Part shown: piece by piece, positions 1-64,000 of the stretch
Position numbering within the stretch: the stretch's first letter is position 1
Layout of the letters: every line of letters begins with the position of its first letter
Assembly: GCF_004216535.1 (NCBI RefSeq)
Contig: NZ_SGWX01000001.1
Location: 3,286,001-3,350,000 of the forward strand
Length of the DNA: 64,000 nt
Direction of reading: 5' to 3'
DNA from: Xylanimonas ulmi
Lineage (GTDB): Bacteria; Actinomycetota; Actinomycetes; Actinomycetales; Cellulomonadaceae
Translations under genes and position numbers: made by a program
Notes under the pieces: model-generated
What the model was told of the DNA's origin: nothing
What the model saw: only the letters and a program-made list of their open reading frames with translations
The model's database searches: none

Positions 1-214
1 CCCCGACCATCGGGGGCGTGGCCTGATCCAGCGCGCGATCGCCGCCGTCGTCGACTGGGCGGGGCAGCAGGGCGCCGAGCGCGCCCGCCTGTACGTGCAC
101 GCCGACAACGCGCGAGCGCGCGCCGCCTACCTCAAAGCCGGCTTTGCGCCGTCGGGGCAGGTGATCGCGGGGACGATCGGCCCGGAGGAGGAGTTGGCGC
201 GGCCGATCGGCTGA
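1..214 (+). CDS. GNAT family N-acetyltransferase, C-terminal fragment
   Basis: The gene is cut by the window edge, so only the last 70 residues are visible. The frame that opens at base 2 reads HRGRGL, the acetyl-CoA pyrophosphate-binding loop (motif A, Q/RxxGxG/A), and then LYVHADNARARAAYLKAGF, the motif-B signature that ends a GNAT fold. GNAT proteins transfer an acetyl group from acetyl-CoA to an amine. The substrate cannot be told from this part. The last 83 bases overlap the 3' end of the convergent hydrolase gene. Confidence 0.85.
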   Translation, partial: PDHRGRGLIQRAIAAVVDWAGQQGAERARLYVHADNARARAAYLKAGFAPSGQVIAGTIGPEEELARPIG

Positions 215-1280
215 CCGCGCCCGGCGCCGCGAACAGCCGCCGCCACCACGGCGGCCGCGGCGTGGTCGGCGTCGGGGCGGCAGGGGCGACGTACCCGTGG
301 AACCAGCGCGCCGTCTCGCGCCACACCACCTCGCGCACCGGGGCGGCCGACAGCGTCACGTCGTGCAGGGCGCCGTCGATCCGCACCAGCGTGACGACCG
401 AGCCGAGGTGCGGGACGCGGCGCGCCACGCCGGGCACGTCGAGCACCGAGTCGGTGCGGAGCATGTCGTCGTGCCAACGGACCGGCGCCGTCGAGCGCGC
501 CGAGAGCAGCACGAGGATCGGCACGTCCACTCCCAGGCCGTGCGCGACGCGTTCGTGCCCGTCGAACACCGCGGCCAGCCATGCCGGGGTGGCCCGCCAG
601 CCGGAGTCGGGGCGCCATGCGGTGTCGTAGTCCCACTCGCCGTCGTATCGGCGCGAGATCGAGCGCACGTAGAAGCCCTGGTCGACGTTGACGAGGTGGC
701 CGCGGGGCGCGACCGCGGCGTGCGCGCGCACCGGCCCCTCGAGCACCCGGCGGCCCAGGTAGCGGGTCTGGAACTCCAGCCAGGGGCTGTTGAGCACCAG
801 GGCGTCCGCGCGGCCCGGGTGCCGGTCGGCCCACAGGGCGAGCGTGAGGCCGCCCGTCGAGTGGCCCATGAGCAGGAGCTTGCGCGGGTGCGCCGACGAC
901 GGCGCGTCGGGCGCCGCGTGACCCAGTGCGCGCAGCGCGGCCTCGATGTCCTCGTCGTAGACGGCGAGGTCGTCGGTGTAGCCCGGAGTCTGGTGATCGC
1001 GCAGGCTGCGCCCGTATTTGCGCAGGTCCAGGGCGTGGAACCGCACCCCCAGGCCCTCCCAGAAGTCCGCGAGGTGGGTCTGGAAGAAGTAGTCGATCCA
1101 CCCGTGGACGTACAGCAGGTCGACGCCCGCGTCGGCGCCGGGCCCGACCCGGCGCACCAGGGTCGCGACGACGTCGCCCTCGTCGTCGGGCGCGAGCGGC
1201 AGCGTGAGGCGCTCGAACCCGGGCAGGACGTCGGGCTCCCAGCGCTCCTCACGCTCGGGGCCAGGGGCGATACCGCTCAC
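132..1280 (-). CDS. alpha/beta hydrolase (serine aminopeptidase S33-like)
   Basis: The product is a cytosolic alpha/beta-hydrolase of about 382 residues with no signal peptide. LYVHGW gives the oxyanion-hole strand. LLLMGHSTGG carries the nucleophile elbow, with Ser near residue 139. GALHDV near residue 305 supplies the catalytic His. It resembles the monoglyceride lipase/S33 group; the substrate is unknown. The chosen start is a GTG (VSGIAPGPE) just after a hairpin and an 8-bp repeat tract. No Shine-Dalgarno is visible and the frame stays open far upstream, so the start is uncertain. The low-complexity C-terminal tail of about 30 residues runs through the GNAT 3' end on the other strand. Confidence 0.8.
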   Translation of the reverse strand: MSGIAPGPEREERWEPDVLPGFERLTLPLAPDDEGDVVATLVRRVGPGADAGVDLLYVHGWIDYFFQTHLADFWEGLGVRFHALDLRKYGRSLRDHQTPGYTDDLAVYDEDIEAALRALGHAAPDAPSSAHPRKLLLMGHSTGGLTLALWADRHPGRADALVLNSPWLEFQTRYLGRRVLEGPVRAHAAVAPRGHLVNVDQGFYVRSISRRYDGEWDYDTAWRPDSGWRATPAWLAAVFDGHERVAHGLGVDVPILVLLSARSTAPVRWHDDMLRTDSVLDVPGVARRVPHLGSVVTLVRIDGALHDVTLSAAPVREVVWRETARWFHGYVAPAAPTPTTPRPPWWRRLFAAPGAVSRSAAPTPPPGRSSPRSPAPTAQSRL

Positions 1281-1313
1281 GTGACGAACGTAGAACGGAC
1301 CGCGGCGGCGCGC

Positions 1314-1333
1314 GCTTCGGCGGTCGCCGAAGC
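1314..1333 (-). terminator. hairpin downstream of the NIF3-like gene
   Basis: GCTTCGGC and GCCGAAGC form a perfect 8-bp stem with a 4-base loop between the NIF3-like gene and the hydrolase, which are read in the same direction. There is no T-run, as is common for terminators in high-GC actinobacteria. Confidence 0.5.
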
Positions 1334-1334
1334 C

Positions 1335-1390
1335 TCGTCGCCCAGTCGCCCAGTCGCCCAGTCGCCTCGTCGCCCGGTCGCCTCGTCGTC
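1335..1390. repeat. 8-bp tandem repeat, seven units
   Basis: Seven head-to-tail 8-mers fill the gap between two genes: TCGTCGCC, CAGTCGCC three times, TCGTCGCC, CGGTCGCC and TCGTCGTC. Three central units are identical, which suggests recent slippage. Because the unit is not a multiple of three, a copy change would shift any frame passing through it. Confidence 0.85.
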
Positions 1391-1396
1391 GCGGCC

Positions 1397-2230
1397 TCAG
1401 ACCGCGCGGAACAGGTCGGGCGTCTCGACGAACGTCACCGGCACGGGGCGTCCTGCGTCGGCGAGCACCTTGGGCAACCAGGCGGCGACGGCGCGCATGC
1501 CCTCCTGCTCGCTGGGCACGTGGCCGACGACGATCGCGCCCGCCGCGACCCCGGCGGCGACGGCGTCGACGGCGTACTCCCCCGTCTCCCACTCGTGCGC
1601 CTCGCCCAGCACGACGACGTCGACGTCCGCGCGCCGCAGCAGCGCACGGTTGCGCGCGGCGCCGCGGAAGCCCAGGTCGAGGCCCACGCGCCGCACCACC
1701 GTGGCCGGGTCGCCCACGAAGCGCGCGGCCGTGGCTCCGAGAGCGGCGGCGACGTGCCGGGCCAGGGCGCCCAGGGTGGTGGGCGCGAGGGTGGCCACGG
1801 CGGCGCCCGCGGCCGCCTCGGCGGCGTCGAGAGCCCAGCCGAGCGCGGCGGCCGTGGCGGCGTCGACGCCGTCGGGCCGCTGGTCGTGCCACTGGTCGTG
1901 CAGGTGCCAGACCACGAGTCCCCGCTCGTGTACGAAAGCGCGCTTGGCGTTGTACACCGGGTCGTCCTGCGCGGCCAGCGTGTTGCGGGCGTCGTCGGCG
2001 TGCGCGAAGTACAGGGGCTCATGCGTGATGACGAGCGTGGCGCCGTCGCCGCCCCAGTCGGCCGCGCGGCGCAGCACGTCGAGCGTGGCCATGGTCGTCA
2101 CCGCGACCCCGGACACCCCGGCGCCGGGGTCGCCGTCGAGGAACCCGTCGACGGTCACGGGCCGCACCGGGGCGGGGATGGCGGAGCGGACGGCGGCGAC
2201 GACGTCGGCGGCGGTGGTCACGGGCACCAC
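1397..2230 (-). CDS. NIF3/DUF34-like dinuclear metal-centre protein
   Basis: The 277-residue protein has the layout of the NIF3 (YbgI/DUF34) family: an N-terminal half with MATLDVLRRAADWGGDGA and VITHEPLYF, and a C-terminal half ending GHVPSEQEGM. The His and Glu residues in THEP, WHLHDQWHD and GHVPSE are the usual ligands of the two-metal site. Family members form toroidal hexamers; their reaction is not established, although links to GTP cyclohydrolase-like and damage-control roles have been proposed. The annotated GTG is one of several in a row (GTG GTG CCC GTG), and the third would give VTTAADVV. No ribosome-binding site decides between them. Confidence 0.85.
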   Translation of the reverse strand: MVPVTTAADVVAAVRSAIPAPVRPVTVDGFLDGDPGAGVSGVAVTTMATLDVLRRAADWGGDGATLVITHEPLYFAHADDARNTLAAQDDPVYNAKRAFVHERGLVVWHLHDQWHDQRPDGVDAATAAALGWALDAAEAAAGAAVATLAPTTLGALARHVAAALGATAARFVGDPATVVRRVGLDLGFRGAARNRALLRRADVDVVVLGEAHEWETGEYAVDAVAAGVAAGAIVVGHVPSEQEGMRAVAAWLPKVLADAGRPVPVTFVETPDLFRAV

Positions 2231-2267
2231 GGTAGGCCCGGGCGACCGGTGCGCGCGCCGCAGCGGC

Positions 2268-3593
2268 TCAGTGCCTAGGGTCGCGCACCGCGGCGAGGAA
2301 CAGCGGCCACGAGGTCTCGGCGTGCGCGACCTCGATGAGGAACGGCCGGTCCAGGTGCAGCTCGACCGTCGGGATGGCCGGCGCGCCGGCCGCCTCCACC
2401 CCCAGCTCTGTCACGGCGGCCGCGCGCGTGCCGTCCTCGTCGACCTGGAAGACCGCCTGCTGCACGGCCTGGCCGAGGTAGAGGCGCCGCCCGCCGTCGT
2501 CGGTCCCGAGACCCGTGAGGTCGGCGGCGGTGGGGTCGAGCACCGTGGGCGCGCCGAGCGCGGCGACGCTCGCACGCAGGTCGAGCGGGTCGGGTTGGAG
2601 GTCGAGCGTGGGCAGCCACACCTCGACCGGCTGCGGCGCGGCCGCGCTCAGCGCCGCGTCGAGGTCCGCGAGCAGAGTGGGGGTCGCCACGGTGGGGTCC
2701 CCCGGCGGCAGCAGCAGGTCGGCGTGCAGCGCCCCGTCGCCGTACGGCAGCCGCGCGGCCCGCCACCCGTCGACCTCGGCGTACGCGACGTCGAGCGTCG
2801 CGGCCATGGTCTGGGCCTCGATGCGTGAGCCGTCAGCCAGGGTGAAGGGGCGGGGCGCGGTGGCGTACTGGGGGAACGGGCTGCTCCAGCGCGCCGCGAG
2901 CACGATCGCGTCCTGCAGCACGAGCCGCAGGTCGGGATCGGGCTCGATCGCCGACTTCTTGATGAGGCCGCCCGAGTGGTGCTGGACCCAGTCGTCGAGC
3001 GCGGACGTGTCCGCGCCGAGGTCGACGCGCCGCACCCCGGCGCCGTACACGTCGGCCAGCGTGCGCAGGTACTGCGGCGACGGCGTGAGCTGGTCGTCGA
3101 CCACGACCTGGGTGGCCAGGTGCACGACCGGCTGCTCGGGCAGCTCCTCGTCCTGGACGACGGCGGGGTCGCCGTCGTGCTCCGCCAGTGCGCCGCGCAG
3201 CGCGGCCACGGCGTCGCGCCGCTGCTCGCCGCTCGCGCCCAGGACCTCCTCCAACTGCGCGAGCGTGCCGCCGCGGGCGCCGTCGGCCAGCATCGACAGC
3301 GCGACGGCGAGGCTCGACGGCGAGGCGACCGCGTTGGCCTCCTCGGGCGCCGCGGCCAGCATCGCGACGCCGACGCGGCGCGTGGCCTCGACGACGTCGT
3401 CGAGCGCCGCGGCGCCCGCGGGCGCGACCTGGCGGGGCTCGACGCCGGGCGCGCGTGTGACCCCCGCCTGCGGGTCGGGGTCTGAGGCGCACGCGCCCGC
3501 CACGACGGCCAGCGCGAGCGCCAGGGTGAGCGCAGGGGCGACGGCTCGGGCACGGGCGGTGCGGCGGGAGGACCTCATACCCGACTGTGTCAT
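2268..3593 (-). CDS. serpin-family protease inhibitor, predicted lipoprotein
   Basis: The 441-residue protein begins with a basic n-region, a hydrophobic stretch and a lipobox (VAGAC), so it is probably tethered outside the cell membrane. SPSSLAVALSMLADGARG is the serpin helix-B signature. VDEDGTRAAAVTE is the hinge of the reactive-centre loop with the small residues that inhibitory serpins need. The C-terminus (DRPFLIEV...) matches the closing strands. Serpins trap target proteases by inserting this loop into a beta-sheet. The likely target is a secreted protease, but nothing nearby names one. Bacterial serpins are patchily distributed. ATG at 3578 is an alternative start. Confidence 0.88.
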   Translation of the reverse strand: MTQSGMRSSRRTARARAVAPALTLALALAVVAGACASDPDPQAGVTRAPGVEPRQVAPAGAAALDDVVEATRRVGVAMLAAAPEEANAVASPSSLAVALSMLADGARGGTLAQLEEVLGASGEQRRDAVAALRGALAEHDGDPAVVQDEELPEQPVVHLATQVVVDDQLTPSPQYLRTLADVYGAGVRRVDLGADTSALDDWVQHHSGGLIKKSAIEPDPDLRLVLQDAIVLAARWSSPFPQYATAPRPFTLADGSRIEAQTMAATLDVAYAEVDGWRAARLPYGDGALHADLLLPPGDPTVATPTLLADLDAALSAAAPQPVEVWLPTLDLQPDPLDLRASVAALGAPTVLDPTAADLTGLGTDDGGRRLYLGQAVQQAVFQVDEDGTRAAAVTELGVEAAGAPAIPTVELHLDRPFLIEVAHAETSWPLFLAAVRDPRH

Positions 3594-3637
3594 GCGCCCC
3601 CAGGACCTTGCAGGCGGACGACCGGCATGATGAGGGC

Positions 3638-4807
3638 ATGAAGGTCTCGCGCCGCTCCCACGTCCCGGCCTTCGCGGTCATGGAGATCCTCGCCGCGGCC
3701 AACCAGCGGCGCGCGCAGGGCCGCGACGTGCTCAACCTGTGCGCCGGTGAGCCGTCCACGGGCGCGTCCGACGTCGTGCGTGCGCGCGCGATCGAACTGC
3801 TGCGCGCGGGCGACCTCGGCTACACCGAGGCGCTGGGCGTCCCGGCGCTGCGCGACGCGATCGCCGGGCACTACCGGCGCTGGTACGACGTCGAGGTCGA
3901 CCCCGCGCGCATCGCCGTCACGACCGGGTCGAGCGGTGGGTTCGTGCTCGCGTTCCTCGCGGCCTTCGACGTCGGCGACCGCGTGGCGGTGGCCCGGCCG
4001 GGGTACCCGGCCTACAAGAACATCCTCACGGCGCTGGGCTGCGAGGTGGTCGAGCTCGACTGCGGGCCCGACACCCGCTACCAGCCCACCGTCTCGCAGC
4101 TCATGGCGGCCTACTACGACGGCGGGCTCGACGGGCTGCTGGTGGCGAGCCCCGCGAACCCGACCGGGACGATGATCGCGCCCGGGGAGCTCGACGCCGT
4201 CGCGCGCTGGTGCGGCGAGCACGACGTGCGGCTGATCAGCGACGAGATCTACCACGGCATCGCCTACGGCGGCGATGTCCATCAGGCGAGCGCCGCGGTG
4301 TACGCCGACCTGGGCGCCGTCGTCGTCAACTCGTTCTCGAAGTACTGGGCCATGACCGGGTGGCGGCTCGGCTGGCTGGTGCTCCCCACCGAGCTCGTCT
4401 CCCCCGTCAGCGCGCTCGCCGGGAACGTGGCCCTCTCGCCGCCCGCGCTGGCCCAGCACGCCGGGATCGCGGCGCTCAGCCCCGAGGGGTACGAGGCCGC
4501 CGCGGCGAACGTCGAGCGGTACGCGGCCTCGCGCGCGGCGCTGCTGGCGCGGGCGCCCGAGCTCGGCTGGGACCCCGTGGCGCCCGCGGACGGCGCGTTC
4601 TACCTGTACGGCAACATCGCGGCGACCGGGCTCGACGCGGTCACCTACTGCGCGCGGCTGCTCGAGGAGGCCGATGTGGCCCTCACTCCCGGCGCCGACT
4701 TCGACGCGGTCGCCGGGCACGAGTGGGTGCGCCTGTCGTTCGCGGCCGCGCCCGAGACGGTGACGCGCGCGGCGGACCGCATCGCCGCCTGGCAGCGCAC
4801 CCTGTAG
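3638..4807 (+). CDS. class I/II PLP-dependent aminotransferase
   Basis: The 389-residue fold-type I aminotransferase has the cofactor elements in order: TGSSGGFVLAF for phosphate and ring stacking, SPANPTGT with the substrate-carboxylate-binding Asn, SDEIYHGI with the Asp that pairs with the pyridine nitrogen, and NSFSKYWAMTGWRLGW with the Schiff-base Lys near residue 234. It resembles AspC/alanine-type transaminases. The amino donor cannot be read from sequence. The ATG at 3638 begins MKVSRRSHVP, which fits family N-termini better than upstream in-frame codons. It ends 3 bp before the next gene, so the two are probably cotranscribed. Confidence 0.9.
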   Translation: MKVSRRSHVPAFAVMEILAAANQRRAQGRDVLNLCAGEPSTGASDVVRARAIELLRAGDLGYTEALGVPALRDAIAGHYRRWYDVEVDPARIAVTTGSSGGFVLAFLAAFDVGDRVAVARPGYPAYKNILTALGCEVVELDCGPDTRYQPTVSQLMAAYYDGGLDGLLVASPANPTGTMIAPGELDAVARWCGEHDVRLISDEIYHGIAYGGDVHQASAAVYADLGAVVVNSFSKYWAMTGWRLGWLVLPTELVSPVSALAGNVALSPPALAQHAGIAALSPEGYEAAAANVERYAASRAALLARAPELGWDPVAPADGAFYLYGNIAATGLDAVTYCARLLEEADVALTPGADFDAVAGHEWVRLSFAAAPETVTRAADRIAAWQRTL

Positions 4808-4810
4808 CCG

Positions 4811-5779
4811 ATGAGCGTGCGCCTGGCGACCTTCAACGTGCGGCACGCGCGGCTGCCCGACGAGACGAGCGACGCACTGGCGTTGGGGCGCGCGGTGGCC
4901 GGGCTCGACGCCGACGTCGTCGCGCTCCAGGAGGTCGACCGCCACCAGGTCCGCTCAGGCGGCGCGGACCTCGCGCGAGTGGCCGCCGAGGCCATGGGCG
5001 CGCTCGACTACCGCTTCGCCGCCACGATCGCCGGGCGCGTCGAGCCGCCCCGCCCCGGCCGCGGGGCGCCGCCGGAGGCGCCCGACCCCGCCGAGGCGCT
5101 CGCCCCGCTCGCCACCGCCCGCGGGCGCGCGCTGCCCGGGGCGGCCGCGCAGGTGCTGCGCTCCCCCGCGGGTCGCGCCGCCGCGCGCGCCTACCTCTCC
5201 ACGTGGGTCTCACGCCACCGTGCCCGCGGCGACGAGCCCGACGCCGCGCCCGCCTACGGCGTCGCGCTGCTCTCGCGCGTGCCCGTGCGTGAGTGGCGGC
5301 GCGTGCGGCTCCCCCTCGGGGCGTTGTGGCCGTTCGGGCGCCTGCAACTCGGCCATGACGAGCCGCGCGTCGCGCTCGCGGCCGTCGTCGAGACGCCGGA
5401 CGGGCCGCTCACCGTCGTGACGACGCACCTGTCGACCGGCACGACCTGGAACCGGCGTCAGCTGCGCTGGCTGGTGCGGCGCCTGCGCGGCGCCCCGCGT
5501 CCGCTGGTGCTGCTGGGCGACCTCAACATCCGCGACGACGAGCCCGCCGCCATCACGGGCTGGCGCGAGCTCGTCGACGCGCCCACCTACCCGCGCCAGC
5601 GCCCCCGCCTGCGCATCGACCACGTCCTGGTCGACGACGGCGTGGCGCCCGGGTCCGCACCGCGCCCCGCCGTGCGCTCCCTCGGCCCTGCGCGCACGCT
5701 CGACCTGGGGATCAGCGACCACCGCGCCGTTGTCGTCGACCTGGCGCGGGCCGCAGGAGCGGCGCGCGCGGCGATGTGA
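4811..5779 (+). CDS. endonuclease/exonuclease/phosphatase (EEP) family protein
   Basis: The 322-residue protein has the DNase I-like metallo-phosphodiesterase motifs in order: TFNVRHA, VVALQEVD (metal-binding Glu), LLGDLNIRDDE (Asp and Asn) and GISDHRAVVV (Asp-His dyad). No signal peptide is visible, so it is probably cytosolic. EEP enzymes cut nucleic acids or sugar/lipid phosphates, and the motif set does not choose among them. A low-complexity stretch (about residues 75-145) interrupts the domain between the Glu and the core. It starts 3 bp after the aminotransferase stop. Confidence 0.85.
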   Translation: MSVRLATFNVRHARLPDETSDALALGRAVAGLDADVVALQEVDRHQVRSGGADLARVAAEAMGALDYRFAATIAGRVEPPRPGRGAPPEAPDPAEALAPLATARGRALPGAAAQVLRSPAGRAAARAYLSTWVSRHRARGDEPDAAPAYGVALLSRVPVREWRRVRLPLGALWPFGRLQLGHDEPRVALAAVVETPDGPLTVVTTHLSTGTTWNRRQLRWLVRRLRGAPRPLVLLGDLNIRDDEPAAITGWRELVDAPTYPRQRPRLRIDHVLVDDGVAPGSAPRPAVRSLGPARTLDLGISDHRAVVVDLARAAGAARAAM

Positions 5780-5840
5780 GGAGGGGCGCGTTGGCGCCCT
5801 GCTGATGCCCCGGGACACGGACCGGCACTACCGTCGGCCC

Positions 5841-6314
5841 ATGGACGCCAGCGACGGCCGGCCCGAGACCCCGGAGCAGCGCTCTGACCGCAACTGGTCG
5901 GAGCTGCTGCAGGAGCTGCGCGTCATGCAGACCGGCGTGCAACTGCTCACCGGGTTCCTGCTGACGCTGCCGTTCCAGCCGCGGTTCGCGGACCTGTCCA
6001 CCCCGCAGCGCGTCGGGTACCTGATGCTCGTGGTGGTCGCCGCGCTCACCACGGGCCTGGCGGTCGCGCCCGTGGCGTTGCACCGTGCGCTGTTCCGCAA
6101 GCACCTCAAGGCGCGGCTCGTGACGGCCGCCGATCACATGACGCGCGCGGCGCTGCTCCTGCTCGCCGTGCTGGTCGCGGGCGTGGTCGCGCTGGTCTTC
6201 GACGTCGTCGTCGGGACGGTGGCAGGTGCGGTGACCGGGGGTGCGGCCATCGTGGTGCTGGTCGGCCTGTGGGCCGTGCTGCCCGCGGTGATCCGCGCGC
6301 GCCGCGAGCCGTGA
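5841..6314 (+). CDS. DUF6328 family integral membrane protein
   Basis: The 157-residue protein has a polar N-terminus (PEQRSDRNWSELLQELRVMQTGVQLLTGF) and four predicted membrane helices: residues about 32-50, 58-80, 105-125 and 130-150. The ELRVmQTGVQ segment and helix layout fit the actinobacterial DUF6328 family, which has no known function. ATG 5841 was chosen because it gives the usual short cytosolic start. Confidence 0.75.
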   Translation: MDASDGRPETPEQRSDRNWSELLQELRVMQTGVQLLTGFLLTLPFQPRFADLSTPQRVGYLMLVVVAALTTGLAVAPVALHRALFRKHLKARLVTAADHMTRAALLLLAVLVAGVVALVFDVVVGTVAGAVTGGAAIVVLVGLWAVLPAVIRARREP

Positions 6315-6338
6315 CGCGACCCTGAACGGGGCGAGGGG

Positions 6339-6641
6339 TCAGGCGGCCAGGTCGAGGGCGTCGGGCGCGGTGCGCGCCCGGGCGCGCTCGGCGGCGCGCT
6401 TGCGCCAGATGACCAGCGTCGAGTGCGCGCCGATGGCGATCCACGCGAAGTTGGCGGCGGCCGAGGGCCAGACGCCGTTGGCGGCCGCGACCAGCAGCAT
6501 CGCCGTCGCCGCGCCGAGGTTGGTGAGCTGGAACGCGAACGAGCCGGCGCCCCAGTAGCCCTTGGAGACCATGCCGTAGGCCAGAATCCCGGCGGCGGCG
6601 CCCACCCAGCCGAACACGGTGACCACGGCGAGCAGGGACAT
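6339..6641 (-). CDS. small CBU_0592-like membrane protein
   Basis: The 100-residue protein has three hydrophobic segments (about 2-22, 32-54 and 58-78) and a basic, Ala-rich C-terminus. The GWVGAAAGILAYGMVSKG and FQLTNLGAATAMLLVAAANGVWPSAAANFAWI pattern is that of the CBU_0592-like family, often seen next to regulators; function unknown. It is divergent from the LysR gene across 163 bp and could be its target. Confidence 0.75.
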   Translation of the reverse strand: MSLLAVVTVFGWVGAAAGILAYGMVSKGYWGAGSFAFQLTNLGAATAMLLVAAANGVWPSAAANFAWIAIGAHSTLVIWRKRAAERARARTAPDALDLAA

Positions 6642-6788
6642 GACGGACTCCTTGGAGATGACGCAGCGGGCTGGGCCCGCGGGTGAGGGGGTGATCGCCC
6701 GCGCCGCCGCCCGGTGGGCTCGGCGTCGCGCGCACCCCTATCGTCGCGTCGTTTTTTGTTCAGCGCAATCGAATGATTCTGGATCTGC

Positions 6789-6807
6789 CATGTAGTATTG
6801 CTACATG
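6789..6807 (+). promoter_or_regulatory. operator/promoter overlapping the lysR start codon
   Basis: CATGTAG-TATTG-CTACATG is a perfect 7-bp inverted repeat with a 5-bp spacer whose last three bases are the lysR ATG. TAGTAT at 6793-6798 looks like a -10 element, which would put the transcript start at or beside the ATG, giving a leaderless mRNA. The site lies in an unusually AT-rich patch. It is well placed for autorepression by the LysR protein. Confidence 0.7.
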
Positions 6808-7713
6808 CCAACCGACCCCCGCCGACTCGCATTCCTGCTGGCCGTCCATCGTGCCGGAGGCGTGCTCGCCGCCGCCGACTTGTTGCACGTCACGCCCTCT
6901 GCCGTGTCGCAACAGATCGCCCGCTTGGAGGCCGAGGAGGGGTTCGCGGTGCTCGACCGTGGGCCCCGCGGCGTCACGCTCACCCCGGCCGGACGCGTGC
7001 TGGCTGACGCCGCCGAGCGCATCGAGGCCGAGCTCATCGAGGCCCGCCAGGCGATCGTGGCGCTCGGCGACGGGGTCTCGGGGCGCGTGGCGATCGGCGC
7101 CTTCCAGACGGCGATCCGCGCCGTCGTCGCGCCCGCGCTCGCCCCGCTCGCCGACCGCTACCCCGGCGTCCAGCTCGACGTGCGTGAGTACGAGCCCGCC
7201 GAGGCCGTGCGCAAGCTGCGCGGAGGCGACCTCGACCTCGTCGTGCTGGAGCGCGACTCCGAGATGAAGAACCCCGCGCCGCGCGGGTCGCAGGACGTCA
7301 TGCTGCTCGACGAGCCCTGGCGCCTGGTCATCCCGGCCGGCATGGCCGCCCCGGAGCACGTGGGCGACCTCGCCCGGTTGACGTTCGTGGCCTCCGACAC
7401 CGGCACGGCCGCCGACCGCGCGTTGCAGCGCGTGGCGCACTCCCTGGGGACCACCATCGCCACGGTCCACTCGACCTACGACTTCGACACCACGCTCGCG
7501 CTCGTCGCCGCAGGTCAGGGCGTCGCGCTGCTGCCCGCGCTGGCCTTGGAGGCGATGGCGGTCAACGACTCCCTGCGCATCGTGCGACTGCCCGGGCTGG
7601 GCGAGCGGCAGCTCTTCGTGCGGCACCGCTCGTCGCGGCACGAGCCGGGCCCCGCGGTGCGCGCTGTCGTCGAGGTCATGACCGAGGTCGCCTCGCGCCT
7701 CCAACTCGCGTGA
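6805..7713 (+). CDS. LysR family transcriptional regulator
   Basis: The 302-residue protein has the LysR winged HTH at residues 5-62 (AFLLAVHRAGGVLAAADLLHVTPSAVSQQIARLE with GVTLTPAG). A periplasmic-binding-protein-like effector domain follows at about 90-295. The effector is unknown. The start codon lies inside a palindrome and no Shine-Dalgarno precedes it, consistent with leaderless translation. Candidate targets are its own gene and the divergent small membrane-protein gene. The gcv genes downstream have their own riboswitch. Confidence 0.9.
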   Translation: MPTDPRRLAFLLAVHRAGGVLAAADLLHVTPSAVSQQIARLEAEEGFAVLDRGPRGVTLTPAGRVLADAAERIEAELIEARQAIVALGDGVSGRVAIGAFQTAIRAVVAPALAPLADRYPGVQLDVREYEPAEAVRKLRGGDLDLVVLERDSEMKNPAPRGSQDVMLLDEPWRLVIPAGMAAPEHVGDLARLTFVASDTGTAADRALQRVAHSLGTTIATVHSTYDFDTTLALVAAGQGVALLPALALEAMAVNDSLRIVRLPGLGERQLFVRHRSSRHEPGPAVRAVVEVMTEVASRLQLA

Positions 7714-7787
7714 GCCAGGTCACGGGCCACCTCGCGGGCTGAGTAGGATCGACGCAGCACAACGCGCACAAACGCCGCTCAAATCGC

Positions 7788-8016
7788 GACGGGAGAGTTC
7801 GCCGGACGGTCCTCCACGGGCCCGGCCGACGGCGCCGAAGGAGCAAACCCTCCCCGGGAATCTCTCAGGCCCCCGTACCGCCGCGACGAGGCAACTCTGG
7901 AAAGCGGCCCGCGCGCGACGCCCACGCGTCGCGGACGGGCCCACCGACGGTGCAAGCCGACGTCCCGACCGGACGCGCCGGCCAAACTCTCAGGTCCGAT
8001 GACAGAGCGGGGAGGG
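7788..8016 (+). promoter_or_regulatory. tandem glycine riboswitch controlling gcvP
   Basis: The leader holds both halves of the gcvT/glycine aptamer. Aptamer 1 spans about 7788-7906, with GGGAGAG, GCCGAAGGAGCAA, CCTCCCCGGGAATCTCTCAGG and the closing GACGAGGCAACTCTGGAAAGC. Aptamer 2 spans about 7915-8016, with CACCGACGGTGCAAGCCG, AACTCTCAGGTCCGATGACAGAG and the final GGGGAGG. Two glycine-binding units in series give sharp switching. Known gcv riboswitches of this type turn expression on when glycine is plentiful. The gcvP GTG follows about 36 bp later. Confidence 0.95.
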
Positions 8017-8052
8017 ACCGCAGTCCCCCACGCCTGATGACCGGAGTGCCCC

Positions 8053-11007
8053 GTGACCACCTCCTCGCCCACGCCCTACGACCCCGACCGCTTCGCCGAC
8101 CGCCACGTCGGGGTCTCGGACGGCCAGGCGATGCTCGCCGTGCTCGGCTACCCCTCGCTCGACGCGCTCGTCGACGCCGCGGTGCCCGCAGCGATCCGCA
8201 CGCGCCGCCCTCTCGACCTGCCCGCCGCGCGCACCGAGGCGCAGGTGTTGGCCGACCTGCGCGGGCTCGCGGCGAAGAACCAGGTCAAGCGGCAGATGAT
8301 CGGCCTGGGCTACTACGGGACGCACACGCCCGCCGTCATCCGCCGCAATGTGCTCGAGTCCCCCGCCTGGTACACCGCCTACACGCCCTACCAGCCCGAG
8401 ATCAGCCAGGGCCGCCTGGAGGCGCTGCTGACCTTCCAGCAGGTGGTCGAGGATCTGACCGGGCTCGAGGTCGCTGGGGCGTCGCTGCTCGACGAGGCCA
8501 CCGCGGTCGCCGAGGCCGTCGCGCTCATGTGGCGCGCCTCGCGCGCGACGTCGGGCTACGTGGTGCTCGACGCCGACCTGTTCCCCCAGACCCTCGCCGT
8601 CGTGCGCGGCCGGGCCGAGGCGATCGGCCTGCCCGTGGTGGTCGCGGCGCTCGACGGCGGACTCGCCGCCGTGCTCGACGGCGCGCTGCCCGACGGCGAC
8701 CTGGTCGGCGTCGTCATCGCCCAGACCGGGGCGAGCGGTCGCGTGCTCGACGCGCGCGAGGTCGTGGCCGAGGCCAAGGAGCGCGGCGCCCTGGTCACCA
8801 TGGCGACCGACCCGCTCGCGCTGACGATGCTGGCCTCGCCCGGTGAGCTCGGCGCCGACGTCGCCGTGGGCTCGGCGCAGCGGTTCGGCGTCCCGCTGTT
8901 CTACGGCGGCCCGCACGCCGCCTACATCGCCGTGCGCAAGGGCCTGGAGCGCCAGCTCCCGGGTCGGCTGGTCGGCGTCTCGGTCGACGCCGACGGCGCG
9001 ACGGCGTACCGCCTGGCCCTGTCGACGCGCGAGCAGCACATCCGCCGCGAGCGGGCGACCAGCAATATCTGCACCGCCCAGGCCCTGCTGGCGATCGTGG
9101 CCGCGATGTACGCCGTCCACCACGGCCCAGACGGCCTGCGCGCGATCGCGCAGCGCACGCACGCCCACGCGGCCGCGCTGGCCGACGCGCTGCGCGCCGC
9201 GGGGATCGCCGTCGAGCACGAGGCCTTCTTCGACACCGTGCGCGCCGTCGTGCCGGGCCGTGCCGCCGCGATCGTCGCGGCCGCGAGCGAGGCCGGAGTC
9301 AACCTGTACAGCCCTGATGCTGACCATGTACAGATCGCGTGCGACGAGACGACCACCCCCGAGGACGTCGCCGCGGTGCTCGCGGCGTTCGGCGCGGCGC
9401 CCACCACGCCGTCGTTCACCACGCCGGCCGGCGCGGACCTGCCGCCCGCGCTGCTGCGCCGCACGCCGATCCTGACGCACCCGGTCTTCCACCAGCACCG
9501 CTCGGAGACCGCGCTGCTGCGCTATCTGCGGACGCTGAGCGACAAGGACCTCGCGCTCGACCGCACCATGATCCCGCTCGGCTCATGCACCATGAAGCTC
9601 AACGCGGCGGCCGAGATGGAGGCCATCAGCTGGCCCGGCTTCGCCGACCTGCACCCGTACGCGCCCGTCGAGCAGGCGTTGGGCTACGCCGCGCTCATCG
9701 CGACGCTCGAAGCGCAGCTCGCCGAGATCACGGGGTACGCGGCGGTGTCGGTGCAGCCCAACGCCGGCTCGCAGGGCGAGTTCGCGGGGCTGCTCGCGAT
9801 CAGGGGCTACCACCGCTCGCGCGGCGAGGGTCGCCGCGACATCGTGCTCATCCCGGCCTCCGCGCACGGCACCAACGCGGCGTCGGCGGCGCTCGCGGGG
9901 CTGCGGGTCGTCGTGGTGGCCACCGCCGCCGATGGCGCCATCGACCTCGGCGACCTGCGCGCGAAGCTCTCCGAGCACGGCGAGCGTGTGGCGGCCATCA
10001 TGATCACCTACCCTTCGACGCACGGCGTCTACGAGGAGCACGTGCGCGAGGTCTGCGACCACGTACATGCGGCAGGTGGGCAGGTGTACATCGACGGGGC
10101 GAACCTCAATGCGCTCGTCGGCCTGGCCCGTCCCGCCGAGCTCGGCGGCGACGTCTCGCACCTGAACCTGCACAAGACGTTCTGCATCCCGCACGGTGGC
10201 GGCGGGCCCGGTGTCGGGCCGGTCGCGGTCGCGGCGCACCTGGCGCCGTTCCTGCCCGCCTCGCCCGTGGGGGTCTCGACAGGCTCGACCGCCGGGGAGG
10301 GCTCGACCGCCGGGGAGGGCGCGACCGGCGGGGAGGGCTCGACCGGCGGGCCGGTGCCCGCGCCGGTGAGCGCCGCGCCGTTCGGCTCGGCCGGCATCTT
10401 GCCCATCTCCTACGCCTACGTCGCCCTCATGGGCCCCGACGGGCTCACCCAGGCGACCAAGGCCGCCGTGCTGAGCGCGAACTACGTCGCCGCGCGCCTC
10501 GCGCCGCACTACCCCACGCTCTACACGGGCCCGCACGGCCTGGTCGCGCACGAGTGCATCCTCGACCTGCGGCCCCTGACGGCGGCGAGCGGCGTCACGG
10601 CCGAGGATGTGGCCAAGCGGCTCATGGACTACGGCTTCCACGCCCCGACGCTCGCGTTCCCTGTGCCGGGCACGCTCATGGTCGAGCCCACCGAGTCGGA
10701 GGACCTCGCCGAGCTGGACCGGTTCGTCGCGGCGATGATCGCGATCCGCGCGGAGATCGACGCCGTCGCGGACGGGGTCTGGCCCGCCGACGACAACCCC
10801 TTGCGGGGCGCCCCGCACACGGCGGCGGCGGTCACCGCCGACGAGTGGACCCACCCCTACGGGCGTGAGCTCGCCGCCTACCCCGTGGCGTCGTCGCGCG
10901 CAGCGAAGTACTGGCCCCCGGTGCGGCGCATCGACGCCGCACGGGGCGACCGCACGCTGATCTGCGCCTGCCCGCCCGTCGAGTCGTACGCGACGGCGAC
11001 CTCATGA
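8053..11007 (+). CDS. gcvP: glycine dehydrogenase (decarboxylating), P-protein
   Basis: The 984-residue single-chain P-protein decarboxylates glycine and passes the aminomethyl group to lipoyl-GcvH. [21 protein letters not shown] and [14 protein letters not shown] are N-half signatures. The PLP Lys lies in [17 protein letters not shown] near residue 707. Start GTG 8053 lies just behind the riboswitch. An odd segment sits at residues about 740-766, between ASPVG and [18 protein letters not shown]. It reads VSTGSTAGE and then hexapeptide repeats, where relatives have a short surface loop. It is encoded by a palindromic-repeat copy plus an 18-bp tandem repeat. The gcvP stop overlaps an in-frame ATG leading into gcvT. 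Confidence 0.97.
10270..10292 (+). repeat. degenerate copy of the 23-bp palindromic repeat inside gcvP
   Basis: This copy matches the window's 23-bp repeat (GTGGTT-N11-AACCAC; core TCGACAGGCTC) at 19 of 23 positions, including the whole core. It encodes the VSTGST peptide in gcvP. Confidence 0.75.
10283..10350 (+). repeat. 18-bp tandem repeat inside gcvP
   Basis: There are about 3.8 copies of an 18-bp unit, GCTCGACCGCCGGGGAGG with small changes, encoding [18 protein letters not shown] and GSTGG. It grows out of the 3' half of the adjoining palindromic repeat. The unit is a multiple of three, so the frame is kept. Confidence 0.9.
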
Positions 11008-11060
11008 CCAGCCCGACGACCAGCCCGACGAGCAGCCCGACGAGCAAGGAGACTCCCCCG

Positions 11061-12218
11061 ATGGCCGACACATCGACGCCCCTGGCAGCCGAGCACCGGG
11101 CGCTGGGCGCCACCATGACCGGGTTCGGCGGGTGGCTCATGCCGCTGCGCTACACCTCTGACCTGGCCGAACATCGCGCGGTGCGGTCCACGGCCGGGCT
11201 GTTCGACCTGTCCCACATGGGCGAGATCCATCTGGAGGGCCCAGGAGCGGCGGCCGCGCTCGACGTCGCGCTGGTGGGCAGCGCGACCGCGATCGCCGTC
11301 GGGCGGGCCAAGTACTCGATGATCTGCGCCGAGGACGGTGCGGTGCTCGACGACCTGATCGTGTACCGGCTCGCCGACGAGCACTTCCTCGTGGTCGCCA
11401 ACGCCGGCAACGCCCCGCTCGTCGCGCGCGAGCTCGCGGCGCGCACCCACGGGTTCGACGTGGTGACGACCGACCGCTCCGCGGCCACGGCGCTCATCGC
11501 GGTGCAGGGCCCGCGCGCCGAGCGGATCGTCACCGCGCTCACCGACCCCGCCGACGTCGCCGCCGTGCGCGCGCTGCCGTACTACGCCGCGACGCGCGCG
11601 AGGCTGCGGGTGGGGGAGGGCGCCGCGGCGCTGGTGGCCCGCACGGGCTACACGGGCGAGGACGGCTTCGAGCTGTTCGTCGACGTCGCCGACGCCGTCG
11701 GGCTGTGGCGGGCCGCGCTCGCCGCGGGCGCCGAGCACGGGCTGGCGCCGGCCGGGCTCGCCGCGCGCGACTCGCTGCGCCTGGAGGCGGGCATGCCGTT
11801 GTACGGCCACGAGCTCGACACCACGACGACGCCGTTCGAGGCGGGGCTCGGCCGCGTGGTGCGCCTCGACAAGCAGGACACGGCGGGGCGCCTGGTCGAG
11901 TTCGTCGGACGCGCCGCGCTGGCGGCGCGCAAGGCCTCCCCGCCCGCCCGCGTCCTGGTGGGGCTGCGCGGCGAGGGGCGCCGCTCGGCGCGCGCCGGGT
12001 ACGACGTCGTCAGGCGCGGCGCCGAGGGGTCGGTGGGCGCGAAGGTCGGCGTCGTGACGTCGGCGGCGCCGTCGCCCACCCTCGGGCGCCCGATCGCGAT
12101 GGCGTACGTGACCCCGGAGGTCTGCGCGCAGGGCGTCGAGCTCGCCGTCGACGTGCGCGGGCGCGCCGAGCCGTTTGTCGTCGTCCCGCTGCCGTTCTAC
12201 CGCCGCGCCACCGCGTGA
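11061..12218 (+). CDS. gcvT: glycine cleavage system aminomethyltransferase, T-protein
   Basis: The 385-residue T-protein releases ammonia from aminomethyl-lipoyl GcvH and makes 5,10-methylene-tetrahydrofolate. FGGWLMPLRY, FDLSHMGEI, DDLIVYRL and YTGEDGFELF are family signatures. The C-terminal domain contains AMAYV. ATG 11061 has a good ribosome-binding site (AAGGAGA). An in-frame ATG at 11004 overlaps the gcvP stop and would add 19 residues made of SPT repeats, which is less likely to be the main start. It sits between gcvP and gcvH under the same riboswitch. Confidence 0.95.
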   Translation: MADTSTPLAAEHRALGATMTGFGGWLMPLRYTSDLAEHRAVRSTAGLFDLSHMGEIHLEGPGAAAALDVALVGSATAIAVGRAKYSMICAEDGAVLDDLIVYRLADEHFLVVANAGNAPLVARELAARTHGFDVVTTDRSAATALIAVQGPRAERIVTALTDPADVAAVRALPYYAATRARLRVGEGAAALVARTGYTGEDGFELFVDVADAVGLWRAALAAGAEHGLAPAGLAARDSLRLEAGMPLYGHELDTTTTPFEAGLGRVVRLDKQDTAGRLVEFVGRAALAARKASPPARVLVGLRGEGRRSARAGYDVVRRGAEGSVGAKVGVVTSAAPSPTLGRPIAMAYVTPEVCAQGVELAVDVRGRAEPFVVVPLPFYRRATA

Positions 12219-12280
12219 CCCCCGTACGCTCGACCCCAGCATCGACCGGCGCCCTGGGCGCCCCGCCCGTAGGAGAGGCC

Positions 12281-12649
12281 ATGGCCAGCTACCCCGACCA
12301 CCTGCAGTACTCGCGTGAGCACGAGTGGGTCGACCCGTCCTCGCCCGCTGTCGTGGGCATCACCTCGCACGCCGCCGATGCGCTCGGCGACGTCGTCTAC
12401 CTGGAGCTGCCGCAGGTGGGCGCCGAGATCACCGCGGGCGAGGTCATCGGCGAGATCGAGTCGACCAAGTCGGTCTCGGAGCTGTACGCGCCCGTGACGG
12501 GCACGGTCGTCGAGGTCAACCAGGCGGCCATCGACGATCCCGCCCAGGTCAACGCCGACCCGTTCGGCGCCGGCTGGCTGCTCAAGGTCGAGGTGACCGC
12601 GGTCGGGGAGCTGCTTGACGCCGCGGCCTACGCCGAGTTTGCCGGCTGA
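12281..12649 (+). CDS. gcvH: glycine cleavage system H protein
   Basis: The 122-residue lipoyl carrier shuttles the aminomethyl group between GcvP, GcvT and the dihydrolipoamide dehydrogenase. YSREHEWV opens the fold. The lipoylated Lys is residue 63 in GEIESTKSVSELYAPV, within the usual ExxK-AxS/V loop. The ATG follows AGGAGAG at ideal spacing. It is the last gene of the gcvPTH operon; no lpd-like gene is present here. Confidence 0.97.
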   Translation: MASYPDHLQYSREHEWVDPSSPAVVGITSHAADALGDVVYLELPQVGAEITAGEVIGEIESTKSVSELYAPVTGTVVEVNQAAIDDPAQVNADPFGAGWLLKVEVTAVGELLDAAAYAEFAG

Positions 12650-12656
12650 CTCCCGA

Positions 12657-12671
12657 GCGGGTGAAACCCGC
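12657..12671 (+). terminator. short hairpin after gcvH
   Basis: GCGGGT-GAA-ACCCGC forms a 6-bp stem just after the gcvH stop, followed by a mildly pyrimidine-rich stretch. It is a plausible but weak terminator for the gcv operon. Confidence 0.4.
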
Positions 12672-12824
12672 CACGTTTCCCCAGGTCAGAGGACCGAGCG
12701 CAAAGAAACGACAGGAACTTGTTCGTTTGGCGTCATGATTTGACGGCTCGCGGCTCTCATGGTTACGCAGCACATCGCAGGTCGGTCACCCCTGAGGCCG
12801 GCCGGCTGCGGCCTGGAGGATCAC

Positions 12825-13067
12825 ATGAGCATCATCGAACTGGAGCGCACGGCGCCCGCAGCGTCCATCACCCCTCTGACGCGCCGTGAGCAGGTCGTCC
12901 TGTCCAATCTGAGCGAGGACGTCACCCTGGAGCAGATCGCGACCAAGCTGTTCGTCACGCGTAACACCGTGAAGTCGCAGGTGCGCAGCGTCTACCGAAA
13001 GATCGGCGTGTCAACGCGGGCGGATGCCGTCGCGTGGGCCCGCCAGGCCGGGATCCGCACTGTCTGA
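12825..13067 (+). CDS. small orphan LuxR-type HTH protein
   Basis: The 80-residue protein is essentially one GerE/LuxR DNA-binding domain: LTRREQVVLSNLSE, then TLEQIATKLFVTRNTVKSQV (scaffold plus recognition helix) and YRKIGVSTRADAV. It has no receiver or ligand domain, so it may bind DNA constitutively or pair with another protein. A GGAGG precedes the ATG. The 175 bp upstream are less GC-rich than the surroundings and probably hold its own promoter. It is followed by a strong hairpin, so it is a single-gene unit. Confidence 0.88.
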   Translation: MSIIELERTAPAASITPLTRREQVVLSNLSEDVTLEQIATKLFVTRNTVKSQVRSVYRKIGVSTRADAVAWARQAGIRTV

Positions 13068-13142
13068 GCCCGTGCCGCTGCGCGAGTCGCGCGCGGCGGG
13101 GCTCTCGTCGCACGCAGACACGATGTCCGGCACTACATCGTC

Positions 13143-13180
13143 GAACGCTCGGCGCTCGCCTCGGTGAGCGCCGAGCGTTC
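13143..13180 (+). terminator. strong 15-bp hairpin terminator
   Basis: The arms at 13143-13157 (GAACGCTCGGCGCTC) and 13166-13180 (GAGCGCCGAGCGTTC) are perfectly complementary across an 8-base loop. There is no U-tract. It lies between the LuxR-type gene and the Nudix gene and can act in either direction. Confidence 0.75.
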
Positions 13181-13283
13181 TGTCCTCCCGGGGCGATGAC
13201 GCCCCCGCCCGTGGCGAAAAGCCGTCACCGCGGTGTCATGAAACCGATATCCCGCGGCTACGAGAAGATGTCAGACTCTGCGC

Positions 13284-13748
13284 ATGACGCACCAGCCCGG
13301 CCCCGATCTTGATGCGCCTGGTGCGGCGGTCGGCGCGCGTCGTCTGGTCGTCGCCGCGGCGATCGTCGACGACGTCGTCGCGCCCTCCCGCCTGCTGGCC
13401 GCGCGGCGCTCGCGGCCGTCGTCACTCGCAGGCCGCTGGGAGTTCCCGGGCGGCAAGGTCGACGACGGCGAGACTCCGGTCGGCGCGCTGCATCGCGAGC
13501 TGCGAGAGGAGCTCGGCGTGTCGGTCGACCTGGGCCCCGAGGTCGCCGGGCCCGACGACGACGCGTGGATCATCACCGACCGCCACGTCATGCGCCTGTG
13601 GCTCGCGCGCGTGACGGTGGGGGACCCGGCGCCCCTGGTCGAGCACGACGACCTGCGCTGGCTCGACGCCGAGAGCCTGTTCACCGTCGACTGGCTCGAC
13701 GGCGACGTGCGGATCGTCGCGGCCCTGGCGGGGCTGCTGACGCGCTGA
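13284..13748 (+). CDS. Nudix hydrolase, MutT/(deoxy)nucleoside triphosphate type
   Basis: The 154-residue protein carries a complete Nudix box, GGKVDDGETPVGALHREL followed by REELGV, matching GX5EX7REUXEEXGU. WEFPGGK just before it is typical of MutT-like enzymes that remove oxidised dGTP or other (d)NTPs. LVVAAAIVDD starts the fold. It is monocistronic and convergent with the MFS gene 7 bp away. Confidence 0.9.
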   Translation: MTHQPGPDLDAPGAAVGARRLVVAAAIVDDVVAPSRLLAARRSRPSSLAGRWEFPGGKVDDGETPVGALHRELREELGVSVDLGPEVAGPDDDAWIITDRHVMRLWLARVTVGDPAPLVEHDDLRWLDAESLFTVDWLDGDVRIVAALAGLLTR

Positions 13749-13755
13749 CCAGCCC

Positions 13756-15084
13756 CTACACGGACCCGGCGACGGCGGGCTCACGATCCGCGACGCGGCC
13801 CGGCCTCCTGTTGGCCTCGGCGCCCGGGACCTCGGGGCGCACCTGACCCGCCGCGGCGAGGCTGACGACCATCGCGAGGGTGATGACCAGCAGGGCGTGG
13901 CGCACCCCCCACGAGTCCGCGAGCAGCCCGAGGACGGGCGGCGCGGACAGCGCGGCGATCGACCCGAACGAGCTGACCACGGACACACGCGCGGCCGCCT
14001 TGGTGGGGTCGTCGGCCGCGGCCGCGGTGCCGACGGGGTAGGCCATCGCGGCGCCCACGCCCCACAGCACGATGCCCGCCCAGGCGAACGGGAGCGAGGG
14101 GCCCAGGCCGAACACCAGGAGGCCGAGCAGGGCCGAGACGCCCGAGACGCGCAGCACCGCGACGCGGCCGAACCTGTCGATGAGCGCCGGGCCCAGCAGG
14201 CGCACCGTCAGCATCGAGACGACGAACGTGGCGTACGCGGCCGCTCCCACGGCCTCGCGCGTGGCGAAGCCGTCGACCACCGCGAGGTTGAGCCAGTTGG
14301 CGGCGGCGCCCTCCGACATCGTCGCGGCCAACAGCACCAGCCCGATCAGCAGGGTGCGCGGCTCGGTCCAGGCCCGCAGGGCGCCGCTGGAGCGGCCACG
14401 GGCGCGGGCGCTCGCGGTGAGGCGCGCGAGGAGCGGGCGGCCGGGGCCGTCGGCGGCGCGGGGCGTGGCGTCGCGCTGGGGGCGGCGCGGCTCGTCCTGA
14501 AGGGCGGTGCCCGGCGCGATCAGCACAGCGCGCGCGATCGTGACGAGCACGGCGACGGCGATGATGTGCCAGGAGACGTGCAGGCCGATCACCGACGTCG
14601 CCGCGGCGATGGCGCTGCCGATCAGCGCGCCGACGGAGAACGCGGCGTGGACGTGGGGGAGCACGGCCCGGCCGAGCGGCTTTTCGAGGCGGGCGGCCTC
14701 GAGGTTGACGGGGACGAAGGTGGCCGGTCCGACGATTCCGTTGAGCAGCACGCCGAGGGTGAACAGCTCGACCGAGCCCACCATGGTCGCGACGCCCGAG
14801 ACCACGAACCCGGCGAAGGCGCCGAGCATGCCGATGCGCAGCATCGTCGCGGAGCCGAAGCGGACGATGAGGGCGCCGATGGTCGCGACGCCGACGAGCG
14901 ACCCGATGGCGCCGACCACGAGCACGGCGCCGAGCTGCCCGGCCGTGACGGTGAGGTCCTCGCGCACCGAGGGCAGGCGCCCGAGCCAACTCGTCTGGAT
15001 GACGCCGAAGACGCCGAACATCGCGATGAGGGACCAGCGGACCCGCTGGAGGCTGGCGTTTGGCGGGGGCGAGAGCAAAGGCAT
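13756..15084 (-). CDS. MFS transporter
   Basis: The 442-residue transporter has twelve hydrophobic segments in two halves, with a charged central loop of about 40 residues rich in Arg and Pro (residues about 200-245). WLGRLPSVREDL between helices 1 and 2 and GSLVGVATIGALIVRFGS fit the loop-2 region of the YbjJ/FucP-like MFS group. The substrate is unknown. ATG 15084 (MPLLSPPP) was chosen because the hydrophobic first helix follows directly. A 16-bp palindrome 69 bp upstream is identical to one in front of the other MFS gene in this window. Confidence 0.88.
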   Translation of the reverse strand: MPLLSPPPNASLQRVRWSLIAMFGVFGVIQTSWLGRLPSVREDLTVTAGQLGAVLVVGAIGSLVGVATIGALIVRFGSATMLRIGMLGAFAGFVVSGVATMVGSVELFTLGVLLNGIVGPATFVPVNLEAARLEKPLGRAVLPHVHAAFSVGALIGSAIAAATSVIGLHVSWHIIAVAVLVTIARAVLIAPGTALQDEPRRPQRDATPRAADGPGRPLLARLTASARARGRSSGALRAWTEPRTLLIGLVLLAATMSEGAAANWLNLAVVDGFATREAVGAAAYATFVVSMLTVRLLGPALIDRFGRVAVLRVSGVSALLGLLVFGLGPSLPFAWAGIVLWGVGAAMAYPVGTAAAADDPTKAAARVSVVSSFGSIAALSAPPVLGLLADSWGVRHALLVITLAMVVSLAAAGQVRPEVPGAEANRRPGRVADREPAVAGSV

Positions 15085-15152
15085 GGCGGGGACCTGACGA
15101 AGCGCGAGGGAGAGGGAGGGGATCGACGCGCTCGCTACCGAACGCGCCCGCT

Positions 15153-15168
15153 GTCGAATCGATTCTAC
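15153..15168 (-). promoter_or_regulatory. 16-bp palindromic operator upstream of the MFS gene
   Basis: In gene orientation the site reads GTAGAATCGATTCGAC. It contains the perfect palindrome GAATCGATTC with a central CG, as in LacI-family operators. The same 16 bases recur at 61696-61711. TAGAAT inside it resembles a -10 element, so a bound repressor could block the promoter. Confidence 0.7.
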
Positions 15169-15271
15169 TGGGCGAGGGCCACCCGTGCCGAGTCGAGTGC
15201 GCCGAACGTCCGCCATCTCACGCTCCGGGGGCGCGCAGCGTCGGGCGCCGCGCGGGGTTTAGGTTGTGCTC

Positions 15272-15490
15272 ATGAGCGAGTTCCAGGTGGCCAAGAGGGT
15301 CAAGCAGGAGCCCACCGCGGCGGTCGCCGCGCGCGTCCTGCTGTCGTTCGTGCTGTTCCTCGGTGGGCTGGTGCTCATCGGCGCGGGCGCCTCGGACAGC
15401 GGGTCCGTGCCGTGGCTGTGGTTCGCGCTGGGTCTGATCGCCGTCGCGCTGTCGTTCGGGCTGCCGATGCGTGGGGCGTCCCGGGGCTGA
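15272..15490 (+). CDS. small hypothetical membrane protein
   Basis: The 72-residue protein has two predicted membrane helices (about residues 20-42 and 50-65) joined by GASDSGSVPW and a basic end. The family is not recognised. ATG 15272 is preferred; an in-frame GTG lies 6 bp earlier. It starts about 100 bp downstream of the MFS operator on the other strand and ends 15 bp before convergent metF. Confidence 0.6.
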   Translation: MSEFQVAKRVKQEPTAAVAARVLLSFVLFLGGLVLIGAGASDSGSVPWLWFALGLIAVALSFGLPMRGASRG

Positions 15491-15505
15491 CGCCGCCGGC
15501 GCGCA

Positions 15506-16516
15506 CTACCGGCTCGCGCTGACCCGCACGTCGGTGGTCGGCTCCAACAGGTCGGGCGCCTCGCGCCGCAACAGGCCGACGCCGTCGAGCAGGTCGAGCG
15601 CCGGGCGGTGCTTGTTGAACGTGTAGACGTGCAGGCCGGGCGCCCCGGCGTCGAGCACCGCCTGCGCGAGCTCGACCGAGCGCGCGACGCCGCAGGCGTG
15701 CTGCGCCTCGGGGTCGTCGAGCGCGTCGAGCGCCGCGAGCAGGTCCGACGGCGCGGCGACGCCCGTCAGCTCCTCGACCCGCCGCAGGCGCCGTGGATCG
15801 GTCGCGGGCAGCAGGCCCGCGAGGATCGGGATCGTGATCCCGGCGGCGCGTGCGTCGGCGACGAACTCGACATAGGACTCGGGCTCGTAGAAGAGCTGGG
15901 TGATCGCGAAGCTCGCGCCCGCCTCCTGCTTCTCGAGCAGGCGGCACACCTCCTGCGTGCGCGTGGTGCCCGCGCCCGGGTTGCCGTTCGGGAACGTGGC
16001 GACCGCGATCGACAGGGGATGGGCGGCGCCGCGCAGCGCCGAGCTCGGATCGGCCGCGGCGCGGGAGGCCTCGACCTCGCGCAGCAGGCGCACGAGCTCG
16101 ACGCTGGAGTGGACGCCGTCGGCCGGCGGACGCCAGTCGGGCTGGTCGTGGGGCGGGTCGCCGCGCAGCGCGAGGAACGCGCGCACGCCGGCCTCCAGGA
16201 AGTCGTCGATGACCGCCGAGACGTCCTCCCGCGAGGCGCCGACGCAGGTCAGATGCGCGATGGGCAGCACTGGGGTGCCGGCGAGCAGGGTCGACACGAC
16301 GCGGTGCGCCGTCGCGCGGTCCCCGCCGCCGGCGCCGTAGGTCACCGAGATGAAGTCGGGGTGCACCGCGACCAGGCGGCGGGCCGTCTCCCAGAACCGT
16401 GGCGCGGCCTCGGGTCGGCGCGGGGGCATGAGCTCGAAGGACACCGTGGGGCGATGGATCGGGCGCCTCGGGGCGTCGGTGGGGCCGCCGTGCGGCACGT
16501 GTCCCTCATCGACCAC
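15506..16516 (-). CDS. metF: 5,10-methylenetetrahydrofolate reductase
   Basis: The 336-residue FAD-dependent TIM-barrel enzyme reduces methylene-THF to methyl-THF for methionine synthesis. SFELMPPRR supplies the catalytic Glu. SVTYGAGG, HLTCVGASRE, FLALRGDPP, ITQLFYEPESYVEF and HVYTFNK are the folate- and FAD-binding signatures in order. The start is a GTG with GAGGAG placed 5 bp upstream; an earlier GTG at 16534 is less likely. With the gcv operon it supplies one-carbon units. A structured leader of 287 bp separates it from the divergent NYN gene. Confidence 0.93.
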   Translation of the reverse strand: MVDEGHVPHGGPTDAPRRPIHRPTVSFELMPPRRPEAAPRFWETARRLVAVHPDFISVTYGAGGGDRATAHRVVSTLLAGTPVLPIAHLTCVGASREDVSAVIDDFLEAGVRAFLALRGDPPHDQPDWRPPADGVHSSVELVRLLREVEASRAAADPSSALRGAAHPLSIAVATFPNGNPGAGTTRTQEVCRLLEKQEAGASFAITQLFYEPESYVEFVADARAAGITIPILAGLLPATDPRRLRRVEELTGVAAPSDLLAALDALDDPEAQHACGVARSVELAQAVLDAGAPGLHVYTFNKHRPALDLLDGVGLLRREAPDLLEPTTDVRVSASR

Positions 16517-16803
16517 GGTTGCTCCTCGAACCACTCGGTCCCGGAGCGGACGCGCTCCAGGAGACTGAACTCATCGCAGGGCGGTCCGTAGACGCGCCCA
16601 GCGCGGGGGTTCCTCAGGAGGCTTCCGTCGGCGGGAGAGTGGCGGCACCCTCCTCGTGGAGGCCCATCGTAGCCTTCGGTCCCGCTGCGCGGGAGGGTTC
16701 TGCCCGCCATTCAAGACGGTTCGGTCCGACGGCGGTGGCGCCCGCGATGGCTCGGGTGCCTGTCGGCGCACACCACGCGCCGTGGACACGTACCGTGGCG
16801 GGC
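16517..16803 (-). other. structured intergenic leader between metF and the NYN gene
   Basis: No gene is supported here. Read toward metF, the stretch has a CCCGC-GCA-GCGGG hairpin and long-range complementary stretches (ACCCTCC with GGAGGGT, GAGGAGGG with CCTCC). This suggests a folded leader. It does not match the SAM, cobalamin or T-box consensus well enough to name. Confidence 0.4.
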
Positions 16804-18246
16804 ATGGACACCGAGGAGCGCCTAGCCGTCTTCATCGACTACGAGAACCTGGCGCTCGGCGCGCGCGAGCACCTCGGGGGGATGCAGTTCGACTTCGGGC
16901 CGATCGCCGACGCGCTCGCCGTGCGCGGCCGGGTGGTGGTGCGGCGGGCGTACGCCGACTGGTCGTACTTTGACGAGGACCGCCGGGCGCTGACCCGCCA
17001 CCAGGTCGAGCTCATCGAGATGACGCAGCGCATGGGCGCCTCCCGCAAGAACGCCGCCGACATCAAGATGGTGGTCGACGCGATCGAGATGGCCTTCGAG
17101 CGCGAGTACATCTCCACCTTTGTGATGTGTACGGGCGACTCGGACTTCTCGCCGCTGGTCCACAAGCTCCGCGAGCTCAACAAACGCGTCATCGGCGTGG
17201 GAGTCGAGAAGTCGACCTCGCGCCTGCTGCCGGCCGCCTGCGACGAGTTCCTGTTCTACGACCGCCTCGAAGGCGTCGACGTGCCGGACAGCGACGACCA
17301 GGCCGCACGCGCGGCACGCTCCGGGCGGGGCGGCGCGGGTGACCGGGGGCGCAAGCGGTCGGCGCGCGCCGCCGAGGCCGTGGCGCACGCGCTCCACGCG
17401 GCGCCCACCGCGAATGGCGCGCCCGCGGCCAAGGGCGGCCGCGGCCGCGGTGCGACGACCGCCGCCGCAGACGCACCGGCGCCCGACGCCCCCGCGCCGG
17501 ACGCCCCCGCATCGGACGCCCCCGCGCCCGACGCGACCACGAGCAAGGGACGCGGCCGCCGCCGAACGGGAGCCGCCGCCACGTCAGGCAAGCGCGCCAA
17601 CGGCGCCACCCCCGAGGCGAGCGACGAGCCCGCCACCGAGCCGGCACTCGCCGAGCCAGCGCCGGCCAGCACTGGCCCGGCCAGCGCCGATCCTGCCGCC
17701 GCCGACGCCCTGGACACGGTCGCTGTCGCCGCCGCCGCCGAGACCGACGACGACGAGAGTGTGGGGGACAGCGAGGCGCCGTCGATGGAGGTGCAGGTCG
17801 CGCAGACGCTCGCGAACCTGGCGGCCTCGACGAGCGGCGCCGTGACGGCGTCGATGCTCAAGCGGACGCTGCTGCGCAAGGACCCGACGTTCGCGGAGGC
17901 CGACTACGGCTTCCGCACCTTCGGGGAGTTCCTGCGGTTCCTGGCCGATCGCGGGTTCCTGGTGCTCGGCACGGGGCCCGCGGCGGGCGACCCCGAGGTG
18001 TCGCTGCCCGAGCAGGGCAGCAGCGACCAGACCTTCGCGCTCGTGCGCGACGTGGTCGAGGACGCGGGCTCGCCCGTGCCGCTGTCCGGGCTCAAGCATC
18101 GGCTGCGCCGTCGTCGGCCGGACTTCTCGGAGAAGGCCCTGGGCTTCCGCGGGTTCCTGCAGTTCTGCCGGGCAGCCGAGGCGGCGGGCGCCGTGACACT
18201 GACCTGGGACGACGCCGCCGACGACTATCTTGTGACGGTCGCCTGA
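16804..18246 (+). CDS. NYN domain protein with two OST-HTH (LOTUS) domains
   Basis: The 480-residue protein starts with a NYN/PIN-like ribonuclease domain (residues 1-150). Its acidic residues lie in FIDYENLALG, KNAADIKMVVDAIE and CTGDSDFSPLV. An Ala/Pro-rich disordered linker (about 155-325) follows, then two OST-HTH/LOTUS domains (about 327-395 and 410-478; note FGEFLRFLADRGF and FRGFLQFCRAAEA). NYN domains cut RNA and LOTUS domains bind RNA (G-quadruplex affinity is reported), so an RNA-processing role is inferred. The N-terminal ATG fits the family start. It is probably cotranscribed with plsC, 23 bp downstream. Confidence 0.9.
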   Translation: MDTEERLAVFIDYENLALGAREHLGGMQFDFGPIADALAVRGRVVVRRAYADWSYFDEDRRALTRHQVELIEMTQRMGASRKNAADIKMVVDAIEMAFEREYISTFVMCTGDSDFSPLVHKLRELNKRVIGVGVEKSTSRLLPAACDEFLFYDRLEGVDVPDSDDQAARAARSGRGGAGDRGRKRSARAAEAVAHALHAAPTANGAPAAKGGRGRGATTAAADAPAPDAPAPDAPASDAPAPDATTSKGRGRRRTGAAATSGKRANGATPEASDEPATEPALAEPAPASTGPASADPAAADALDTVAVAAAAETDDDESVGDSEAPSMEVQVAQTLANLAASTSGAVTASMLKRTLLRKDPTFAEADYGFRTFGEFLRFLADRGFLVLGTGPAAGDPEVSLPEQGSSDQTFALVRDVVEDAGSPVPLSGLKHRLRRRRPDFSEKALGFRGFLQFCRAAEAAGAVTLTWDDAADDYLVTVA

Positions 18247-18269
18247 CCGGGCGAGGGCACAATGGCCCG

Positions 18270-18920
18270 GTGACCTACCGCCTGCTCCGTCTGATCCTGT
18301 CGCTCGTGGCATACGTGACGCTGCGCCCCCAGGTGGTGGGACTGCACAACGTCCCGCGGCGCGGGCCGGTGATCCTGGCCAGCAATCACCTGTCGTTCCT
18401 CGACTCGGTGATCATCCCGCTCGTGGTGCCGCGGCACATCACCTTCATCGCCAAGGCCGAGTACTTCACCGGGCGCGGGCTCAAGGGGCGCCTGTCGCGC
18501 TGGTTCTTCACGACCATGGGCCACATCCCCGTCGACCGTGACGACCCGCGCGCGGGGCAGCGGTCGCTGCAGGACGCGCTGCGGGTGCTGGAGCGCGGGG
18601 GAGCGTTCGGCATCTACCCCGAGGGCACCCGCTCACGCGACGGCAAACTCCACCCGGGGCACACGGGCGTCGCGTGGCTCGCACTCGCGGGGCACGCGAC
18701 CGTGGTGCCCGTCGCGCTGGTCGGCACCGACAAGGTGCAGCCGGTCGGCCGGCGCCTGCCCCGGCCCGCGCGCGGCATCCAGGTGCGGTTCGGCGCGCCG
18801 ATCGACCCCTCGCGGCAGATCGCCGCGGGCGTCCGGCCCGCGCAGGCGCGCCGCGAGCTGACCGACCACGTCATGGCGTCGATCCACACCATGAGCGGCC
18901 AGGCGCTCGCCGACCACTGA
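18270..18920 (+). CDS. plsC: 1-acyl-sn-glycerol-3-phosphate acyltransferase family protein
   Basis: The 216-residue PlsC-type enzyme transfers an acyl chain to lysophosphatidate or a similar acceptor at the membrane. The catalytic HX4D motif is NHLSFLD. GIYPEGTRSRDG is the phosphate-binding EGTR motif. One hydrophobic N-terminal segment anchors it. The start is GTG 18270; the upstream ATG is closed by a stop. The acceptor is inferred from the family, and mannosyl-lipid acyl transfer is possible in actinobacteria. Confidence 0.88.
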   Translation: MTYRLLRLILSLVAYVTLRPQVVGLHNVPRRGPVILASNHLSFLDSVIIPLVVPRHITFIAKAEYFTGRGLKGRLSRWFFTTMGHIPVDRDDPRAGQRSLQDALRVLERGGAFGIYPEGTRSRDGKLHPGHTGVAWLALAGHATVVPVALVGTDKVQPVGRRLPRPARGIQVRFGAPIDPSRQIAAGVRPAQARRELTDHVMASIHTMSGQALADH

Positions 18921-18929
18921 CACGCCGCC

Positions 18930-20063
18930 TCAGTCGGTCGAGTCCAGCAGCCCCGGCACCGTCGCGAGCCCGGCGGCCAGCTCCTCGCCGTCGCGCCCCG
19001 TCACGACGGGGCGCACCGCCGCGGCCACCTGCTCGGTGCGGCTCGCCGCCGACGACGCCGCCTCGCCCGGGCGCCGGTCCTTCGCGGCGCCCGCCGTCGC
19101 GATGACGCGCTCGGTGCGGCTCATGGTCCGGATGCCGATCGCCAGCACCGTGTCGGGGTGCTCGCGCGCGGCCTGCGCGTAGATCTCAGGGTCCTGCTGC
19201 CCGTCGTCGCCCACCAGCAGCCAGCGCACCTGCGGGAACGTCGCGAACAGCCGTTCGAGCGACGTCGTCTTGTGCTGGCGCCCGCTGCGAAACCACCCCG
19301 TCTGTGTGGGCCCGAAGTCGGTCAGCAGGAGGGGACCGGGTGGGTAGCCGTGCCGGGCGAGGAACCGCCGCAGCGTGCGGGCCGTGTTCCACGCGCCCGC
19401 CGAGAGGTACACGAACGGGGCGTCGGGGTGCGCCTGCGCGACGCTCGCATACAGCTCGGCCATGCCGCGCACCGCCCGTCGCGCCGCGGCGCGGACCCAC
19501 AGCATGTTCCACGCCGCGACGAACAGCGTGGGGACCGCGGTGACCATGGCGGTGTCGTCGATGTCGCTGATCACGCCGAGGCGTGCGTCGTCGCCGACGA
19601 CGACGAGGCCCGCGTGCACCTCGACGCCGTACGGGTCGGTGGTGCGCAGCGTCGCGCGCTGCCATCCGGGCTCCAACGGGGCGCCGGTGGGCAGGTCGAC
19701 CTCGACGTCGATGTATCCCGCGCGGTCGGAGACGGCCTCGACCACGGTGTCGCCCACCGTCACGATCACGCGGCGGCCGGGGGCGGGCAGCGTCAGGAAG
19801 GTGCGAAAGCCCCGCTGGACGGGCCGCGGCGCGCCGTGCCCGAGGCGGCGCGGTGACAGCAGCACGCGCGCCAGCACGCGCACGCGCCGCGGCGTGCCGA
19901 AGCCCGTGTACGGCTCGACGCGCGGCAGCCAGCCGGCGCCGCCGCGCAGCAGCGCCCCGAGCGCCGCGATGACGCGGTCCTCGATGATCGCGGCGACGTG
20001 CGCGCGCGAGGCGGCCTTGCCGTCGGCTGTGCTCGGGGAGATGTGCTCCGGGCGTTCGCTCAC
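18930..20063 (-). CDS. App1-like (DUF2183) phosphatase-domain protein
   Basis: The 377-residue protein has an N-terminal beta-rich region (about 50-160) and an App1 catalytic domain (about 160-315). The HAD-like motif is GVISDIDDTAMVT, the later motifs are VYLSAGAWN and LLTDFGPTQTGWFRSGRQHK, and WLLVGDDGQQDPEIY closes the site. The yeast relative is a phosphatidate phosphatase; bacterial members are uncharacterised, so lipid phosphate as substrate is inference. The adjacent convergent plsC makes phosphatidate, which fits. Starts at GTG 20063. Confidence 0.87.
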   Translation of the reverse strand: MSERPEHISPSTADGKAASRAHVAAIIEDRVIAALGALLRGGAGWLPRVEPYTGFGTPRRVRVLARVLLSPRRLGHGAPRPVQRGFRTFLTLPAPGRRVIVTVGDTVVEAVSDRAGYIDVEVDLPTGAPLEPGWQRATLRTTDPYGVEVHAGLVVVGDDARLGVISDIDDTAMVTAVPTLFVAAWNMLWVRAAARRAVRGMAELYASVAQAHPDAPFVYLSAGAWNTARTLRRFLARHGYPPGPLLLTDFGPTQTGWFRSGRQHKTTSLERLFATFPQVRWLLVGDDGQQDPEIYAQAAREHPDTVLAIGIRTMSRTERVIATAGAAKDRRPGEAASSAASRTEQVAAAVRPVVTGRDGEELAAGLATVPGLLDSTD

Positions 20064-20133
20064 GGGCCCACCTTGGCGCCGAGGCGCCCGCCCGTGCCCG
20101 CGCGAGGGCGACGTGTCGTGCTCTGAGGCGATC

Positions 20134-21006
20134 TCACCCGAGGTCGGCGACGCGCTCGACCGCGGGTGCGACGGCGTCGCGCACCCACGCGGCGAGCGAC
20201 GTGGCCGGCGGGTGCAGGATCATCGTGTCGACCCCGAGCGCCGCGAACGGCCGGGCGTCCGCGACGAACCCGTCGACGTCGCCGGCGACCAGCTTGTCGC
20301 TGTTCGCGAGCATGGTGATGCGGATCTGCGTGATGTCGCGCCCGACGTCGTCGCAGTGCGCGCGCAGCACGTCGAGCTTGTGGCGCAGGTCGTCGGGGGT
20401 GGCGGCGAAGAGGTTGCACGCGTCGGCGTACTGGGCGACCAGCCGCAGCGTCTTGCGCTCACCCGAGCCGCCGATCATGACCTCGGGTCGGCTCAGCGGC
20501 TGGGGGCGGTTGAGGGTGCGCGCGAGGCGGTAGTGCGCGCCCTCGAACGGGCCGTCGTCGTCGGAGTACATCTGCCGGGCGATCCGCACGGTCTCCTCGA
20601 GCATCTCGAAGCGCTCGCGCAGCGGCGGGAACGGGACGCCGAGCCCCGCGTGCTCCTGCTCGTACCAGGCCGCGCCGACGCCGAAGGTCGCGCGCCCGCC
20701 CGAGAGCACGTCGAGCGTGGCGACGATCTTGGCGAGCAGCCCGGGGTGGCGGTAGGTCACGCCCGTGACGAGCGTGCCGAGCCGCACCGTCTCGGTGCGC
20801 CCGGCCAGGTAGCCGAGCGTCGTGTAGGCCTCGAGCATCGGGTCCTCGGCGGGGAACCCGGCGCTCATCATCTGCCAGTAGTGGTCCATGACCGACAGCC
20901 AGGCCAGGCCCGCCTCCTCGGCGTAGGCGGCGGTGTCGCCGAGCTCGCGCCGCAGCGCGGCGGGCTCGACCGAGTCGAATCGCATCAGGTGGGCGCCGAG
21001 CTTCAT
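20134..21006 (-). CDS. LLM class F420-dependent oxidoreductase
   Basis: The 290-residue luciferase-like TIM barrel has MKLGAHLMRFDS, WLSVMDHYWQM, RLGTLVTGVTYRHPGLLAKIVATLDVLSGGRATFGVGAAW and MIGGSGERKTL. These are typical of the actinobacterial F420-dependent group (Rv-type LLM). Cofactor F420 is inferred from the family; the substrate is unknown. ATG 21006 gives the standard N-terminus. It is followed at 7 bp distance by tag, transcribed in the same direction upstream. Confidence 0.88.
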   Translation of the reverse strand: MKLGAHLMRFDSVEPAALRRELGDTAAYAEEAGLAWLSVMDHYWQMMSAGFPAEDPMLEAYTTLGYLAGRTETVRLGTLVTGVTYRHPGLLAKIVATLDVLSGGRATFGVGAAWYEQEHAGLGVPFPPLRERFEMLEETVRIARQMYSDDDGPFEGAHYRLARTLNRPQPLSRPEVMIGGSGERKTLRLVAQYADACNLFAATPDDLRHKLDVLRAHCDDVGRDITQIRITMLANSDKLVAGDVDGFVADARPFAALGVDTMILHPPATSLAAWVRDAVAPAVERVADLG

Positions 21007-21013
21007 GCCCGCA

Positions 21014-21634
21014 TCATGCGCCCGCCTGCGGGTCGGCGACAGCCGTGCGGGCCAGCACCATCGGGCACGTGGCGAGGTGGTCGTCCACCAGCCCGCACGC
21101 CTGCATGGCGGCGTACGCCGTCGTCGGGCCGAAGAAGCGGAAGCCGAGCCGCTTGAGCTCCTTGGACATCGCCTTCGACTCGGCCGTGAACCCCTCCAGG
21201 TCCGCGAACGTGGCGGGGTTCGTCGCGCGCGGCGGCGGAGCGAACGACCAGAACACCTCATCGAGCGTGCGGCCCGCCTCGTGCAGCGCGAGCACGGCGC
21301 GACCGTTGTCGATCGTGGCCTCGATCTTGGCGCGGTTGCGGATGATCCGGGCGTCGCCCATCAGGCGTTCGACGTCGTCGCCCGACATCGTCGCCACGAG
21401 GGCCGGGTCGAAGCCGTGGAAGACCTCGCGGAACGCCTCGCGCTTACGCAGCACCGTGAGCCATGACAGGCCCGACTGGAAGCCCTCGAGCGCGATGCGC
21501 TCGAGCAGCGCGGCCTCGCCGTGCACCGGCCGGCCCCACTCGTCGTCGTGGTAGGCCTCGTAGAGCGGGTCGCCGTCACCGAAGCAGCGCGCGGGGGCGG
21601 GGCTGTGGTCAGGGCCGCTCGTCTCGCTCGTCAT
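21014..21634 (-). CDS. tag: DNA-3-methyladenine glycosylase I
   Basis: The 206-residue protein excises 3-methyladenine from DNA as the first step of base-excision repair. CFGDGDPLYEAYHDDEWG holds the Cys and His, and DDHLATCP the later His and Cys, of the zinc snap found in TagI. GFQSGLSWLTVLRKREAFR is the catalytic region. ATG 21634 is chosen; another ATG lies 12 bp upstream. Its first bases overlap the 3' end of the tetR-type gene by about 26 bp, so the two may be translationally linked. Confidence 0.93.
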   Translation of the reverse strand: MTSETSGPDHSPAPARCFGDGDPLYEAYHDDEWGRPVHGEAALLERIALEGFQSGLSWLTVLRKREAFREVFHGFDPALVATMSGDDVERLMGDARIIRNRAKIEATIDNGRAVLALHEAGRTLDEVFWSFAPPPRATNPATFADLEGFTAESKAMSKELKRLGFRFFGPTTAYAAMQACGLVDDHLATCPMVLARTAVADPQAGA

Positions 21635-22430
21635 GCGCGTCAGCATGCCGGGCGCCCCTGACAGGCTCCGATGCGCTCCGTCGAGCGACGTAGGCCTCGA
21701 CGCCGTCGAGCACCACGTGGATGCCGAAGGCGATGTCGTCCTCGGGGTCGGAGGTCTCCGGGACTGTCGCCGTGGGACCCGCGAACGCGGCGTGCAGGTG
21801 CGGGTAGTGCGCCGGGTCGGCGAACTGCCCGAGCATGACGGCCAGGTCCTCGTACGGCTGGCCGCCCGCGCGCGCTGCCTCGATCTGGACGCGCGACTCG
21901 CCGAGCACGTGCTGGGCGAGGAGCCCGATGATCCCGAACTTCTCGTCCGCGCTCAGGGGCAGGTCGGCCAGGATCGCGAAGGCCTCGTCGATCCACCGCA
22001 GGCGATGGGGGCCGGGCATCACGGTGCTCAGTGGCAGGTCGAGGAACCAGGGGCGCCGCACGGCCAGGTCGATCTGCACCCGCATCCACCGCTCCATGCG
22101 CTCGCGCCAGGCGCCCTCGCTCGGCAGGGCGGGCAGGTCGGCCGCGACCCGGTCGGTGAGGTGGACGAGGAGCTCGTCCTTGCTGCCGACGTGCCGGTAC
22201 AGGGCCATGGGGGAGACGCCCAGCGCCTTGCCGAGCCGCGCCATCGACACGGCGGCGAGCCCTTCGGCGTCGGCGAGCGCGAGGGCGGCGTCGACGATGC
22301 GCTCGACGCTCAGGTGGGCCTTGGGTCCGCGGCGCGACGGCGGCGCGGGCGCCCACAGGCGGCGCACGAGCTCGACCAGCTCGGGGTCAAGCCTGGCCTC
22401 GGGGGCGTCGGCCGGGGGTTGGTGGTCCAC
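21609..22430 (-). CDS. TetR/AcrR family transcriptional regulator
   Basis: The 273-residue regulator has an N-terminal HTH (about 35-80: LSVERIVDAALALADAEGLAAVSMARLGKALGVSPMALYRHVGSKDELLVHL). Its TetR-C-like ligand domain is found in drug- and antibiotic-responsive members. The start is a GTG with GAGAGGAG 5 bp upstream; upstream in-frame codons are not preferred. It is divergent from a DrrAB-like ABC exporter. The intergenic region holds a 15-bp perfect inverted repeat, so it probably represses both genes until ligand binds. Its 3' end overlaps tag. Confidence 0.92.
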   Translation of the reverse strand: MDHQPPADAPEARLDPELVELVRRLWAPAPPSRRGPKAHLSVERIVDAALALADAEGLAAVSMARLGKALGVSPMALYRHVGSKDELLVHLTDRVAADLPALPSEGAWRERMERWMRVQIDLAVRRPWFLDLPLSTVMPGPHRLRWIDEAFAILADLPLSADEKFGIIGLLAQHVLGESRVQIEAARAGGQPYEDLAVMLGQFADPAHYPHLHAAFAGPTATVPETSDPEDDIAFGIHVVLDGVEAYVARRSASEPVRGARHADAHDERDERP

Positions 22431-22514
22431 GGTGCTCCTCTCGTCCTCCGTCGTGCCTTGCGCGACCGCGCGGCGCTGTCGAGCAGGGTGCGCGATCACG
22501 CGCTTGACGTCTCA

Positions 22515-22550
22515 GTGTAGGGCGTACACACTCGGGTGTACGCCCTACAC
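22515..22550. promoter_or_regulatory. double TetR operator
   Basis: The arms at 22515-22529 (GTGTAGGGCGTACAC) and 22536-22550 (GTGTACGCCCTACAC) form a perfect 15-bp inverted repeat with a 6-bp spacer. Each arm is itself a GTGTA-N5-TACAC palindrome, so the site can hold two repressor dimers side by side. It lies between the tetR-type gene and the ABC exporter genes and is the obvious operator for both. Confidence 0.88.
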
Positions 22551-22603
22551 AGTGGATGCCGTACACATCACGGCGTCCCGCCACCCATTCTCCAAGGAGC
22601 CCC

Positions 22604-23608
22604 ATGTCCGACGTCGTCGTGCGCGCCGAAGGCCTGCGCAAGGCCTACGGCGCAGTGCCCGTCCTCGAGGGGGTCGACCTCGCACTGCGCCGCGGCGAGG
22701 TCCTCGCCCTGCTCGGCCCCAACGGAGCGGGCAAGACCACCACCGTCAAGATCCTCACCACGCTGCTGCGGCCCGACGGCGGCCGCGCGAGCGTCGCCGG
22801 CTTCGACGTCGTGCGCGACGCCGCCCAGGTGCGCCGCGTCATCAGCCTCACCGGGCAGCAGGTCGCCCTCGACCTCAAGCAGACCGGGCGCGAGAACCTC
22901 ACGATGGTCGCGCGCCTATCGCGCGTGCCGCGCCGCCAGGTCCGGCAGCGCGTCGCCGACCTGCTCGACGGCGTCGGGCTGACCGACGTCGCCGAGCGCC
23001 GCGTCGCGACCTACTCGGGCGGCATGCGCCGCCGCCTCGACCTCGCCGCGGGCCTCGTCGCGCGCCCCCAGGTGCTGTTCCTCGACGAGCCCACCACGGG
23101 CCTCGACCCGCGCAGCCGCCGGGCCCTGTGGGACCTGGTGCGCGACGTCGTCGCCGGCGGCACCTCGTTGCTGTTGACCACGCAGTACCTCGACGAGGCC
23201 GACGAGCTCGCCGACCGTGTCGCGCTCATCGACGCCGGACGCGTCGCGGCCGAGGGCACCGCCGACGAGCTCAAGCGGCGCGTCGGCCAGGCGCGCGTCG
23301 AGCTCGACCTCGCCGCCGCCGACGACGTCGTGCGCGTCAGGTCCGCGTTCGCCGACCTGCTCGGCGAGGCCGCCGCCGACGGACCGCCGACCGAGGGCCT
23401 CGCGCGCGGCGTCGCGCTGCCCACCGACGGCTCGCTGGCCCACGTGCGCGAGCTCATCGCGCGGGTCGAGGCCACCGGCGTCGTCCCGGCGGGGTGGCGC
23501 CTGCGCGAGCCCACGCTCGACGACGTCTTCCTCACGCTGACCGGCCACCTGCACCACGCGGCGGGCATCGCCACCACCAGCGCCGAGACCCAGGAGAAGG
23601 CCGCATGA
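22604..23608 (+). CDS. ABC exporter ATP-binding protein, DrrA (daunorubicin resistance) type
   Basis: The 334-residue ATPase powers the exporter. Walker A is GPNGAGKTT, the signature is YSGGMRRRLDLAAGL, Walker B is VLFLDEPTTGLD, and the switch His is replaced by Gln in LLLTTQYLDEADEL. This QYLDEAD form and the C-terminal extension (about 220-330) mark the DrrA group. The ATG follows AAGGAG. The permease gene overlaps its end by 4 bp. The probable substrate is a hydrophobic drug or an own metabolite, inferred from family and the adjacent TetR. Confidence 0.92.
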   Translation: MSDVVVRAEGLRKAYGAVPVLEGVDLALRRGEVLALLGPNGAGKTTTVKILTTLLRPDGGRASVAGFDVVRDAAQVRRVISLTGQQVALDLKQTGRENLTMVARLSRVPRRQVRQRVADLLDGVGLTDVAERRVATYSGGMRRRLDLAAGLVARPQVLFLDEPTTGLDPRSRRALWDLVRDVVAGGTSLLLTTQYLDEADELADRVALIDAGRVAAEGTADELKRRVGQARVELDLAAADDVVRVRSAFADLLGEAAADGPPTEGLARGVALPTDGSLAHVRELIARVEATGVVPAGWRLREPTLDDVFLTLTGHLHHAAGIATTSAETQEKAA

Positions 23609-24441
23609 CCACCCTGACCACCACGCCGCACCTGACGCCCGCCCGTCAGGGCCCGCTGACCGCCGTGCGCCACGCTCTGGCCGACGCCGCGACCATGGCC
23701 GGGCGCTCGCTGCGCCTGGCCCGCCGCGACATCGACGTGCTGGTCACGGCGACCGCCGTGCCGGTCATGATCCTGCTGATGTTCACGTTCGTCTTCGGCG
23801 GCGCCGTGGACGTGGGCATCGACTACATCCAGTACGCGACCCCCGGGATCATCCTGCTGTGCGCGGGCTTCGGGGCCGCGAGCACCGCCGTCGCCGTCGA
23901 GCAGGACATGTCGGGCGGCATGGTCGACCGGCTGCGCTCGCTGCCGACGACGCCCTGGACGTTCCTGTTCGGGCATGTGGTCGCGGCGATGGCCCGCAAC
24001 CTCGTGACCACGGGCGTGGTGTTCGCCGTCGCGGCGGCGCTCGGGTTCCGCCCGTCCGCCGGAGTGCTCGGGTGGCTCGCCGCCGTCGGCCTGCTGACGC
24101 TGTTCATCAACGCGATCGCGTGGGCCGCGGCGTTCAACGGCGCCGTCGTGCGCAGTCCCGAGGCTGCGGGGGCGTTCAGCTTCGTCGTGATGTTCTTCCC
24201 GTACGTCTCCAGCGCGTTCGTGCCGGTCGAGACGCTGCCGACCTGGATGCGCGGGTTCGCCCAGCACCAGCCGGTGACGCCGCTCATCGAGACCGTGCGC
24301 GGCCTGCTCGTGCCCGGCACACCGGGCGCCGTGAGCGGTGACGAGCTCGGGTCGACGGCGCTGCTCGCCGTCGTGTGGTGCCTGGGCCTGACCGTGGTGT
24401 TCGCGGCGCTCGCAGCGTGGGCCTACCGCCGACGGCGCTGA
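23605..24441 (+). CDS. ABC-2 type exporter permease, DrrB-like
   Basis: The 278-residue membrane subunit has six predicted helices and the ABC-2 pattern: VTATAVPVMILLMFTFVFGGAV, then GIILLCAGFGAASTAVAVEQDMSGGMVDRLRSLP and SAFVPVETLPTWMRGFAQHQPVTPLIETVRGLL. The VDRLRSLP and QHQPVTP motifs are typical of DrrB. ATG overlaps the ATPase stop (ATGA), so translation is coupled. The 3' end is convergent with the PspC gene and a small CGGCGC-TGA-GCGCCG hairpin straddles its stop. Confidence 0.92.
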   Translation: MTTLTTTPHLTPARQGPLTAVRHALADAATMAGRSLRLARRDIDVLVTATAVPVMILLMFTFVFGGAVDVGIDYIQYATPGIILLCAGFGAASTAVAVEQDMSGGMVDRLRSLPTTPWTFLFGHVVAAMARNLVTTGVVFAVAAALGFRPSAGVLGWLAAVGLLTLFINAIAWAAAFNGAVVRSPEAAGAFSFVVMFFPYVSSAFVPVETLPTWMRGFAQHQPVTPLIETVRGLLVPGTPGAVSGDELGSTALLAVVWCLGLTVVFAALAAWAYRRRR

Positions 24442-24454
24442 GCGCCGCCGCCGC

Positions 24455-24799
24455 TCACGGCGTCTGCGTCGGGTACGTCGTCGGGTGCGCCGGCGCTGAG
24501 TACGGGGCGCCGGGCTGCGACGCCGCCCGGCGAGCCCAGAACCTCTCCTCGCTCGGGACCAGCAGCCACAGCACGATGTACGCCAGCACCTGCGGGCCGG
24601 GCAGGAAGATCGAGGCGACGGTCAGGAGTCGCACGACGGTGCGCTCCCAGCCGAAATAGTCGGCGACGGCGGCGCACACGCCGCCGATCATCCGGCCCTG
24701 CGTGGGCCGGTAGAACGGGGGAGAGGGGCGAGGCGGCGGCGGCGCGTACGCGTACTGGCTGGAGTCGGAGGTCTGCGGGTTCGGGGTTGGAGTGCTCAT
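24455..24799 (-). CDS. PspC domain membrane protein
   Basis: The 114-residue protein has a Pro/Tyr-rich N-terminus (about 1-30), then a PspC domain (about 30-85: RMIGGVCAAVADYFGWERTVVRLLTVASIFLPGPQVLAYIVLWLLVPSEE split over two hydrophobic segments), and a Pro-rich tail. PspC proteins sense or relay membrane stress; here there are no other psp genes, so the partner is unknown. Confidence 0.88.
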   Translation of the reverse strand: MSTPTPNPQTSDSSQYAYAPPPPRPSPPFYRPTQGRMIGGVCAAVADYFGWERTVVRLLTVASIFLPGPQVLAYIVLWLLVPSEERFWARRAASQPGAPYSAPAHPTTYPTQTP

Positions 24800-24944
24800 G
24801 CCTCCAGCATGCGAGGAGCGCGCCGGCGGCGGTATCGGGTGCCGCCCGGATTGACCCCTGAGGCGGGCTCAGGGATTCGCCGGTGGCCTCGAACCGGGGC
24901 GCCGGGGGCGCGGCGTCCGCTGGCGCTCGCGGCGAGTGGCGGCG

Positions 24945-25487
24945 CTACTCGCCCGCCCCGGCGCCCGCCGCAGCCAGGGCGGCGTCGAACACCGCCCGCA
25001 GGGGTGCGCTGAACAGCACGAAACGGACGTGGTCGACCACGTGCGGACGCGCCACGGCCCAGGCGCGCACCGCTCCGATCGCGGCGTTCGCGGCGTCGTC
25101 GGGCGACCATCCGTACACGCCCGCCCCCACCGCGGGAAAGGCGAGCGTCCGCGCGCCGAGGTCGGCCGCGACGTCGAGCGAGCGCGTGAAGCAGGAGGCG
25201 AGCGCCGCCGGGTCGGTCTGGCCCGCATGCCGGTTCGGGCCGACCGTGTGGATCACCCAGCGGGCCGGCAGGTCGAAGCCGGGGGTAGCGACCGCGTCGC
25301 CGACGGGCAGTCCGTCGGGCAGCGTGGTGCGGCGCAGCTCGCGGCAGGCTGCGAGCAGGCGGGGGCCGGCCGCCGCGTGGATGGCGCCGTCGACCCCGCC
25401 GCCGCCTAGCAGCGTCGAGTTGGCCGCGTTGACGATGGCGTCGGCCTCGACCCGCGTGATGTCGCCGAGCTCGGTGGTGATCCGCAC
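24945..25487 (-). CDS. macro domain protein (O-acetyl-ADP-ribose deacetylase type)
   Basis: The 180-residue macro domain binds ADP-ribose and in bacterial members hydrolyses O-acetyl-ADP-ribose or mono-ADP-ribose. GDITRVEADAIVNAANSTLLGGGGVDGAIHAAAG contains the Asn and Gly-rich loop, and FPAVGAGVYGW is the second binding loop. GTG 25487 (VRITTELGD) matches family starts; an in-frame ATG at 25511 would add MIGAYGRS. No sirtuin or ART gene is next to it. Confidence 0.9.
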   Translation of the reverse strand: MRITTELGDITRVEADAIVNAANSTLLGGGGVDGAIHAAAGPRLLAACRELRRTTLPDGLPVGDAVATPGFDLPARWVIHTVGPNRHAGQTDPAALASCFTRSLDVAADLGARTLAFPAVGAGVYGWSPDDAANAAIGAVRAWAVARPHVVDHVRFVLFSAPLRAVFDAALAAAGAGAGE

Positions 25488-25511
25488 AGACCGACCGTAG
25501 GCCCCGATCAT

Positions 25512-25685
25512 CTGCCGTGGGAGGCCGAGGTGCCGCTCGCCGAGCCCGCCGCCCGCAGCCGGCCGAGCATGCGGGCGTCACTGAGGCCGACGGCGCGGGC
25601 CGGGACACCCAGTTCGTCCTCGATCGTCTCCGGCCGCCCCGTTCGCCTACTGATCGCCTACGGATCGCCCGCGCTCGCCTCGACG
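25512..25685. other. gap with a possible gene remnant
   Basis: No complete gene is present. On the minus strand there is a short open frame without a start codon that reads like a protein tail (RTGRPETIEDELGVPARAV, then LSDARMLGRLRAAGS, stop). It could be decayed C-terminal coding sequence, but the family is not recognised. Confidence 0.3.
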
Positions 25686-28079
25686 CTAGAACGGCGGGTC
25701 ACCGAGACCGGGGCGACCGGGCGAGTGCGCGCTATCGGGGTGCGGGATCGTGCGGCCCTCGACGTTCGGGTGAGGGCACGCTTCGCTCGCGTCGTTTGGG
25801 CGCGGGGGCGCGACGTCGTGGCGCGAACGCGGCTCGCCGAGGCGCCGAGGCTGGTCGGTGTGCTGCCCACTCGGGTCGCCGCGCTGCCCACTCGGGTCGC
25901 CGTCGAGCCATGACGGGTCGCTGAAGTCTGACAGTGGCTCATCGAACTCTGGTGACGGCGGGTCGTTGTCGGCGAGCCATGACGGGTCGCCGAAGTCTGG
26001 CGGTGGCTCGGCGAACTCTGGGGGCTGTGGCTCGTCGCCGTCGGGCGCGCTCATGTCCGGGAACCGTGGGCGCTCGCGGTGGATGGTCGCCGGGATCAGG
26101 TCGGTGGAGGTGGTGTGGCGCCGCCCTGTCGGGGTAGTCCAGGTCAAGGTTCCCTCGTCATCGATCTGGCGGACGGCGAACCGGGCTTGGTGCTTGAGCA
26201 CATGGTGTCGGTGGCACAGGTGGGCGAGGTTGCTGGACGCCGTCGGCCCGCCTTCGGCATGAGCGACCGTGTGATCGGCGTCCGTCGTGGCCGCGGGGCG
26301 CGTGCACCCCGGGAAGCGGCAACTGGTGTCACGCACCTTGATGAAGTGGCGCAGTTCTGCCGGAGGCCGATACGTCTCAGCGCTCACCCCCAGGACCTTG
26401 CCGGTGTGCGGGTGGGTCAGCAGCCGCGTGAACGACGACGCCAGACCCGCCATCTCGCGGGCCGTCTCCGGATCGATCGGGACGTCGCCGTCGAGCAAGG
26501 CGGGCTCGTCGACGCGGCCCAGCAGGGTCAGCACCGGGACCGTGACGTAGACCTTCGGCCGCACCGAGCGCGCGATGCGCGCCAACTCTGCGGCCGTGCC
26601 GCCGGTACGCCCGCGGTAGTCCGCCGCGTGACCCGCGTGCGCGTCGTCGGCGTCCGTGGGGAGACCGGTGGCGAGGTGGGCCTTGGTGGCGTCAGTGATG
26701 AGGCGGTCGGTGGCGAGGCGCCCCGTGACAGTGGGCTCGGAGGTGGACTGGCTGGTGGGCTGACCTGCGGGCTCACCTGCGTGCTGGGCCGAGGGGGACA
26801 TGACGGCTGACGTCGCCTTCGTCGCGGCGGTCATCACGGATGCCGCGCGCAGGTCGAGCGTGCCGTCGTCGAGCAGGAGCGCGCAGGCGACGTCGGCGCG
26901 CAGTTGGGCGAGCGTGCGCCCATCGCCTTCGGAGCGAGCCGACCGCGCGACGGTCGAGAGGCGGTCGGTGATCGCGTGCACCGCCGGCGCGGGAGCGAGC
27001 AGGGTCAGGTAGGCCATGCCGTCGCGCGCCGGATCGGTCCACACGCCGCGTTTGGTCGCAGCCTCCGCATGACGGACCTCGGCGGGCGTCGGGCACAGCC
27101 GGTCCCGCGTGCGCCGCACCGTGCGGGCGAACGTCTTCGTGTTCTGGCACGCTGCCGCGGCCACGACCTGGTCGTCCAGGCGAGCCGCTGTCCGCGGGTC
27201 GAGGTCAGCGACGGCGTCGGCCACCTTGACGGCGTTCGCCCAGGCGGCGTCGCCCGTGAGCGCGGTGGTCAAGGTGCGCGGCGCCCGCGCGACCAGCGCT
27301 TGTGCGGTCAGCATGCGCGCGCTGACGGTCTGCTCGCCCTGGCGCGTCGCCAAGGCGACCTCCGCGACCAGCGTCCTCCTGGCCAGATCCGCGCGGCGCG
27401 CCCGCCCCGCCGAGCGCACCATCGGCTCGGACTCGTTGAGCAGGCCCTCCGCGCACAACGCCTGTCGACGCGCACGCTCGAGCAGAACGCCCTCGAACGC
27501 CTCCAACGCGTTGACCCTCGCCCGCACGGAGATGATCGCCTCGAGGGTCTCGTCCAGGTCACGCACGCCGACGGCGCCGCGAACCTCGACGAGGCGTTGG
27601 ACGTTCACGGGCAGCGTCGCGGTGGGGACAGCGTCGGGCTCAAGTGGCGCGTTGGAGACGGGGCTCGTCGCCCAGTCAAGATCCGCGGGATCGAGGGGGC
27701 AGCGGCCGAGGAGCGCGTTGGCGAGACCAGGGCGATCCGCGAACTGCGTGGCGAACGAGCCGTCGTCCTCGATCCGCACCGAGGCGAGCGCGGCCAGGCG
27801 TGCTTTGACGTCGGCGCGGAACGCCTCGCGCCGACGGTCCTCGGCCGTCCTGAGGTCCTCGCCGCGAGTGGGGTCCAGCGCGATCGAGCGCGGCACGTCC
27901 GCACCACGGCCTCGCGCTGGCTGGGCGGAGGTGGCGAGTACGTCAGGCGCGGCGCAGGTGGCGGGGGGCGTGGCGGAGAGGGCGGGCGGGGTGGACGCGG
28001 CGGGGGCGGGCGACGTGGCTGGCGAGATGGGCGCAGCAACAACGCGTGTTGCTTGCCTGCCTTCTTGCCGACTCACCAT
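25686..28079 (-). CDS. DUF222 / 13E12-type HNH endonuclease-domain protein
   Basis: The 797-residue protein belongs to the actinobacterial 13E12/DUF222 family. A long helical DUF222 region (about 130-560) is followed by an HNH module: CRFPGC, then ATTDADHTVAHAEGG and LCHRHHVLKHQARF, with zinc Cys and catalytic His. The C-terminal about 120 residues are polar repeats (DFGDPSW, EFDEP, DPSGQ). The function is unsettled; HNH suggests DNA cleavage. ATG 28079 lies about 7 bp behind a TACAAT -10 element and has no Shine-Dalgarno, so the mRNA may be leaderless. An SOS box overlaps the promoter. Confidence 0.85.
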   Translation of the reverse strand: MVSRQEGRQATRVVAAPISPATSPAPAASTPPALSATPPATCAAPDVLATSAQPARGRGADVPRSIALDPTRGEDLRTAEDRRREAFRADVKARLAALASVRIEDDGSFATQFADRPGLANALLGRCPLDPADLDWATSPVSNAPLEPDAVPTATLPVNVQRLVEVRGAVGVRDLDETLEAIISVRARVNALEAFEGVLLERARRQALCAEGLLNESEPMVRSAGRARRADLARRTLVAEVALATRQGEQTVSARMLTAQALVARAPRTLTTALTGDAAWANAVKVADAVADLDPRTAARLDDQVVAAAACQNTKTFARTVRRTRDRLCPTPAEVRHAEAATKRGVWTDPARDGMAYLTLLAPAPAVHAITDRLSTVARSARSEGDGRTLAQLRADVACALLLDDGTLDLRAASVMTAATKATSAVMSPSAQHAGEPAGQPTSQSTSEPTVTGRLATDRLITDATKAHLATGLPTDADDAHAGHAADYRGRTGGTAAELARIARSVRPKVYVTVPVLTLLGRVDEPALLDGDVPIDPETAREMAGLASSFTRLLTHPHTGKVLGVSAETYRPPAELRHFIKVRDTSCRFPGCTRPAATTDADHTVAHAEGGPTASSNLAHLCHRHHVLKHQARFAVRQIDDEGTLTWTTPTGRRHTTSTDLIPATIHRERPRFPDMSAPDGDEPQPPEFAEPPPDFGDPSWLADNDPPSPEFDEPLSDFSDPSWLDGDPSGQRGDPSGQHTDQPRRLGEPRSRHDVAPPRPNDASEACPHPNVEGRTIPHPDSAHSPGRPGLGDPPF
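25860..26035. repeat. direct repeats in the 3' part of the HNH gene
   Basis: Two near-copies of TGCCCACTCGGGTCGCCG lie side by side near 25861-25904. Two diverged copies of a unit of about 50 bp, starting GCCATGACGGGTCGC, follow with a period of about 65-70 bp. They encode the DPSGQ and DPSW...EFxEP repeats of the HNH protein's tail. Confidence 0.6.
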
Positions 28080-28085
28080 GCCTTG

Positions 28086-28108
28086 ATTGTATTCGAACAC
28101 CTGTACGA
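28086..28108 (-). promoter_or_regulatory. SOS (LexA) box and -10 element of the HNH gene
   Basis: TCGAACACCTGTACGA at 28093-28108 matches the actinobacterial LexA box TCGAAC-N4-GTTCGA at 11 of 12 fixed positions. Read toward the gene, the -10 sequence TACAAT (28091-28086) follows by 1 bp, so LexA would cover the promoter. Confidence 0.8.
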
Positions 28109-28260
28109 ACTTCCAGGTCATCGCTCATTTTGCGACACCGGTGCTGCCGTGTTCGGTGTTCGTGGGGCATCGGAGCCTGTTCTGCGTCAGGACTTCGTCG
28201 ACACTCCTGGCCCGGGCTGGAGCGGTCGGCCCGGCTGGCGCGGAGCTCGCCGCGCGCGTG

Positions 28261-31200
28261 TCACCAGCCGTTGGGCGCGAGTGTCTTGCGGATGCGCTTC
28301 TCGCTGACGGTGCCGTCCGTGCCGAGCTGCTGCGCGAAGAGGCTGACGCGCAGCTCCTCGATCTGCCAACGGGCCTCGGCGAGCTCGGCCGCGCGGATGG
28401 GGTCGGCCGGGCCTGCGGCGTACGTGGCGCGCGCCTTGGCGTACGCCTCCTCGACGTCGTGCGCGCGCCAGGCCAGCTCGGCGTCGCGGTGGGGGTTGGC
28501 CTGGGCCTTCTCCAGCCGGTGCGACGCCGCGCGCAGGTAGCGCACCAGGTGCGGCAGCCGGCGCGGGGGAGTCGCGCTGACGAAGCCGTTGTGCACCAGT
28601 GTGGCGGCGTGGTCGCGGATGTCCTGCAGGGTGTTGAGCAGGGCGAGCGACGACGTCGCCCGGACCTCTCCCTCAAGCGTGCGCCAGGCCGCCAGCGCGG
28701 CGACGACGTGGCCCGCCACGCGGTAGGTCTCGTCCTCCAGGTGCTGACGCACATGCGCCGTGGCGGTGCTGTACGTCTCGGAGTCACGAATCTGTACAGC
28801 GTCGACGCCCGCAGGGGTTCCTGGTCCGAGCGCGACATCGCCGCTGGTCAGCGCGATGACGGCCGCGAGCTGGAGGTCGTCGGCCAGGAGGTCGGTCGTG
28901 CGGTAGGGGCTCGCTGCGAGGGTCAGCGCTTGCCTGCCCGTCCAGCGCGACGTGACGCGGGCGGGCGCGAGCCGGTTCTCGGCGAGCAAGAGACGGCGCA
29001 CGCCGCGCGCGTGCGCGCCCGGCTGCGCGGTGGCGTCGGCCAGGATGCGCAGCGCCACGGTCGGCTCCGCTCGCGGGCCCGGCTCCTCGACCAGGGCCGG
29101 GTAGCCGCGCACGACGACGCCGCCACCCAGGTCGCTCGACACGACCTCGGGGAGGCGGCCGTCCGGCAACCCGTCGGGCCACGTCGTCAGGCCGGTGCGC
29201 TCGGCGACGACGGGGGCGGCGGGCGCGCTTGCACCCGCCCCCGAACCCCCGTCGCGGGCGCCGGAGCGTGGGCCGGCGGCGGCGCCGGTGGGCGGGGCGG
29301 ACGCGGCGCCGGCCCCGCCGGAGTTGCCGGTCGGGCGAGAGTCCGCGGACGCGTCCGAGTCGGCCGCGCGCGCCCCCGAGGCCGCGCTCGTCTTGGCGCG
29401 AGCCTCCTCCAGCGCGATCCCGACGGCGCCCTTGACAGCCGCGCGCACCGCCGCCTCGGCCTGCGCGGCCAGACGGCGCTGCAACGCCAGCAGGTCCTTG
29501 GACTCATCGAGCACGGCGGCGACGCGGTCGCGGGCCCGGCGGGCCTGGCCCGCGCCGCCCGCGCCGCCCGCAGAGCCCGGACGGGACCCGGCCGCCGAGC
29601 CTCCGGCGTCCTCGACCCGGAACGTCACCCGAAGGTGCGCGGGCAGCCGCTCGACGCGCTCGGCGTCCCACGCGTCATCAGGCACGACGACGTCGCGCAG
29701 CGCCCGCACCGCGCGCGTGAAGGCCACCGCGAACGGCTCGGCCATGTCGCCCGCCCGGGCCATGTCCTGCCAAGCGGGAGTGTTCTCGCGCAGCCACGCC
29801 GCGACGGCCGCGCCGACGTCGGGCGCGGGCACGAGTTGCACGCGCACCGGCTTGGGCAGCGAGCGGATGGTCGCGACGCACAACTCGTCGAGCAGGCCCG
29901 GCACCATCCAGTCGAACCCCGACGGCGACAGGCGCGGGAGGATCGACAACGGCACGTGCACGGTGACGCCGTCGGCGTCCTGGCCGGGACGGAACTGATA
30001 GGTCAACGGCAGGGTGACCTCGCCCTGCGTCCACGACGACGGGAACTGCGCCGGGTCCACGGCCTCGACGTCGACCAGGTCCTCCAGGCGGAACGTCAGC
30101 AGGTCCGGGGTCTGGCGGCGCGCCCTCGACCACCAAGTGTCGAAGTGCCGCGCACTGACCACCGACGCCGGCACACGCTCGTCGTAGAAGGCGAACAGGT
30201 CGTCCTCCGAGGCGACCAGCCCGCGCCGACGCGAACGCGCCTCGACCTGCTCGGCCTCCTCCAGCAGACGCCGGTTCTCGGCGAAGAACCGGTGGTGGGT
30301 GGTCCACTCGCCCTGCACGAGCGCGTGGCGCACGAACATCTCGCGCGCGGCCTCGGGATCGACCTTGGCGAACAGCACGGGCCGGTCCGCCACGATCGGC
30401 ACGCCGTACAGCAGCACCTTCTCGGTGGCCATCGCGGCGCCCTGCTTGGTCGACCAGTGCGGGTCGGAGTAGGTGCGCCGGGCCAGGTCGCCCGCGAGCG
30501 CCTCGACCCACTCCGGCTGGACGCGGGCCACGTCGCGCGCCCACAGGCGCGAGGTCTCGACGAGCTCGCCCGCCATGACCCAGGCCGGGGGCTTCTTGGA
30601 CAGCGGCGAGCCGGGGAAGATCGCGAACCGCGCGCCGCGGGCGCCCAGGTACTCGTTGCGGGCGCGCTTGGCCTGCTGGCGCAGGGCGCGGGCGCGGGCC
30701 TCGCCCTTGAGGTGCGCGACCGACGACGCCTTGATCTCGCCCGTGTCCTGCATGCCGATCTGCGACAGCAGGCCGGACAGCAGGGCGCGGTGCACGGTCT
30801 CGCCGGCCCACTCGCGCCGCAGCTCGCCGCGCGCGGGGCCGCCGGTGGTGGGGGCTGCGGCAGTGGGGGCTGCGGCGGTGGGGGTGTTCGGGGTGGTTTC
30901 GACAGGCTCAACCACCGGGGGCGGGTCAACCACCGGGGGCGGGGCGGCCGCGGGGGTGGGGCGGCGTCCGGCGGAGAGGTTGATGCCCAGGTCGTTCGAC
31001 ATCTGTCGCAGCTGCTGGACGACGTCCTGCCACTCGCGCACGCGCAGGAAGTTCAGGTGCTCGGCCTTGCACAGTCGGCGGAACGCCGACCCGCTGAGCT
31101 CGCGCTGCTGCTCGCGCAGGTACTCCCACAGGTTGAGGTAGGCGAGGAAGTCCGACGTCGGGTCGGCGAACCGCGCGTGGAGCTGGTCGGCCCGCTCGCG

Positions 31201-32931
31201 CACCTCGGCGGGGCGCTCGCGGGGGTCCTGCACCGACAGCGCCGCGGCGACGACGGCGACCTCGCGTGCGACGCCGAGCCGCGCGCCCTCGATGATCATG
31301 CGCGCCAGGCGCGGGTCCATGGGCAGCGCGGCGAGCTGGCGGCCGACGTCGGTGAGCGCCGTCGTCGTGCCGTCCGGGGAGGTCTCCAGGGCGCCGAGCT
31401 CGCGCAGCAGCGTGACGCCGTCGCGCACGGCGCGCGTGTCGGGCGGCTCGACGAACGGGAAGCGGGCGACGTCGCCGGGCGCGGCGACCACGCCGACGGC
31501 GATCATCTGCAGCAGCACGGACGCGAGCGAGGTGCGCAGGATCTCCGGCTCGGTGTACTGGGGGCGGGCGTCGAAGTCGTCGCGCGAGTACAGGCGGATC
31601 GCGACGCCGTCGGCCACGCGCCCGCAGCGGCCCGAGCGCTGGTTGGCGCTGGCCTGCGAGATCGCCTCGATGGGCAGGCGTTGCACCTTGGTCGCCTTGG
31701 AGTAGCGCGAGATGCGCGCGAGCCCGCTGTCGACGACGTAGCGGATGCCGGGCACGGTCAGCGACGTCTCGGCGACGTTGGTCGACAGCACGATGCGCCG
31801 GCCCGGGTGTGAGGCGAACACGCGGTGCTGCTCGGCGGCCGACAGGCGTGAGTACAGCGGCAGGATCTCGACGTGCTGGGGGTGGCGGGGGTCGCGCGCG
31901 CGGGCGCCGAGGTGGCCGTCGAGCGCGTCGAGCGCGTCGTGGATCTCGCGCTCCCCCGACAGGAACACCAGGATGTCGCCCGGCCCGCAGGTCATGAGCT
32001 CGTCGCACGCCTCGACGATCCCTGTGACCAGGTCCTTCTCCTCGCCCTTGCCCTTGCGCAGGCCGGATGCGGGGTCCGTCTCGGGCGCCAGCGGGCGGTA
32101 GCGGACCTCGACCGGGTAGGTGCGCCCCGAGACCTCGACGACGGGCGCCGCCTGGGGCAGCACCTCGACGACGGCGTCGGGCGCCCCGCCGACCTGGGCG
32201 AGGTGGGAGGGGGAGAAGTGCTCCGCGAACCGCTGCGAGTCGATGGTCGCCGAGGTGATGACGACCTTGAGGTCGGGCCGGCGCGGCAGCAGGCGCGAGA
32301 GGTAGCCGAGCAGGAAGTCGATGTTGAGTGAGCGCTCGTGCGCCTCGTCGATGACGATCGTGTCGTAGGCGAGCAGGTCCGGGTCGCGCTGGATCTGCGC
32401 GAGCAGGATGCCGTCCGTCATGACCTTGACGAGCGTGCCCTCGCTCGACTGGTCGGTGAACCGCACCTGATAGCCGACGACCGTCCCCAGGGCGCCTGGG
32501 CCGCTGATCTCCTCGCTGATGCGCTCGGCGACCGAGCGCGCGGCGATGCGGCGCGGCTGGGTGTGGCCGATCTGCCCGGCCCGGCCGCGGCCCAGGTCGA
32601 GCAGGATCTTCGGCAGCTGCGTCGTCTTGCCTGAGCCGGTCTCGCCCGCGACGACGACGACCTGGTGGTCGGCGATGGCGCGCGCGATGTCGGCGCGCCG
32701 CGCGCTGACGGGCAGCTGCTCGGGGTAGGTGATCGGGGGCACGACGACGTCGGCGCGCGCGGCGGCGAGCTTGTCCAGGTGGGCGCGTGAGACGCGACGG
32801 GGGCCGGCGGTCGAGCGGCGGGCGCCGCGGCGGCGGGTGGCACGGGCCTGGCTCGCCCGCCGGGCGCCCGAGGCGGGCGGGGGCGCCGAGGCGCCCTCGG
32901 TGGGCTGCGGGTGGGAGGCGGGAGTGCTCAC
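28261..32931 (-). CDS. hrpA: ATP-dependent RNA helicase HrpA
   Basis: The 1,556-residue DEAH-box helicase has AGETGSGKTTQLPK (motif I), TQPRRIAARSVAER (Ia), VIDEAHERS (II), ITSATIDSQRF (III) and STNVAETSLTVPGIRYVVDSG with NQRSGRCGRV (V and VI). The ratchet, OB and HrpA-specific DUF3418 C-terminal regions follow. HrpA in other bacteria processes or rescues stalled ribosomes and mRNA. The start is a GTG with GGGAGG 3 bp upstream. At residues about 650-690 it carries low-complexity AAAPT repeats and a palindromic-repeat copy encoding PPPVVEPVETT. A second Ala/Gly-rich insert lies near 1160-1240. It is longer than E. coli HrpA (about 1,300) because of these. Confidence 0.95.
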   Translation of the reverse strand: MSTPASHPQPTEGASAPPPASGARRASQARATRRRGARRSTAGPRRVSRAHLDKLAAARADVVVPPITYPEQLPVSARRADIARAIADHQVVVVAGETGSGKTTQLPKILLDLGRGRAGQIGHTQPRRIAARSVAERISEEISGPGALGTVVGYQVRFTDQSSEGTLVKVMTDGILLAQIQRDPDLLAYDTIVIDEAHERSLNIDFLLGYLSRLLPRRPDLKVVITSATIDSQRFAEHFSPSHLAQVGGAPDAVVEVLPQAAPVVEVSGRTYPVEVRYRPLAPETDPASGLRKGKGEEKDLVTGIVEACDELMTCGPGDILVFLSGEREIHDALDALDGHLGARARDPRHPQHVEILPLYSRLSAAEQHRVFASHPGRRIVLSTNVAETSLTVPGIRYVVDSGLARISRYSKATKVQRLPIEAISQASANQRSGRCGRVADGVAIRLYSRDDFDARPQYTEPEILRTSLASVLLQMIAVGVVAAPGDVARFPFVEPPDTRAVRDGVTLLRELGALETSPDGTTTALTDVGRQLAALPMDPRLARMIIEGARLGVAREVAVVAAALSVQDPRERPAEVRERADQLHARFADPTSDFLAYLNLWEYLREQQRELSGSAFRRLCKAEHLNFLRVREWQDVVQQLRQMSNDLGINLSAGRRPTPAAAPPPVVDPPPVVEPVETTPNTPTAAAPTAAAPTTGGPARGELRREWAGETVHRALLSGLLSQIGMQDTGEIKASSVAHLKGEARARALRQQAKRARNEYLGARGARFAIFPGSPLSKKPPAWVMAGELVETSRLWARDVARVQPEWVEALAGDLARRTYSDPHWSTKQGAAMATEKVLLYGVPIVADRPVLFAKVDPEAAREMFVRHALVQGEWTTHHRFFAENRRLLEEAEQVEARSRRRGLVASEDDLFAFYDERVPASVVSARHFDTWWSRARRQTPDLLTFRLEDLVDVEAVDPAQFPSSWTQGEVTLPLTYQFRPGQDADGVTVHVPLSILPRLSPSGFDWMVPGLLDELCVATIRSLPKPVRVQLVPAPDVGAAVAAWLRENTPAWQDMARAGDMAEPFAVAFTRAVRALRDVVVPDDAWDAERVERLPAHLRVTFRVEDAGGSAAGSRPGSAGGAGGAGQARRARDRVAAVLDESKDLLALQRRLAAQAEAAVRAAVKGAVGIALEEARAKTSAASGARAADSDASADSRPTGNSGGAGAASAPPTGAAAGPRSGARDGGSGAGASAPAAPVVAERTGLTTWPDGLPDGRLPEVVSSDLGGGVVVRGYPALVEEPGPRAEPTVALRILADATAQPGAHARGVRRLLLAENRLAPARVTSRWTGRQALTLAASPYRTTDLLADDLQLAAVIALTSGDVALGPGTPAGVDAVQIRDSETYSTATAHVRQHLEDETYRVAGHVVAALAAWRTLEGEVRATSSLALLNTLQDIRDHAATLVHNGFVSATPPRRLPHLVRYLRAASHRLEKAQANPHRDAELAWRAHDVEEAYAKARATYAAGPADPIRAAELAEARWQIEELRVSLFAQQLGTDGTVSEKRIRKTLAPNGW
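30893..30915 (-). repeat. 23-bp palindromic repeat inside hrpA
   Basis: This is a full copy of the GTGGTT-N11-AACCAC element with core TCGACAGGCTC. Read in hrpA it encodes VVEPVETT at residues about 672-680, in a linker between conserved blocks. Confidence 0.9.
30908..30943. repeat. 18-bp tandem duplication at the hrpA repeat
   Basis: Two exact copies of TCAACCACCGGGGGCGGG lie head to tail. The first copy begins inside the palindromic repeat. In hrpA they encode PPPVVD and PPPVVE. Confidence 0.92.
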
Positions 32932-33114
32932 GACCTCCCATTCTCGCAAGCGGCGCAAGGTGATAGCGCAGGGCACGGACGCGGCGTCCGATGTGTGCCG
33001 TTCGCCACGATGTCCGGGGTTTTCCCGAGCCTGGGTTGCCGAGCGGTTCACCGAGACGTCAGATGGAGAGCGGGGGAGCGTCCTCGGGGGTTCGCCCGTT
33101 CGTGCGAAGATGCC

Positions 33115-33131
33115 CGAACCTCGCAGGTTCG
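33115..33131 (+). promoter_or_regulatory. leader hairpin of the M15 peptidase gene, with competing upstream arm
   Basis: CGAACCT-CGC-AGGTTCG is a perfect 7-bp hairpin that ends 3 bp before the GGAAGG ribosome-binding site. The same CGAACC can instead pair with GGTTCG at 33089-33094, around an inner TTCG/CGAA stem. The two folds exclude each other, as in an attenuator-type switch. No ligand aptamer is recognised. Confidence 0.5.
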
Positions 33132-33148
33132 CTCGGAAGGTCTCGATC

Positions 33149-35050
33149 GTGAGCGCTAGTCATCTCGACGAAGGACCATCGCGGTGCGGTCGGCACCGCC
33201 AGCCGCCGCCGCGGTCGTACGCAGGGTTAGCGGCTGTCGTCCTGGTGGCCGGGGCGCTGACGAGCGCGAGCGCGAGCATGCTGCCCGGTGTGTCGGGGCC
33301 GACGGCGCAGCCCGTCGCCGCGGTGGCCGCGGCCGCCGTCGCGAGTGCGCCGATCACCGTGGGGCAGGTCGGCGGGATGACGTCGTCGGACCTGGTCACG
33401 CTGGACCAGGTGTTCGCGCTGCTGGAGCGCGCCGAACTCGCCGCCCACGACGAGGACCGCGCGATCACACCCGAGATCAGTCAGGCGGCGGCCGAGCTCG
33501 GCATGCTGCTGTCCGCGTACCTCGCCCAGAACCCCGCGGTGGCCGCGGAGGCCGTGTCCACCGACGTCGCGCCCGTCGAGGTCACTCCGGCCGGGCAGGC
33601 GGACGAGAGTGCCGACGCGGAGCCGGAGGCTGCTGACGCGGAGCCGGTGAGCGTTGAGGTGTCTGAGGGTGAGGAGTCAGGGGACGCCACGCCGGGGGCG
33701 CAGGGCGATGAGAGGGTCGTCACGTTCGACGAGGTCGTGGTCGCCGCGATGCGGCTCGCCGCGCTGCTCGACCCGGACCTCGCCGAGCGCGTCTCGGTCA
33801 CCGTCGCGGGGGATCTGGCCGCCGACGCACCGCTGACGGCCGCTTTGCGCGACGCCGTCGCGCGCTTCGGCGACTCGACGGCCGGGTACTCCAACGGCCG
33901 CATTCCCAACGACGTGCTGTGCGCGCTCCCGTTCGCGCCCGGACACCGGCTGCGCTGCGACGCGGCCGCCCAGCTCACGGCGCTCAACGCGGCCTACCAG
34001 GCGCGGTTCGGCAAGCCGATCGGGATCACCGACTCCTACCGGACGCTCTCGACCCAGTTCGCGCTCAAGGAGACCAAGCCGTACCTGGCCGCGACGCCGG
34101 GGTACTCGCTGCACGGGTGGGGCCTGGCCGTGGACCTGGCCAGTCCCATCAGCGGTGGCCGCTCGGCCGAATATGTGTGGCTGCGCCTGCACGCCCCCGA
34201 CTACGGCTGGGACAACCCGTCATGGGCGCGCCTCGACGGGTCCAAGCCCGAGCCGTGGCACTTCGAGTTCTTCGCGGCGGGTCCGGTGCCGAACCGTGCG
34301 CTGTCGGCCGACGACATCGCGCAGTACCGCCGGGCGAACCAGTCCACGCCGTCGACGCCGTCCACGCCGCCGCCCGCGGCGCCGTCGAACGAGCCGGCCA
34401 CGCCCACCGTGCCGACCACGCCGACCGAGGAGACCACGCCCACGGAGCCTTCGGCCGAGCCCACCACACCGCCCAAGCCCACCCCGTCGCCCGAGCCGAC
34501 CACGCCGCCCGAGCCCGCGAGCCCGGGCCCGAGCACGCCGAATGATCCCAGCACGACGCCCGATGACTCCCACGGCGACACGGAGGATCCCGGTGGCACG
34601 GGCACGGCCGCCGACGACCCGGGCACCCCGGGCGACCAGGGACCCCAGGGCGACGACCCGGGCGTCATGGTCGCGGTGCCGTCGATCGCGGCGCTCGACC
34701 TGAGCGGTCTTGGCCCCGACGCGATCGCGGCGAGGGTCGCGCAGGCGATCACTGACGCGGGCCTGGTCCCCGACGTCGCCTGGGCCGACTCCGCCAGCCC
34801 GCTGGGGGCCGTGGTCGAGTTGTCGGTGGGAGGGATCTCGGGCGTGCGCGCGGGAGACGAGGCGCCACTGGGCGCCACGATGCGCGTCGTGCTCTCGCGC
34901 GGTCCCGCACCAGCTCCGGCCCCCGCGCCGGCCCCCGCCCCGGCCCCTGACCCGGCGCCCGCGCCGGACGCGTCGACCGAGCCTGGCCGTCTGCCGGAGC
35001 AGGCGGCGCCGACCCCGGACCTGCCCCCCGCCGTCGACCCGTCGGCGTGA
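33149..35050 (+). CDS. secreted M15 family D-alanyl-D-alanine carboxypeptidase with PASTA-like C-terminus
   Basis: The 633-residue exported protein has a signal segment (about 25-50) and an Ala/Glu-rich spacer (about 75-230). The M15B/VanY peptidase domain (about 255-395) has zinc motif SLHGWGLAVDL near residue 320 and WHFEFF near 370. A Pro/Thr-rich stalk (about 400-505) and one PASTA-like domain (about 510-592, starting VAVPSIAAL) follow, then an (AP)n tail. It trims D-Ala from peptidoglycan stems or cross-bridges outside the cell, and PASTA domains bind peptidoglycan. GTG 33149 with GGAAGG is preferred. It is divergent from hrpA. Confidence 0.9.
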   Translation: MSASHLDEGPSRCGRHRQPPPRSYAGLAAVVLVAGALTSASASMLPGVSGPTAQPVAAVAAAAVASAPITVGQVGGMTSSDLVTLDQVFALLERAELAAHDEDRAITPEISQAAAELGMLLSAYLAQNPAVAAEAVSTDVAPVEVTPAGQADESADAEPEAADAEPVSVEVSEGEESGDATPGAQGDERVVTFDEVVVAAMRLAALLDPDLAERVSVTVAGDLAADAPLTAALRDAVARFGDSTAGYSNGRIPNDVLCALPFAPGHRLRCDAAAQLTALNAAYQARFGKPIGITDSYRTLSTQFALKETKPYLAATPGYSLHGWGLAVDLASPISGGRSAEYVWLRLHAPDYGWDNPSWARLDGSKPEPWHFEFFAAGPVPNRALSADDIAQYRRANQSTPSTPSTPPPAAPSNEPATPTVPTTPTEETTPTEPSAEPTTPPKPTPSPEPTTPPEPASPGPSTPNDPSTTPDDSHGDTEDPGGTGTAADDPGTPGDQGPQGDDPGVMVAVPSIAALDLSGLGPDAIAARVAQAITDAGLVPDVAWADSASPLGAVVELSVGGISGVRAGDEAPLGATMRVVLSRGPAPAPAPAPAPAPAPDPAPAPDASTEPGRLPEQAAPTPDLPPAVDPSA

Positions 35051-35213
35051 GGCGGGGCCCGGCCCCCGCGTCGAGGACGCGCTCGCACAGCCCGGTTCTC
35101 CGCTCGGAGCGGACCCAGCCTGGACTCACGGCGACGAAAAGGGAACACTCGGACAGACGCGGTGGAGTTCGCACCGCCCGACTTGGCCGTCGACGAGTGG
35201 AGCGACCTTGACC

Positions 35214-35579
35214 ATGGACCTCGACGAGACCGGTTCGCGCACCGTGACGGGATCCGGCATCGTGTGCCGATCGACGGCCGGTGGCACCGTCGTCTCCCTG
35301 TGGGGCGAGGTCGACGCCGCGCTGCGCGAGGCCGCGAGCGAGGCCATGGCCGTGCTCGCCGCCCACATCGCCGGGGTCCCGGTGATCATCGAGGCCAAGG
35401 ACGTCACCTTCATCGACTCCTCGGGCGTCGCGTTCATCCTCCAGGTCTACGTGCTGGGGCAGGAGACGGGCACGCCGGTGAGCCTGCGCGATCCGTCACC
35501 CGCCGTCGTCGAGGTCCTGGACATGGTGGGCATCGGTGGGCGGATTCCGGTGATCCGCGCCGTGGGCGAGGGCTCCTGA
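35214..35579 (+). CDS. STAS domain protein (anti-sigma-factor antagonist type)
   Basis: The 121-residue protein is a single STAS domain. VVSLWGEVDAALREAASEAM starts the fold and DVTFIDSSGVAFILQVYVLG carries the phospho-acceptor Ser after Asp. In SpoIIAA-like partner switches a kinase/anti-sigma phosphorylates this Ser. No anti-sigma kinase gene is near. ATG 35214 has a GGAG about 10 bp upstream. The next gene begins at its stop codon. Confidence 0.88.
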   Translation: MDLDETGSRTVTGSGIVCRSTAGGTVVSLWGEVDAALREAASEAMAVLAAHIAGVPVIIEAKDVTFIDSSGVAFILQVYVLGQETGTPVSLRDPSPAVVEVLDMVGIGGRIPVIRAVGEGS

Positions 35580-36313
35580 GCCGCGCGGACCGCGAGCCGG
35601 GCGCGCGAGGGGAGCGACGTCGGACGTTCGCGGCCGCGATCGTGGCGCTCGCGCTGCTCGCGGCCCTGGCCGTCGGCGCCGACCGCGTGGCCGCCTGGGT
35701 CACCGAGCGCAGCGTGGCGACCGCCGTCGTGCTGGGCGGCACTGGGGTCAGCGGCGCGCACGTCGACATCCACGGGTTCCCGTTCCTCACGCAGCTCGCC
35801 GCGGGGCGGATCGACCACGTGACGGGTCGTCTCGACGCCGGCACGTTCGGCGGCCACACGGTGAGCGACGTCCACCTGGACGCGCGCGGAGTTCAGTCGC
35901 GCGCGCCGTGGAACGTCGAGGACGCGCGCGTCGACGGCATCGTGACGTTCGACACCTTGGCGAGCCTGCTGTCCGAGCAGCTCGGCTACGACGTGCGGGT
36001 GGCGCGTGCGCCCGAGGAGCCCGACGCCCTGAGCCTCACGCTGACGGCGTGGGGCCTCGACCTGGGTGTGGTCGCCGCGCCCGCCGTCGTCGACGACACC
36101 GCGGTCGCGGTGCAGGTCAGGAGCCTCGTCCTCGGCGGCCTCACCGTCGACGCGTCGGCGATCCCCGGAGGTCTCGGGTCGCGGTTGGCCGCGTTGCGGA
36201 TCCCGCTGCGCCTGCCGGACGGCGTCGCGCTGCGTGCGGTCTTCGTCGAGCCGGGCGGCTTGCGGCTGGTGGCGCAGGCCCACGACGTCGCCCTCTCGCA
36301 GCTCGCCCGGTAG
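35576..36313 (+). CDS. DUF2993 (LmeA-like) phospholipid-binding domain protein
   Basis: The 245-residue frame has an Arg-rich n-region, a membrane segment (about 20-38) and a DUF2993 fold: VVLGGTGVSGAHVDIHGFPFLTQLAAGRIDHVTGRL with the diagnostic GFPFLTQL, then a C-terminal repeat of similar strands. Mycobacterial LmeA binds phospholipid and supports mannan elongation in the periplasm. No ATG is available: the CTG at 35576 overlaps the STAS stop and keeps the basic n-region, while GTG 35642 would start inside the membrane segment. The start is therefore uncertain. It is coupled to the STAS gene. Confidence 0.75.
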   Translation: MSRADREPGARGERRRTFAAAIVALALLAALAVGADRVAAWVTERSVATAVVLGGTGVSGAHVDIHGFPFLTQLAAGRIDHVTGRLDAGTFGGHTVSDVHLDARGVQSRAPWNVEDARVDGIVTFDTLASLLSEQLGYDVRVARAPEEPDALSLTLTAWGLDLGVVAAPAVVDDTAVAVQVRSLVLGGLTVDASAIPGGLGSRLAALRIPLRLPDGVALRAVFVEPGGLRLVAQAHDVALSQLAR

Positions 36314-36353
36314 CGATCACGGTGCGACGCATTGGCCGTCGCTACTCAGAGTG

Positions 36354-36369
36354 GTGCATACTTATGCAC
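36354..36369 (+). promoter_or_regulatory. palindrome/promoter before the first binding-protein gene
   Basis: GTGCATA-CT-TATGCAC is a perfect 7-bp inverted repeat. CATACT inside it can serve as a -10 element (TTGGCC at 36332 lies 19 bp upstream). A similar 16-mer, matching at 13 positions, precedes the second binding-protein gene. Confidence 0.65.
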
Positions 36370-36402
36370 GCTTCAGAGAACCCACTCAGACCGGAGCCTG
36401 TT

Positions 36403-37296
36403 ATGCGTACGCGTCCCGCCCTTCCCGTCGCCGTCCTGGCGGTGGCCACGCTCGCCCTCGGCGCCTGCACCTCGGCGTCCCAGGCGCCGCAGGACGCCCA
36501 AGGCTTCGACGTCTCGGACATCGCCAAGGACGAGGCGATCGCCGCGATGGTCCCCGCCGCGATCGCCGCGGACGGCAAGCTGACGGTCGGCGCCGAGCTG
36601 TCCTACGCCCCGCTGGAGTTCGTCGCCGAGGACGGCACGACGCCGGTCGGCCTCGACGTCGACATCGCGGGCGCCGTGGCGCGACTCATGGGCCTGGAGG
36701 CCGACATCCAGTCGAGCCAGTTCGACTCGATCATCCCCGGCATCGGCACGCGCTACGAGGTCGGCATCTCGGCGTTCACGGTCAACCCCGAGCGCCTTGA
36801 GGCCGTGACCATGGTCAGCTACTTCAACGCCGGCTCGCAGTACGCCGCCGTCAAGGGCAACCCCGACGGCGTCAACCCGGCCGACCCGTGCGGCCTGACG
36901 GTCGGCGTGCAGACCGGCACCGTCCAGCAGGAGGAGCTCGACGACGCCACCGCGGCGTGCCCCGCGGGCAGCGCCCTCGACGTGCTGCCCTACGGCAAGC
37001 AGGCCGACGTCACCACCAATCTGGTCGGCGGCAAGCTCCAGGCCATGTACGCCGACTCGCCCGTGGTCGCCTACGCCGTCGAGCAGTCCGGCGGGGCCAT
37101 CGAGACGGTCGGCGACATCCGCGACGCCGCGCCCTACGGCGTCGTCGTCGCCAAGGACGACACCGCGCTGGCCCAGGCCGTGCAGGCGGCCCTGCAGCGG
37201 CTCATGGACGACGGCACGCTCGCGAAGATCGCCGCCGCCTGGGGCAACGAGCAGGGCGTCATCACGACGGCGGAGATCAACCCGTCCGTCGGCTGA
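36403..37296 (+). CDS. amino-acid ABC transporter substrate-binding lipoprotein, first paralogue
   Basis: The 297-residue lipoprotein has lipobox ALGAC and a type-2 periplasmic-binding fold (SBP_bac_3). LTVGAELSYAPLEFVAEDGTTPVGLDVDIAGAVARLMGL is the polar-amino-acid-binding entry. IPGIGTRYEVGISAFT and GLTVGVQTGTVQQEEL are typical hinge/ligand regions. It delivers an amino acid to the permease/ATPase encoded 1-3 kb downstream. The ligand is not clear from sequence. It shares about 60% identity by eye with the next gene, so the pair is a tandem duplication. Confidence 0.92.
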   Translation: MRTRPALPVAVLAVATLALGACTSASQAPQDAQGFDVSDIAKDEAIAAMVPAAIAADGKLTVGAELSYAPLEFVAEDGTTPVGLDVDIAGAVARLMGLEADIQSSQFDSIIPGIGTRYEVGISAFTVNPERLEAVTMVSYFNAGSQYAAVKGNPDGVNPADPCGLTVGVQTGTVQQEELDDATAACPAGSALDVLPYGKQADVTTNLVGGKLQAMYADSPVVAYAVEQSGGAIETVGDIRDAAPYGVVVAKDDTALAQAVQAALQRLMDDGTLAKIAAAWGNEQGVITTAEINPSVG

Positions 37297-37327
37297 CCCC
37301 GGCGCACTTGGTGATTCAGGCATCAGT

Positions 37328-37343
37328 GCGCATACTCATGCAA
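37328..37343 (+). promoter_or_regulatory. promoter/operator before the second binding-protein gene
   Basis: GCGCATACTCATGCAA matches the palindrome upstream of the first paralogue at 13 of 16 positions. CATACT is preceded by TTGGTG with a 17-bp spacer, a good -35/-10 pair. The second binding-protein gene therefore probably has its own promoter under the same control. Confidence 0.65.
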
Positions 37344-37375
37344 CCCGGCCCGTAGCCACCCACAGGGAGCCTCCC

Positions 37376-38275
37376 ATGCGCACGCGTCACGCCCTCACCG
37401 CCACGGCCGCCGCAGTGGCGACCCTCGCCCTGGCCGCCTGCACCTCGGCCTCGCAGTCCGCGGAGGGTGGCGGCTCCGCGAGCTTCGACGCCGCCACGGT
37501 CGCCAAGGACGACGCGATCGCCGCGCTCGTGCCGGCCGCCGTCGCGCAGGACGGCAAGCTCACCGTCGGATCCGACCTCACCTACGCGCCCGCCGAGTTC
37601 GTCGGCGCCGACGGCAAGACGCCGGTCGGGTTCGACATCGAGATCGCCACGGCCATGGCGCGGCTCATGGGGCTCGAGGCCGACATCCAGTCGAGCACCT
37701 TCGACGCGATCATCCCGGGCGTCGGCACGCGCTACGAGGTCGGCGTCTCGTCGTTCACGGTCACGCCGGAGCGCCTTGAGGCGGTCGACATGGTCACCTA
37801 CATCAACGCCGGCTCGCAGTTCGCGGTGGCGACGGGCAACCCCGACGCCGTCGACCCCGACGACCTGTGCGGCCTGACGATCGGCGTCCAGACGGGCACC
37901 ACGCAGCAGGACGAGCTGGAGCAGACCAAGACCACCTGCCCGGCCGACAAGCCGCTGACGCTCCTGCCGTACGAGAAGCAGGCCGACGTCACCACCAACC
38001 TGGTCGGCGGCAAGGTCCAGGCCATGTACGCCGACTCGCCCGTGACGGCCTACGCCGTCGGGCAGGCCGACGGCAAGCTGGAGCTGCTCGGCGACATCCG
38101 CGACGCCGCGCCCGAGGCCGTCGTCGTCCCGCACGGGGACGCCGAGATGGCCAAGGCCGTGCGGGCGGCGCTCCAGAAGCTCATGGACGACGGCACGCTC
38201 ACCCAGATCCTCGCCGGGTGGGGCAACGAGGACAGCGCGCTGTCGACGTCCGAGATCAGCCCGCAGGCCGACTGA
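37376..38275 (+). CDS. amino-acid ABC transporter substrate-binding lipoprotein, second paralogue
   Basis: The 299-residue lipoprotein (lipobox ALAAC) has the same SBP_bac_3 layout as its neighbour: LTVGSDLTYAPAEFVGADGKTPVGFD, then IPGVGTRYEVGVSSFTVTPERLEAV and CGLTIGVQTGTTQQDEL. It differs at pocket-lining positions such as AAVKGNPDG versus AVATGNPDA, so the two may prefer different ligands. The ATG follows AGGGAG. It precedes permease and ATPase genes that have no second copy, so both binding proteins probably share one transporter. Confidence 0.92.
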   Translation: MRTRHALTATAAAVATLALAACTSASQSAEGGGSASFDAATVAKDDAIAALVPAAVAQDGKLTVGSDLTYAPAEFVGADGKTPVGFDIEIATAMARLMGLEADIQSSTFDAIIPGVGTRYEVGVSSFTVTPERLEAVDMVTYINAGSQFAVATGNPDAVDPDDLCGLTIGVQTGTTQQDELEQTKTTCPADKPLTLLPYEKQADVTTNLVGGKVQAMYADSPVTAYAVGQADGKLELLGDIRDAAPEAVVVPHGDAEMAKAVRAALQKLMDDGTLTQILAGWGNEDSALSTSEISPQAD

Positions 38276-38321
38276 TCCTGCATGCTGGACCCATGGTCCA
38301 GCCGAGACGGAGGAACGGCGC

Positions 38322-39278
38322 ATGAGCGACCCGATCCCGCATCGCATCCACGCCCGGCCAGTGCCCCGGCCCGGGCGGGTGGTCGGCGCCCTGGTGGTGC
38401 TCGTGCTCGCGGCCATGGCCGTGCACGGCCTGGTCACCAACGCGACCTTCCGCTGGGACACCGTGTGGCTGTACCTGCGCGACATCGTCGTGATCCGGGC
38501 CATCGGCTGGACGCTCATCCTGACCGTCGGCTCGATGGCGCTGGCGATCGTCATGGCGGTGCTGCTGGCGATCATGCGGCGCAGCGACAACCCCGTCATG
38601 CGCGGGGTGAGCTGGGTCTACATCTGGTTCTTCCGCGGCACCCCGGTCTACGTGCAACTGGTCTTCTGGGGCCTGCTGTCGGTGCTCTACCCGCGGTTGA
38701 GCGTCGGCATCCCGTTCGGCCCCGAGTTCGTCTCGTTCGACACCAAGGTCGTCATCACGGCCTTCTGGGCCGCGCTGTTCGGCCTGGCGTTCAACGAGGC
38801 GGCCTACCTCGCCGAGATCGTGCGCGCGGGGCTCACCTCGGTCGACCCGGGCCAGGCCGAGGCCGCCCGGGCGCTCGGCATGAAGGACTCGACCATCCTG
38901 CGCCGCGTCGTGCTGCCCCAGGCCATGCGCGTCATCGTGCCGCCGACGGGCAACGAGACCATCTCCATGCTCAAGACGACGTCGCTGGTCATCGCGGTGC
39001 CGTTCACGCTCGACCTGTTCTACGCGACCAACGCCATCGGCAACCGGCTGTTCCAGCCCATCCCGCTGCTCGTGATCGCCTCGCTGTGGTACCTGGTCAT
39101 CACCTCGATCCTCATGGTGGGCCAGAGCTACCTGGAGAAGTACTACGGGCGCGGGTTCGGCACCGAGACCGCCAGGCGGCGCGGGTTCGGCGGCGGCCCC
39201 GGCAGACCCAGCCGGCAGCAGGCCATCCAGGCCGCCGGCACCACCACGGACGACCCCTTCCTGGACGTGACGCCATGA
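38322..39278 (+). CDS. polar amino-acid ABC transporter permease
   Basis: The 318-residue permease has about five membrane segments and the HisM/GlnP-type coupling loop [33 protein letters not shown] (EAA motif). [14 protein letters not shown] is the family's conserved early motif. The long N-terminal helix region and polar C-terminal tail (about 285-318) are extra. There is only one permease gene, so it probably works as a homodimer. The ATPase gene overlaps its end by 4 bp. Confidence 0.93.
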
Positions 39279-40075
39279 CCTCGCAGACGGATGCCCGCGC
39301 GCCGCACATGGTGGAGATCCGCGACGTGCACAAGGAGTTCGGCCACGGCCACGCGGCGGTGCACGTGCTCAAGGGCGTCGACCTCGACGTCGCGCGCGGC
39401 TCGGTCACCGTGATCCTCGGTCCGTCCGGGTCGGGCAAGTCGACGCTGCTGCGCTGCGTCAACGAACTGGAGGACATCACGGCGGGCTCGGTCGTCGTCG
39501 ACGGCGAGCGCATGGGCTACCGCGTCGACGGCAAGGGCGTGCTGCACCGCCTGCACCCCAAGGTCGTCGCACGCCAGCGCCGTCGCATCGGCATGGTGTT
39601 CCAGCGCTTCCACCTGTTCCCGCACATGACGGCGCTCGAGAACGTCATGGAGGCGCCCCGGCGGGTGCGCGGGATGTCCAAGGCCGACGCGCGGCGGCGG
39701 GCCGCCGAGCTGCTGGCCCGCGTGGGCCTGGCCGACCGGGCCGACCACTACCCGGCGCAGCTGTCGGGAGGTCAGCAGCAGCGCGTCGCGATCGCGCGCG
39801 CCCTGGCGATGGACCCCGAGCTCATGCTGTTCGACGAGCCGACCTCGGCCCTCGACCCCGAGCTCGTGGGCGAGGTGCTCGCCGTCATGAAGGACCTGGC
39901 CGCCTCGGGCATGACGATGATCGTCGTGACCCACGAGATCGGCTTCGCGCGTGAGGTCGCCGACAAGGTCGTGTTCATGGACCAGGGCGTCGTCGTCGAG
40001 GAGGGGCCGGCGGCCTCGGTCATCGACAACCCGCGCGAGCGGCGCACGCGCGAGTTCCTGGCGCACGTGCTCTGA
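39275..40075 (+). CDS. polar amino-acid ABC transporter ATP-binding protein
   Basis: The 266-residue ATPase (GlnQ/HisP group) has Walker [10 protein letters not shown], signature [15 protein letters not shown], Walker [17 protein letters not shown] and the H-loop [12 protein letters not shown]. The segment [15 protein letters not shown] is an insertion before the Q-loop ([16 protein letters not shown]), seen in a subset of this family. ATG overlaps the permease stop. It completes the operon of two binding proteins, permease and ATPase. Confidence 0.94.
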
Positions 40076-40121
40076 GCGCGGGCCCGGCTGGCAGAGCGCC
40101 GAACGTCGGCGCGTCGGGGAT

Positions 40122-40146
40122 GGAACCTGCGCCCCTGATGTGCGTG
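40122..40146 (+). promoter_or_regulatory. ECF-type promoter of the sigma-factor gene
   Basis: GGAACC at 40122-40127 and CGTG at 40143-40146, spaced by 15 bp, match an ECF -35/-10 pair. The ATG lies about 9 bp later, so the mRNA would be nearly leaderless. This fits autoregulation by the sigma factor encoded next. Confidence 0.6.
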
Positions 40147-40154
40147 TTCCGGGT

Positions 40155-40811
40155 ATGACGTCCTTGAGCGCCGCGTCGGCGGCTGCCGCGCCCCGCGCCG
40201 TGCGGGAGTTCGACGACGACGCCGTCGTCGACGTCGTGCTCACCCATGCCGACCGCAACGCCGAGTTCATGGCGTTCATGCAGGCGGCGCACGAGCCCCT
40301 GCACCGCATGGCGTACCTGCTCAGTGGCGACCCGCACCGCGCCGACGAGCTGACTCAGCAGGCTCTGGAGCGCACCTATCGTTCGTGGTCGCGGGCCAGG
40401 CGGGGCGATCCGCTGGCGTACGCGCGGCAGGTGCTCGCCAACCTGCGGATCGATGCCTGGCGGCGCACACGCCGCGAGGTCCTCACAGGCCCCGATGCGC
40501 TGCCCGACCCGCCTGACGGCGGCCAGGGGGCGTCGGGCGGGAGACGGCCGGCGACCACCGCCGTCGACGATCGTGACGCCGTGGTGCGCGCGTTGCTTCT
40601 GCTGCCCGTCAAGCAGCGGCGGATCGTGGTGATGAGGCACCTGCTCGACCTGAGTGAGGCGGAGGTCGCCACTGAGCTCGGCGTGCCCGTCGGGACCGTC
40701 AAGTCCAGCGCCTCGCGCGGACTCGCGCACCTGCGAGCCATCCTCGAGCTCGGCCCGCGACGGGGAGCGGAGCACGACGGCGCACGATCCACGAGCGGAG
40801 AGGCGCGATGA
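40155..40811 (+). CDS. SigE-family RNA polymerase sigma factor (ECF type)
   Basis: The 218-residue sigma factor has region 2 at about 35-110 (FMAFMQAAHEPLHRMAYLLSGDPHRADELTQQALERTYRSW, LAYARQVLANLRIDAWRR). Region 4 spans about 145-205 (DAVVRALLLLPVKQRRIVVMRHLLDLSEAEVATELGVPVGTVKSSASRGLAHLR). This is the actinobacterial SigE-like group. Its start codon follows an ECF promoter without a Shine-Dalgarno. The next gene overlaps its stop by 4 bp and is the probable anti-sigma partner. Confidence 0.92.
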   Translation: MTSLSAASAAAAPRAVREFDDDAVVDVVLTHADRNAEFMAFMQAAHEPLHRMAYLLSGDPHRADELTQQALERTYRSWSRARRGDPLAYARQVLANLRIDAWRRTRREVLTGPDALPDPPDGGQGASGGRRPATTAVDDRDAVVRALLLLPVKQRRIVVMRHLLDLSEAEVATELGVPVGTVKSSASRGLAHLRAILELGPRRGAEHDGARSTSGEAR

Positions 40812-41641
40812 CCAGGCCACAGGACGAGCGGTTCGTTGAGCGCCTGCGCCACGCGACGGCCGAGGCGCCGCCGTCGGGACTCCACCTCGACGAGGTGCTG
40901 CGCTCGGCGCGCGGCAAGGCGCGCAGAGCGCGGGCCGTGACGGGGATCGCAGTCGCCGCGGCGGTCGCCCTCGCCGGTGCGGGGGCGTGGCGGGTCGTGC
41001 CGTCAGACCGCAGCAGCGGTCCTGCCGATGGTGTCACCGGCGAGGTGTGCGCGCCCGACGACGTCGATGTCCGGTTCGGCCCGGTGACGAGCGCGCCGGT
41101 GGTCACCGCCGTCGCGCGCCTGACCGAGTCCGACGACGGCCAGCGCACCGAGGACGTGGCGCCCTACGACCCTTCGGTGTCGGGGGTGCGGCTCGAGGTG
41201 GCCGCCTCGCCTGCGGGGCTGCGTGCGGCGATCCTCGCCGCGGCGCGCGCGGCGTCCAGCCCGCTCGAGGGGTTCGCGGGGGCCGAGGCGCCGCGGCCCG
41301 ACTCGGCCAGCGCCGGAATCGCCATCACCTCGCCTCTGGACGGCACACACCTCGTCTGGCGCGCGGGGGAGCGCCACGAGGTGCGCGGTACGGCCACGTG
41401 TGGCGAGCGGTCGGAGGCGTTCGTGCTGCGTTACACGACGGAGGACGATGTCGCCCTGGTGCGCTGCGCGGACGGCGCTCCGTCGTCGTGGGCCTTCGGG
41501 CCCCAGGTTGTCGCGGCGTGGTGCCCGGTCGACGAGTTGCCCGAGGCCGACCGCGCCGCGCTCGAGCGCGCGCAGGCCGAGCGTGCCGCGGCGGCCGCCG
41601 AGCGTCAGCGGATGCTCGAGCTCGGGGTCATCGCGCCGTAG
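40808..41641 (+). CDS. membrane partner of the sigma factor, putative anti-sigma protein
   Basis: The 277-residue protein has a short cytosolic N-terminus (about 1-42, FVERLRHATAEAPPSGLHLDEVL), one membrane helix (about 43-60) and an extracytosolic remainder with Cys pairs and a charged coiled C-terminus (ADRAALERAQAERAAAAAERQRM). No zinc-binding HxxxCxxC anti-sigma motif is present. The anti-sigma role is inferred from the ATGA overlap with the sigma gene and the topology, not from a domain match. Confidence 0.65.
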   Translation: MTRPQDERFVERLRHATAEAPPSGLHLDEVLRSARGKARRARAVTGIAVAAAVALAGAGAWRVVPSDRSSGPADGVTGEVCAPDDVDVRFGPVTSAPVVTAVARLTESDDGQRTEDVAPYDPSVSGVRLEVAASPAGLRAAILAAARAASSPLEGFAGAEAPRPDSASAGIAITSPLDGTHLVWRAGERHEVRGTATCGERSEAFVLRYTTEDDVALVRCADGAPSSWAFGPQVVAAWCPVDELPEADRAALERAQAERAAAAAERQRMLELGVIAP

Positions 41642-41647
41642 CGGCGG

Positions 41648-42466
41648 TCACTCGCAGGCCATGCCGTTGTTGTCGCGGTCGAGCGCTCGGGAGTAGCCGG
41701 GGTCGCCCTCGGCGATCGGGGTGCTCACGCCGCTGCGGCGTAGCTGGCCGCACGTCTGGAGACCCGTGAGGCCGTCGGTCGTGGGATTGCTGGCCCCGGG
41801 AGTCGGCGACGGGGTGGACTGCCGGGCGGCCCGCGTGTCGAGCTCCTGCTGCCGGGCGGTCTGCTCGGCCTCCTTCTGCGTGGCGGCCTGCTCGCGCGCC
41901 GTCACGTCGGCCTCGCGCTGGGCGACGGCCTCCTTCTCCTTCGCGAGCGACGCACGCTCGGCGTCGAGGTCCTTGCGGTCCTGGGCCACCTGGGCCTGCG
42001 CGCTGCGCGCGTCGGTCAGGGCCTGGGCGGCGTCCGAGGCGCGCGCCACCGACGCGACCACGCCGATGATCACGCCGAGCGCGAGGCAGGAGAGCGCCAC
42101 AGTGGCGATGAGCCCGCGGCCCGGCTGTGCGCGCGACGGGCGGCGCGTGCCCGGCGCCGCCGACGACGACGCGGACGACGGCGCGGACGTGGTCGGCGCG
42201 GACGTGGTCGGCGGGGCCGGGGGGCGGCCGAGCGGGCCGTCCGGCAGCGGGATCGCGGCGGCGGTGCGCGCGACCGAGCGGGTGCGCTGGGGTGTGGCGG
42301 TGGCGGTGGCGGCCACGGCGGGCTGCGCCGTCGTCGGGGCGTCCTCGACCCAGTACTCCCAGCCGGGCGGGGCCGGCGGCCAGGACGGGTCGGGCGCCCA
42401 GCCCTGCTCGGGCCGGAACCCCGTCGGGACCTGCCAACCGGGGGGCGGGTTGAATCGCGCGGCCAT
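41648..42466 (-). CDS. membrane-anchored coiled-coil protein with Excalibur calcium-binding domain
   Basis: The 272-residue protein has a Pro/Trp-rich N-terminus (PPGWQVPTGFRPEQGWAPDP), a membrane helix (about 120-142) and a coiled coil (about 145-205, with regular KEK/REQ/EAEQ patterns). It ends in an Excalibur domain of about 35 residues with the EF-hand-like loop DRDNNGMACE. Excalibur domains bind calcium outside the cell, so the C-terminus is probably extracellular. Its role is unknown. Confidence 0.85.
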   Translation of the reverse strand: MAARFNPPPGWQVPTGFRPEQGWAPDPSWPPAPPGWEYWVEDAPTTAQPAVAATATATPQRTRSVARTAAAIPLPDGPLGRPPAPPTTSAPTTSAPSSASSSAAPGTRRPSRAQPGRGLIATVALSCLALGVIIGVVASVARASDAAQALTDARSAQAQVAQDRKDLDAERASLAKEKEAVAQREADVTAREQAATQKEAEQTARQQELDTRAARQSTPSPTPGASNPTTDGLTGLQTCGQLRRSGVSTPIAEGDPGYSRALDRDNNGMACE

Positions 42467-42579
42467 CCGTCCTCCCTCGACGCTCGACTGGCGGTGGCGG
42501 CGCCCACTATGGCGGAAAACGGTCCATCAGGTCCAGACGGGTCGGAGGCGACGCCGCAGAGCGGCCCCCGCACACGGCG

Positions 42580-42611
42580 ACGGCCGACCGCCCCGAGGGG
42601 CGACCGGCCGT
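42580..42611 (-). terminator. terminator after the cold-shock gene
   Basis: ACGGCCG..CGCCCC and its complement, with two G-U wobbles, form a 15-bp stem around a 2-base loop region. It lies 54 bp beyond the csp stop on the minus strand. Confidence 0.6.
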
Positions 42612-42664
42612 CGTCGTGCTGTGATCTGAGTGTGGTGCGGCCTTCGGCCGCTCCGCCTCGGGGA

Positions 42665-42868
42665 TCAGAGCGGGCGGATGTTCTCCGCCTGCAGACCCTT
42701 GGGGCCCTGCGCGGTGTCGAACTCGACGCGCTGACCCTCCTCAAGGCTGCGGTAGCCATTGGTCTGGATGGCCGAGTAGTGCGCGAAGACGTCCTGCGAG
42801 CCGTCCTCGGGGGCGATGAAGCCGTAGCCCTTCTCCGCGTTGAACCACTTCACGGTTCCGGTAGCCAT
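42665..42868 (-). CDS. cspA: cold-shock protein
   Basis: The 67-residue OB-fold RNA chaperone has RNP1 KGYGFI and RNP2 [25 protein letters not shown] is the canonical CspA start. It binds single-stranded RNA and DNA and helps translation in the cold or in stress. The ATG is preceded by GAAGGAGAG. A hairpin in the leader and a terminator downstream frame it as a single-gene unit. Confidence 0.97.
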
Positions 42869-42890
42869 GTCCTGCTCTCCTTCAAGAGTG

Positions 42891-42913
42891 ACGACCTCGA
42901 CGTCCGAGGTCGT
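42891..42913 (-). promoter_or_regulatory. hairpin in the cold-shock mRNA leader
   Basis: ACGACCTCG and CGAGGTCGT pair perfectly over 9 bp around a 5-base loop, about 6 bp upstream of the ribosome-binding site. It may modulate translation or stability of the csp mRNA with temperature. Confidence 0.55.
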
Positions 42914-43113
42914 GCATCACGGTGTTCGTCGTCAACTCTTGGTAGAACAAGGTTCGTCTCAGGCCGCGCACATCTTCTGCGCGACCCCCGACGCAGGACG
43001 GGGGACCGTCCGGGACAACCGAGGCACTGCAACGAAGCAGAACGCTACGCGACGGGTCCCGGCCGCGCTACCCCCTTCTCCGGCTGTGCTCCCTGTTTGC
43101 GCCCGGTTCGATG
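42914..43113. other. intergenic region between csp and the liv binding-protein gene
   Basis: Two hundred bases of non-coding sequence lie between the divergent genes. They hold the upstream part of the csp leader; a likely csp -35 (TTGACG or TTGTTC) lies around 42925-42950. Nothing else is recognised in the GC-rich middle part. Confidence 0.5.
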
Positions 43114-43169
43114 GTCACGGTCTTGTCACGATGCCCCGCCTGTGACGTGAGCGACACCCGTACGTCACA
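43114..43169 (+). promoter_or_regulatory. regulatory motifs upstream of the liv binding-protein gene
   Basis: Two GTCAC direct repeats 11 bp apart (43114-43118 and 43125-43129) resemble the GTNAC half-sites of GlnR boxes. They are followed by TGTGAC-N18-TCACA with ACAC at the centre (43141-43169). The same two elements occur at 48890-48941 before the liv permease operon. Confidence 0.6.
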
Positions 43170-43235
43170 CTTTCTCGCTATCTTCGCCGCCACTACATGC
43201 CGTATTCGGCGTAGGTGAACAACCGGAGGAACCAC

Positions 43236-44525
43236 ATGATCCGACGAATCACGGCCGCGAAGGGCGTCGCCCTCGCCACGGTCCTCGGCCTCGGCCTCGC
43301 GGCGTGCGCCAGCTCCAGCGAGGGCTCGCCGTCCGAGGAGGGCTCGGCGAACGGCGCCAGCGCCGACCCGCTCAAGATCGGCACCATCCTGCCGGTCACG
43401 GGCACCCTCTCCTTCCTCGGCCCGCCCGAGATCGCCGGCGTCGGACTGGCGGTCGCCGACATCAACGAGGCCGGCGGCGTGCTCGGCAACACGGTCAGCG
43501 TCGAGGCGGGCGACTCGGGCGACACCACCGACCTGTCGGTCGCCCGTGGCACCGCGACCGACCTCATCGGCAAGGGCGTCTCGGCCGTGATCGGCGCGGC
43601 GTCGTCGGGCGTCTCGCTCGCCGTCGTCGACCAGTTCGCCGAGGCGGGCGTCATGGAGGTCTCCCCGGCCAACACCGCGACCGACCTGTCGGGCTACGGC
43701 GAGTACTTCGCCCGCACGGCCCCGCCGGACACCGTCCAGGGCGCCGCGCTCGGCGCGCAGATCCTCGACGACGGGCACACCAAGGTCGGGTTCCTCGTGC
43801 AGAACGAGGCCTACGGCAACGGCCTGCGCGACAACATCGAGAAGACCATCGAGGCCGGCGGCGCCGAGGCGGTCTACGGCGCCCAGGGCGCCGGCGAGGA
43901 GTTCGCCCCCGGTGAGACGAACTTCGGCGCCCAGGTGACCGCGCTGCTCGCGCAGAAGCCCGACGCCATCGCCATCGTCGCGTTCGAGGAGACCGTCGCG
44001 ATCATCAACGAGCTCGCGGCCCAGGGCTGGAGCTTCAACGGCTCGACCTACTTCGTCGACGGCAACCTGTCCAACTACGGCGACCAGTTCGACCCGGGCA
44101 CGCTGGAGGGTGTGCAGGGCACGCTGCCGGGCGCACAGTCGGGCGACGACTTCCGCAACCGGCTCAAGGAGTGGTCGACGGCCAACGACAACGGCGAGCT
44201 CAACGACTTCTCGTACGCGGCCGAGTCCTACGACGCCACGATCCTCGTCGCCCTCGCCGCGGTGCGTGGCGGCGCGACCGACGGCGAGACGATCTCCAAG
44301 AACATCCGTGCGGTCTCGGGCTCCGAGGACGGCGCGGTCGAGGTCACCTCGTTCGCCGACGGCGTCAAGGCGCTCGAGGACGGCAAGGAGATCGCCTACA
44401 AGGGCCAGTCCGGCATCGGCCCGCTCGACGAGAACAACGACCCGTCGTCGGCGTTCATCGGCATCTACAAGTACGGGGCCGACAACAACTACACCTATGT
44501 GAAGTCGGTCGAGGGCAAGCCCTGA
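43236..44525 (+). CDS. livJ: branched-chain amino-acid ABC transporter substrate-binding lipoprotein
   Basis: The 429-residue lipoprotein (lipobox GLAAC) has a type-1 periplasmic-binding fold (LivJ family): LKIGTILPVTGTLSFLGPPEIAGVGLAVADINEAGGVLG, then VSVEAGDSGDTTDLSVARGTATDLI and GKGVSAVIGAASSGVSLAVVD. It captures Leu/Ile/Val or related ligands outside the cell. ATG 43236 has GGAGGA at good spacing. The permease and ATPase genes are encoded convergently at 44.6-48.8 kb rather than in the same operon. Confidence 0.92.
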   Translation: MIRRITAAKGVALATVLGLGLAACASSSEGSPSEEGSANGASADPLKIGTILPVTGTLSFLGPPEIAGVGLAVADINEAGGVLGNTVSVEAGDSGDTTDLSVARGTATDLIGKGVSAVIGAASSGVSLAVVDQFAEAGVMEVSPANTATDLSGYGEYFARTAPPDTVQGAALGAQILDDGHTKVGFLVQNEAYGNGLRDNIEKTIEAGGAEAVYGAQGAGEEFAPGETNFGAQVTALLAQKPDAIAIVAFEETVAIINELAAQGWSFNGSTYFVDGNLSNYGDQFDPGTLEGVQGTLPGAQSGDDFRNRLKEWSTANDNGELNDFSYAAESYDATILVALAAVRGGATDGETISKNIRAVSGSEDGAVEVTSFADGVKALEDGKEIAYKGQSGIGPLDENNDPSSAFIGIYKYGADNNYTYVKSVEGKP

Positions 44526-44537
44526 CCTGACACAGAC

Positions 44538-44577
44538 TGCGGCCCGGCCCCCTCAATGGCGAGGGCGCCGGGCCGCA
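44538..44577. terminator. bidirectional terminator between livJ and livF
   Basis: A 17-bp stem with one mismatch (arms 44538-44554 and 44561-44577, starting TGCGGCCCGGC and ending GCCGGGCCGCA) with a 6-base loop lies between convergent genes. It probably stops both transcripts. Confidence 0.85.
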
Positions 44578-44605
44578 TCATGCGCGGGGCCTTGCGGGGC
44601 TCGGG

Positions 44606-45402
<797 letters not shown>

Positions 45403-45406
<4 letters not shown>

Positions 45407-46293
45407 CGCTTCTCCTCCTCGCTCTCGAGCCGGGCGAGCATCGCCGGGTCGAGCAGGGCGTCGTCTCCCAGGTCGGTGTCGTGGTGCGCGCCCAGGTAGG
45501 CGTCCACGACGGCGGGGTCGCTCATGACGCTTGACGGCGGCCCCTCGGCCACCACGCGGCCCTCGGCCATGACCACGACCCAGTCGGAGATGTGCCGCAC
45601 GGCGTGCATGTCGTGCTCGACGAACAGCACCGTCATGCCCTCGTCGCGCAGCGCCTGCACGTGCCCCAGCAGCGACTGCACCAGGGCCGGGTTCACCCCG
45701 GCCATGGGCTCGTCGAGCATGATCATGGTCGGGTCGGTCATCAGGGCCCGGGCCATCTCCAACAGCTTGCGCTGGCCGCCCGACAGCGAGCCCGCGTAGT
45801 CGTCGCGCTTGGCGTCGAGCTTGAACCGCTCCAGGATCTCGAGCGCCTTGGCCTCGGCGGCCCGCTCGTGGGCGCGCCAGGTGAACGGCAGCCACGACAG
45901 CCAGAACCGCTCGCCGGGGTGGTGCGGCGTGGCCAGCAGCATGTTCTGCAGCACCGTCAGGCGAGACAGGGCCTTGGTGAGCTGGAAGGTGCGCACCATG
46001 CCGGCGCGGGCCACGCTCGCCCCCGACTTGCCCGCGATGGGCCGCCCGTCGAAGGACCACGTGCCCTGCCCGGGCTGGTCGAACCCGGTGAGCAGGTTGA
46101 ACAGCGTCGTCTTGCCGGCCCCGTTGGGTCCGATGAGCGCCGTGATGACGCCGCGCTGCACCTCCAGGTGGTCGACGTCGACGGCGGTCATGCCGCCGAA
46201 GCGGCGCTGGACGCCGTCGACCACGAGGATCGGGTCGGGCTTGGGCGAGCCGACGACAGGCTCGGCGAGCGTCGCGGTGGTCTCAGTGGCCAT
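45403..46293 (-). CDS. livG: branched-chain amino-acid ABC transporter ATP-binding protein LivG
   Basis: The 296-residue LivG-type ATPase has Walker A GPNGAGKTT, signature LSGGQRKLLEMARALM, Walker B MIMLDEPMAGVNP and H-loop FVEHDMHAVRHI. The Q-loop region is RTFQLTKALSRLTVLQNMLLAT. A C-terminal acidic tail (LDPAMLARLESEEEKR) is extra. It overlaps livM by 11 bp and livF by 4 bp, so the operon is translated as a coupled unit. Confidence 0.94.
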
Positions 46294-47269
46294 GGAACGA
46301 CAACTCCTTCTTGTTCCCGAGGATGCCCTGCGGGCGGAAGATCACCAGCAGCATGAGCGTGACGCCCACGAGCATTCCGCCGATCTGCTCGACCTGGGTG
46401 GCGCCGAGCGCCGAGCTCAGCCCGGTCCGCATGCCGGTGCGCAGCAGCATGTAGACGAAGAAGAACAGCATCGAGCCGAGCACCGGGCCGAACAGGGTCG
46501 CGGCGCCGCCCAGCAGCAGCACGGTCCACGTGAAGAACGTCATGGTGCGGCCCATGGCGTCGGGCGTGATCGCCGAGGGCAGCACGTACAGCACGCCGCC
46601 CAGCGCGCCGAGCACCCCGCCCAGCACCAGGGCCTGCATCTTCATGGCGTACACGTTCTTGCCGAGGGCGCGCACGGCGTCCTCGTCCTCGCGGATGCCC
46701 TTGAGCACGCGCCCCCACGGGCTGCGCGTGGCCAGGTAGACGAACAGCAGCGCGGCGGCGACCAGCGCCCAGGCGAACAGCCGGGTCCACCACGAGTCCG
46801 ACCCGTTGTTGATGTACTCCAGCGGCCCGATGGCGGTGCGTCCCTCGGGCAGGAACGACAGCGCCTGGAACGTCTCCTTGTAGGACTTGCCGAGCAGGCC
46901 CGAGGCGCCGCCCGTCCACTCTTGGAAGGCGGTCGAGCGGCCCAGCCAGCGCACGATCTCGGCGGCCGAGATGGTCACGATGGCCAGGTAGTCGCCGCGC
47001 AGCTTGAGCGTGGGGATGCCCAGGATCAGTGCGAACACCGTGCCCGCCGCGATGGCGATGAGTATCGCCAGGACGAACGGGGCCCCCGCGATGGTGGCGA
47101 TGCCGAACCCGTAGGCGCCTACCAGCATGAAGCCCGCCTGGCCCATGTTGAGCAGTCCGGTGTACCCGAAGTGCAGGTTGAGGCCGATCGCGGCGAGGGC
47201 GTAGGCCGCCGTCGTCGGGGCCACGAGCTCGGCCAGGGCCTGGGTGAGGATGCGAGTCAGCTCATCCAT
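46283..47269 (-). CDS. livM: branched-chain amino-acid ABC transporter permease LivM
   Basis: The 328-residue permease has about nine hydrophobic segments and the LivM motifs NLHFGYTGLLNMGQAGFMLVGAYGF, PTLKLRGDYLAIVTISAAEIVRW and SPWGRVLKGIREDEDAVRALGKN (EAA-like). It forms the heteromeric channel with LivH, driven by LivG/LivF. It follows livH by 13 bp. Confidence 0.94.
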   Translation of the reverse strand: MDELTRILTQALAELVAPTTAAYALAAIGLNLHFGYTGLLNMGQAGFMLVGAYGFGIATIAGAPFVLAILIAIAAGTVFALILGIPTLKLRGDYLAIVTISAAEIVRWLGRSTAFQEWTGGASGLLGKSYKETFQALSFLPEGRTAIGPLEYINNGSDSWWTRLFAWALVAAALLFVYLATRSPWGRVLKGIREDEDAVRALGKNVYAMKMQALVLGGVLGALGGVLYVLPSAITPDAMGRTMTFFTWTVLLLGGAATLFGPVLGSMLFFFVYMLLRTGMRTGLSSALGATQVEQIGGMLVGVTLMLLVIFRPQGILGNKKELSFHGH

Positions 47270-47282
47270 GTCCGTACTCCTT

Positions 47283-48755
47283 TCAGCCGATCCGCTCGCG
47301 GCGGCCGAGGATGCCCTGCGGCCGGACCAGGAGCACGAGGATGAGGATCACGAGCGCCGACGCGTAGCGCAGGTCGCTCGGAATGACGAGGTTGGACAGC
47401 TCGACGACCAGCCCGATGAGGATCGAGCCGACCAGGGCGCCGAACGCCGTGCCGAGCCCGCCGAGGGTCACCGCCGCGAACATCAGCAGCAGGAGCTGCA
47501 GGCCGAGCGACCAGTTGAACGAGCCGAACGAGATCGCCACGAGGATGCCTGACAGCCCGGCGAACGTCGTCGCCATGACCCACACGACCCGGATGATCGT
47601 GTTGGGGTTGATGCCTGTGGCCGCCGCGAGCGCCGGGTTGTCGGACACGGCGCGCGTGGCCCGGCCGATGCGGGTGCGCGTCAGCCACCACGCGATGCCC
47701 GCGATGCAGACGGCGGCGATGGCCATCGAGATCCACGACGAGCGGGAGAGGGTGATGCCCGCGAGGTGCACGGGCTGCGGGTTGCCCGAGATGACGCGCA
47801 GCGACCGCCCGCCGATGAGCATCTGGATGAGGAACTGCAGTGCGATCGACAGGCCGATCGTGACGATCATGGCCTGCATGACCGGGGTGCCGCGCTTGCG
47901 CAGCGGCCGCCAGATCGCCGCGTCCTGCAGCCAGCCGGTCGCGCCGCACAGCACGAGCGTGACGGGCAGTGCGATCCAGACCGCCAGCCCCCAGGAGTGG
48001 ATGGCGAGGAAGGCGACCGCGGCGCCGAGCGTGACCTGCTCGCCGTGTGCGAAGTTCGACAGGCCCGTGGTGCCGAACACGAGGTTGAGGCCGATCGAGG
48101 CGAGCGCCAGCAGGAGCCCGAACCGTAGGCCCGAGCCGACCTGCTGCCACACCTGGCCGAGCGTGAGGTCGCGCGTCGAGGCGTCGCCCTCGGGCGTCTG
48201 GCCCACGCTCTCGTCTGCGCCGCTGCCGCCGGCGTTGTCGCCGGTGGCGCTCGTGGTGGTGTCCGACGGCGTGGCGGTCTGCTCGGGGGCCTGCGCTCCC
48301 TCGCCGACGCGGAAGGCGGCGCGGGCGGTGGAGCCGACCTGACCGGTGACGGTCGCCGACGACGGCGCCCCTGCGGGCAGTTGCTTGTCGGCCGGCAGCG
48401 TCGCCGGGTCGAGTGTGACGGTGTACTCGCCTGGCCCGGGCGCCTCGACCGAGGTGACGGCGTCTGCGGAGGTGACGACGTCGACGCTGAAGCCGTCACC
48501 GCTGATGGTCGCGCGCACGTCGGGGATGCGGTTGTTGTCGGCGTCGAGCACGAGCACCGCGACGCACGCGACGGCGTCGGGCGTGCAGTTGGCGTCGCCG
48601 GGGGCGGCGGCGGCGGGCGACGCGAACGCCAGCGGCGCGGCCGCGAGGGCCAGCGTGGCCAGGCGGCGCCAGCCGCGGCGCGGGCGCGCGGGTGTCTGCT
48701 CGTGCGGTCGGGGAGCGTCGTGGGCGCTCCCCGGGATCGGTCGGTCCGTCGTCAT
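47283..48755 (-). CDS. livH: branched-chain amino-acid ABC transporter permease LivH fused to a secreted Ig-like domain
   Basis: The 490-residue protein has a C-terminal LivH permease (about 190-490: LALASIGLNLVFGTTGLSNFAHGEQVTLGAAVAF, then RPLRKRGTPVMQAMIVTIGLSI and LGTAFGALVGSILIGLVVELSNL). It carries an unusual N-terminal extension. Residues 1-51 form a signal-peptide-like segment. Residues about 52-150 form a carboxypeptidase-regulatory/Ig-like domain (DADNNRIPDVRATISGDG, GPGEYTVTLDP). A Thr/Ser/Gly linker follows. Typical LivH has about 290-300 residues. The ATG follows GGAGGG. It begins the operon livHMGF. Confidence 0.93.
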   Translation of the reverse strand: MTTDRPIPGSAHDAPRPHEQTPARPRRGWRRLATLALAAAPLAFASPAAAAPGDANCTPDAVACVAVLVLDADNNRIPDVRATISGDGFSVDVVTSADAVTSVEAPGPGEYTVTLDPATLPADKQLPAGAPSSATVTGQVGSTARAAFRVGEGAQAPEQTATPSDTTTSATGDNAGGSGADESVGQTPEGDASTRDLTLGQVWQQVGSGLRFGLLLALASIGLNLVFGTTGLSNFAHGEQVTLGAAVAFLAIHSWGLAVWIALPVTLVLCGATGWLQDAAIWRPLRKRGTPVMQAMIVTIGLSIALQFLIQMLIGGRSLRVISGNPQPVHLAGITLSRSSWISMAIAAVCIAGIAWWLTRTRIGRATRAVSDNPALAAATGINPNTIIRVVWVMATTFAGLSGILVAISFGSFNWSLGLQLLLLMFAAVTLGGLGTAFGALVGSILIGLVVELSNLVIPSDLRYASALVILILVLLVRPQGILGRRERIG

Positions 48756-48889
48756 CGGCCCTCCGTGGTCGGAACTGAGCGGGTCGTGGCCCCGCTGGTC
48801 GTCCGGGGCCACCCACCGACCTATGAAGCAAAACTGAATAGGCCATGCAGGACAACCGGTTGGACGTGGCCGCGAGTGTAGTTGCCTCG

Positions 48890-48941
48890 TGTGACCAAAA
48901 GAACACGATCTGATCACATGCGTGGGTCACAGTCCGGTCAC
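48890..48941 (-). promoter_or_regulatory. regulatory motifs upstream of the liv permease operon
   Basis: TGTGAC-N18-TCACA with central ACAC (48890-48918) and two GTCAC repeats 11 bp apart (48926-48930 and 48937-48941) match the arrangement before livJ. The rest of the 253-bp gap to the peptidase gene shows nothing else. Confidence 0.6.
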
Positions 48942-49008
48942 AGAGCGGGTCCGGCCGACGTGAGGCGCGGCCCTGCGCGTCGCCGACGCCGACGCGTAGC
49001 CTGACCGC

Positions 49009-51234
49009 GTGCCAGAGCCCGAACCCGCCGCAGACGCCGTCGCGCCCGTCGCGGCCCGCCGCCCGATCACCCGCACCCACCACGGCGACGTCGTCACCGA
49101 CGACTACGAGTGGCTGCGCGACGCCGACGATCCCGCCGTCGTCGCGCACCTGGAGGCCGAGGACGCGTGGACGCGGGCACGCACCGCACACCTGCGGCCG
49201 CTGCGCGAGCGGCTGTTCGCCGAGATCAAGGGCCGCACGCTCGAGACCGACCTGTCGGCGCCCGTGCGGCTCGGCGCGTCCTGGTACTACACGCGCACCG
49301 TCGAGGGGCAGGCCTACGCGGTGCACGCGCGCGTGCCGGTGAGCGGGACGGCGGGCGGCGCCGCGGGATGGGAGCCGCCCACGCTCGAACCCGGCGTCGC
49401 GCCCGAGGGGGAGCAGGTGCTGCTCGACGAGAACGCGCTCGCACAGGGCCATGACTTCTTCGCGCTCGGCGGCGCCGAGGTCAGCGCCGACGAGCGCCTG
49501 CTCGCCTACCAGGTCGACACCCAGGGCGACGAGCGCTACACGCTGCGGCTGCGGGACCTGGCGACCGGCGTCGACCTGCCCGACGAGATCGAGCAGACCT
49601 CGCCCGGCGTCGCCCTCACCCCCGACGGCGCGCACGTCTTCTACACGACGGTCGACGACGCGTGGCGGCCCTCGCGCGTGTGGCGGCACCGGATCGGCGG
49701 CCCCGTCGCGGACGACGTCCTGGTGGCCGACGAGCCCGACGAACGGTTCTGGGTCGGGGTGGGGCTCTCGCGCTCGCGGCGGTTCGTGCAGATCGAGCTC
49801 GCCTCCAAGCTCACGAGCGAGGTGCGCCTGACGCCCGCCGACGAGGCGACGACGCCCCCGTTCGTCGTCTGGCCCCGACGCGAGGGCGTCGAGTACACGG
49901 TCGAGGACGCCGCGGGGCACCTGCTGGTGCTGCACAACGACGGCGCGCAGGACTTCGAGCTCGCCGCCGTCGAGCTCGGGCCACGCGAGGGATGGGAGCG
50001 GCCCGGGGCGTTCGCGCCCGAGCGCTCGTTCGTCGTCGTGCCGCACGAGTCGGGGACGCGGCTGGAGGCCGTGGACGCGTTCGCGCGGCACGCTGTGCTG
50101 AGCTACCGGCGTGAGGCGACGGCGCGCGTCGCCGTCGCCGACCTGGAGGCGCTGCTCGCGGCGGGGCGCGCAGGCAAGGCGGGTCAATGGCGCGAGGTCA
50201 GCACGGGGCAGGCGCTGGAGACCGTGGCGCTCGACGCCTCGCCGCTGCCCGACCAGCCGACCGTGCGCGTCGTCGTCGAGTCGTTCACGACGCCGCGCGC
50301 CGTCTACGACCACGTGCTCGCCACCGGCGAGATGCTGCTGCGCAAGCGCCAGCCCGTGCTCGGCGGCTACGACCCGGACGACTACGCCCAACGCCGCGAG
50401 TGGGCGATCGCGCCCGACGGCGCCCGCGTCCCCGTGTCACTCGTGTGGCGGCGCGACGCCGTCGACGTCGACGGCGCCCCGCAAGCCCCGGCGCCGCTGC
50501 TGCTGTACGGGTACGGGGCCTACGAGTACTCGCTCGACCCGTGGTTCTCCGTGCCGCGGCTCTCACTGCTCGACCGTGGGGTCGTGTTCGCCGTCGCGCA
50601 CGTGCGCGGGGGCGGCGAGCTCGGCCGGCGCTGGTACGACGAGGGCAAGCTGCTCGCCAAGCGCCACACCTTCACCGACTTCATCGCCGTCGCGCGGCGC
50701 CTGGTCGAGGTGGGCTGGACGACCCCCGACCGCATGGCCGGCGAGGGCGGCAGCGCGGGCGGGCTGCTCATCGGCGCCGTCGTGAACCTCGCCCCCGAGC
50801 TGTTCGCGGGCGTGCACGCGGCCGTGCCCTTCGTCGACCCGCTGACCTCGATCCTCGACCCCTCGCTGCCGCTGACCGTGACCGAGTGGGAGGAGTGGGG
50901 CGACCCGCTGCACGACCCCGAGGCGTACGCCTACATCCGCGGGTACGCGCCGTACGAGAACGTGCCGCCCGGACCCGACGGCGCCGCGCACTACCCGCGC
51001 ATCCTGGCGACGACGTCGCTGCACGACACGCGCGTGCTGTTCGTCGAGCCGGCCAAGTGGGTCGCACGGCTGCGCGCCGCAGGCGCCCCCGCGCTGCTGC
51101 GCGTCGAGATGGCGGCCGGGCACGGCGGCGTCTCGGGCCGCTACGCGCGCTGGGAGCAGATCGCGGAGGAGAACGCCTGGCTGCTGGACGTGCTGGGAGC
51201 CGCCGACCTCGACCCGCACGACGCGCGGCCGTAG
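49009..51234 (+). CDS. ptrB: oligopeptidase B (prolyl oligopeptidase family S9)
   Basis: The 741-residue cytosolic peptidase has an N-terminal beta-propeller (about 70-420) and a C-terminal alpha/beta-hydrolase domain. The catalytic Ser lies in GEGGSAGGLLIG, Asp in TSLHDTRVLFVEP and His in AGHGGVSGRYARW. HGDVVTDDYEWLRD starts the family. It cuts after basic residues in short peptides. The GTG start gives the usual N-terminus. It is convergent with the CHAD gene. Confidence 0.95.
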   Translation: MPEPEPAADAVAPVAARRPITRTHHGDVVTDDYEWLRDADDPAVVAHLEAEDAWTRARTAHLRPLRERLFAEIKGRTLETDLSAPVRLGASWYYTRTVEGQAYAVHARVPVSGTAGGAAGWEPPTLEPGVAPEGEQVLLDENALAQGHDFFALGGAEVSADERLLAYQVDTQGDERYTLRLRDLATGVDLPDEIEQTSPGVALTPDGAHVFYTTVDDAWRPSRVWRHRIGGPVADDVLVADEPDERFWVGVGLSRSRRFVQIELASKLTSEVRLTPADEATTPPFVVWPRREGVEYTVEDAAGHLLVLHNDGAQDFELAAVELGPREGWERPGAFAPERSFVVVPHESGTRLEAVDAFARHAVLSYRREATARVAVADLEALLAAGRAGKAGQWREVSTGQALETVALDASPLPDQPTVRVVVESFTTPRAVYDHVLATGEMLLRKRQPVLGGYDPDDYAQRREWAIAPDGARVPVSLVWRRDAVDVDGAPQAPAPLLLYGYGAYEYSLDPWFSVPRLSLLDRGVVFAVAHVRGGGELGRRWYDEGKLLAKRHTFTDFIAVARRLVEVGWTTPDRMAGEGGSAGGLLIGAVVNLAPELFAGVHAAVPFVDPLTSILDPSLPLTVTEWEEWGDPLHDPEAYAYIRGYAPYENVPPGPDGAAHYPRILATTSLHDTRVLFVEPAKWVARLRAAGAPALLRVEMAAGHGGVSGRYARWEQIAEENAWLLDVLGAADLDPHDARP

Positions 51235-51238
51235 CGGA

Positions 51239-52066
51239 TCACAGCAGCACGACCGTGGCCAGCGACAGCGTCGCGCGGTCGAGCTCGGTGGCCGCGAGCG
51301 CGTCGTACGGCGCCGGGTCCTCGCCCGCGGCCACCGCGTCCGCACGCAGCGGGGCCAGCGCCCGCCGCAGCACGACGCCGTCGTGCTGTTGGCCCAGCAC
51401 CTCCTGCACGTGCTCGAACCGGCGGGCCGCCTCCTGCGCGTCGCGCGCGACGCCGCCCTTGCCGCGCCCGACCACCTCGGCCGCGTAGCGGGCGCGTCGG
51501 GCCGCACGCCGCACCGCGTGCAGCGCGTCGTCGAGCGCGGCCGGCTCGGCCCGCGTCGCCGCGCGCACCCGCCGGGTGACGCGCCGCGCCGCGCGCCGCG
51601 CGCCCCGCGGCGCCTCGGCACGCCAGGGCTCACGCGCCTTGGCGGTCAGCGGTGGACGCGCGGCGAGCTCGTCGAGGTCGGCGCGCAGCCGCGCGTGCTC
51701 GGGCGTGGCCAGCCGCCCGACGGCGGCCGCGCGCGCCAGGGTCAGGCGCGGCCCCAACGCGGCGTGCGCGCGGCGGCGCACGGCGGCGTCGTCGACCGTG
51801 TCGAGCCGGGCCAGCAACACCTCGAGATCGCGGGGCTCACCCAGCGCGCGGCCCAGCGCGCGCAGACGCTCGTTCAAGTCACGGGCGTGGGCGGCGTCGA
51901 CCATGCGCGGGAACTCGGTGAGCCCAGCGCGCAGGCGCCGGATGGCGACGCGCGCGTCGTGCACCCCCTCCGGACCGTCCGCGACGACGTCGTCCAGGGC
52001 GGTGGCGAGCGCGGCGACCTGGACCCGCAGGTGCTCGGTGAGCAGGGCGCCAGCGGTGGTTCCCAT
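51239..52066 (-). CDS. CHAD domain protein
   Basis: The 275-residue protein consists of one CHAD domain, an all-helical bundle with conserved His and basic residues (VHDARVAIRRLRAGLTEFPRM, DLNERLRALGRALGEPRDLEVLLARLD and VRRAARRARYAAEVVGRG). CHAD domains bind polyphosphate, often next to CYTH phosphatases; none is present here. The ATG 52066 (MGTTAG) is preferred over a GTG 15 bp upstream, although neither has a clear ribosome-binding site. Confidence 0.87.
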   Translation of the reverse strand: MGTTAGALLTEHLRVQVAALATALDDVVADGPEGVHDARVAIRRLRAGLTEFPRMVDAAHARDLNERLRALGRALGEPRDLEVLLARLDTVDDAAVRRRAHAALGPRLTLARAAAVGRLATPEHARLRADLDELAARPPLTAKAREPWRAEAPRGARRAARRVTRRVRAATRAEPAALDDALHAVRRAARRARYAAEVVGRGKGGVARDAQEAARRFEHVQEVLGQQHDGVVLRRALAPLRADAVAAGEDPAPYDALAATELDRATLSLATVVLL

Positions 52067-52150
52067 CCCCCGTCGTACCACGTCAGGGGCGTGACGGCAT
52101 CCGGCGGGTGCGACGGCGCGCGCAGCGAAGCCGTGGCGCGAGCGGCGCCG

Positions 52151-53380
52151 TCAGCCTCTGGCGGCGGCCACGCGGGCGGCCGCGGCGTCGACCTTGGCGG
52201 CGAACGCCGGGTCCGAGCGCGCCCGGTCGACCAGGGCGTCGAGCATGGCGTCGGCGGCCGACGGGTCGGCGCTGGCGAGCACGAGGTCGCAGCCCGCGTC
52301 GACGGCCGCCACCGCGCGCTCGCCGGGCGACCACGCCTGGACCTGGCGGGCGGCCGAGACGTCGTCCGTGACCACCACGCCGTCGAACCCGAGGCGCTCG
52401 CGCACCAGCGAGACCACGGCGGGGGAGAACGCCGCGGGCAGCGCCGGGTCGATCTGGGCGTAGATCGCCGTCGAGACCATGACCCACGGGCGTGGGCCGG
52501 CGCTCGCCGACGTGCGGGCGAGCAGGTCGACGAACACGCCGACCGAGGCGTCGTGCGACGTCGTGACCGAGTCCGTCACGCCCGCGGTCGTGTCGGTGTT
52601 CGCCGTGACGCGGCCCAGGCCCGGGAAGTGCTTGAGCGTCGGGATCACTCCGGCCGCGCGCAGACCCTGGGCGAACGCGCTCGCCCCGGCCACGACGTCG
52701 GGCGCGGTGAACCCGTAGTTGCGCTCGAAGTGCCCGATCGGGGCGTTGGCGTCGGCGAGGTCGGGCGGCACCAGGTCGGCGACGGGCGCGAGGTCGACGT
52801 CGACCCCGGCCGCCGCGAGCTCGCGGCCCCAGGTCGTCGCCTGGGCCTCGAGGCCGGGCAGCGTGACCTGCGCCGTCGCGGGCGGGATGTCCGAGAAGCC
52901 GGGGCCCTGGAGCACCCGGACCGACCCGCCCTCCTGGTCGGTGGCCACGAGCAGGGGCACGGGGTCGGGGCTCAGCGCCCGGTAGGCGTCGGCCAGCGCC
53001 CGCACGTGCGCGGTGTCGGCGTGTGAGCGGCCGGACAGGAAGACGCCGCCCACGTGCCGGTCGGCGACCAGACGCTCGGTCACGTCGCGTGAGCCCGCGA
53101 CCGGCAGGCCCACCATGACGAGCTGGCCGACCTTCTGCTCTAGCGTCCACCCCGCGAGGGGGTCGCCGGTGGGTGAGGCGCTGGGCGGCGTCGGGCTGGG
53201 GGGCACGGGCGTCGTCGTCGGGCTGGGCGAGGGTGAGGGCGACGGCGGTGGCGGCGATGTCGAGGTCGGTGAGGGGGAGGGTGTCGCGGGTGAGGCCCCG
53301 CCGACGCACGCGGTCAGCAGCGTGAGGGTGAGGCCCAGTACGGCGGCCGTCGCCGCCGTGCGGGGCCCGCCCCGGGCCAT
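52151..53380 (-). CDS. glycoside hydrolase family 3 lipoprotein (beta-N-acetylhexosaminidase type)
   Basis: The 409-residue lipoprotein (lipobox LTAC) has a Pro/Ser-rich stalk (about 25-70) and a GH3 N-terminal domain (about 75-405). KHFPGLG near residue 249 and VVTDDVSA near 338, with the nucleophile Asp, are the GH3 signatures. WTLEQKVGQLVMVGLP starts the domain. NagZ-like members trim N-acetylglucosamine from cell-wall fragments. It is coupled to the following SRPBCC gene (TGATG overlap). Confidence 0.9.
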   Translation of the reverse strand: MARGGPRTAATAAVLGLTLTLLTACVGGASPATPSPSPTSTSPPPPSPSPSPSPTTTPVPPSPTPPSASPTGDPLAGWTLEQKVGQLVMVGLPVAGSRDVTERLVADRHVGGVFLSGRSHADTAHVRALADAYRALSPDPVPLLVATDQEGGSVRVLQGPGFSDIPPATAQVTLPGLEAQATTWGRELAAAGVDVDLAPVADLVPPDLADANAPIGHFERNYGFTAPDVVAGASAFAQGLRAAGVIPTLKHFPGLGRVTANTDTTAGVTDSVTTSHDASVGVFVDLLARTSASAGPRPWVMVSTAIYAQIDPALPAAFSPAVVSLVRERLGFDGVVVTDDVSAARQVQAWSPGERAVAAVDAGCDLVLASADPSAADAMLDALVDRARSDPAFAAKVDAAAARVAAARG

Positions 53381-53814
53381 CAGTGGCGGTGCGCTCCGTC
53401 GCTGTGCGCGAGCGAGCACAGGGCGTGGCTCCAGTGCTCCTGGCTGGCCCGGGCGTGCTCGGCCGAGTCGATGTTCTGCTGCACCACGGTGATCCGGGTG
53501 CCGCCGTCGGCGGGCTCGAGAGCGATCCGGATGTCGTGGTAGTTCTCGGGCACGTCGTCCAGGCCCGACAGGGGCGCGAAGTGCGTGAAGTGCATGAGCC
53601 GCGGGCGCTCGAACGCGAGCACCGTGCCGTGGTCCTCGAACTGGCGGCCGAAGAAGTGCCCCTCGAACGTGATCGGGCTGCCCACCTGGAAGTCCGACTC
53701 GATGTTGGCGCCCAACATCCAACGGGCGCCCGGGTGCATCAACTCGGCCCAGACCCGCTCGGGCGGTTGGGTGACGAACGTCGAGGCGGACGCGGTGTGG
53801 CGTTCGGTGCTCAT
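53380..53814 (-). CDS. SRPBCC (AHSA1-like) domain protein
   Basis: The 144-residue protein is a helix-grip START-type fold: ASTFVTQPPERVWAELMHPGARWMLGANIESDFQVGSPITFEG, ending in a C-terminal helix. SRPBCC proteins bind hydrophobic small molecules. The ligand is unknown. It is cotranscribed with the GH3 gene and overlaps its start by 1 bp. A His-rich end (SDGAHRH) is a minor oddity. Confidence 0.85.
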   Translation of the reverse strand: MSTERHTASASTFVTQPPERVWAELMHPGARWMLGANIESDFQVGSPITFEGHFFGRQFEDHGTVLAFERPRLMHFTHFAPLSGLDDVPENYHDIRIALEPADGGTRITVVQQNIDSAEHARASQEHWSHALCSLAHSDGAHRH

Positions 53815-53831
53815 AGAGCGAACCTAACGCG

Positions 53832-54950
53832 TCACAGCGACTGCGCCAGCGCCGCGAGGAATCCCGCCACGTCGCTGTCGCTGGTTGCCCAGCCACACAT
53901 CCACCGCGCCTCGACGCGCTCGGGGCTCTCCCCGTCGGCCCAGTTGTAGAACAGCGTCCGGGCCCGCAGGCGGTCGGCGGCGTCGCGGGGGAGCGTGGCG
54001 AAGACGGCGTTGGCCTGCGTGGGGCGCGTGAGTCGCACGACGTCGCCGCCCAGGGCCTCGACGCCGGCGCGCAGACGCGCCGCGGCGGCGTTGGCGGCGG
54101 CCGCGTTGCGCCACCACAGCGGCGCGGTGGTTGAGCCTGTCGAGACCACCGGGGTTCCCGGCTCGCCCAGCAGGGCGAGCAGCTGCGCGCTGACGTACCG
54201 CGTCTTGGAGGCGAGCTGCATGGTCGACTTGCGCAGGTACGGCACGGCCGCAGCCGCCGCCCGGCGCGCGGCCGCGGCGCCCGGGGTCGGGGCGTCGTCG
54301 GGCCCCAGCACCACGACGGCCTCGCCCAGCAGGCCGCCGTTCTTCGCCGCGCCCAGCGAGACGATGTCGACGCCGACGTCGGTGGTCAGCTCCCGCAGGC
54401 CCACTCCCAGGAACGCGGCGGCGTTGGCCAGCCGCGACCCGTCGACGTGCACCGCGAGCCCCATCGCGTGCGCCGCCTCGACGAGCGCGCGCAGGTCCTG
54501 CGTGCGGTAGACGGTGCCGAGCTCGGTGGACTGCGTGAGCGTCAGCACGGCGGGCTGCGCGCGGTGCACGTCGCCGAGCTCGCCCGCCCACGCCTCGATG
54601 TCGCCGACTGTGAGGCGCCCGTGCGCCGTCGGGCGCGTGAGCACCTTGAGGCCGCCGACGCGCTCGGGGGCGCCGCCCTCGTCGGTGTTGAGGTGCGCGA
54701 CGTCGGAGGCGACGACTCCGGCCCAGCGCGACGTCGTCGCCATGAGCGCGACGACGTTGGCGCCCGTGCCGTTGAGCACCGGGAACGCCGCGGCCCCGGC
54801 GCCGAACACCTCGCGCACGCGCTCGGCGAGGCGGGCCGTCCAGGGGTCCGCGCCGTAGGCGACGGCGTACCCCTCGTTGGCCTGCGCGATCGCGGCGAGC
54901 ACCTCGGGGTGCGTGGGGGCGTAGTTGTCGGAGGCGAACGGCGGCAGCAC
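53832..54950 (-). CDS. threonine aldolase family protein (beta-eliminating lyase)
   Basis: The 372-residue fold-type I PLP enzyme has FASDNYAPTHPEVLAAI, LNGTGANVVALMA, the cofactor Asp in AVHVDGSRLANAA and the Schiff-base Lys in SLGAAKNGGLLGEAVV. It cleaves L-threonine/allo-threonine to glycine and acetaldehyde, or a related beta-hydroxy amino acid. At residues about 267-275 it holds VVSTGSTT, encoded by a palindromic-repeat copy, between the small-domain helices (LLALLGEPGTP and LWWRNAAAANAAAARL). Starts at GTG 54950. Confidence 0.9.
   Translation of the reverse strand: MLPPFASDNYAPTHPEVLAAIAQANEGYAVAYGADPWTARLAERVREVFGAGAAAFPVLNGTGANVVALMATTSRWAGVVASDVAHLNTDEGGAPERVGGLKVLTRPTAHGRLTVGDIEAWAGELGDVHRAQPAVLTLTQSTELGTVYRTQDLRALVEAAHAMGLAVHVDGSRLANAAAFLGVGLRELTTDVGVDIVSLGAAKNGGLLGEAVVVLGPDDAPTPGAAAARRAAAAAVPYLRKSTMQLASKTRYVSAQLLALLGEPGTPVVSTGSTTAPLWWRNAAAANAAAARLRAGVEALGGDVVRLTRPTQANAVFATLPRDAADRLRARTLFYNWADGESPERVEARWMCGWATSDSDVAGFLAALAQSL
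54127..54149 (+). repeat. 23-bp palindromic repeat inside the threonine-aldolase-like gene
   Basis: This is a full copy of the element GTGGTT-N11-GACCAC with core GAGCCTGTCGA. It differs from the hrpA copy at one base and encodes VVSTGSTT on the minus strand. Confidence 0.9.
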
Positions 54951-55053
54951 GCGGTCAGCGTAGGTCGTGGGGGCGGGTGAGGGCAGCGCCGCGGCGACGT
55001 TCGATCACCAGCCGCTCGCCTGCGGCCGGGGCGCGTGCCCGTAGGGTGGGCGG

Positions 55054-55518
55054 ATGCGCTGGCTGCGAGGGCTGTTCGTCGTCTACCTGGCGGCCGTGTT
55101 GACCCTGACCATGTGGCCGCAGCTTGAGGACACGTCGGTGCCCGGATGGGCCGACGCCACCATCGAGGCGCTGGCCCGGGTCGGGATTCACGTCGACGTG
55201 ACGTTCCTGGAGGCGGCGTCGAACCTGGTGATGTTCCTGCCGTTCGGCGTGCTGGGCCTGGTGCTCGTGGCCCACGCGCGGCGCTCGTGGGGCGCCGGGA
55301 CGCTCGTGCTCGCCGTGGCCGGGGCGGGGTTCGCGTTGTCGACGCTCATCGAGACGACGCAGCTCGCCATCCCGGGTCGCGTGAGCACGCTGCAGGACGT
55401 GGCGCTCAACACCGGTGGCGCGCTGGTGGGGGCGGCCGCCGCTGAGGCCGTCCGCTCGGCACTTCGTCGTCGGGTCGTGCCCCCGAGCGGACGACCCGAC
55501 GACGAAGTGCCGACGTGA
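55054..55518 (+). CDS. VanZ family membrane protein
   Basis: The 154-residue VanZ-like protein has four hydrophobic segments. LRGLFVVYLAAVLTLTMWP, EAASNLVMFLPFGVLGLVLV and IETTQLAIPGRVSTLQDVALNTGGALVG are the family's signature positions (N-P-F-G and E-Q-x-x-R-x-D-N-G). VanZ domains are linked to glycopeptide tolerance and envelope function, but the mechanism is unknown. The last 22 residues are encoded by a 23-bp inverted repeat (RSALRRRVVPPSGRPDDEVPT). Confidence 0.88.
   Translation: MRWLRGLFVVYLAAVLTLTMWPQLEDTSVPGWADATIEALARVGIHVDVTFLEAASNLVMFLPFGVLGLVLVAHARRSWGAGTLVLAVAGAGFALSTLIETTQLAIPGRVSTLQDVALNTGGALVGAAAAEAVRSALRRRVVPPSGRPDDEVPT
55456..55513 (+). repeat. perfect 23-bp inverted repeat at the 3' end of the vanZ gene
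   Basis: The arms at 55456-55478 and 55491-55513 are exact reverse complements (first arm starts TCGGCACTTCGTCGTCGGG). The loop is 12 bases. The hairpin lies inside the coding frame and ends 2 bp before the stop codon. It could be a terminator, a REP-like element or both. Confidence 0.95.
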
Positions 55519-55542
55519 GCGGGCTGTGACGCGAGAGTCTGG

Positions 55543-56202
55543 TCAGCGGGGCGCGGCGGTCGGGGCCGCCATGGGGGTGGGAGCAGGGCGGGCGCCGAGC
55601 GGTCCTTGCCCGGCGACGTCGAGGCCCGCCTCGACCACCTGAGCGACGCCGTCGGCGAGGCGCACCGTGGAGACCGAGGCGTTGGGCAGCGGGACCAGCG
55701 GGCCCGGCCGCACCGTCCACAGGTAGGCCCCCAGGGTGAGCCCGTGCCCGACGACGAGCACGTCGCCCTCAGGGTGCTCGTCGGCGATGCGCTCGAACAC
55801 CCCCGCGACGCGCCCCATGAACGCGGCGCCCGACTCGCCCTTCGGCAGCCCGGGGTGGCGGCCCGAGAGCACGGCCGGAACCAGGTCGGCCCACGGCTCG
55901 ACGGCCTCGAGCTCGCGTTCGGGGCGGCGCTCGAACACCCCGAAGTCATACTCGCGCAGGTCGGCGTCGACCCGCAGGCGCAGGTGCTCGTGGTGCCGCA
56001 GGATCTCGACCGCCGTGGCCACCGCGCGGCCCGACGGCGAGGAGTACACGGCGGTGAAGTCCGACGCCGCGAGGTGGTGCGCCGTCGACCGCACGCCCGC
56101 GCGGCCGGTGCGTGTCAGTGGCGAGTTGGAGGATCCCTGCAAGATCGAGCGGGCGTTGAACTGTGTCTGCCCGTGTCGCACGAGCGTGAGGGTGAGGGTC
56201 AT
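55543..56202 (-). CDS. histidine phosphatase family protein (phosphoglycerate-mutase-like)
   Basis: The 219-residue protein has the phospho-His motif LTLVRHGQTQFN, the second Arg in VYSSPSGRAVATA, the Glu-bearing LREYDFGVFE and the second His in LVVGHGLTLGAYL. These are the catalytic residues of the RHG superfamily. It may dephosphorylate a sugar or nucleotide; the exact substrate is unknown. An Ala/Pro-rich C-terminal tail is extra. Confidence 0.9.
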   Translation of the reverse strand: MTLTLTLVRHGQTQFNARSILQGSSNSPLTRTGRAGVRSTAHHLAASDFTAVYSSPSGRAVATAVEILRHHEHLRLRVDADLREYDFGVFERRPERELEAVEPWADLVPAVLSGRHPGLPKGESGAAFMGRVAGVFERIADEHPEGDVLVVGHGLTLGAYLWTVRPGPLVPLPNASVSTVRLADGVAQVVEAGLDVAGQGPLGARPAPTPMAAPTAAPR

Positions 56203-56319
56203 CGTGGTCCCTTTCGTTGTCCGTCCCCCAGACAGTACTCACGCCACGGTGGCCGCGGGGAGACCGGAGGGTGACCTCCACGCGAACACTCGTGTGGTGA
56301 CGGGGCGAGGGGGTGGAGC

Positions 56320-59300
56320 GTGTACCTGATCGGTGACGACCTGGTGCTGTCGGCGAGCGACCTGACAGCCGCAGCGACCTGCGAGCTCGCGTTCCTGCGC
56401 TCGCTCGACGCGCGGCTCGGCCGCATCCCGGACCCGCCCGCAGCGGACGATCCGATGCTCGCGCGCACCGCGTCGCTCGGGCAGCGGCACGAGCTGCGTG
56501 TGCTGCGCGAGTACGAGGAACGGTTCGGGTCCGCGCGCCCGGCGAACGAGGGCGGCGGCGGCGTCGTCGTGGTCGACCGGCCCGCGCTGCGTGACCCCGA
56601 CGCCGTCGGCGCGGCGCTCGCGGCCACGCGCGCGGCGTTCGACGCGGGCGCCGACGTCGTCTTCCAGGCGATGTTCGCCGAGCCGCCCGCCACGGGTCCC
56701 GACGGTGGCGCGCGCCCGGGCTTCGTCGGGTTCGCCGACTTCGTGGTGCGCGAGCCCGACGGGCGCTACCGCGTGCAGGACACCAAGCTCGCGCGGCACG
56801 CGCGCGTCACCGCGCTGCTGCAACTGGCCGCCTACGCCGGGCGGCTGCGCGCGCTGGGCGTGCCGGTCGCCGACGAGGTCGACCTGGTGCTCGGCGACGG
56901 CGCGCGCAGCACGCACCGGCTCGCCGACGTCGAGCCGGTCTACCGGCTGCGGCGCGCGCACCTCGAACGCCTCGTCGCCGACCACCTCGCCGACCCCGGT
57001 CCCGCCGCGTGGGGCGACGCGCGCTGGTCGGTGTGCGGGCGGTGCGCGGTGTGCGACGCCGAGGCGACCGCCCACCGCGACGTCCTGCTCGTGGCGGGAC
57101 TGCGGGCCAGCCAGCGGGCGCGGCTCGCCGCGGTGGGCGTCACAACCATCGACGGGCTCGCGGCGTCGTCGGGCGCGGTCGAGGGCATCGGCCAGGCGAC
57201 GCTCGACACGCTGCGCGAGCAGGCGGCGCTGCAGATCGAGTCGGAGGCGGGCGGGGCGGCGCGCGCGCCCGTGGTGCGCGTCGTCGACCCGCAGGGGCTC
57301 GCCGTGATCCCCGAGCCCGATGAGGGCGACGTGTTCTTCGACTTCGAGGGCGACCCGCTGCACACCGAGGGCGACGGCACGCGGTGGGGGCTCGACTACC
57401 TCTTCGGGCTCGTGGAGGCGGACGGGACGTTCCGGGCCTGGTGGGCGCACTCGTTCGACGAGGAGCGGCGCGCGCTGCTCGGATTCCTCGACTACCTGCG
57501 CGAGCGCCGCCTGCGGCACCCGGGCCTGCACGTCTACCACTACGCCTCCTACGAGCGCACGCACCTGCTGGCGCTCGCGGCCCGGCACGGCGTCGGCGAG
57601 CAGGAGGTCGACCAGATCCTGCGCGAGCACGTGCTGGTGGACCTCTATCCGGTGGTGCGCCGGTCGGTGCGCGTGGGCAGCCGGTCCTACTCGATCAAGA
57701 AGCTTGAGCCGTTGTACATGGGCGACGACCTGCGCTCGGGCGACGTGCAGACCGCCACCGCCTCGATCGATGAGTACGCCGCGGCGCGTGACGCGCTCGC
57801 GCGCGGCGACGAGGAGCGGGCCCGCGCGCTGCTCGACGCCATCGCCGACTACAACGCCTACGACTGCCGCTCGACGCTCGCGCTGCGCGACTGGCTCCTG
57901 GGGCTCGCGCGCGAGCGCGGCGTGACCCCGGCGCCCGTGGCCGAGCCGGCGCCCGGGCCCGAGGTCGAGGCCTCGCCGCTCGCGGCCCGGCTCGCGGCGC
58001 TCGCGGGCGACCCGCTCGACGCCGACCGCACCGCGGACCAGCGCGCGCTCGGGCTCGCCGCCGCCGCGATCGACTACCACCGGCGTGAGCAGAAGTCGTT
58101 CTGGTGGGGGCACTACTCGCGGCTCGTCGAGCCGCTCGCGGACTGGGCCGCCACGCGCGACGTGCTGCGCGTCGAGGGCGTGCGCGTGGTGCGCGACTGG
58201 TACCGCGAGGGCCGCCAGCGCACCGACCGGCGGCTGCTCGAACTGCGCGGCGAGTGGGCGCCCGGCTCACGCCCGACCGCAGGCGGCCAGGCCTACCTGC
58301 TCTACGAGCACCCCGGCCCGTACCCGAACCCGGCGGCCGACCCTGGCGCGCGCTCGGCGCGGACCGTGCGCGTGGTCGAGGCGCTCGACGACGGCGCGGT
58401 GCTGGTCGAGGAGACGCTGCCGGCCGGGGTCGAGTCGCATGCGATGGTGCCCAGCGCGCTCACGCCGGGGCCGCCGCCGAGCGCGGGGTCCCAGGTGGGC
58501 GCCATCGAGGAGTGGGCCCAGCGCCTGATCGACCCCGCGGTGGTTGAGCCTGCGGTGGTTGAGCCTGTCGAAACCACCCGGACCGACCGTGGAGTGGTTT
58601 CGACAGGCTCAACCACCGCGGGAGATCACCCCGGGTGGCCGCGTGACGCGGTGGTCGACGTGCTGCGGCGCGTCCCGCCGCGCACGCGTTCGGGCGCCCT
58701 GGCGCCCGTCGTGGTCGGTCCGGACGGCGAGGGCGACACCCTGAGCGCGGTCGTGGCGAGTGTCGCCGACCTCGACCACTCCTACCTCGCGGTTCAGGGG
58801 CCGCCCGGCACCGGCAAGACCTACCTGGCCGCGCGCGTCATCCGCGCGCTCGTGGAGCGGCGGGGGTGGCGCGTCGGCGTCGTCGCGCAGTCGCACGCCG
58901 TGGTCGAGAACGTGCTGGACGGCGTGGTGCGAGCAGGGCTCGACCCCGATCTGGTGGGCAAGGAGCCCGCCGACGCCGAGGCCGAGCACGCCTTCACCGC
59001 CGTGCCCCGCGCGCAGTACGCGGCGTTCGCCGCCGAGCGTGCGAGCAGGGGGTGCGTGCTGGGCGGCACGGCGTGGGACTTCTCGAACGTCGACCGGGTG
59101 GAGCGGCGCTCGCTCGACCTGCTCGTGGTCGACGAGGCGGGTCAGTACTCGCTGGCCACGACCATCGCGGCGAGCGTCGCCGCGCGCAACCTGCTGCTGC
59201 TCGGTGACCCGCAACAGCTCCCGCAGGTCTCACAGGGCACGCACCCCGAGCCGGTGGACACCTCGGCGCTGGGCTGGGTCACCGACGGGCACGACGTGCT

Positions 59301-59937
59301 GCCGCCCGAGCTCGGCTACTTCTTGGCCGCGAGCCGGCGGATGCACCCGCAGGTCTCGCGGCCGGTGTCCGAGCTGTCGTACGAGGGCCAGTTGCACTCA
59401 CACCCGACGGCGTCGCTGCGCGATCTCGACGGTGTCTCACCGGGGCTACACCTGCGGCCCGTGCGGCACACGGGGCGGTCGACCGAGTCCCCCGAGGAGG
59501 CCGCCGAGGTCGTCGCGATCGTCCGCTCGCTCGTCGGCAGGAGCTGGCGCGCGGGGCCGGGCGGCGCGGGTCCCGACAGCGCTGCGCGCGCGCTCACCGC
59601 GGCGGACGTCGTCGTGGTGACGCCCTACAACGCGCAGGTGCAGTGCGTGCGCGCCGCGCTCGACGCCGCCGGGCTGGGCGAGGCGAGGGTGGGGACCGTC
59701 GACAAGTTCCAGGGGCAGGAGGCCGCGGTCGCGATCGTGACGCTCGCGGCGTCGGACGCGGGCGAGGCGCCGCGCGGCATGGAGTTCCTGCTGATGAAGA
59801 ACCGCCTCAACGTGGCGATCTCACGCGCGCAGTGGGCCGCGTGGCTGGTGTGGAGCCCCGCGCTGCTCGACCACCTGCCCTCCACACCGGCCGCGCTGGC
59901 GCAGCTCAGCGCGTTCGCGCGCCTCGTGGACGCGTAG
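56320..59937 (+). CDS. TM0106-type RecB-like nuclease fused to AAA helicase
   Basis: The 1,205-residue protein has an N-terminal RecB-like nuclease of the TM0106 family (about 1-330: LSASDLTAAATCELAFLRSLDARLG, YRVQDTKLARHARVTALLQLAAYA). An RNase H-like domain (about 335-530, FFDFEGDPLHTEGDGTRWGLDYLFGLV) follows. A superfamily-1 helicase completes it: Walker A QGPPGTGKT near 826, VDEAGQYSLAT near 935, LLGDPQQLPQV and TVDKFQGQEA. It probably processes DNA or RNA ends. Residues about 741-766, between the nuclease and helicase, are encoded by palindromic repeats. Start GTG 56320. Confidence 0.9.
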   Translation: MYLIGDDLVLSASDLTAAATCELAFLRSLDARLGRIPDPPAADDPMLARTASLGQRHELRVLREYEERFGSARPANEGGGGVVVVDRPALRDPDAVGAALAATRAAFDAGADVVFQAMFAEPPATGPDGGARPGFVGFADFVVREPDGRYRVQDTKLARHARVTALLQLAAYAGRLRALGVPVADEVDLVLGDGARSTHRLADVEPVYRLRRAHLERLVADHLADPGPAAWGDARWSVCGRCAVCDAEATAHRDVLLVAGLRASQRARLAAVGVTTIDGLAASSGAVEGIGQATLDTLREQAALQIESEAGGAARAPVVRVVDPQGLAVIPEPDEGDVFFDFEGDPLHTEGDGTRWGLDYLFGLVEADGTFRAWWAHSFDEERRALLGFLDYLRERRLRHPGLHVYHYASYERTHLLALAARHGVGEQEVDQILREHVLVDLYPVVRRSVRVGSRSYSIKKLEPLYMGDDLRSGDVQTATASIDEYAAARDALARGDEERARALLDAIADYNAYDCRSTLALRDWLLGLARERGVTPAPVAEPAPGPEVEASPLAARLAALAGDPLDADRTADQRALGLAAAAIDYHRREQKSFWWGHYSRLVEPLADWAATRDVLRVEGVRVVRDWYREGRQRTDRRLLELRGEWAPGSRPTAGGQAYLLYEHPGPYPNPAADPGARSARTVRVVEALDDGAVLVEETLPAGVESHAMVPSALTPGPPPSAGSQVGAIEEWAQRLIDPAVVEPAVVEPVETTRTDRGVVSTGSTTAGDHPGWPRDAVVDVLRRVPPRTRSGALAPVVVGPDGEGDTLSAVVASVADLDHSYLAVQGPPGTGKTYLAARVIRALVERRGWRVGVVAQSHAVVENVLDGVVRAGLDPDLVGKEPADAEAEHAFTAVPRAQYAAFAAERASRGCVLGGTAWDFSNVDRVERRSLDLLVVDEAGQYSLATTIAASVAARNLLLLGDPQQLPQVSQGTHPEPVDTSALGWVTDGHDVLPPELGYFLAASRRMHPQVSRPVSELSYEGQLHSHPTASLRDLDGVSPGLHLRPVRHTGRSTESPEEAAEVVAIVRSLVGRSWRAGPGGAGPDSAARALTAADVVVVTPYNAQVQCVRAALDAAGLGEARVGTVDKFQGQEAAVAIVTLAASDAGEAPRGMEFLLMKNRLNVAISRAQWAAWLVWSPALLDHLPSTPAALAQLSAFARLVDA
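58537..58566. repeat. 15-bp tandem duplication next to the palindromic repeats
   Basis: GCGGTGGTTGAGCCT occurs twice in tandem. It equals the outer half of the 23-bp element. In the helicase gene it encodes AVVEP twice. Confidence 0.92.
58552..58619. repeat. inverted pair of palindromic repeats inside the nuclease-helicase gene
   Basis: Two full copies of the 23-bp element (58555-58577 and 58594-58616) lie in opposite orientation, with perfect 26-bp arms (58552-58577 and 58594-58619) and a 16-bp loop. Together they encode VVEPVETT and VVSTGSTT in one linker. This is a REP-doublet arrangement, embedded in coding sequence without breaking the frame. Confidence 0.95.
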
Positions 59938-59944
59938 CGGGCGC

Positions 59945-60343
59945 TCAGGGCAGCAGGTCGCCGTCGACGTAGAGCCAGTGGCCGTGCTCACGGATGAAGC
60001 GGCTGACCTCGTGCAGGCGGCCGCGCTCACCGGTGGCCGCGTGGCGCCACGCGGCCGCGAACTCGACCTCGCCCGCGTCGTCGAACGGTCCGCCCGCGCG
60101 CGTGGCGAGGATGTCGAGGCGGCGCCAGACGACGTCGTCGTCGAGGTCGAGCGTGGCCGGGCGCGTGCTCGGGTGCCAGGAGGCGCGCAGCCAGGCGTCG
60201 TCGCCCGCGGCGAAGGCGCTGTAGCGCGAGCGCATGAGCGCCTCGGCGGTGGCGGCGGGGCGCTGCCCGCGGTGGACGGGCGCGCAGCACTCACCGAAGG
60301 CGAGGCCCGACAGGCAGGGGCAGCGGGCGCCGTCGTCGATCAT
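59945..60343 (-). CDS. YchJ family (UPF0225) metal-binding protein
   Basis: The 132-residue protein has an N-terminal SEC-C-like zinc motif (RCPCLSGLAFGECCAPVHRG, Cys-x-Cys...Cys-Cys/His) and a helical body with RSRYSAFAAGDDAWLRASWHPSTRP, as in YchJ. The function is unknown. ATG overlaps the MFS stop by 4 bp, so it is translated after the MFS protein. Confidence 0.88.
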   Translation of the reverse strand: MIDDGARCPCLSGLAFGECCAPVHRGQRPAATAEALMRSRYSAFAAGDDAWLRASWHPSTRPATLDLDDDVVWRRLDILATRAGGPFDDAGEVEFAAAWRHAATGERGRLHEVSRFIREHGHWLYVDGDLLP

Positions 60344-61620
60344 GCGGATCCTTCGGGGGCGGGCGGGGAGGTGGGCTGCGGGGAGGCGAGGGCCGCGTCG
60401 ACCTCGTGGCGGTGGACCGGCAGCGGCGGGTTGAGGCGGTTCTCGGCGAGCGCGACCACCAGGGCGAGCAGCACCAGCACGGCGCCGACGGCCGGGACCG
60501 CGCGCACCCCGACCGTCGCGGTCAGCGCCGCGCCGAGCGCCGAGCCCGAGGCGATGCCGAGGTTGAAGGTGGCCGAGGACACCGCGACGGCCATGTCGGT
60601 CGAGCCGGGCGCCACGAGCATCACGCGGTGCGAGAGCGCGGGCGGCACGGTCGCGAACGCGCCGCCGAACAGGATGAGCCCCACGATGGCGAACATATGG
60701 TTCGGGCTCAACGCCCACAGCAGCACCTGGGCGACCGCGACGATCGCGATCGCCGTGATGAGCGAGCCCGACGAGTGCCGGTCGAGCACGCGTCCGACGA
60801 CGAGCGCGCCGATCACACCGGCCCCGCCCTGGATCGCCAGCAGCCACGGCATGTCGGATCGCGCGTACCCGGCGACGTCCTGAAGGAGCTGGGTCACGAA
60901 CGTGATGAGCCCGAACGACCCGGTGACGACGAGAGCCGTGGTGACCAGTTGGAAGCCGAGCCGGCGCCGGCTCGGGAACGGGGCGCGTGAGGCGCCGCCC
61001 TCGGACGGCTTGACGGTCGGGAACAGCACGATCACGAGGACGAAGATGACCAGCGAGAGCGCCGCGACGGCCCAGAACGCGGCCCGCCACGTGGTGTGCT
61101 CGCCCAGCCAGGTGCCCGCGGGGATGCCGAGCACGGGGGCGAGCGAGTTGCCGAGGGCGAGGCGGGCCATGACCCGGCCGCGCACGCGCGGTGGGAACAG
61201 GCCCACGGTGCCGGGGATGACCGCGACCCAGAACAGGGCCTGGGCCAGCGCGGTGACCAGGCGCGCGGCGAAGAGCGACTCGTAGGTGTCGGCGAGGCCC
61301 GCCCACAGCGTCGTCACGGCGGCGAGCCCGACGGTCGCCGACAGCACCCAGCGCCGGGGCACACGCTTGGTCCAGAGCGCGAGCGGCACCGTGGCGACCA
61401 GGACCACGAGCGCGTAGCCCGTCACCAGCAGGCCGATGCGCGACGTCGTCGTCTCCAGGTCGGGCGCCATGAGCGTGAGCAGGCCGCTCGGCAGGCCCTC
61501 GACCAGCACGAACAGGAATGTCGAGACGGCCATCGCGACGAGGATCACGGTCGCGCGGCGCGGGTCGACGATCCCGGGGCGGCCGGGCGTGGGCGCGTGC
61601 TGTGAGGGGGTCACTGTCAC
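60340..61620 (-). CDS. MFS transporter, sugar-efflux/drug-exporter type
   Basis: The 426-residue transporter has twelve membrane segments. LGIPAGTWLGEHTTWRAAFW and FPPRVRGRVMARLALGNSLAP resemble the DHA1/SotB-AraJ efflux group, and PRRWVLSATVGLAAVTTLWAG is the loop after helix 2. It probably exports a sugar or drug. The GTG start lies 76 bp downstream of a 16-bp palindrome identical to the one before the other MFS gene (15153). The ychJ-like gene overlaps its end. Confidence 0.9.
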   Translation of the reverse strand: MTVTPSQHAPTPGRPGIVDPRRATVILVAMAVSTFLFVLVEGLPSGLLTLMAPDLETTTSRIGLLVTGYALVVLVATVPLALWTKRVPRRWVLSATVGLAAVTTLWAGLADTYESLFAARLVTALAQALFWVAVIPGTVGLFPPRVRGRVMARLALGNSLAPVLGIPAGTWLGEHTTWRAAFWAVAALSLVIFVLVIVLFPTVKPSEGGASRAPFPSRRRLGFQLVTTALVVTGSFGLITFVTQLLQDVAGYARSDMPWLLAIQGGAGVIGALVVGRVLDRHSSGSLITAIAIVAVAQVLLWALSPNHMFAIVGLILFGGAFATVPPALSHRVMLVAPGSTDMAVAVSSATFNLGIASGSALGAALTATVGVRAVPAVGAVLVLLALVVALAENRLNPPLPVHRHEVDAALASPQPTSPPAPEGSA

Positions 61621-61695
61621 GAGGGTGCCTTCCGGCGTCGGACGGCGCCCGCGGGGGGCGCGGGCGGGGGTGGGAGCCCGCGGACGCGAACCGGG

Positions 61696-61711
61696 GTCGA
61701 ATCGATTCTAC
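61696..61711 (-). promoter_or_regulatory. second copy of the 16-bp operator, upstream of the efflux MFS gene
   Basis: In gene orientation this site reads GTAGAATCGATTCGAC, identical to 15153-15168 and at almost the same distance from the start codon (about 75 versus 69 bp). It lies between the divergent MFS and hydrolase genes, so it could act on both. Confidence 0.8.
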
Positions 61712-61879
61712 GGAGTTGCGGCGGCCCGCGTGAGCACGAGGTGACGCGCGGTTGGCCCCTCTGCGTCCCGCGGGCCGCTCGACCTGCGCGCCGGGGCGCC
61801 CGAGGCGACGATGAGTTCGGCGCCGTCGCGACGTCTGCTCCACCACCCAGCCCAGCCATACCCAGCGAAGGAGCCCGCA

Positions 61880-62755
61880 GTGCCCGCCACGAAGACCGCG
61901 ACCCTCTCCGTCCCCGGAGCCGTGCTCACCTATGACGTCCACGACCCGTCCGAGCCCTCGGAGTCCTCGACCGCGCGACCGCTGTTCATCATCGGCAGCC
62001 CGATGGGCGCCGCGGGGTTCGCGACGCTCGTGAGCCACTTCCCCGACCGCACCGTGGTGGCCTACGACCCGCCCGGAGCGGACCGCAGCACGCTCACGGG
62101 CGCGGGTCCCCACCCCGACCCCGCCACGCGCGGCGCGGCGCTGCATGCGATCGCCGAGGCCGTCGGGCTCGGGCCGTACGACCTGTTCGCCAGCAGCGGC
62201 GGCGCCGTCGACGGCCTGGCGTGGATCCAGCAGTTCCCGCATGACCTGGTGCGCGCGGTGCTGCACGAGCCGCCGCTCGCGGCCGTGCTGCCCGACGGCG
62301 ACGTGGTGGCCGCCGCGATGGACGACGTGCACCTGACCTACGAGTCGCACGGCTTCGGCGCGGGGATGGCCAAGTTCATCGTGCTCGTCTCCACCGAGGG
62401 CGAGCTCGCGACACAGTTCCTCGACCAGCCCGCGCCCGACCCCGCGCAGTTCGGGCTGCCCACGGCCGACGACGGCGTGCGCGGCGACGCGCTGCTCGGC
62501 GTCAACATGCGCACCATGCAGCACTGGACTCCTGCGATCGCCGCGGTGGCGGCGTCCACGACCCACGTCATCCCGGCCTTCGGCGCCGAGTCGGGCGAGA
62601 CGATGGCGGCGCGCGCCGCCCGCGCGCTGGCGGGCGAGCTCGACATCGAGGCGGTCGCGCTTCCCGGGGACCACGCGGCGTTCCTGGGCGGCGAGTACGG
62701 CCAGACGGGCAAGCCCGAGGAGTTCGCGGCGGCGCTGCGCGACATCCTGGTCTGA
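61880..62755 (+). CDS. alpha/beta hydrolase
   Basis: The 291-residue hydrolase has LFIIGSPMGAAGFATLVSHF (oxyanion region), the nucleophile elbow FASSGGAVDGL (a variant AxSxG) and the His in LPGDHAAFLGGE. It belongs to the general esterase/epoxide-hydrolase-like group; the substrate is unknown. GTG 61880 with AAGGAG is preferred. It is divergent from the MFS gene and may share its operator, suggesting a hydrolase-exporter pair. Confidence 0.85.
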   Translation: MPATKTATLSVPGAVLTYDVHDPSEPSESSTARPLFIIGSPMGAAGFATLVSHFPDRTVVAYDPPGADRSTLTGAGPHPDPATRGAALHAIAEAVGLGPYDLFASSGGAVDGLAWIQQFPHDLVRAVLHEPPLAAVLPDGDVVAAAMDDVHLTYESHGFGAGMAKFIVLVSTEGELATQFLDQPAPDPAQFGLPTADDGVRGDALLGVNMRTMQHWTPAIAAVAASTTHVIPAFGAESGETMAARAARALAGELDIEAVALPGDHAAFLGGEYGQTGKPEEFAAALRDILV

Positions 62756-62950
62756 GCCCGGGCCGCGAGCCCGCCCGCCGCGGTACCTCCCCGGGGTAGG
62801 GGCAGTCGATCCTCGACCGGAGGCCGAGCGGGACGCGCCAGCAAGTCGCGCGCGACCCACCCCCGGCGCCTACCGTCGTGGCCACTCGAATGGCGTGCGC
62901 CCGCGCGCCGCCCGCCGCCCCCTCCCCGACCTGCGGCCCTGAGGAACTTC

Positions 62951-63826
62951 GTGAACTCTCGCACCCACGCGCGACACCGCGCCGAGCGCGCGACGCTGTC
63001 GACCCTGACCGGCGCCATCAAGGCCGTGGCCGGCGACGCCAAGGGCGCTGGTCGCAGCGCCGTCGTCGTCGCCACCGCTGGCGGCATCGCGATGTCGGCG
63101 ATGGCCCCCGCGGTCGCCGAGCCGCTGCCCGCCTCGGCCGACGAGACGGGCGAGATGGTGTTCTTGGCGCCCGTGTCGTCGGCTGACGACTCCGCGGTGG
63201 TGCTCGCCGACGCCGTCGCCGACCGGGTGCCCGCCGCACGCCGGACGGTCGTCCAGGGCGGCGAGGGGGACGAGACTCGGGCGCGAGTCGAGAAGCTGAG
63301 CTACCAGGCGCGCCACGCCCTGGCCGTGACGCCCGCGGTCACGGTGGCGCAGGAGGCGCGCATCGACGTCGAGCGTGTGAGCGACGACGGCGTGGTCCAG
63401 ACCGTCGACGTGACGCCCGCCCCGCCGCCCCGGCCCGTCGCGCCGGTGTCGCGGACGCCGGCTGCCTCGCGCAGCGCGGACCGCGGCGGCTGGGGCGCGG
63501 CGGCGTCGATCGCCCAGCGGTACACCGGCATCCCCTACGTGTGGGGTGGGTCCACCCCGGCGGGGTTCGACTGCTCGGGTCTGGTCGCCTACGTCTTCGG
63601 CCAGCTCGGCGTGAGCCTGCCGCACCAGTCCTCGGCGATCCGCAACTCGGCGCGCACCCAGCATGTCGCGCGGGCGCAGGCGCTGCCGGGGGACATCATC
63701 TGGTCGCCCGGTCACGTGACGATCTACATCGGCGGGGGCCGGCAGGTCGAGGCGGTGCGGCCCGGAGTCGCCTCGCGCGTCTCCCAGATCTGGCAGTCGA
63801 ACCCGCACTTCCTGCGCGTCGTGTGA
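62951..63826 (+). CDS. secreted C40 family peptidase (NlpC/P60)
   Basis: The 291-residue exported protein has a signal segment (about 35-57), a helical spacer (about 70-150), a Pro-rich linker and an NlpC/P60 domain (about 175-291). The catalytic Cys is in FDCSGLVAYVF near residue 207. The His is in SPGHVTIYIGGG near 254. GVSLPHQSSAI is typical. It cleaves peptidoglycan stem peptides outside the cell. GTG 62951 has GAGGAA upstream. The 195 bp before it show no riboswitch match. Confidence 0.92.
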   Translation: MNSRTHARHRAERATLSTLTGAIKAVAGDAKGAGRSAVVVATAGGIAMSAMAPAVAEPLPASADETGEMVFLAPVSSADDSAVVLADAVADRVPAARRTVVQGGEGDETRARVEKLSYQARHALAVTPAVTVAQEARIDVERVSDDGVVQTVDVTPAPPPRPVAPVSRTPAASRSADRGGWGAAASIAQRYTGIPYVWGGSTPAGFDCSGLVAYVFGQLGVSLPHQSSAIRNSARTQHVARAQALPGDIIWSPGHVTIYIGGGRQVEAVRPGVASRVSQIWQSNPHFLRVV

Positions 63827-63861
63827 GGCGCGGCCGCGCCGACGTGGTGGTCGCGGCCGGA

Positions 63862-63884
63862 GCATAAACCCCCGGGGGTATGCT
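63862..63884 (+). promoter_or_regulatory. CsoR/CstR-type operator overlapping a promoter
   Basis: ACCCCCGGGGGT at 63868-63879 is a perfect palindrome flanked by GCAT and ATGC, like the G/C-run operators of CsoR-family persulfide or copper sensors. TATGCT at 63879-63884 is a good -10 element, so repressor and polymerase would compete. The ATG lies 7 bp later, suggesting a leaderless mRNA. Confidence 0.7.
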
Positions 63885-63891
63885 CCGAGTC

Positions 63892-64000
63892 ATGAAGATC
63901 GTCATCGTGGGCGGGGTCGCCGCCGGAATGAGCGCCGCTGCGCGAGCCCGGCGCCTCGACGAGTCCGCCGAGATCGTCGTCCTCGAACGCGGTGAGCACG
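63892..64000 (+). CDS. FAD-dependent oxidoreductase (CoA-disulfide-reductase type), N-terminal fragment
   Basis: Only the first 36 residues are visible before the window ends: MKIVIVGGVAAGMSAAARAR, the GxGxxG-like ADP-binding loop of FAD, then RLDESAEIVVLERGEH. This opening (GGVAAGMSAAARARR) is typical of CoA-disulfide reductase/NADH oxidase-like proteins, often fused to rhodanese and found in persulfide-responsive operons. The operator upstream supports this. Confidence 0.85.
   Translation, partial: MKIVIVGGVAAGMSAAARARRLDESAEIVVLERGEH

Follow-up and report, generated by a model that had tools for sequence, protein, structure and literature searches.

A REP-like palindromic repeat dispersed behind genes, and in one frame per orientation within them, in Xylanimonas ulmi

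Enterobacterial BIMEs consist of inverted palindrome pairs separated by a short spacer. The uptake sequences of Neisseria and Pasteurellaceae form inverted pairs behind genes and have a preferred frame in coding DNA. As described in the main text of one REP survey, the GTAG/CGTC REPs are short palindromes that occur as dimers, mostly <20 bp behind genes in convergent or unidirectional arrangement, and the GTAG members often provide a TAG stop codon (PMC3733652). According to the same source, intragenic REPs are sometimes found in DNA repair genes, recB among them, and the intragenic repeats of Rickettsia conorii are identified with RPE-4 and RPE-6, RPE-1 being called longer (PMC3733652). In-frame palindromes are already known from Rickettsia and from intragenic REPs, as that survey records (PMC3733652). 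The phyla listed there for these REPs do not include Actinobacteria, nor is the word used in its main text (PMC3733652).

Here we describe a repeat with a unit of about cGGTGGTTGAGCCTGTCGAAACCACC in the genome of Xylanimonas ulmi. The window, by which we mean the whole 64-kb stretch of DNA analysed (74% G+C), belongs to a single-contig genome of 3,965,098 bp. Two complete copies of the repeat are located in a gene for a nuclease-helicase, with the following features:

56320..59934, strand +: TM0106-family RecB-like nuclease (with RNase_H_2) plus AAA_11/AAA_12-type helicase parts, 1205 aa (Pfam and NCBIfam scans; open frame)
58537..58567, strand +: 15-bp tandem, 2.1 copies of GCGGTGGTTGAGCCT (Tandem Repeats Finder)
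58552..58619, no strand: large inverted repeat with perfect 26-nt arms (inner arms 58552-58577 / 58594-58619, by reading)
58555..58577, strand +: full copy, GTGGTTGAGCCTGTCGAAACCAC (exact match; phase 0; encodes VVEPVETT)
58578..58593, no strand: 16-nt spacer between both palindromes (measured beside other +/- pairs)
58594..58616, strand -: full copy, reverse complement of GTGGTTGAGCCTGTCGAAACCAC (exact match; phase 0; encodes VVSTGSTT in the gene frame)

The first-pass annotation had described two full 23-bp copies in opposite orientation with perfect 26-bp arms, a 15-bp duplication, insert lengths that keep the frame, and both orientations open, and all of this is confirmed. Pattern matching in the window finds both copies exact at these coordinates. 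The inverted-repeat arms (58549-58577 / 58594-58622) extend to 29 nt with 97% complementarity, their inner 26 nt being perfect, and the 15-bp tandem represents an incomplete unit 5' of the first full copy. The host ORF stays open from 56320 to its stop despite the insert, and the two orientations read VVEPVETT and VVSTGSTT. The entire repeat region in the gene spans 58537-58622, and the insert corresponds to residues ~739-767 of the protein, outside the nuclease (TIGR03491, residues 96-526; RNase_H_2, 338-526) and the AAA helicase parts, which begin at ~811. The 100-nt stretch around the 58552-58619 inverted repeat has an RNA fold of -73.1 kcal/mol (z -10.7), and an Rfam scan of 58300-58900 returned microRNA models only, far under their gathering scores. 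Most probably, the insert serves as a neutral spacer of ~31 residues. The X. ulmi genome also has a second nuclease-helicase paralogue, 55% identical (G000:C1:2747083-2750622).

Sequence comparison shows that the repeat is missing from this linker in orthologues outside the genus. None of 32 named orthologue loci, mostly from Microbacteriaceae, has a repeat copy there; their linkers are compact (e.g. IVDAQPGWPRD), and that of X. ulmi is ~31 residues longer. We also aligned the nuclease gene of the window at the DNA level with five related genes, from the Promicromonosporaceae MAG Nt197P3bin111 (G001), G005, G008, Xylanimonas cellulosilytica (G010) and Xylanimonas oleitrophica (G027). The linker is without the repeat in G008, G001 and G027, and in G005 it is long, of different sequence and has no recognisable copy. 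In X. cellulosilytica the same linker contains three copies, two of them exact and the third with 4 mismatches. The absence of the segment from the linker in 32 of 32 named orthologues and in G008, G001 and G027 points to an insertion. Conservation of the linker in all orthologues, which the first-pass annotation had named as the result that would speak against its reading, is not what we find, yet X. cellulosilytica shares the insert. By-eye comparison with X. oleitrophica is suggestive of the 16-nt spacer being ancestral target sequence.

Other parts of the same gene carry related elements. The X. cellulosilytica gene (L160) contains another cluster at residue ~310-400, made up of five copies and additional half-units, which is absent at that place in the X. 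ulmi gene. Two of the 32 orthologue loci (L121 and L139) carry variant cores outside the linker. The variant of G001 (L121 5567-5589), at residue 523, encodes VVELVETA in phase 0, and a variant in the orthologous gene of G016, a member of another genus (L051 ~1210-1232), reads SVEPVETS, also in phase 0; both sit where the RNase H part ends. Altogether, repeats have entered the nuclease gene at three different linkers across four species, with an identical frame throughout. The linker before the helicase in L051 additionally reads STGSGQRPSTGE, which resembles a different repeat.

At ≤3 mismatches, the 23-mer occurs at 203 places in the X. ulmi genome (97 forward and 106 reverse), against 0 forward and 0 reverse for a control consisting of the 23-mer read backwards, and no match was found in 100 shuffles of the window. 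The objection anticipated at the outset, that the 23-mer might not be enriched in the genome, is thereby answered. Three further places in the window carry the repeat or parts of it, the first two being the only other ones at ≤3 mismatches:

30893..30915, strand -: same repeat, exact, in frame (VVEPVETT), between the HA2_C and OB domains in the DEAD/DUF3418 helicase gene 28264-32931 (-)
54127..54149, strand +: same repeat with 1 mismatch, read in frame in the minus orientation, in the beta-eliminating lyase gene 53835-54950 (-)
10270..10350, strand +: degenerate minus copy (4 mismatches) and, after it, an 18-bp half-unit repeated 3.8 times, both in frame within ORF 8053-11007

The half-unit array of the last entry occupies 10282-10350, and its ORF was taken by eye for the glycine dehydrogenase GcvP.

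Placement was surveyed from the best 100 of the 203 places, which form 61 clusters; 60 stretches were analysed, with gene calls from a codon HMM that was trained on the window's long ORFs and agrees by eye with the ORF list over 50-64 kb. In all, 69 clusters contain a copy at ≤1 mismatch; of these, 41 lie in intergenic DNA, 20 are coding and 8 are at gene ends. Since 91% of the window is coding, compared with 20 of the 69 clusters, coding DNA is strongly avoided. The earlier impression of a repeat that has colonised coding DNA thus stands insofar as real in-frame copies exist in other genes, but these constitute the minority. The 49 intergenic or end-touching clusters lie between convergent genes in 23 cases, unidirectional genes in 23 and divergent genes in 3. 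Copies behind 69 gene ends have a median distance of 15 nt, and four genes end at a TGA stop supplied by a repeat copy. Adjacent copies are paired in +/- order in 24 instances and in -/+ order in 5, and the spacers of 18 of the 24 +/- pairs measure 15-18 nt, with sequences that appear unrelated by eye. The orientation near stop codons (54/65) cannot serve as a test, since a +/- pair lying between convergent genes is counted twice; a by-eye count in unidirectional contexts gives ~15/21. In the flank profile of 109 copies, C is found in 86% at -2 and G in 100% at -1, followed by GTGGTT. A shared duplicated target, of the kind looked for in a MITE, is not seen in this profile, where a duplication varying from site to site is invisible, and the relatives, ~80% identical, are too diverged for reading insertion junctions.

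The repeat is therefore repetitive, palindromic, paired in +/- order with a spacer of similar length and varying sequence, and concentrated just behind stops. Placement behind stop codons is equally expected from terminator selection. The first-pass label of a REP/BIME-type element describes well a repeat that is dispersed, palindromic, paired and located behind genes; it does not extend to a RAYT, a tag or a common spacer sequence, none of which was found.

Copies inside genes display a strict choice of frame. In 19 of the 20 coding clusters found from the best 100 of the 203 places, every copy is in phase 0, so that the plus orientation reads VVEPVETT and the minus orientation VVSTGSTT, or close variants; L065, for instance, has both copies in phase 0 and reads LVEPVETT and VVSTGSTT. 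The frame and orientation of the genomic copies, which had been proposed as a check, accordingly show one frame per orientation. The twentieth cluster, L097, overlaps the opening codons of a SpoU-methylase gene; its plus copy is in phase 0, its minus copy in phase 1, and the true start of this gene may lie behind the repeat cluster. All nine single-copy coding clusters have the plus orientation, and the copy at 54127, outside this set, the minus orientation. When the 23-mer is read in all six frames, five prove open, and the unused alternatives, one plus and two minus frames, give WLSLSKP, WFRQAQP and GFDRLNH. Hydrophobic products such as WLSLSKP likely explain why the other frames go unseen. 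That 19 of the 20 clusters keep to a single frame for each orientation suggests that copies were inserted and then strictly filtered.

The host genes encode LigD, a proline dehydrogenase/aldehyde dehydrogenase, two riboflavin synthesis domains, ScpB, an Fpg-type glycosylase, a NuoG-type protein, an HRQ1-type helicase, thymidylate kinase, a class I tRNA synthetase, ABC proteins and the DUF3418 helicase, and Pfam still recognises the host domains with the insert present. We tabulated 18 proteins, comprising 17 of the 20 coding hosts and the lyase gene of 54127, while L065 (no Pfam hit), L097 (unclear) and L098 (first-domain limits not shown) were excluded. The insert lies outside Pfam/NCBIfam domains in 14 of the 18, with 6.1 expected (p 0.0001, simulation); a smaller table of 16 proteins gave 13 vs 5.8 expected. 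The codons of the repeat are rare: in the training set of the HMM, GTT, CCT and GAA account for 1%, 4% and 4% of their amino acid, and the five codons GTT, CCT, GAA, ACA and TCA for 1-6%, which disfavours selection on the peptide. One frame per orientation, positions mostly outside domains and rare codons together argue for a sequence that was inserted or is maintained at the DNA level, and not selected as protein.

The abundance of the repeat varies greatly among relatives. Core counts in 11 genus genomes range from 0 to 600, with 600 in X. cellulosilytica, 253 in X. ulmi (G000), 5 in G005, 5 in G008 and 2 in G006; G009 and G007 likewise belong to the repeat-rich genomes. The 64 kb of X. cellulosilytica syntenic with the window contain nine clusters; six are coding according to the HMM, with all copies in phase 0, and a seventh is in the 1329-aa nuclease frame, which the HMM failed to call as a gene. 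Two of the nine (nuclease linker and DUF3418 helicase) are at places that are occupied in the window and seven are not, so the pattern may in part be ancient and simply retained. At the helicase site (30893), X. cellulosilytica has copies at the homologous place and G008, G005 and G027 have none, while the flank gave no match in G001. Of the 6 genomes compared, only that of the window has the copy at 54127. In 464 kb of G005 we found one copy at ≤4 mismatches, and none of 9 sites with both flanks found holds a copy. Half-unit arrays also occur in X. cellulosilytica.

Beyond the genus, a degenerate 19-mer has an exact match in 7 of 396 genomes of the phylum, and cores combined with other stems are frequent in G033 and G016 and also occur in G078 and G076. 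The 25-mer is found exact in the Arthrobacter plasmid NZ_CP012477.1, whose record has it at 6 places, and sequences 92-95% like it occur in two plasmids of the spirochaete Treponema saccharophilum (E-values 0.1 and 0.4). Judging by sequence resemblance, the hairpin family may span phyla. A 32-kb IMG/VR viral contig (L172 8837-8859) contains an exact repeat copy.

Folding of the 27-nt hairpin gives z about -2.5 as RNA and -3.1 as DNA, and a single-copy 3' site of X. ulmi (L111), at z -0.5, folds no better than shuffles. Stem covariation was assessed for the family GAGCYTGTCGA on 75 distinct 21-mers from G033, G016, G078 and G076 with 500 shuffles. The innermost (53, shuffle maximum 52) and third (54, maximum 53) pairs narrowly exceed all shuffles, and the second (45, maximum 49), fourth (41, maximum 50) and fifth (41, maximum 53) fall within them, in a set that includes chance matches. 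Of the 8 genomes searched, the rows listed include none from G000, G004 and G041 and one from G010, and the search pattern excludes the canonical unit of G000, which has T where the pattern has G or C. Covariation of this kind hints, weakly, at a conserved hairpin. Gaps with repeats in X. ulmi fold at z -7.9, -8.9 and -0.5 and one without repeats at -3.7, and homologous gaps in G005 fold at -2.6, -6.8, -0.4, -11.1 and -3.3; these mixed scores make no case for the idea that the repeats are stand-ins for ordinary terminators.

We consider it probable that the repeat is a dispersed family of REP-like palindromes, with no recognisable RAYT, that multiplied in a Xylanimonas-type actinobacterium and is tolerated behind genes and as a protein spacer in one frame. 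New copies would be laid down by a trans-acting process on the hairpin, and the copying enzyme would be something other than a recognisable Y1/RAYT transposase. Copies would persist where they are harmless: behind genes, where the hairpin could terminate transcripts or stabilise their 3' ends, and within genes only at sites that can tolerate a hydrophilic spacer. Slippage would account for the half-unit tandems only. A more doubtful formulation, possible at best, sees a RAYT-less REP-type hairpin copied by a hairpin-acting enzyme or replication process and generating protein linkers and C-terminal ends across several actinobacterial genera. Inverted pairs would then arise with a ~16-nt gap of unrelated, perhaps pre-existing target, and the hairpin would offer hydrophilic octapeptides in both orientations and, in a third frame, a stop codon.

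A classical RAYT-driven REP/BIME, whose transposase has either disappeared recently or diverged beyond the reach of the models, is unlikely. The placement, dimers, repeat-supplied stops and intragenic copies match the GTAG/CGTC REPs as far as the survey describes them (PMC3733652), and the repeat has the properties of a RAYT-associated REP in being a short dispersed palindrome of many copies that is found mainly behind convergent or unidirectional genes. The REP-associated transposase, for which the first-pass annotation had suggested a search, did not appear: PF01797 (RAYT/Y1), which detects 5 of 14 control genomes, matched 0/1 in the X. ulmi genome, 0/11 in the genus genomes (4 of the 11 being <90% complete) and 0/9 in other carriers, and NF047646, with signals in 6 of 14 control genomes and above cut-off in 1, matched 0/11 in the genus. 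X. cellulosilytica, 99% complete and with the highest core count, is among the genomes with neither match. The GTAG/CGTC tag, which marks two REP super-families in the survey (PMC3733652), is absent at the repeat foot in 109 copies. Untagged and with no RAYT found, the repeat thus fails two defining tests of RAYT-associated REPs despite its REP-like anatomy and placement. Nine genes flanked by repeats on both sides comprise eight from non-transposase Pfam families and one 61-aa call without match. Reverse transcriptase (PF00078) was found in 1 of the 11 genus genomes, G006, and was rejected as mobiliser: its sole carrier has a core count of 2, which leaves no link to copy number.

It is quite unlikely that the repeat is a selected sequence-specific recognition site, uptake-like or protein-binding, that is not copied, with pairs doubling as terminators and the frame resulting from tolerated peptides. 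The 23-mer remains exact although its flanks diverge, and the inverted pairs behind genes and the single frame in coding DNA are features in which the uptake sequences of Neisseria and Pasteurellaceae behave alike. However, the repeat amounts to ~one copy per 16-20 kb, and uptake sequences are far denser than this; the core count varies from 0 to 600 inside one genus, and the ~31 extra residues in an elsewhere compact linker indicate insertion and not drift by point mutation. Local slippage and template switching at hairpins alone, without trans-acting mobility, would fit the 15-bp tandem described here, the 18-bp array at 10282-10350 and the half-unit arrays of X. cellulosilytica, but is very improbable as the full explanation, being unable alone to spread an exact 23-mer into 61 separate clusters in both orientations; slippage as a secondary process is likely true. 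Selection of VVEPVETT and VVSTGSTT as peptides of an evolved functional linker is hardly credible: the two (with close variants) are indeed encoded by 19 of the 20 coding clusters, but in codons used for 1-6% of their amino acid, by DNA that is mostly found in identical form outside genes and is absent from the linkers of orthologues.

The dispersed REP-like palindrome that we favour represents a countable case of a short palindrome of mobile type inside conserved enzymes with the frame kept. Its host group is unlisted in the REP survey, as far as the phyla named there go (PMC3733652), and the standard transposase is missing here. The question of what copies REP-like hairpins without a RAYT thereby becomes testable, as does that of such repeats being a steady source of new protein linkers. 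For annotation, VVEPVETT and VVSTGSTT stretches in these proteins should be read as repeat-derived. In open-licence full texts, we found no match to a 20-mer of the repeat and nothing that joins REP, Actinobacteria and RAYT, or likewise for Cellulomonas; searches with four 12-mers of the repeat (open-licence, title and abstract opening) gave no paper on a bacterial genomic repeat among the matches listed.

Compared with the known systems, the repeat of X. ulmi is in each case similar in part. It resembles BIMEs in its inverted pairs with a short spacer, but the spacers of its 24 +/- pairs are similar in length with a sequence not common to the pairs. With uptake sequences it shares the inverted pairs behind genes and the favoured frame in coding DNA, and differs from them in being sparse, longer, apparently inserted whole, and very variable in number within the genus. 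Like RPE, known here by description only, it comprises in-frame palindromes inside genes for functional proteins, inserted in an ORF with the frame kept and absent in orthologues; it is, however, 23-27 bp long and has no CGTC tag. The GTAG/CGTC REPs, as characterised in the survey, are alike in their short dimeric palindromes close behind genes, supplied stop codons and intragenic copies, and unlike in that the X. ulmi repeat goes without a tag and without a RAYT and keeps to one frame per orientation. As far as the literature searches go, an untagged, RAYT-less actinobacterial repeat with one frame per orientation is new.
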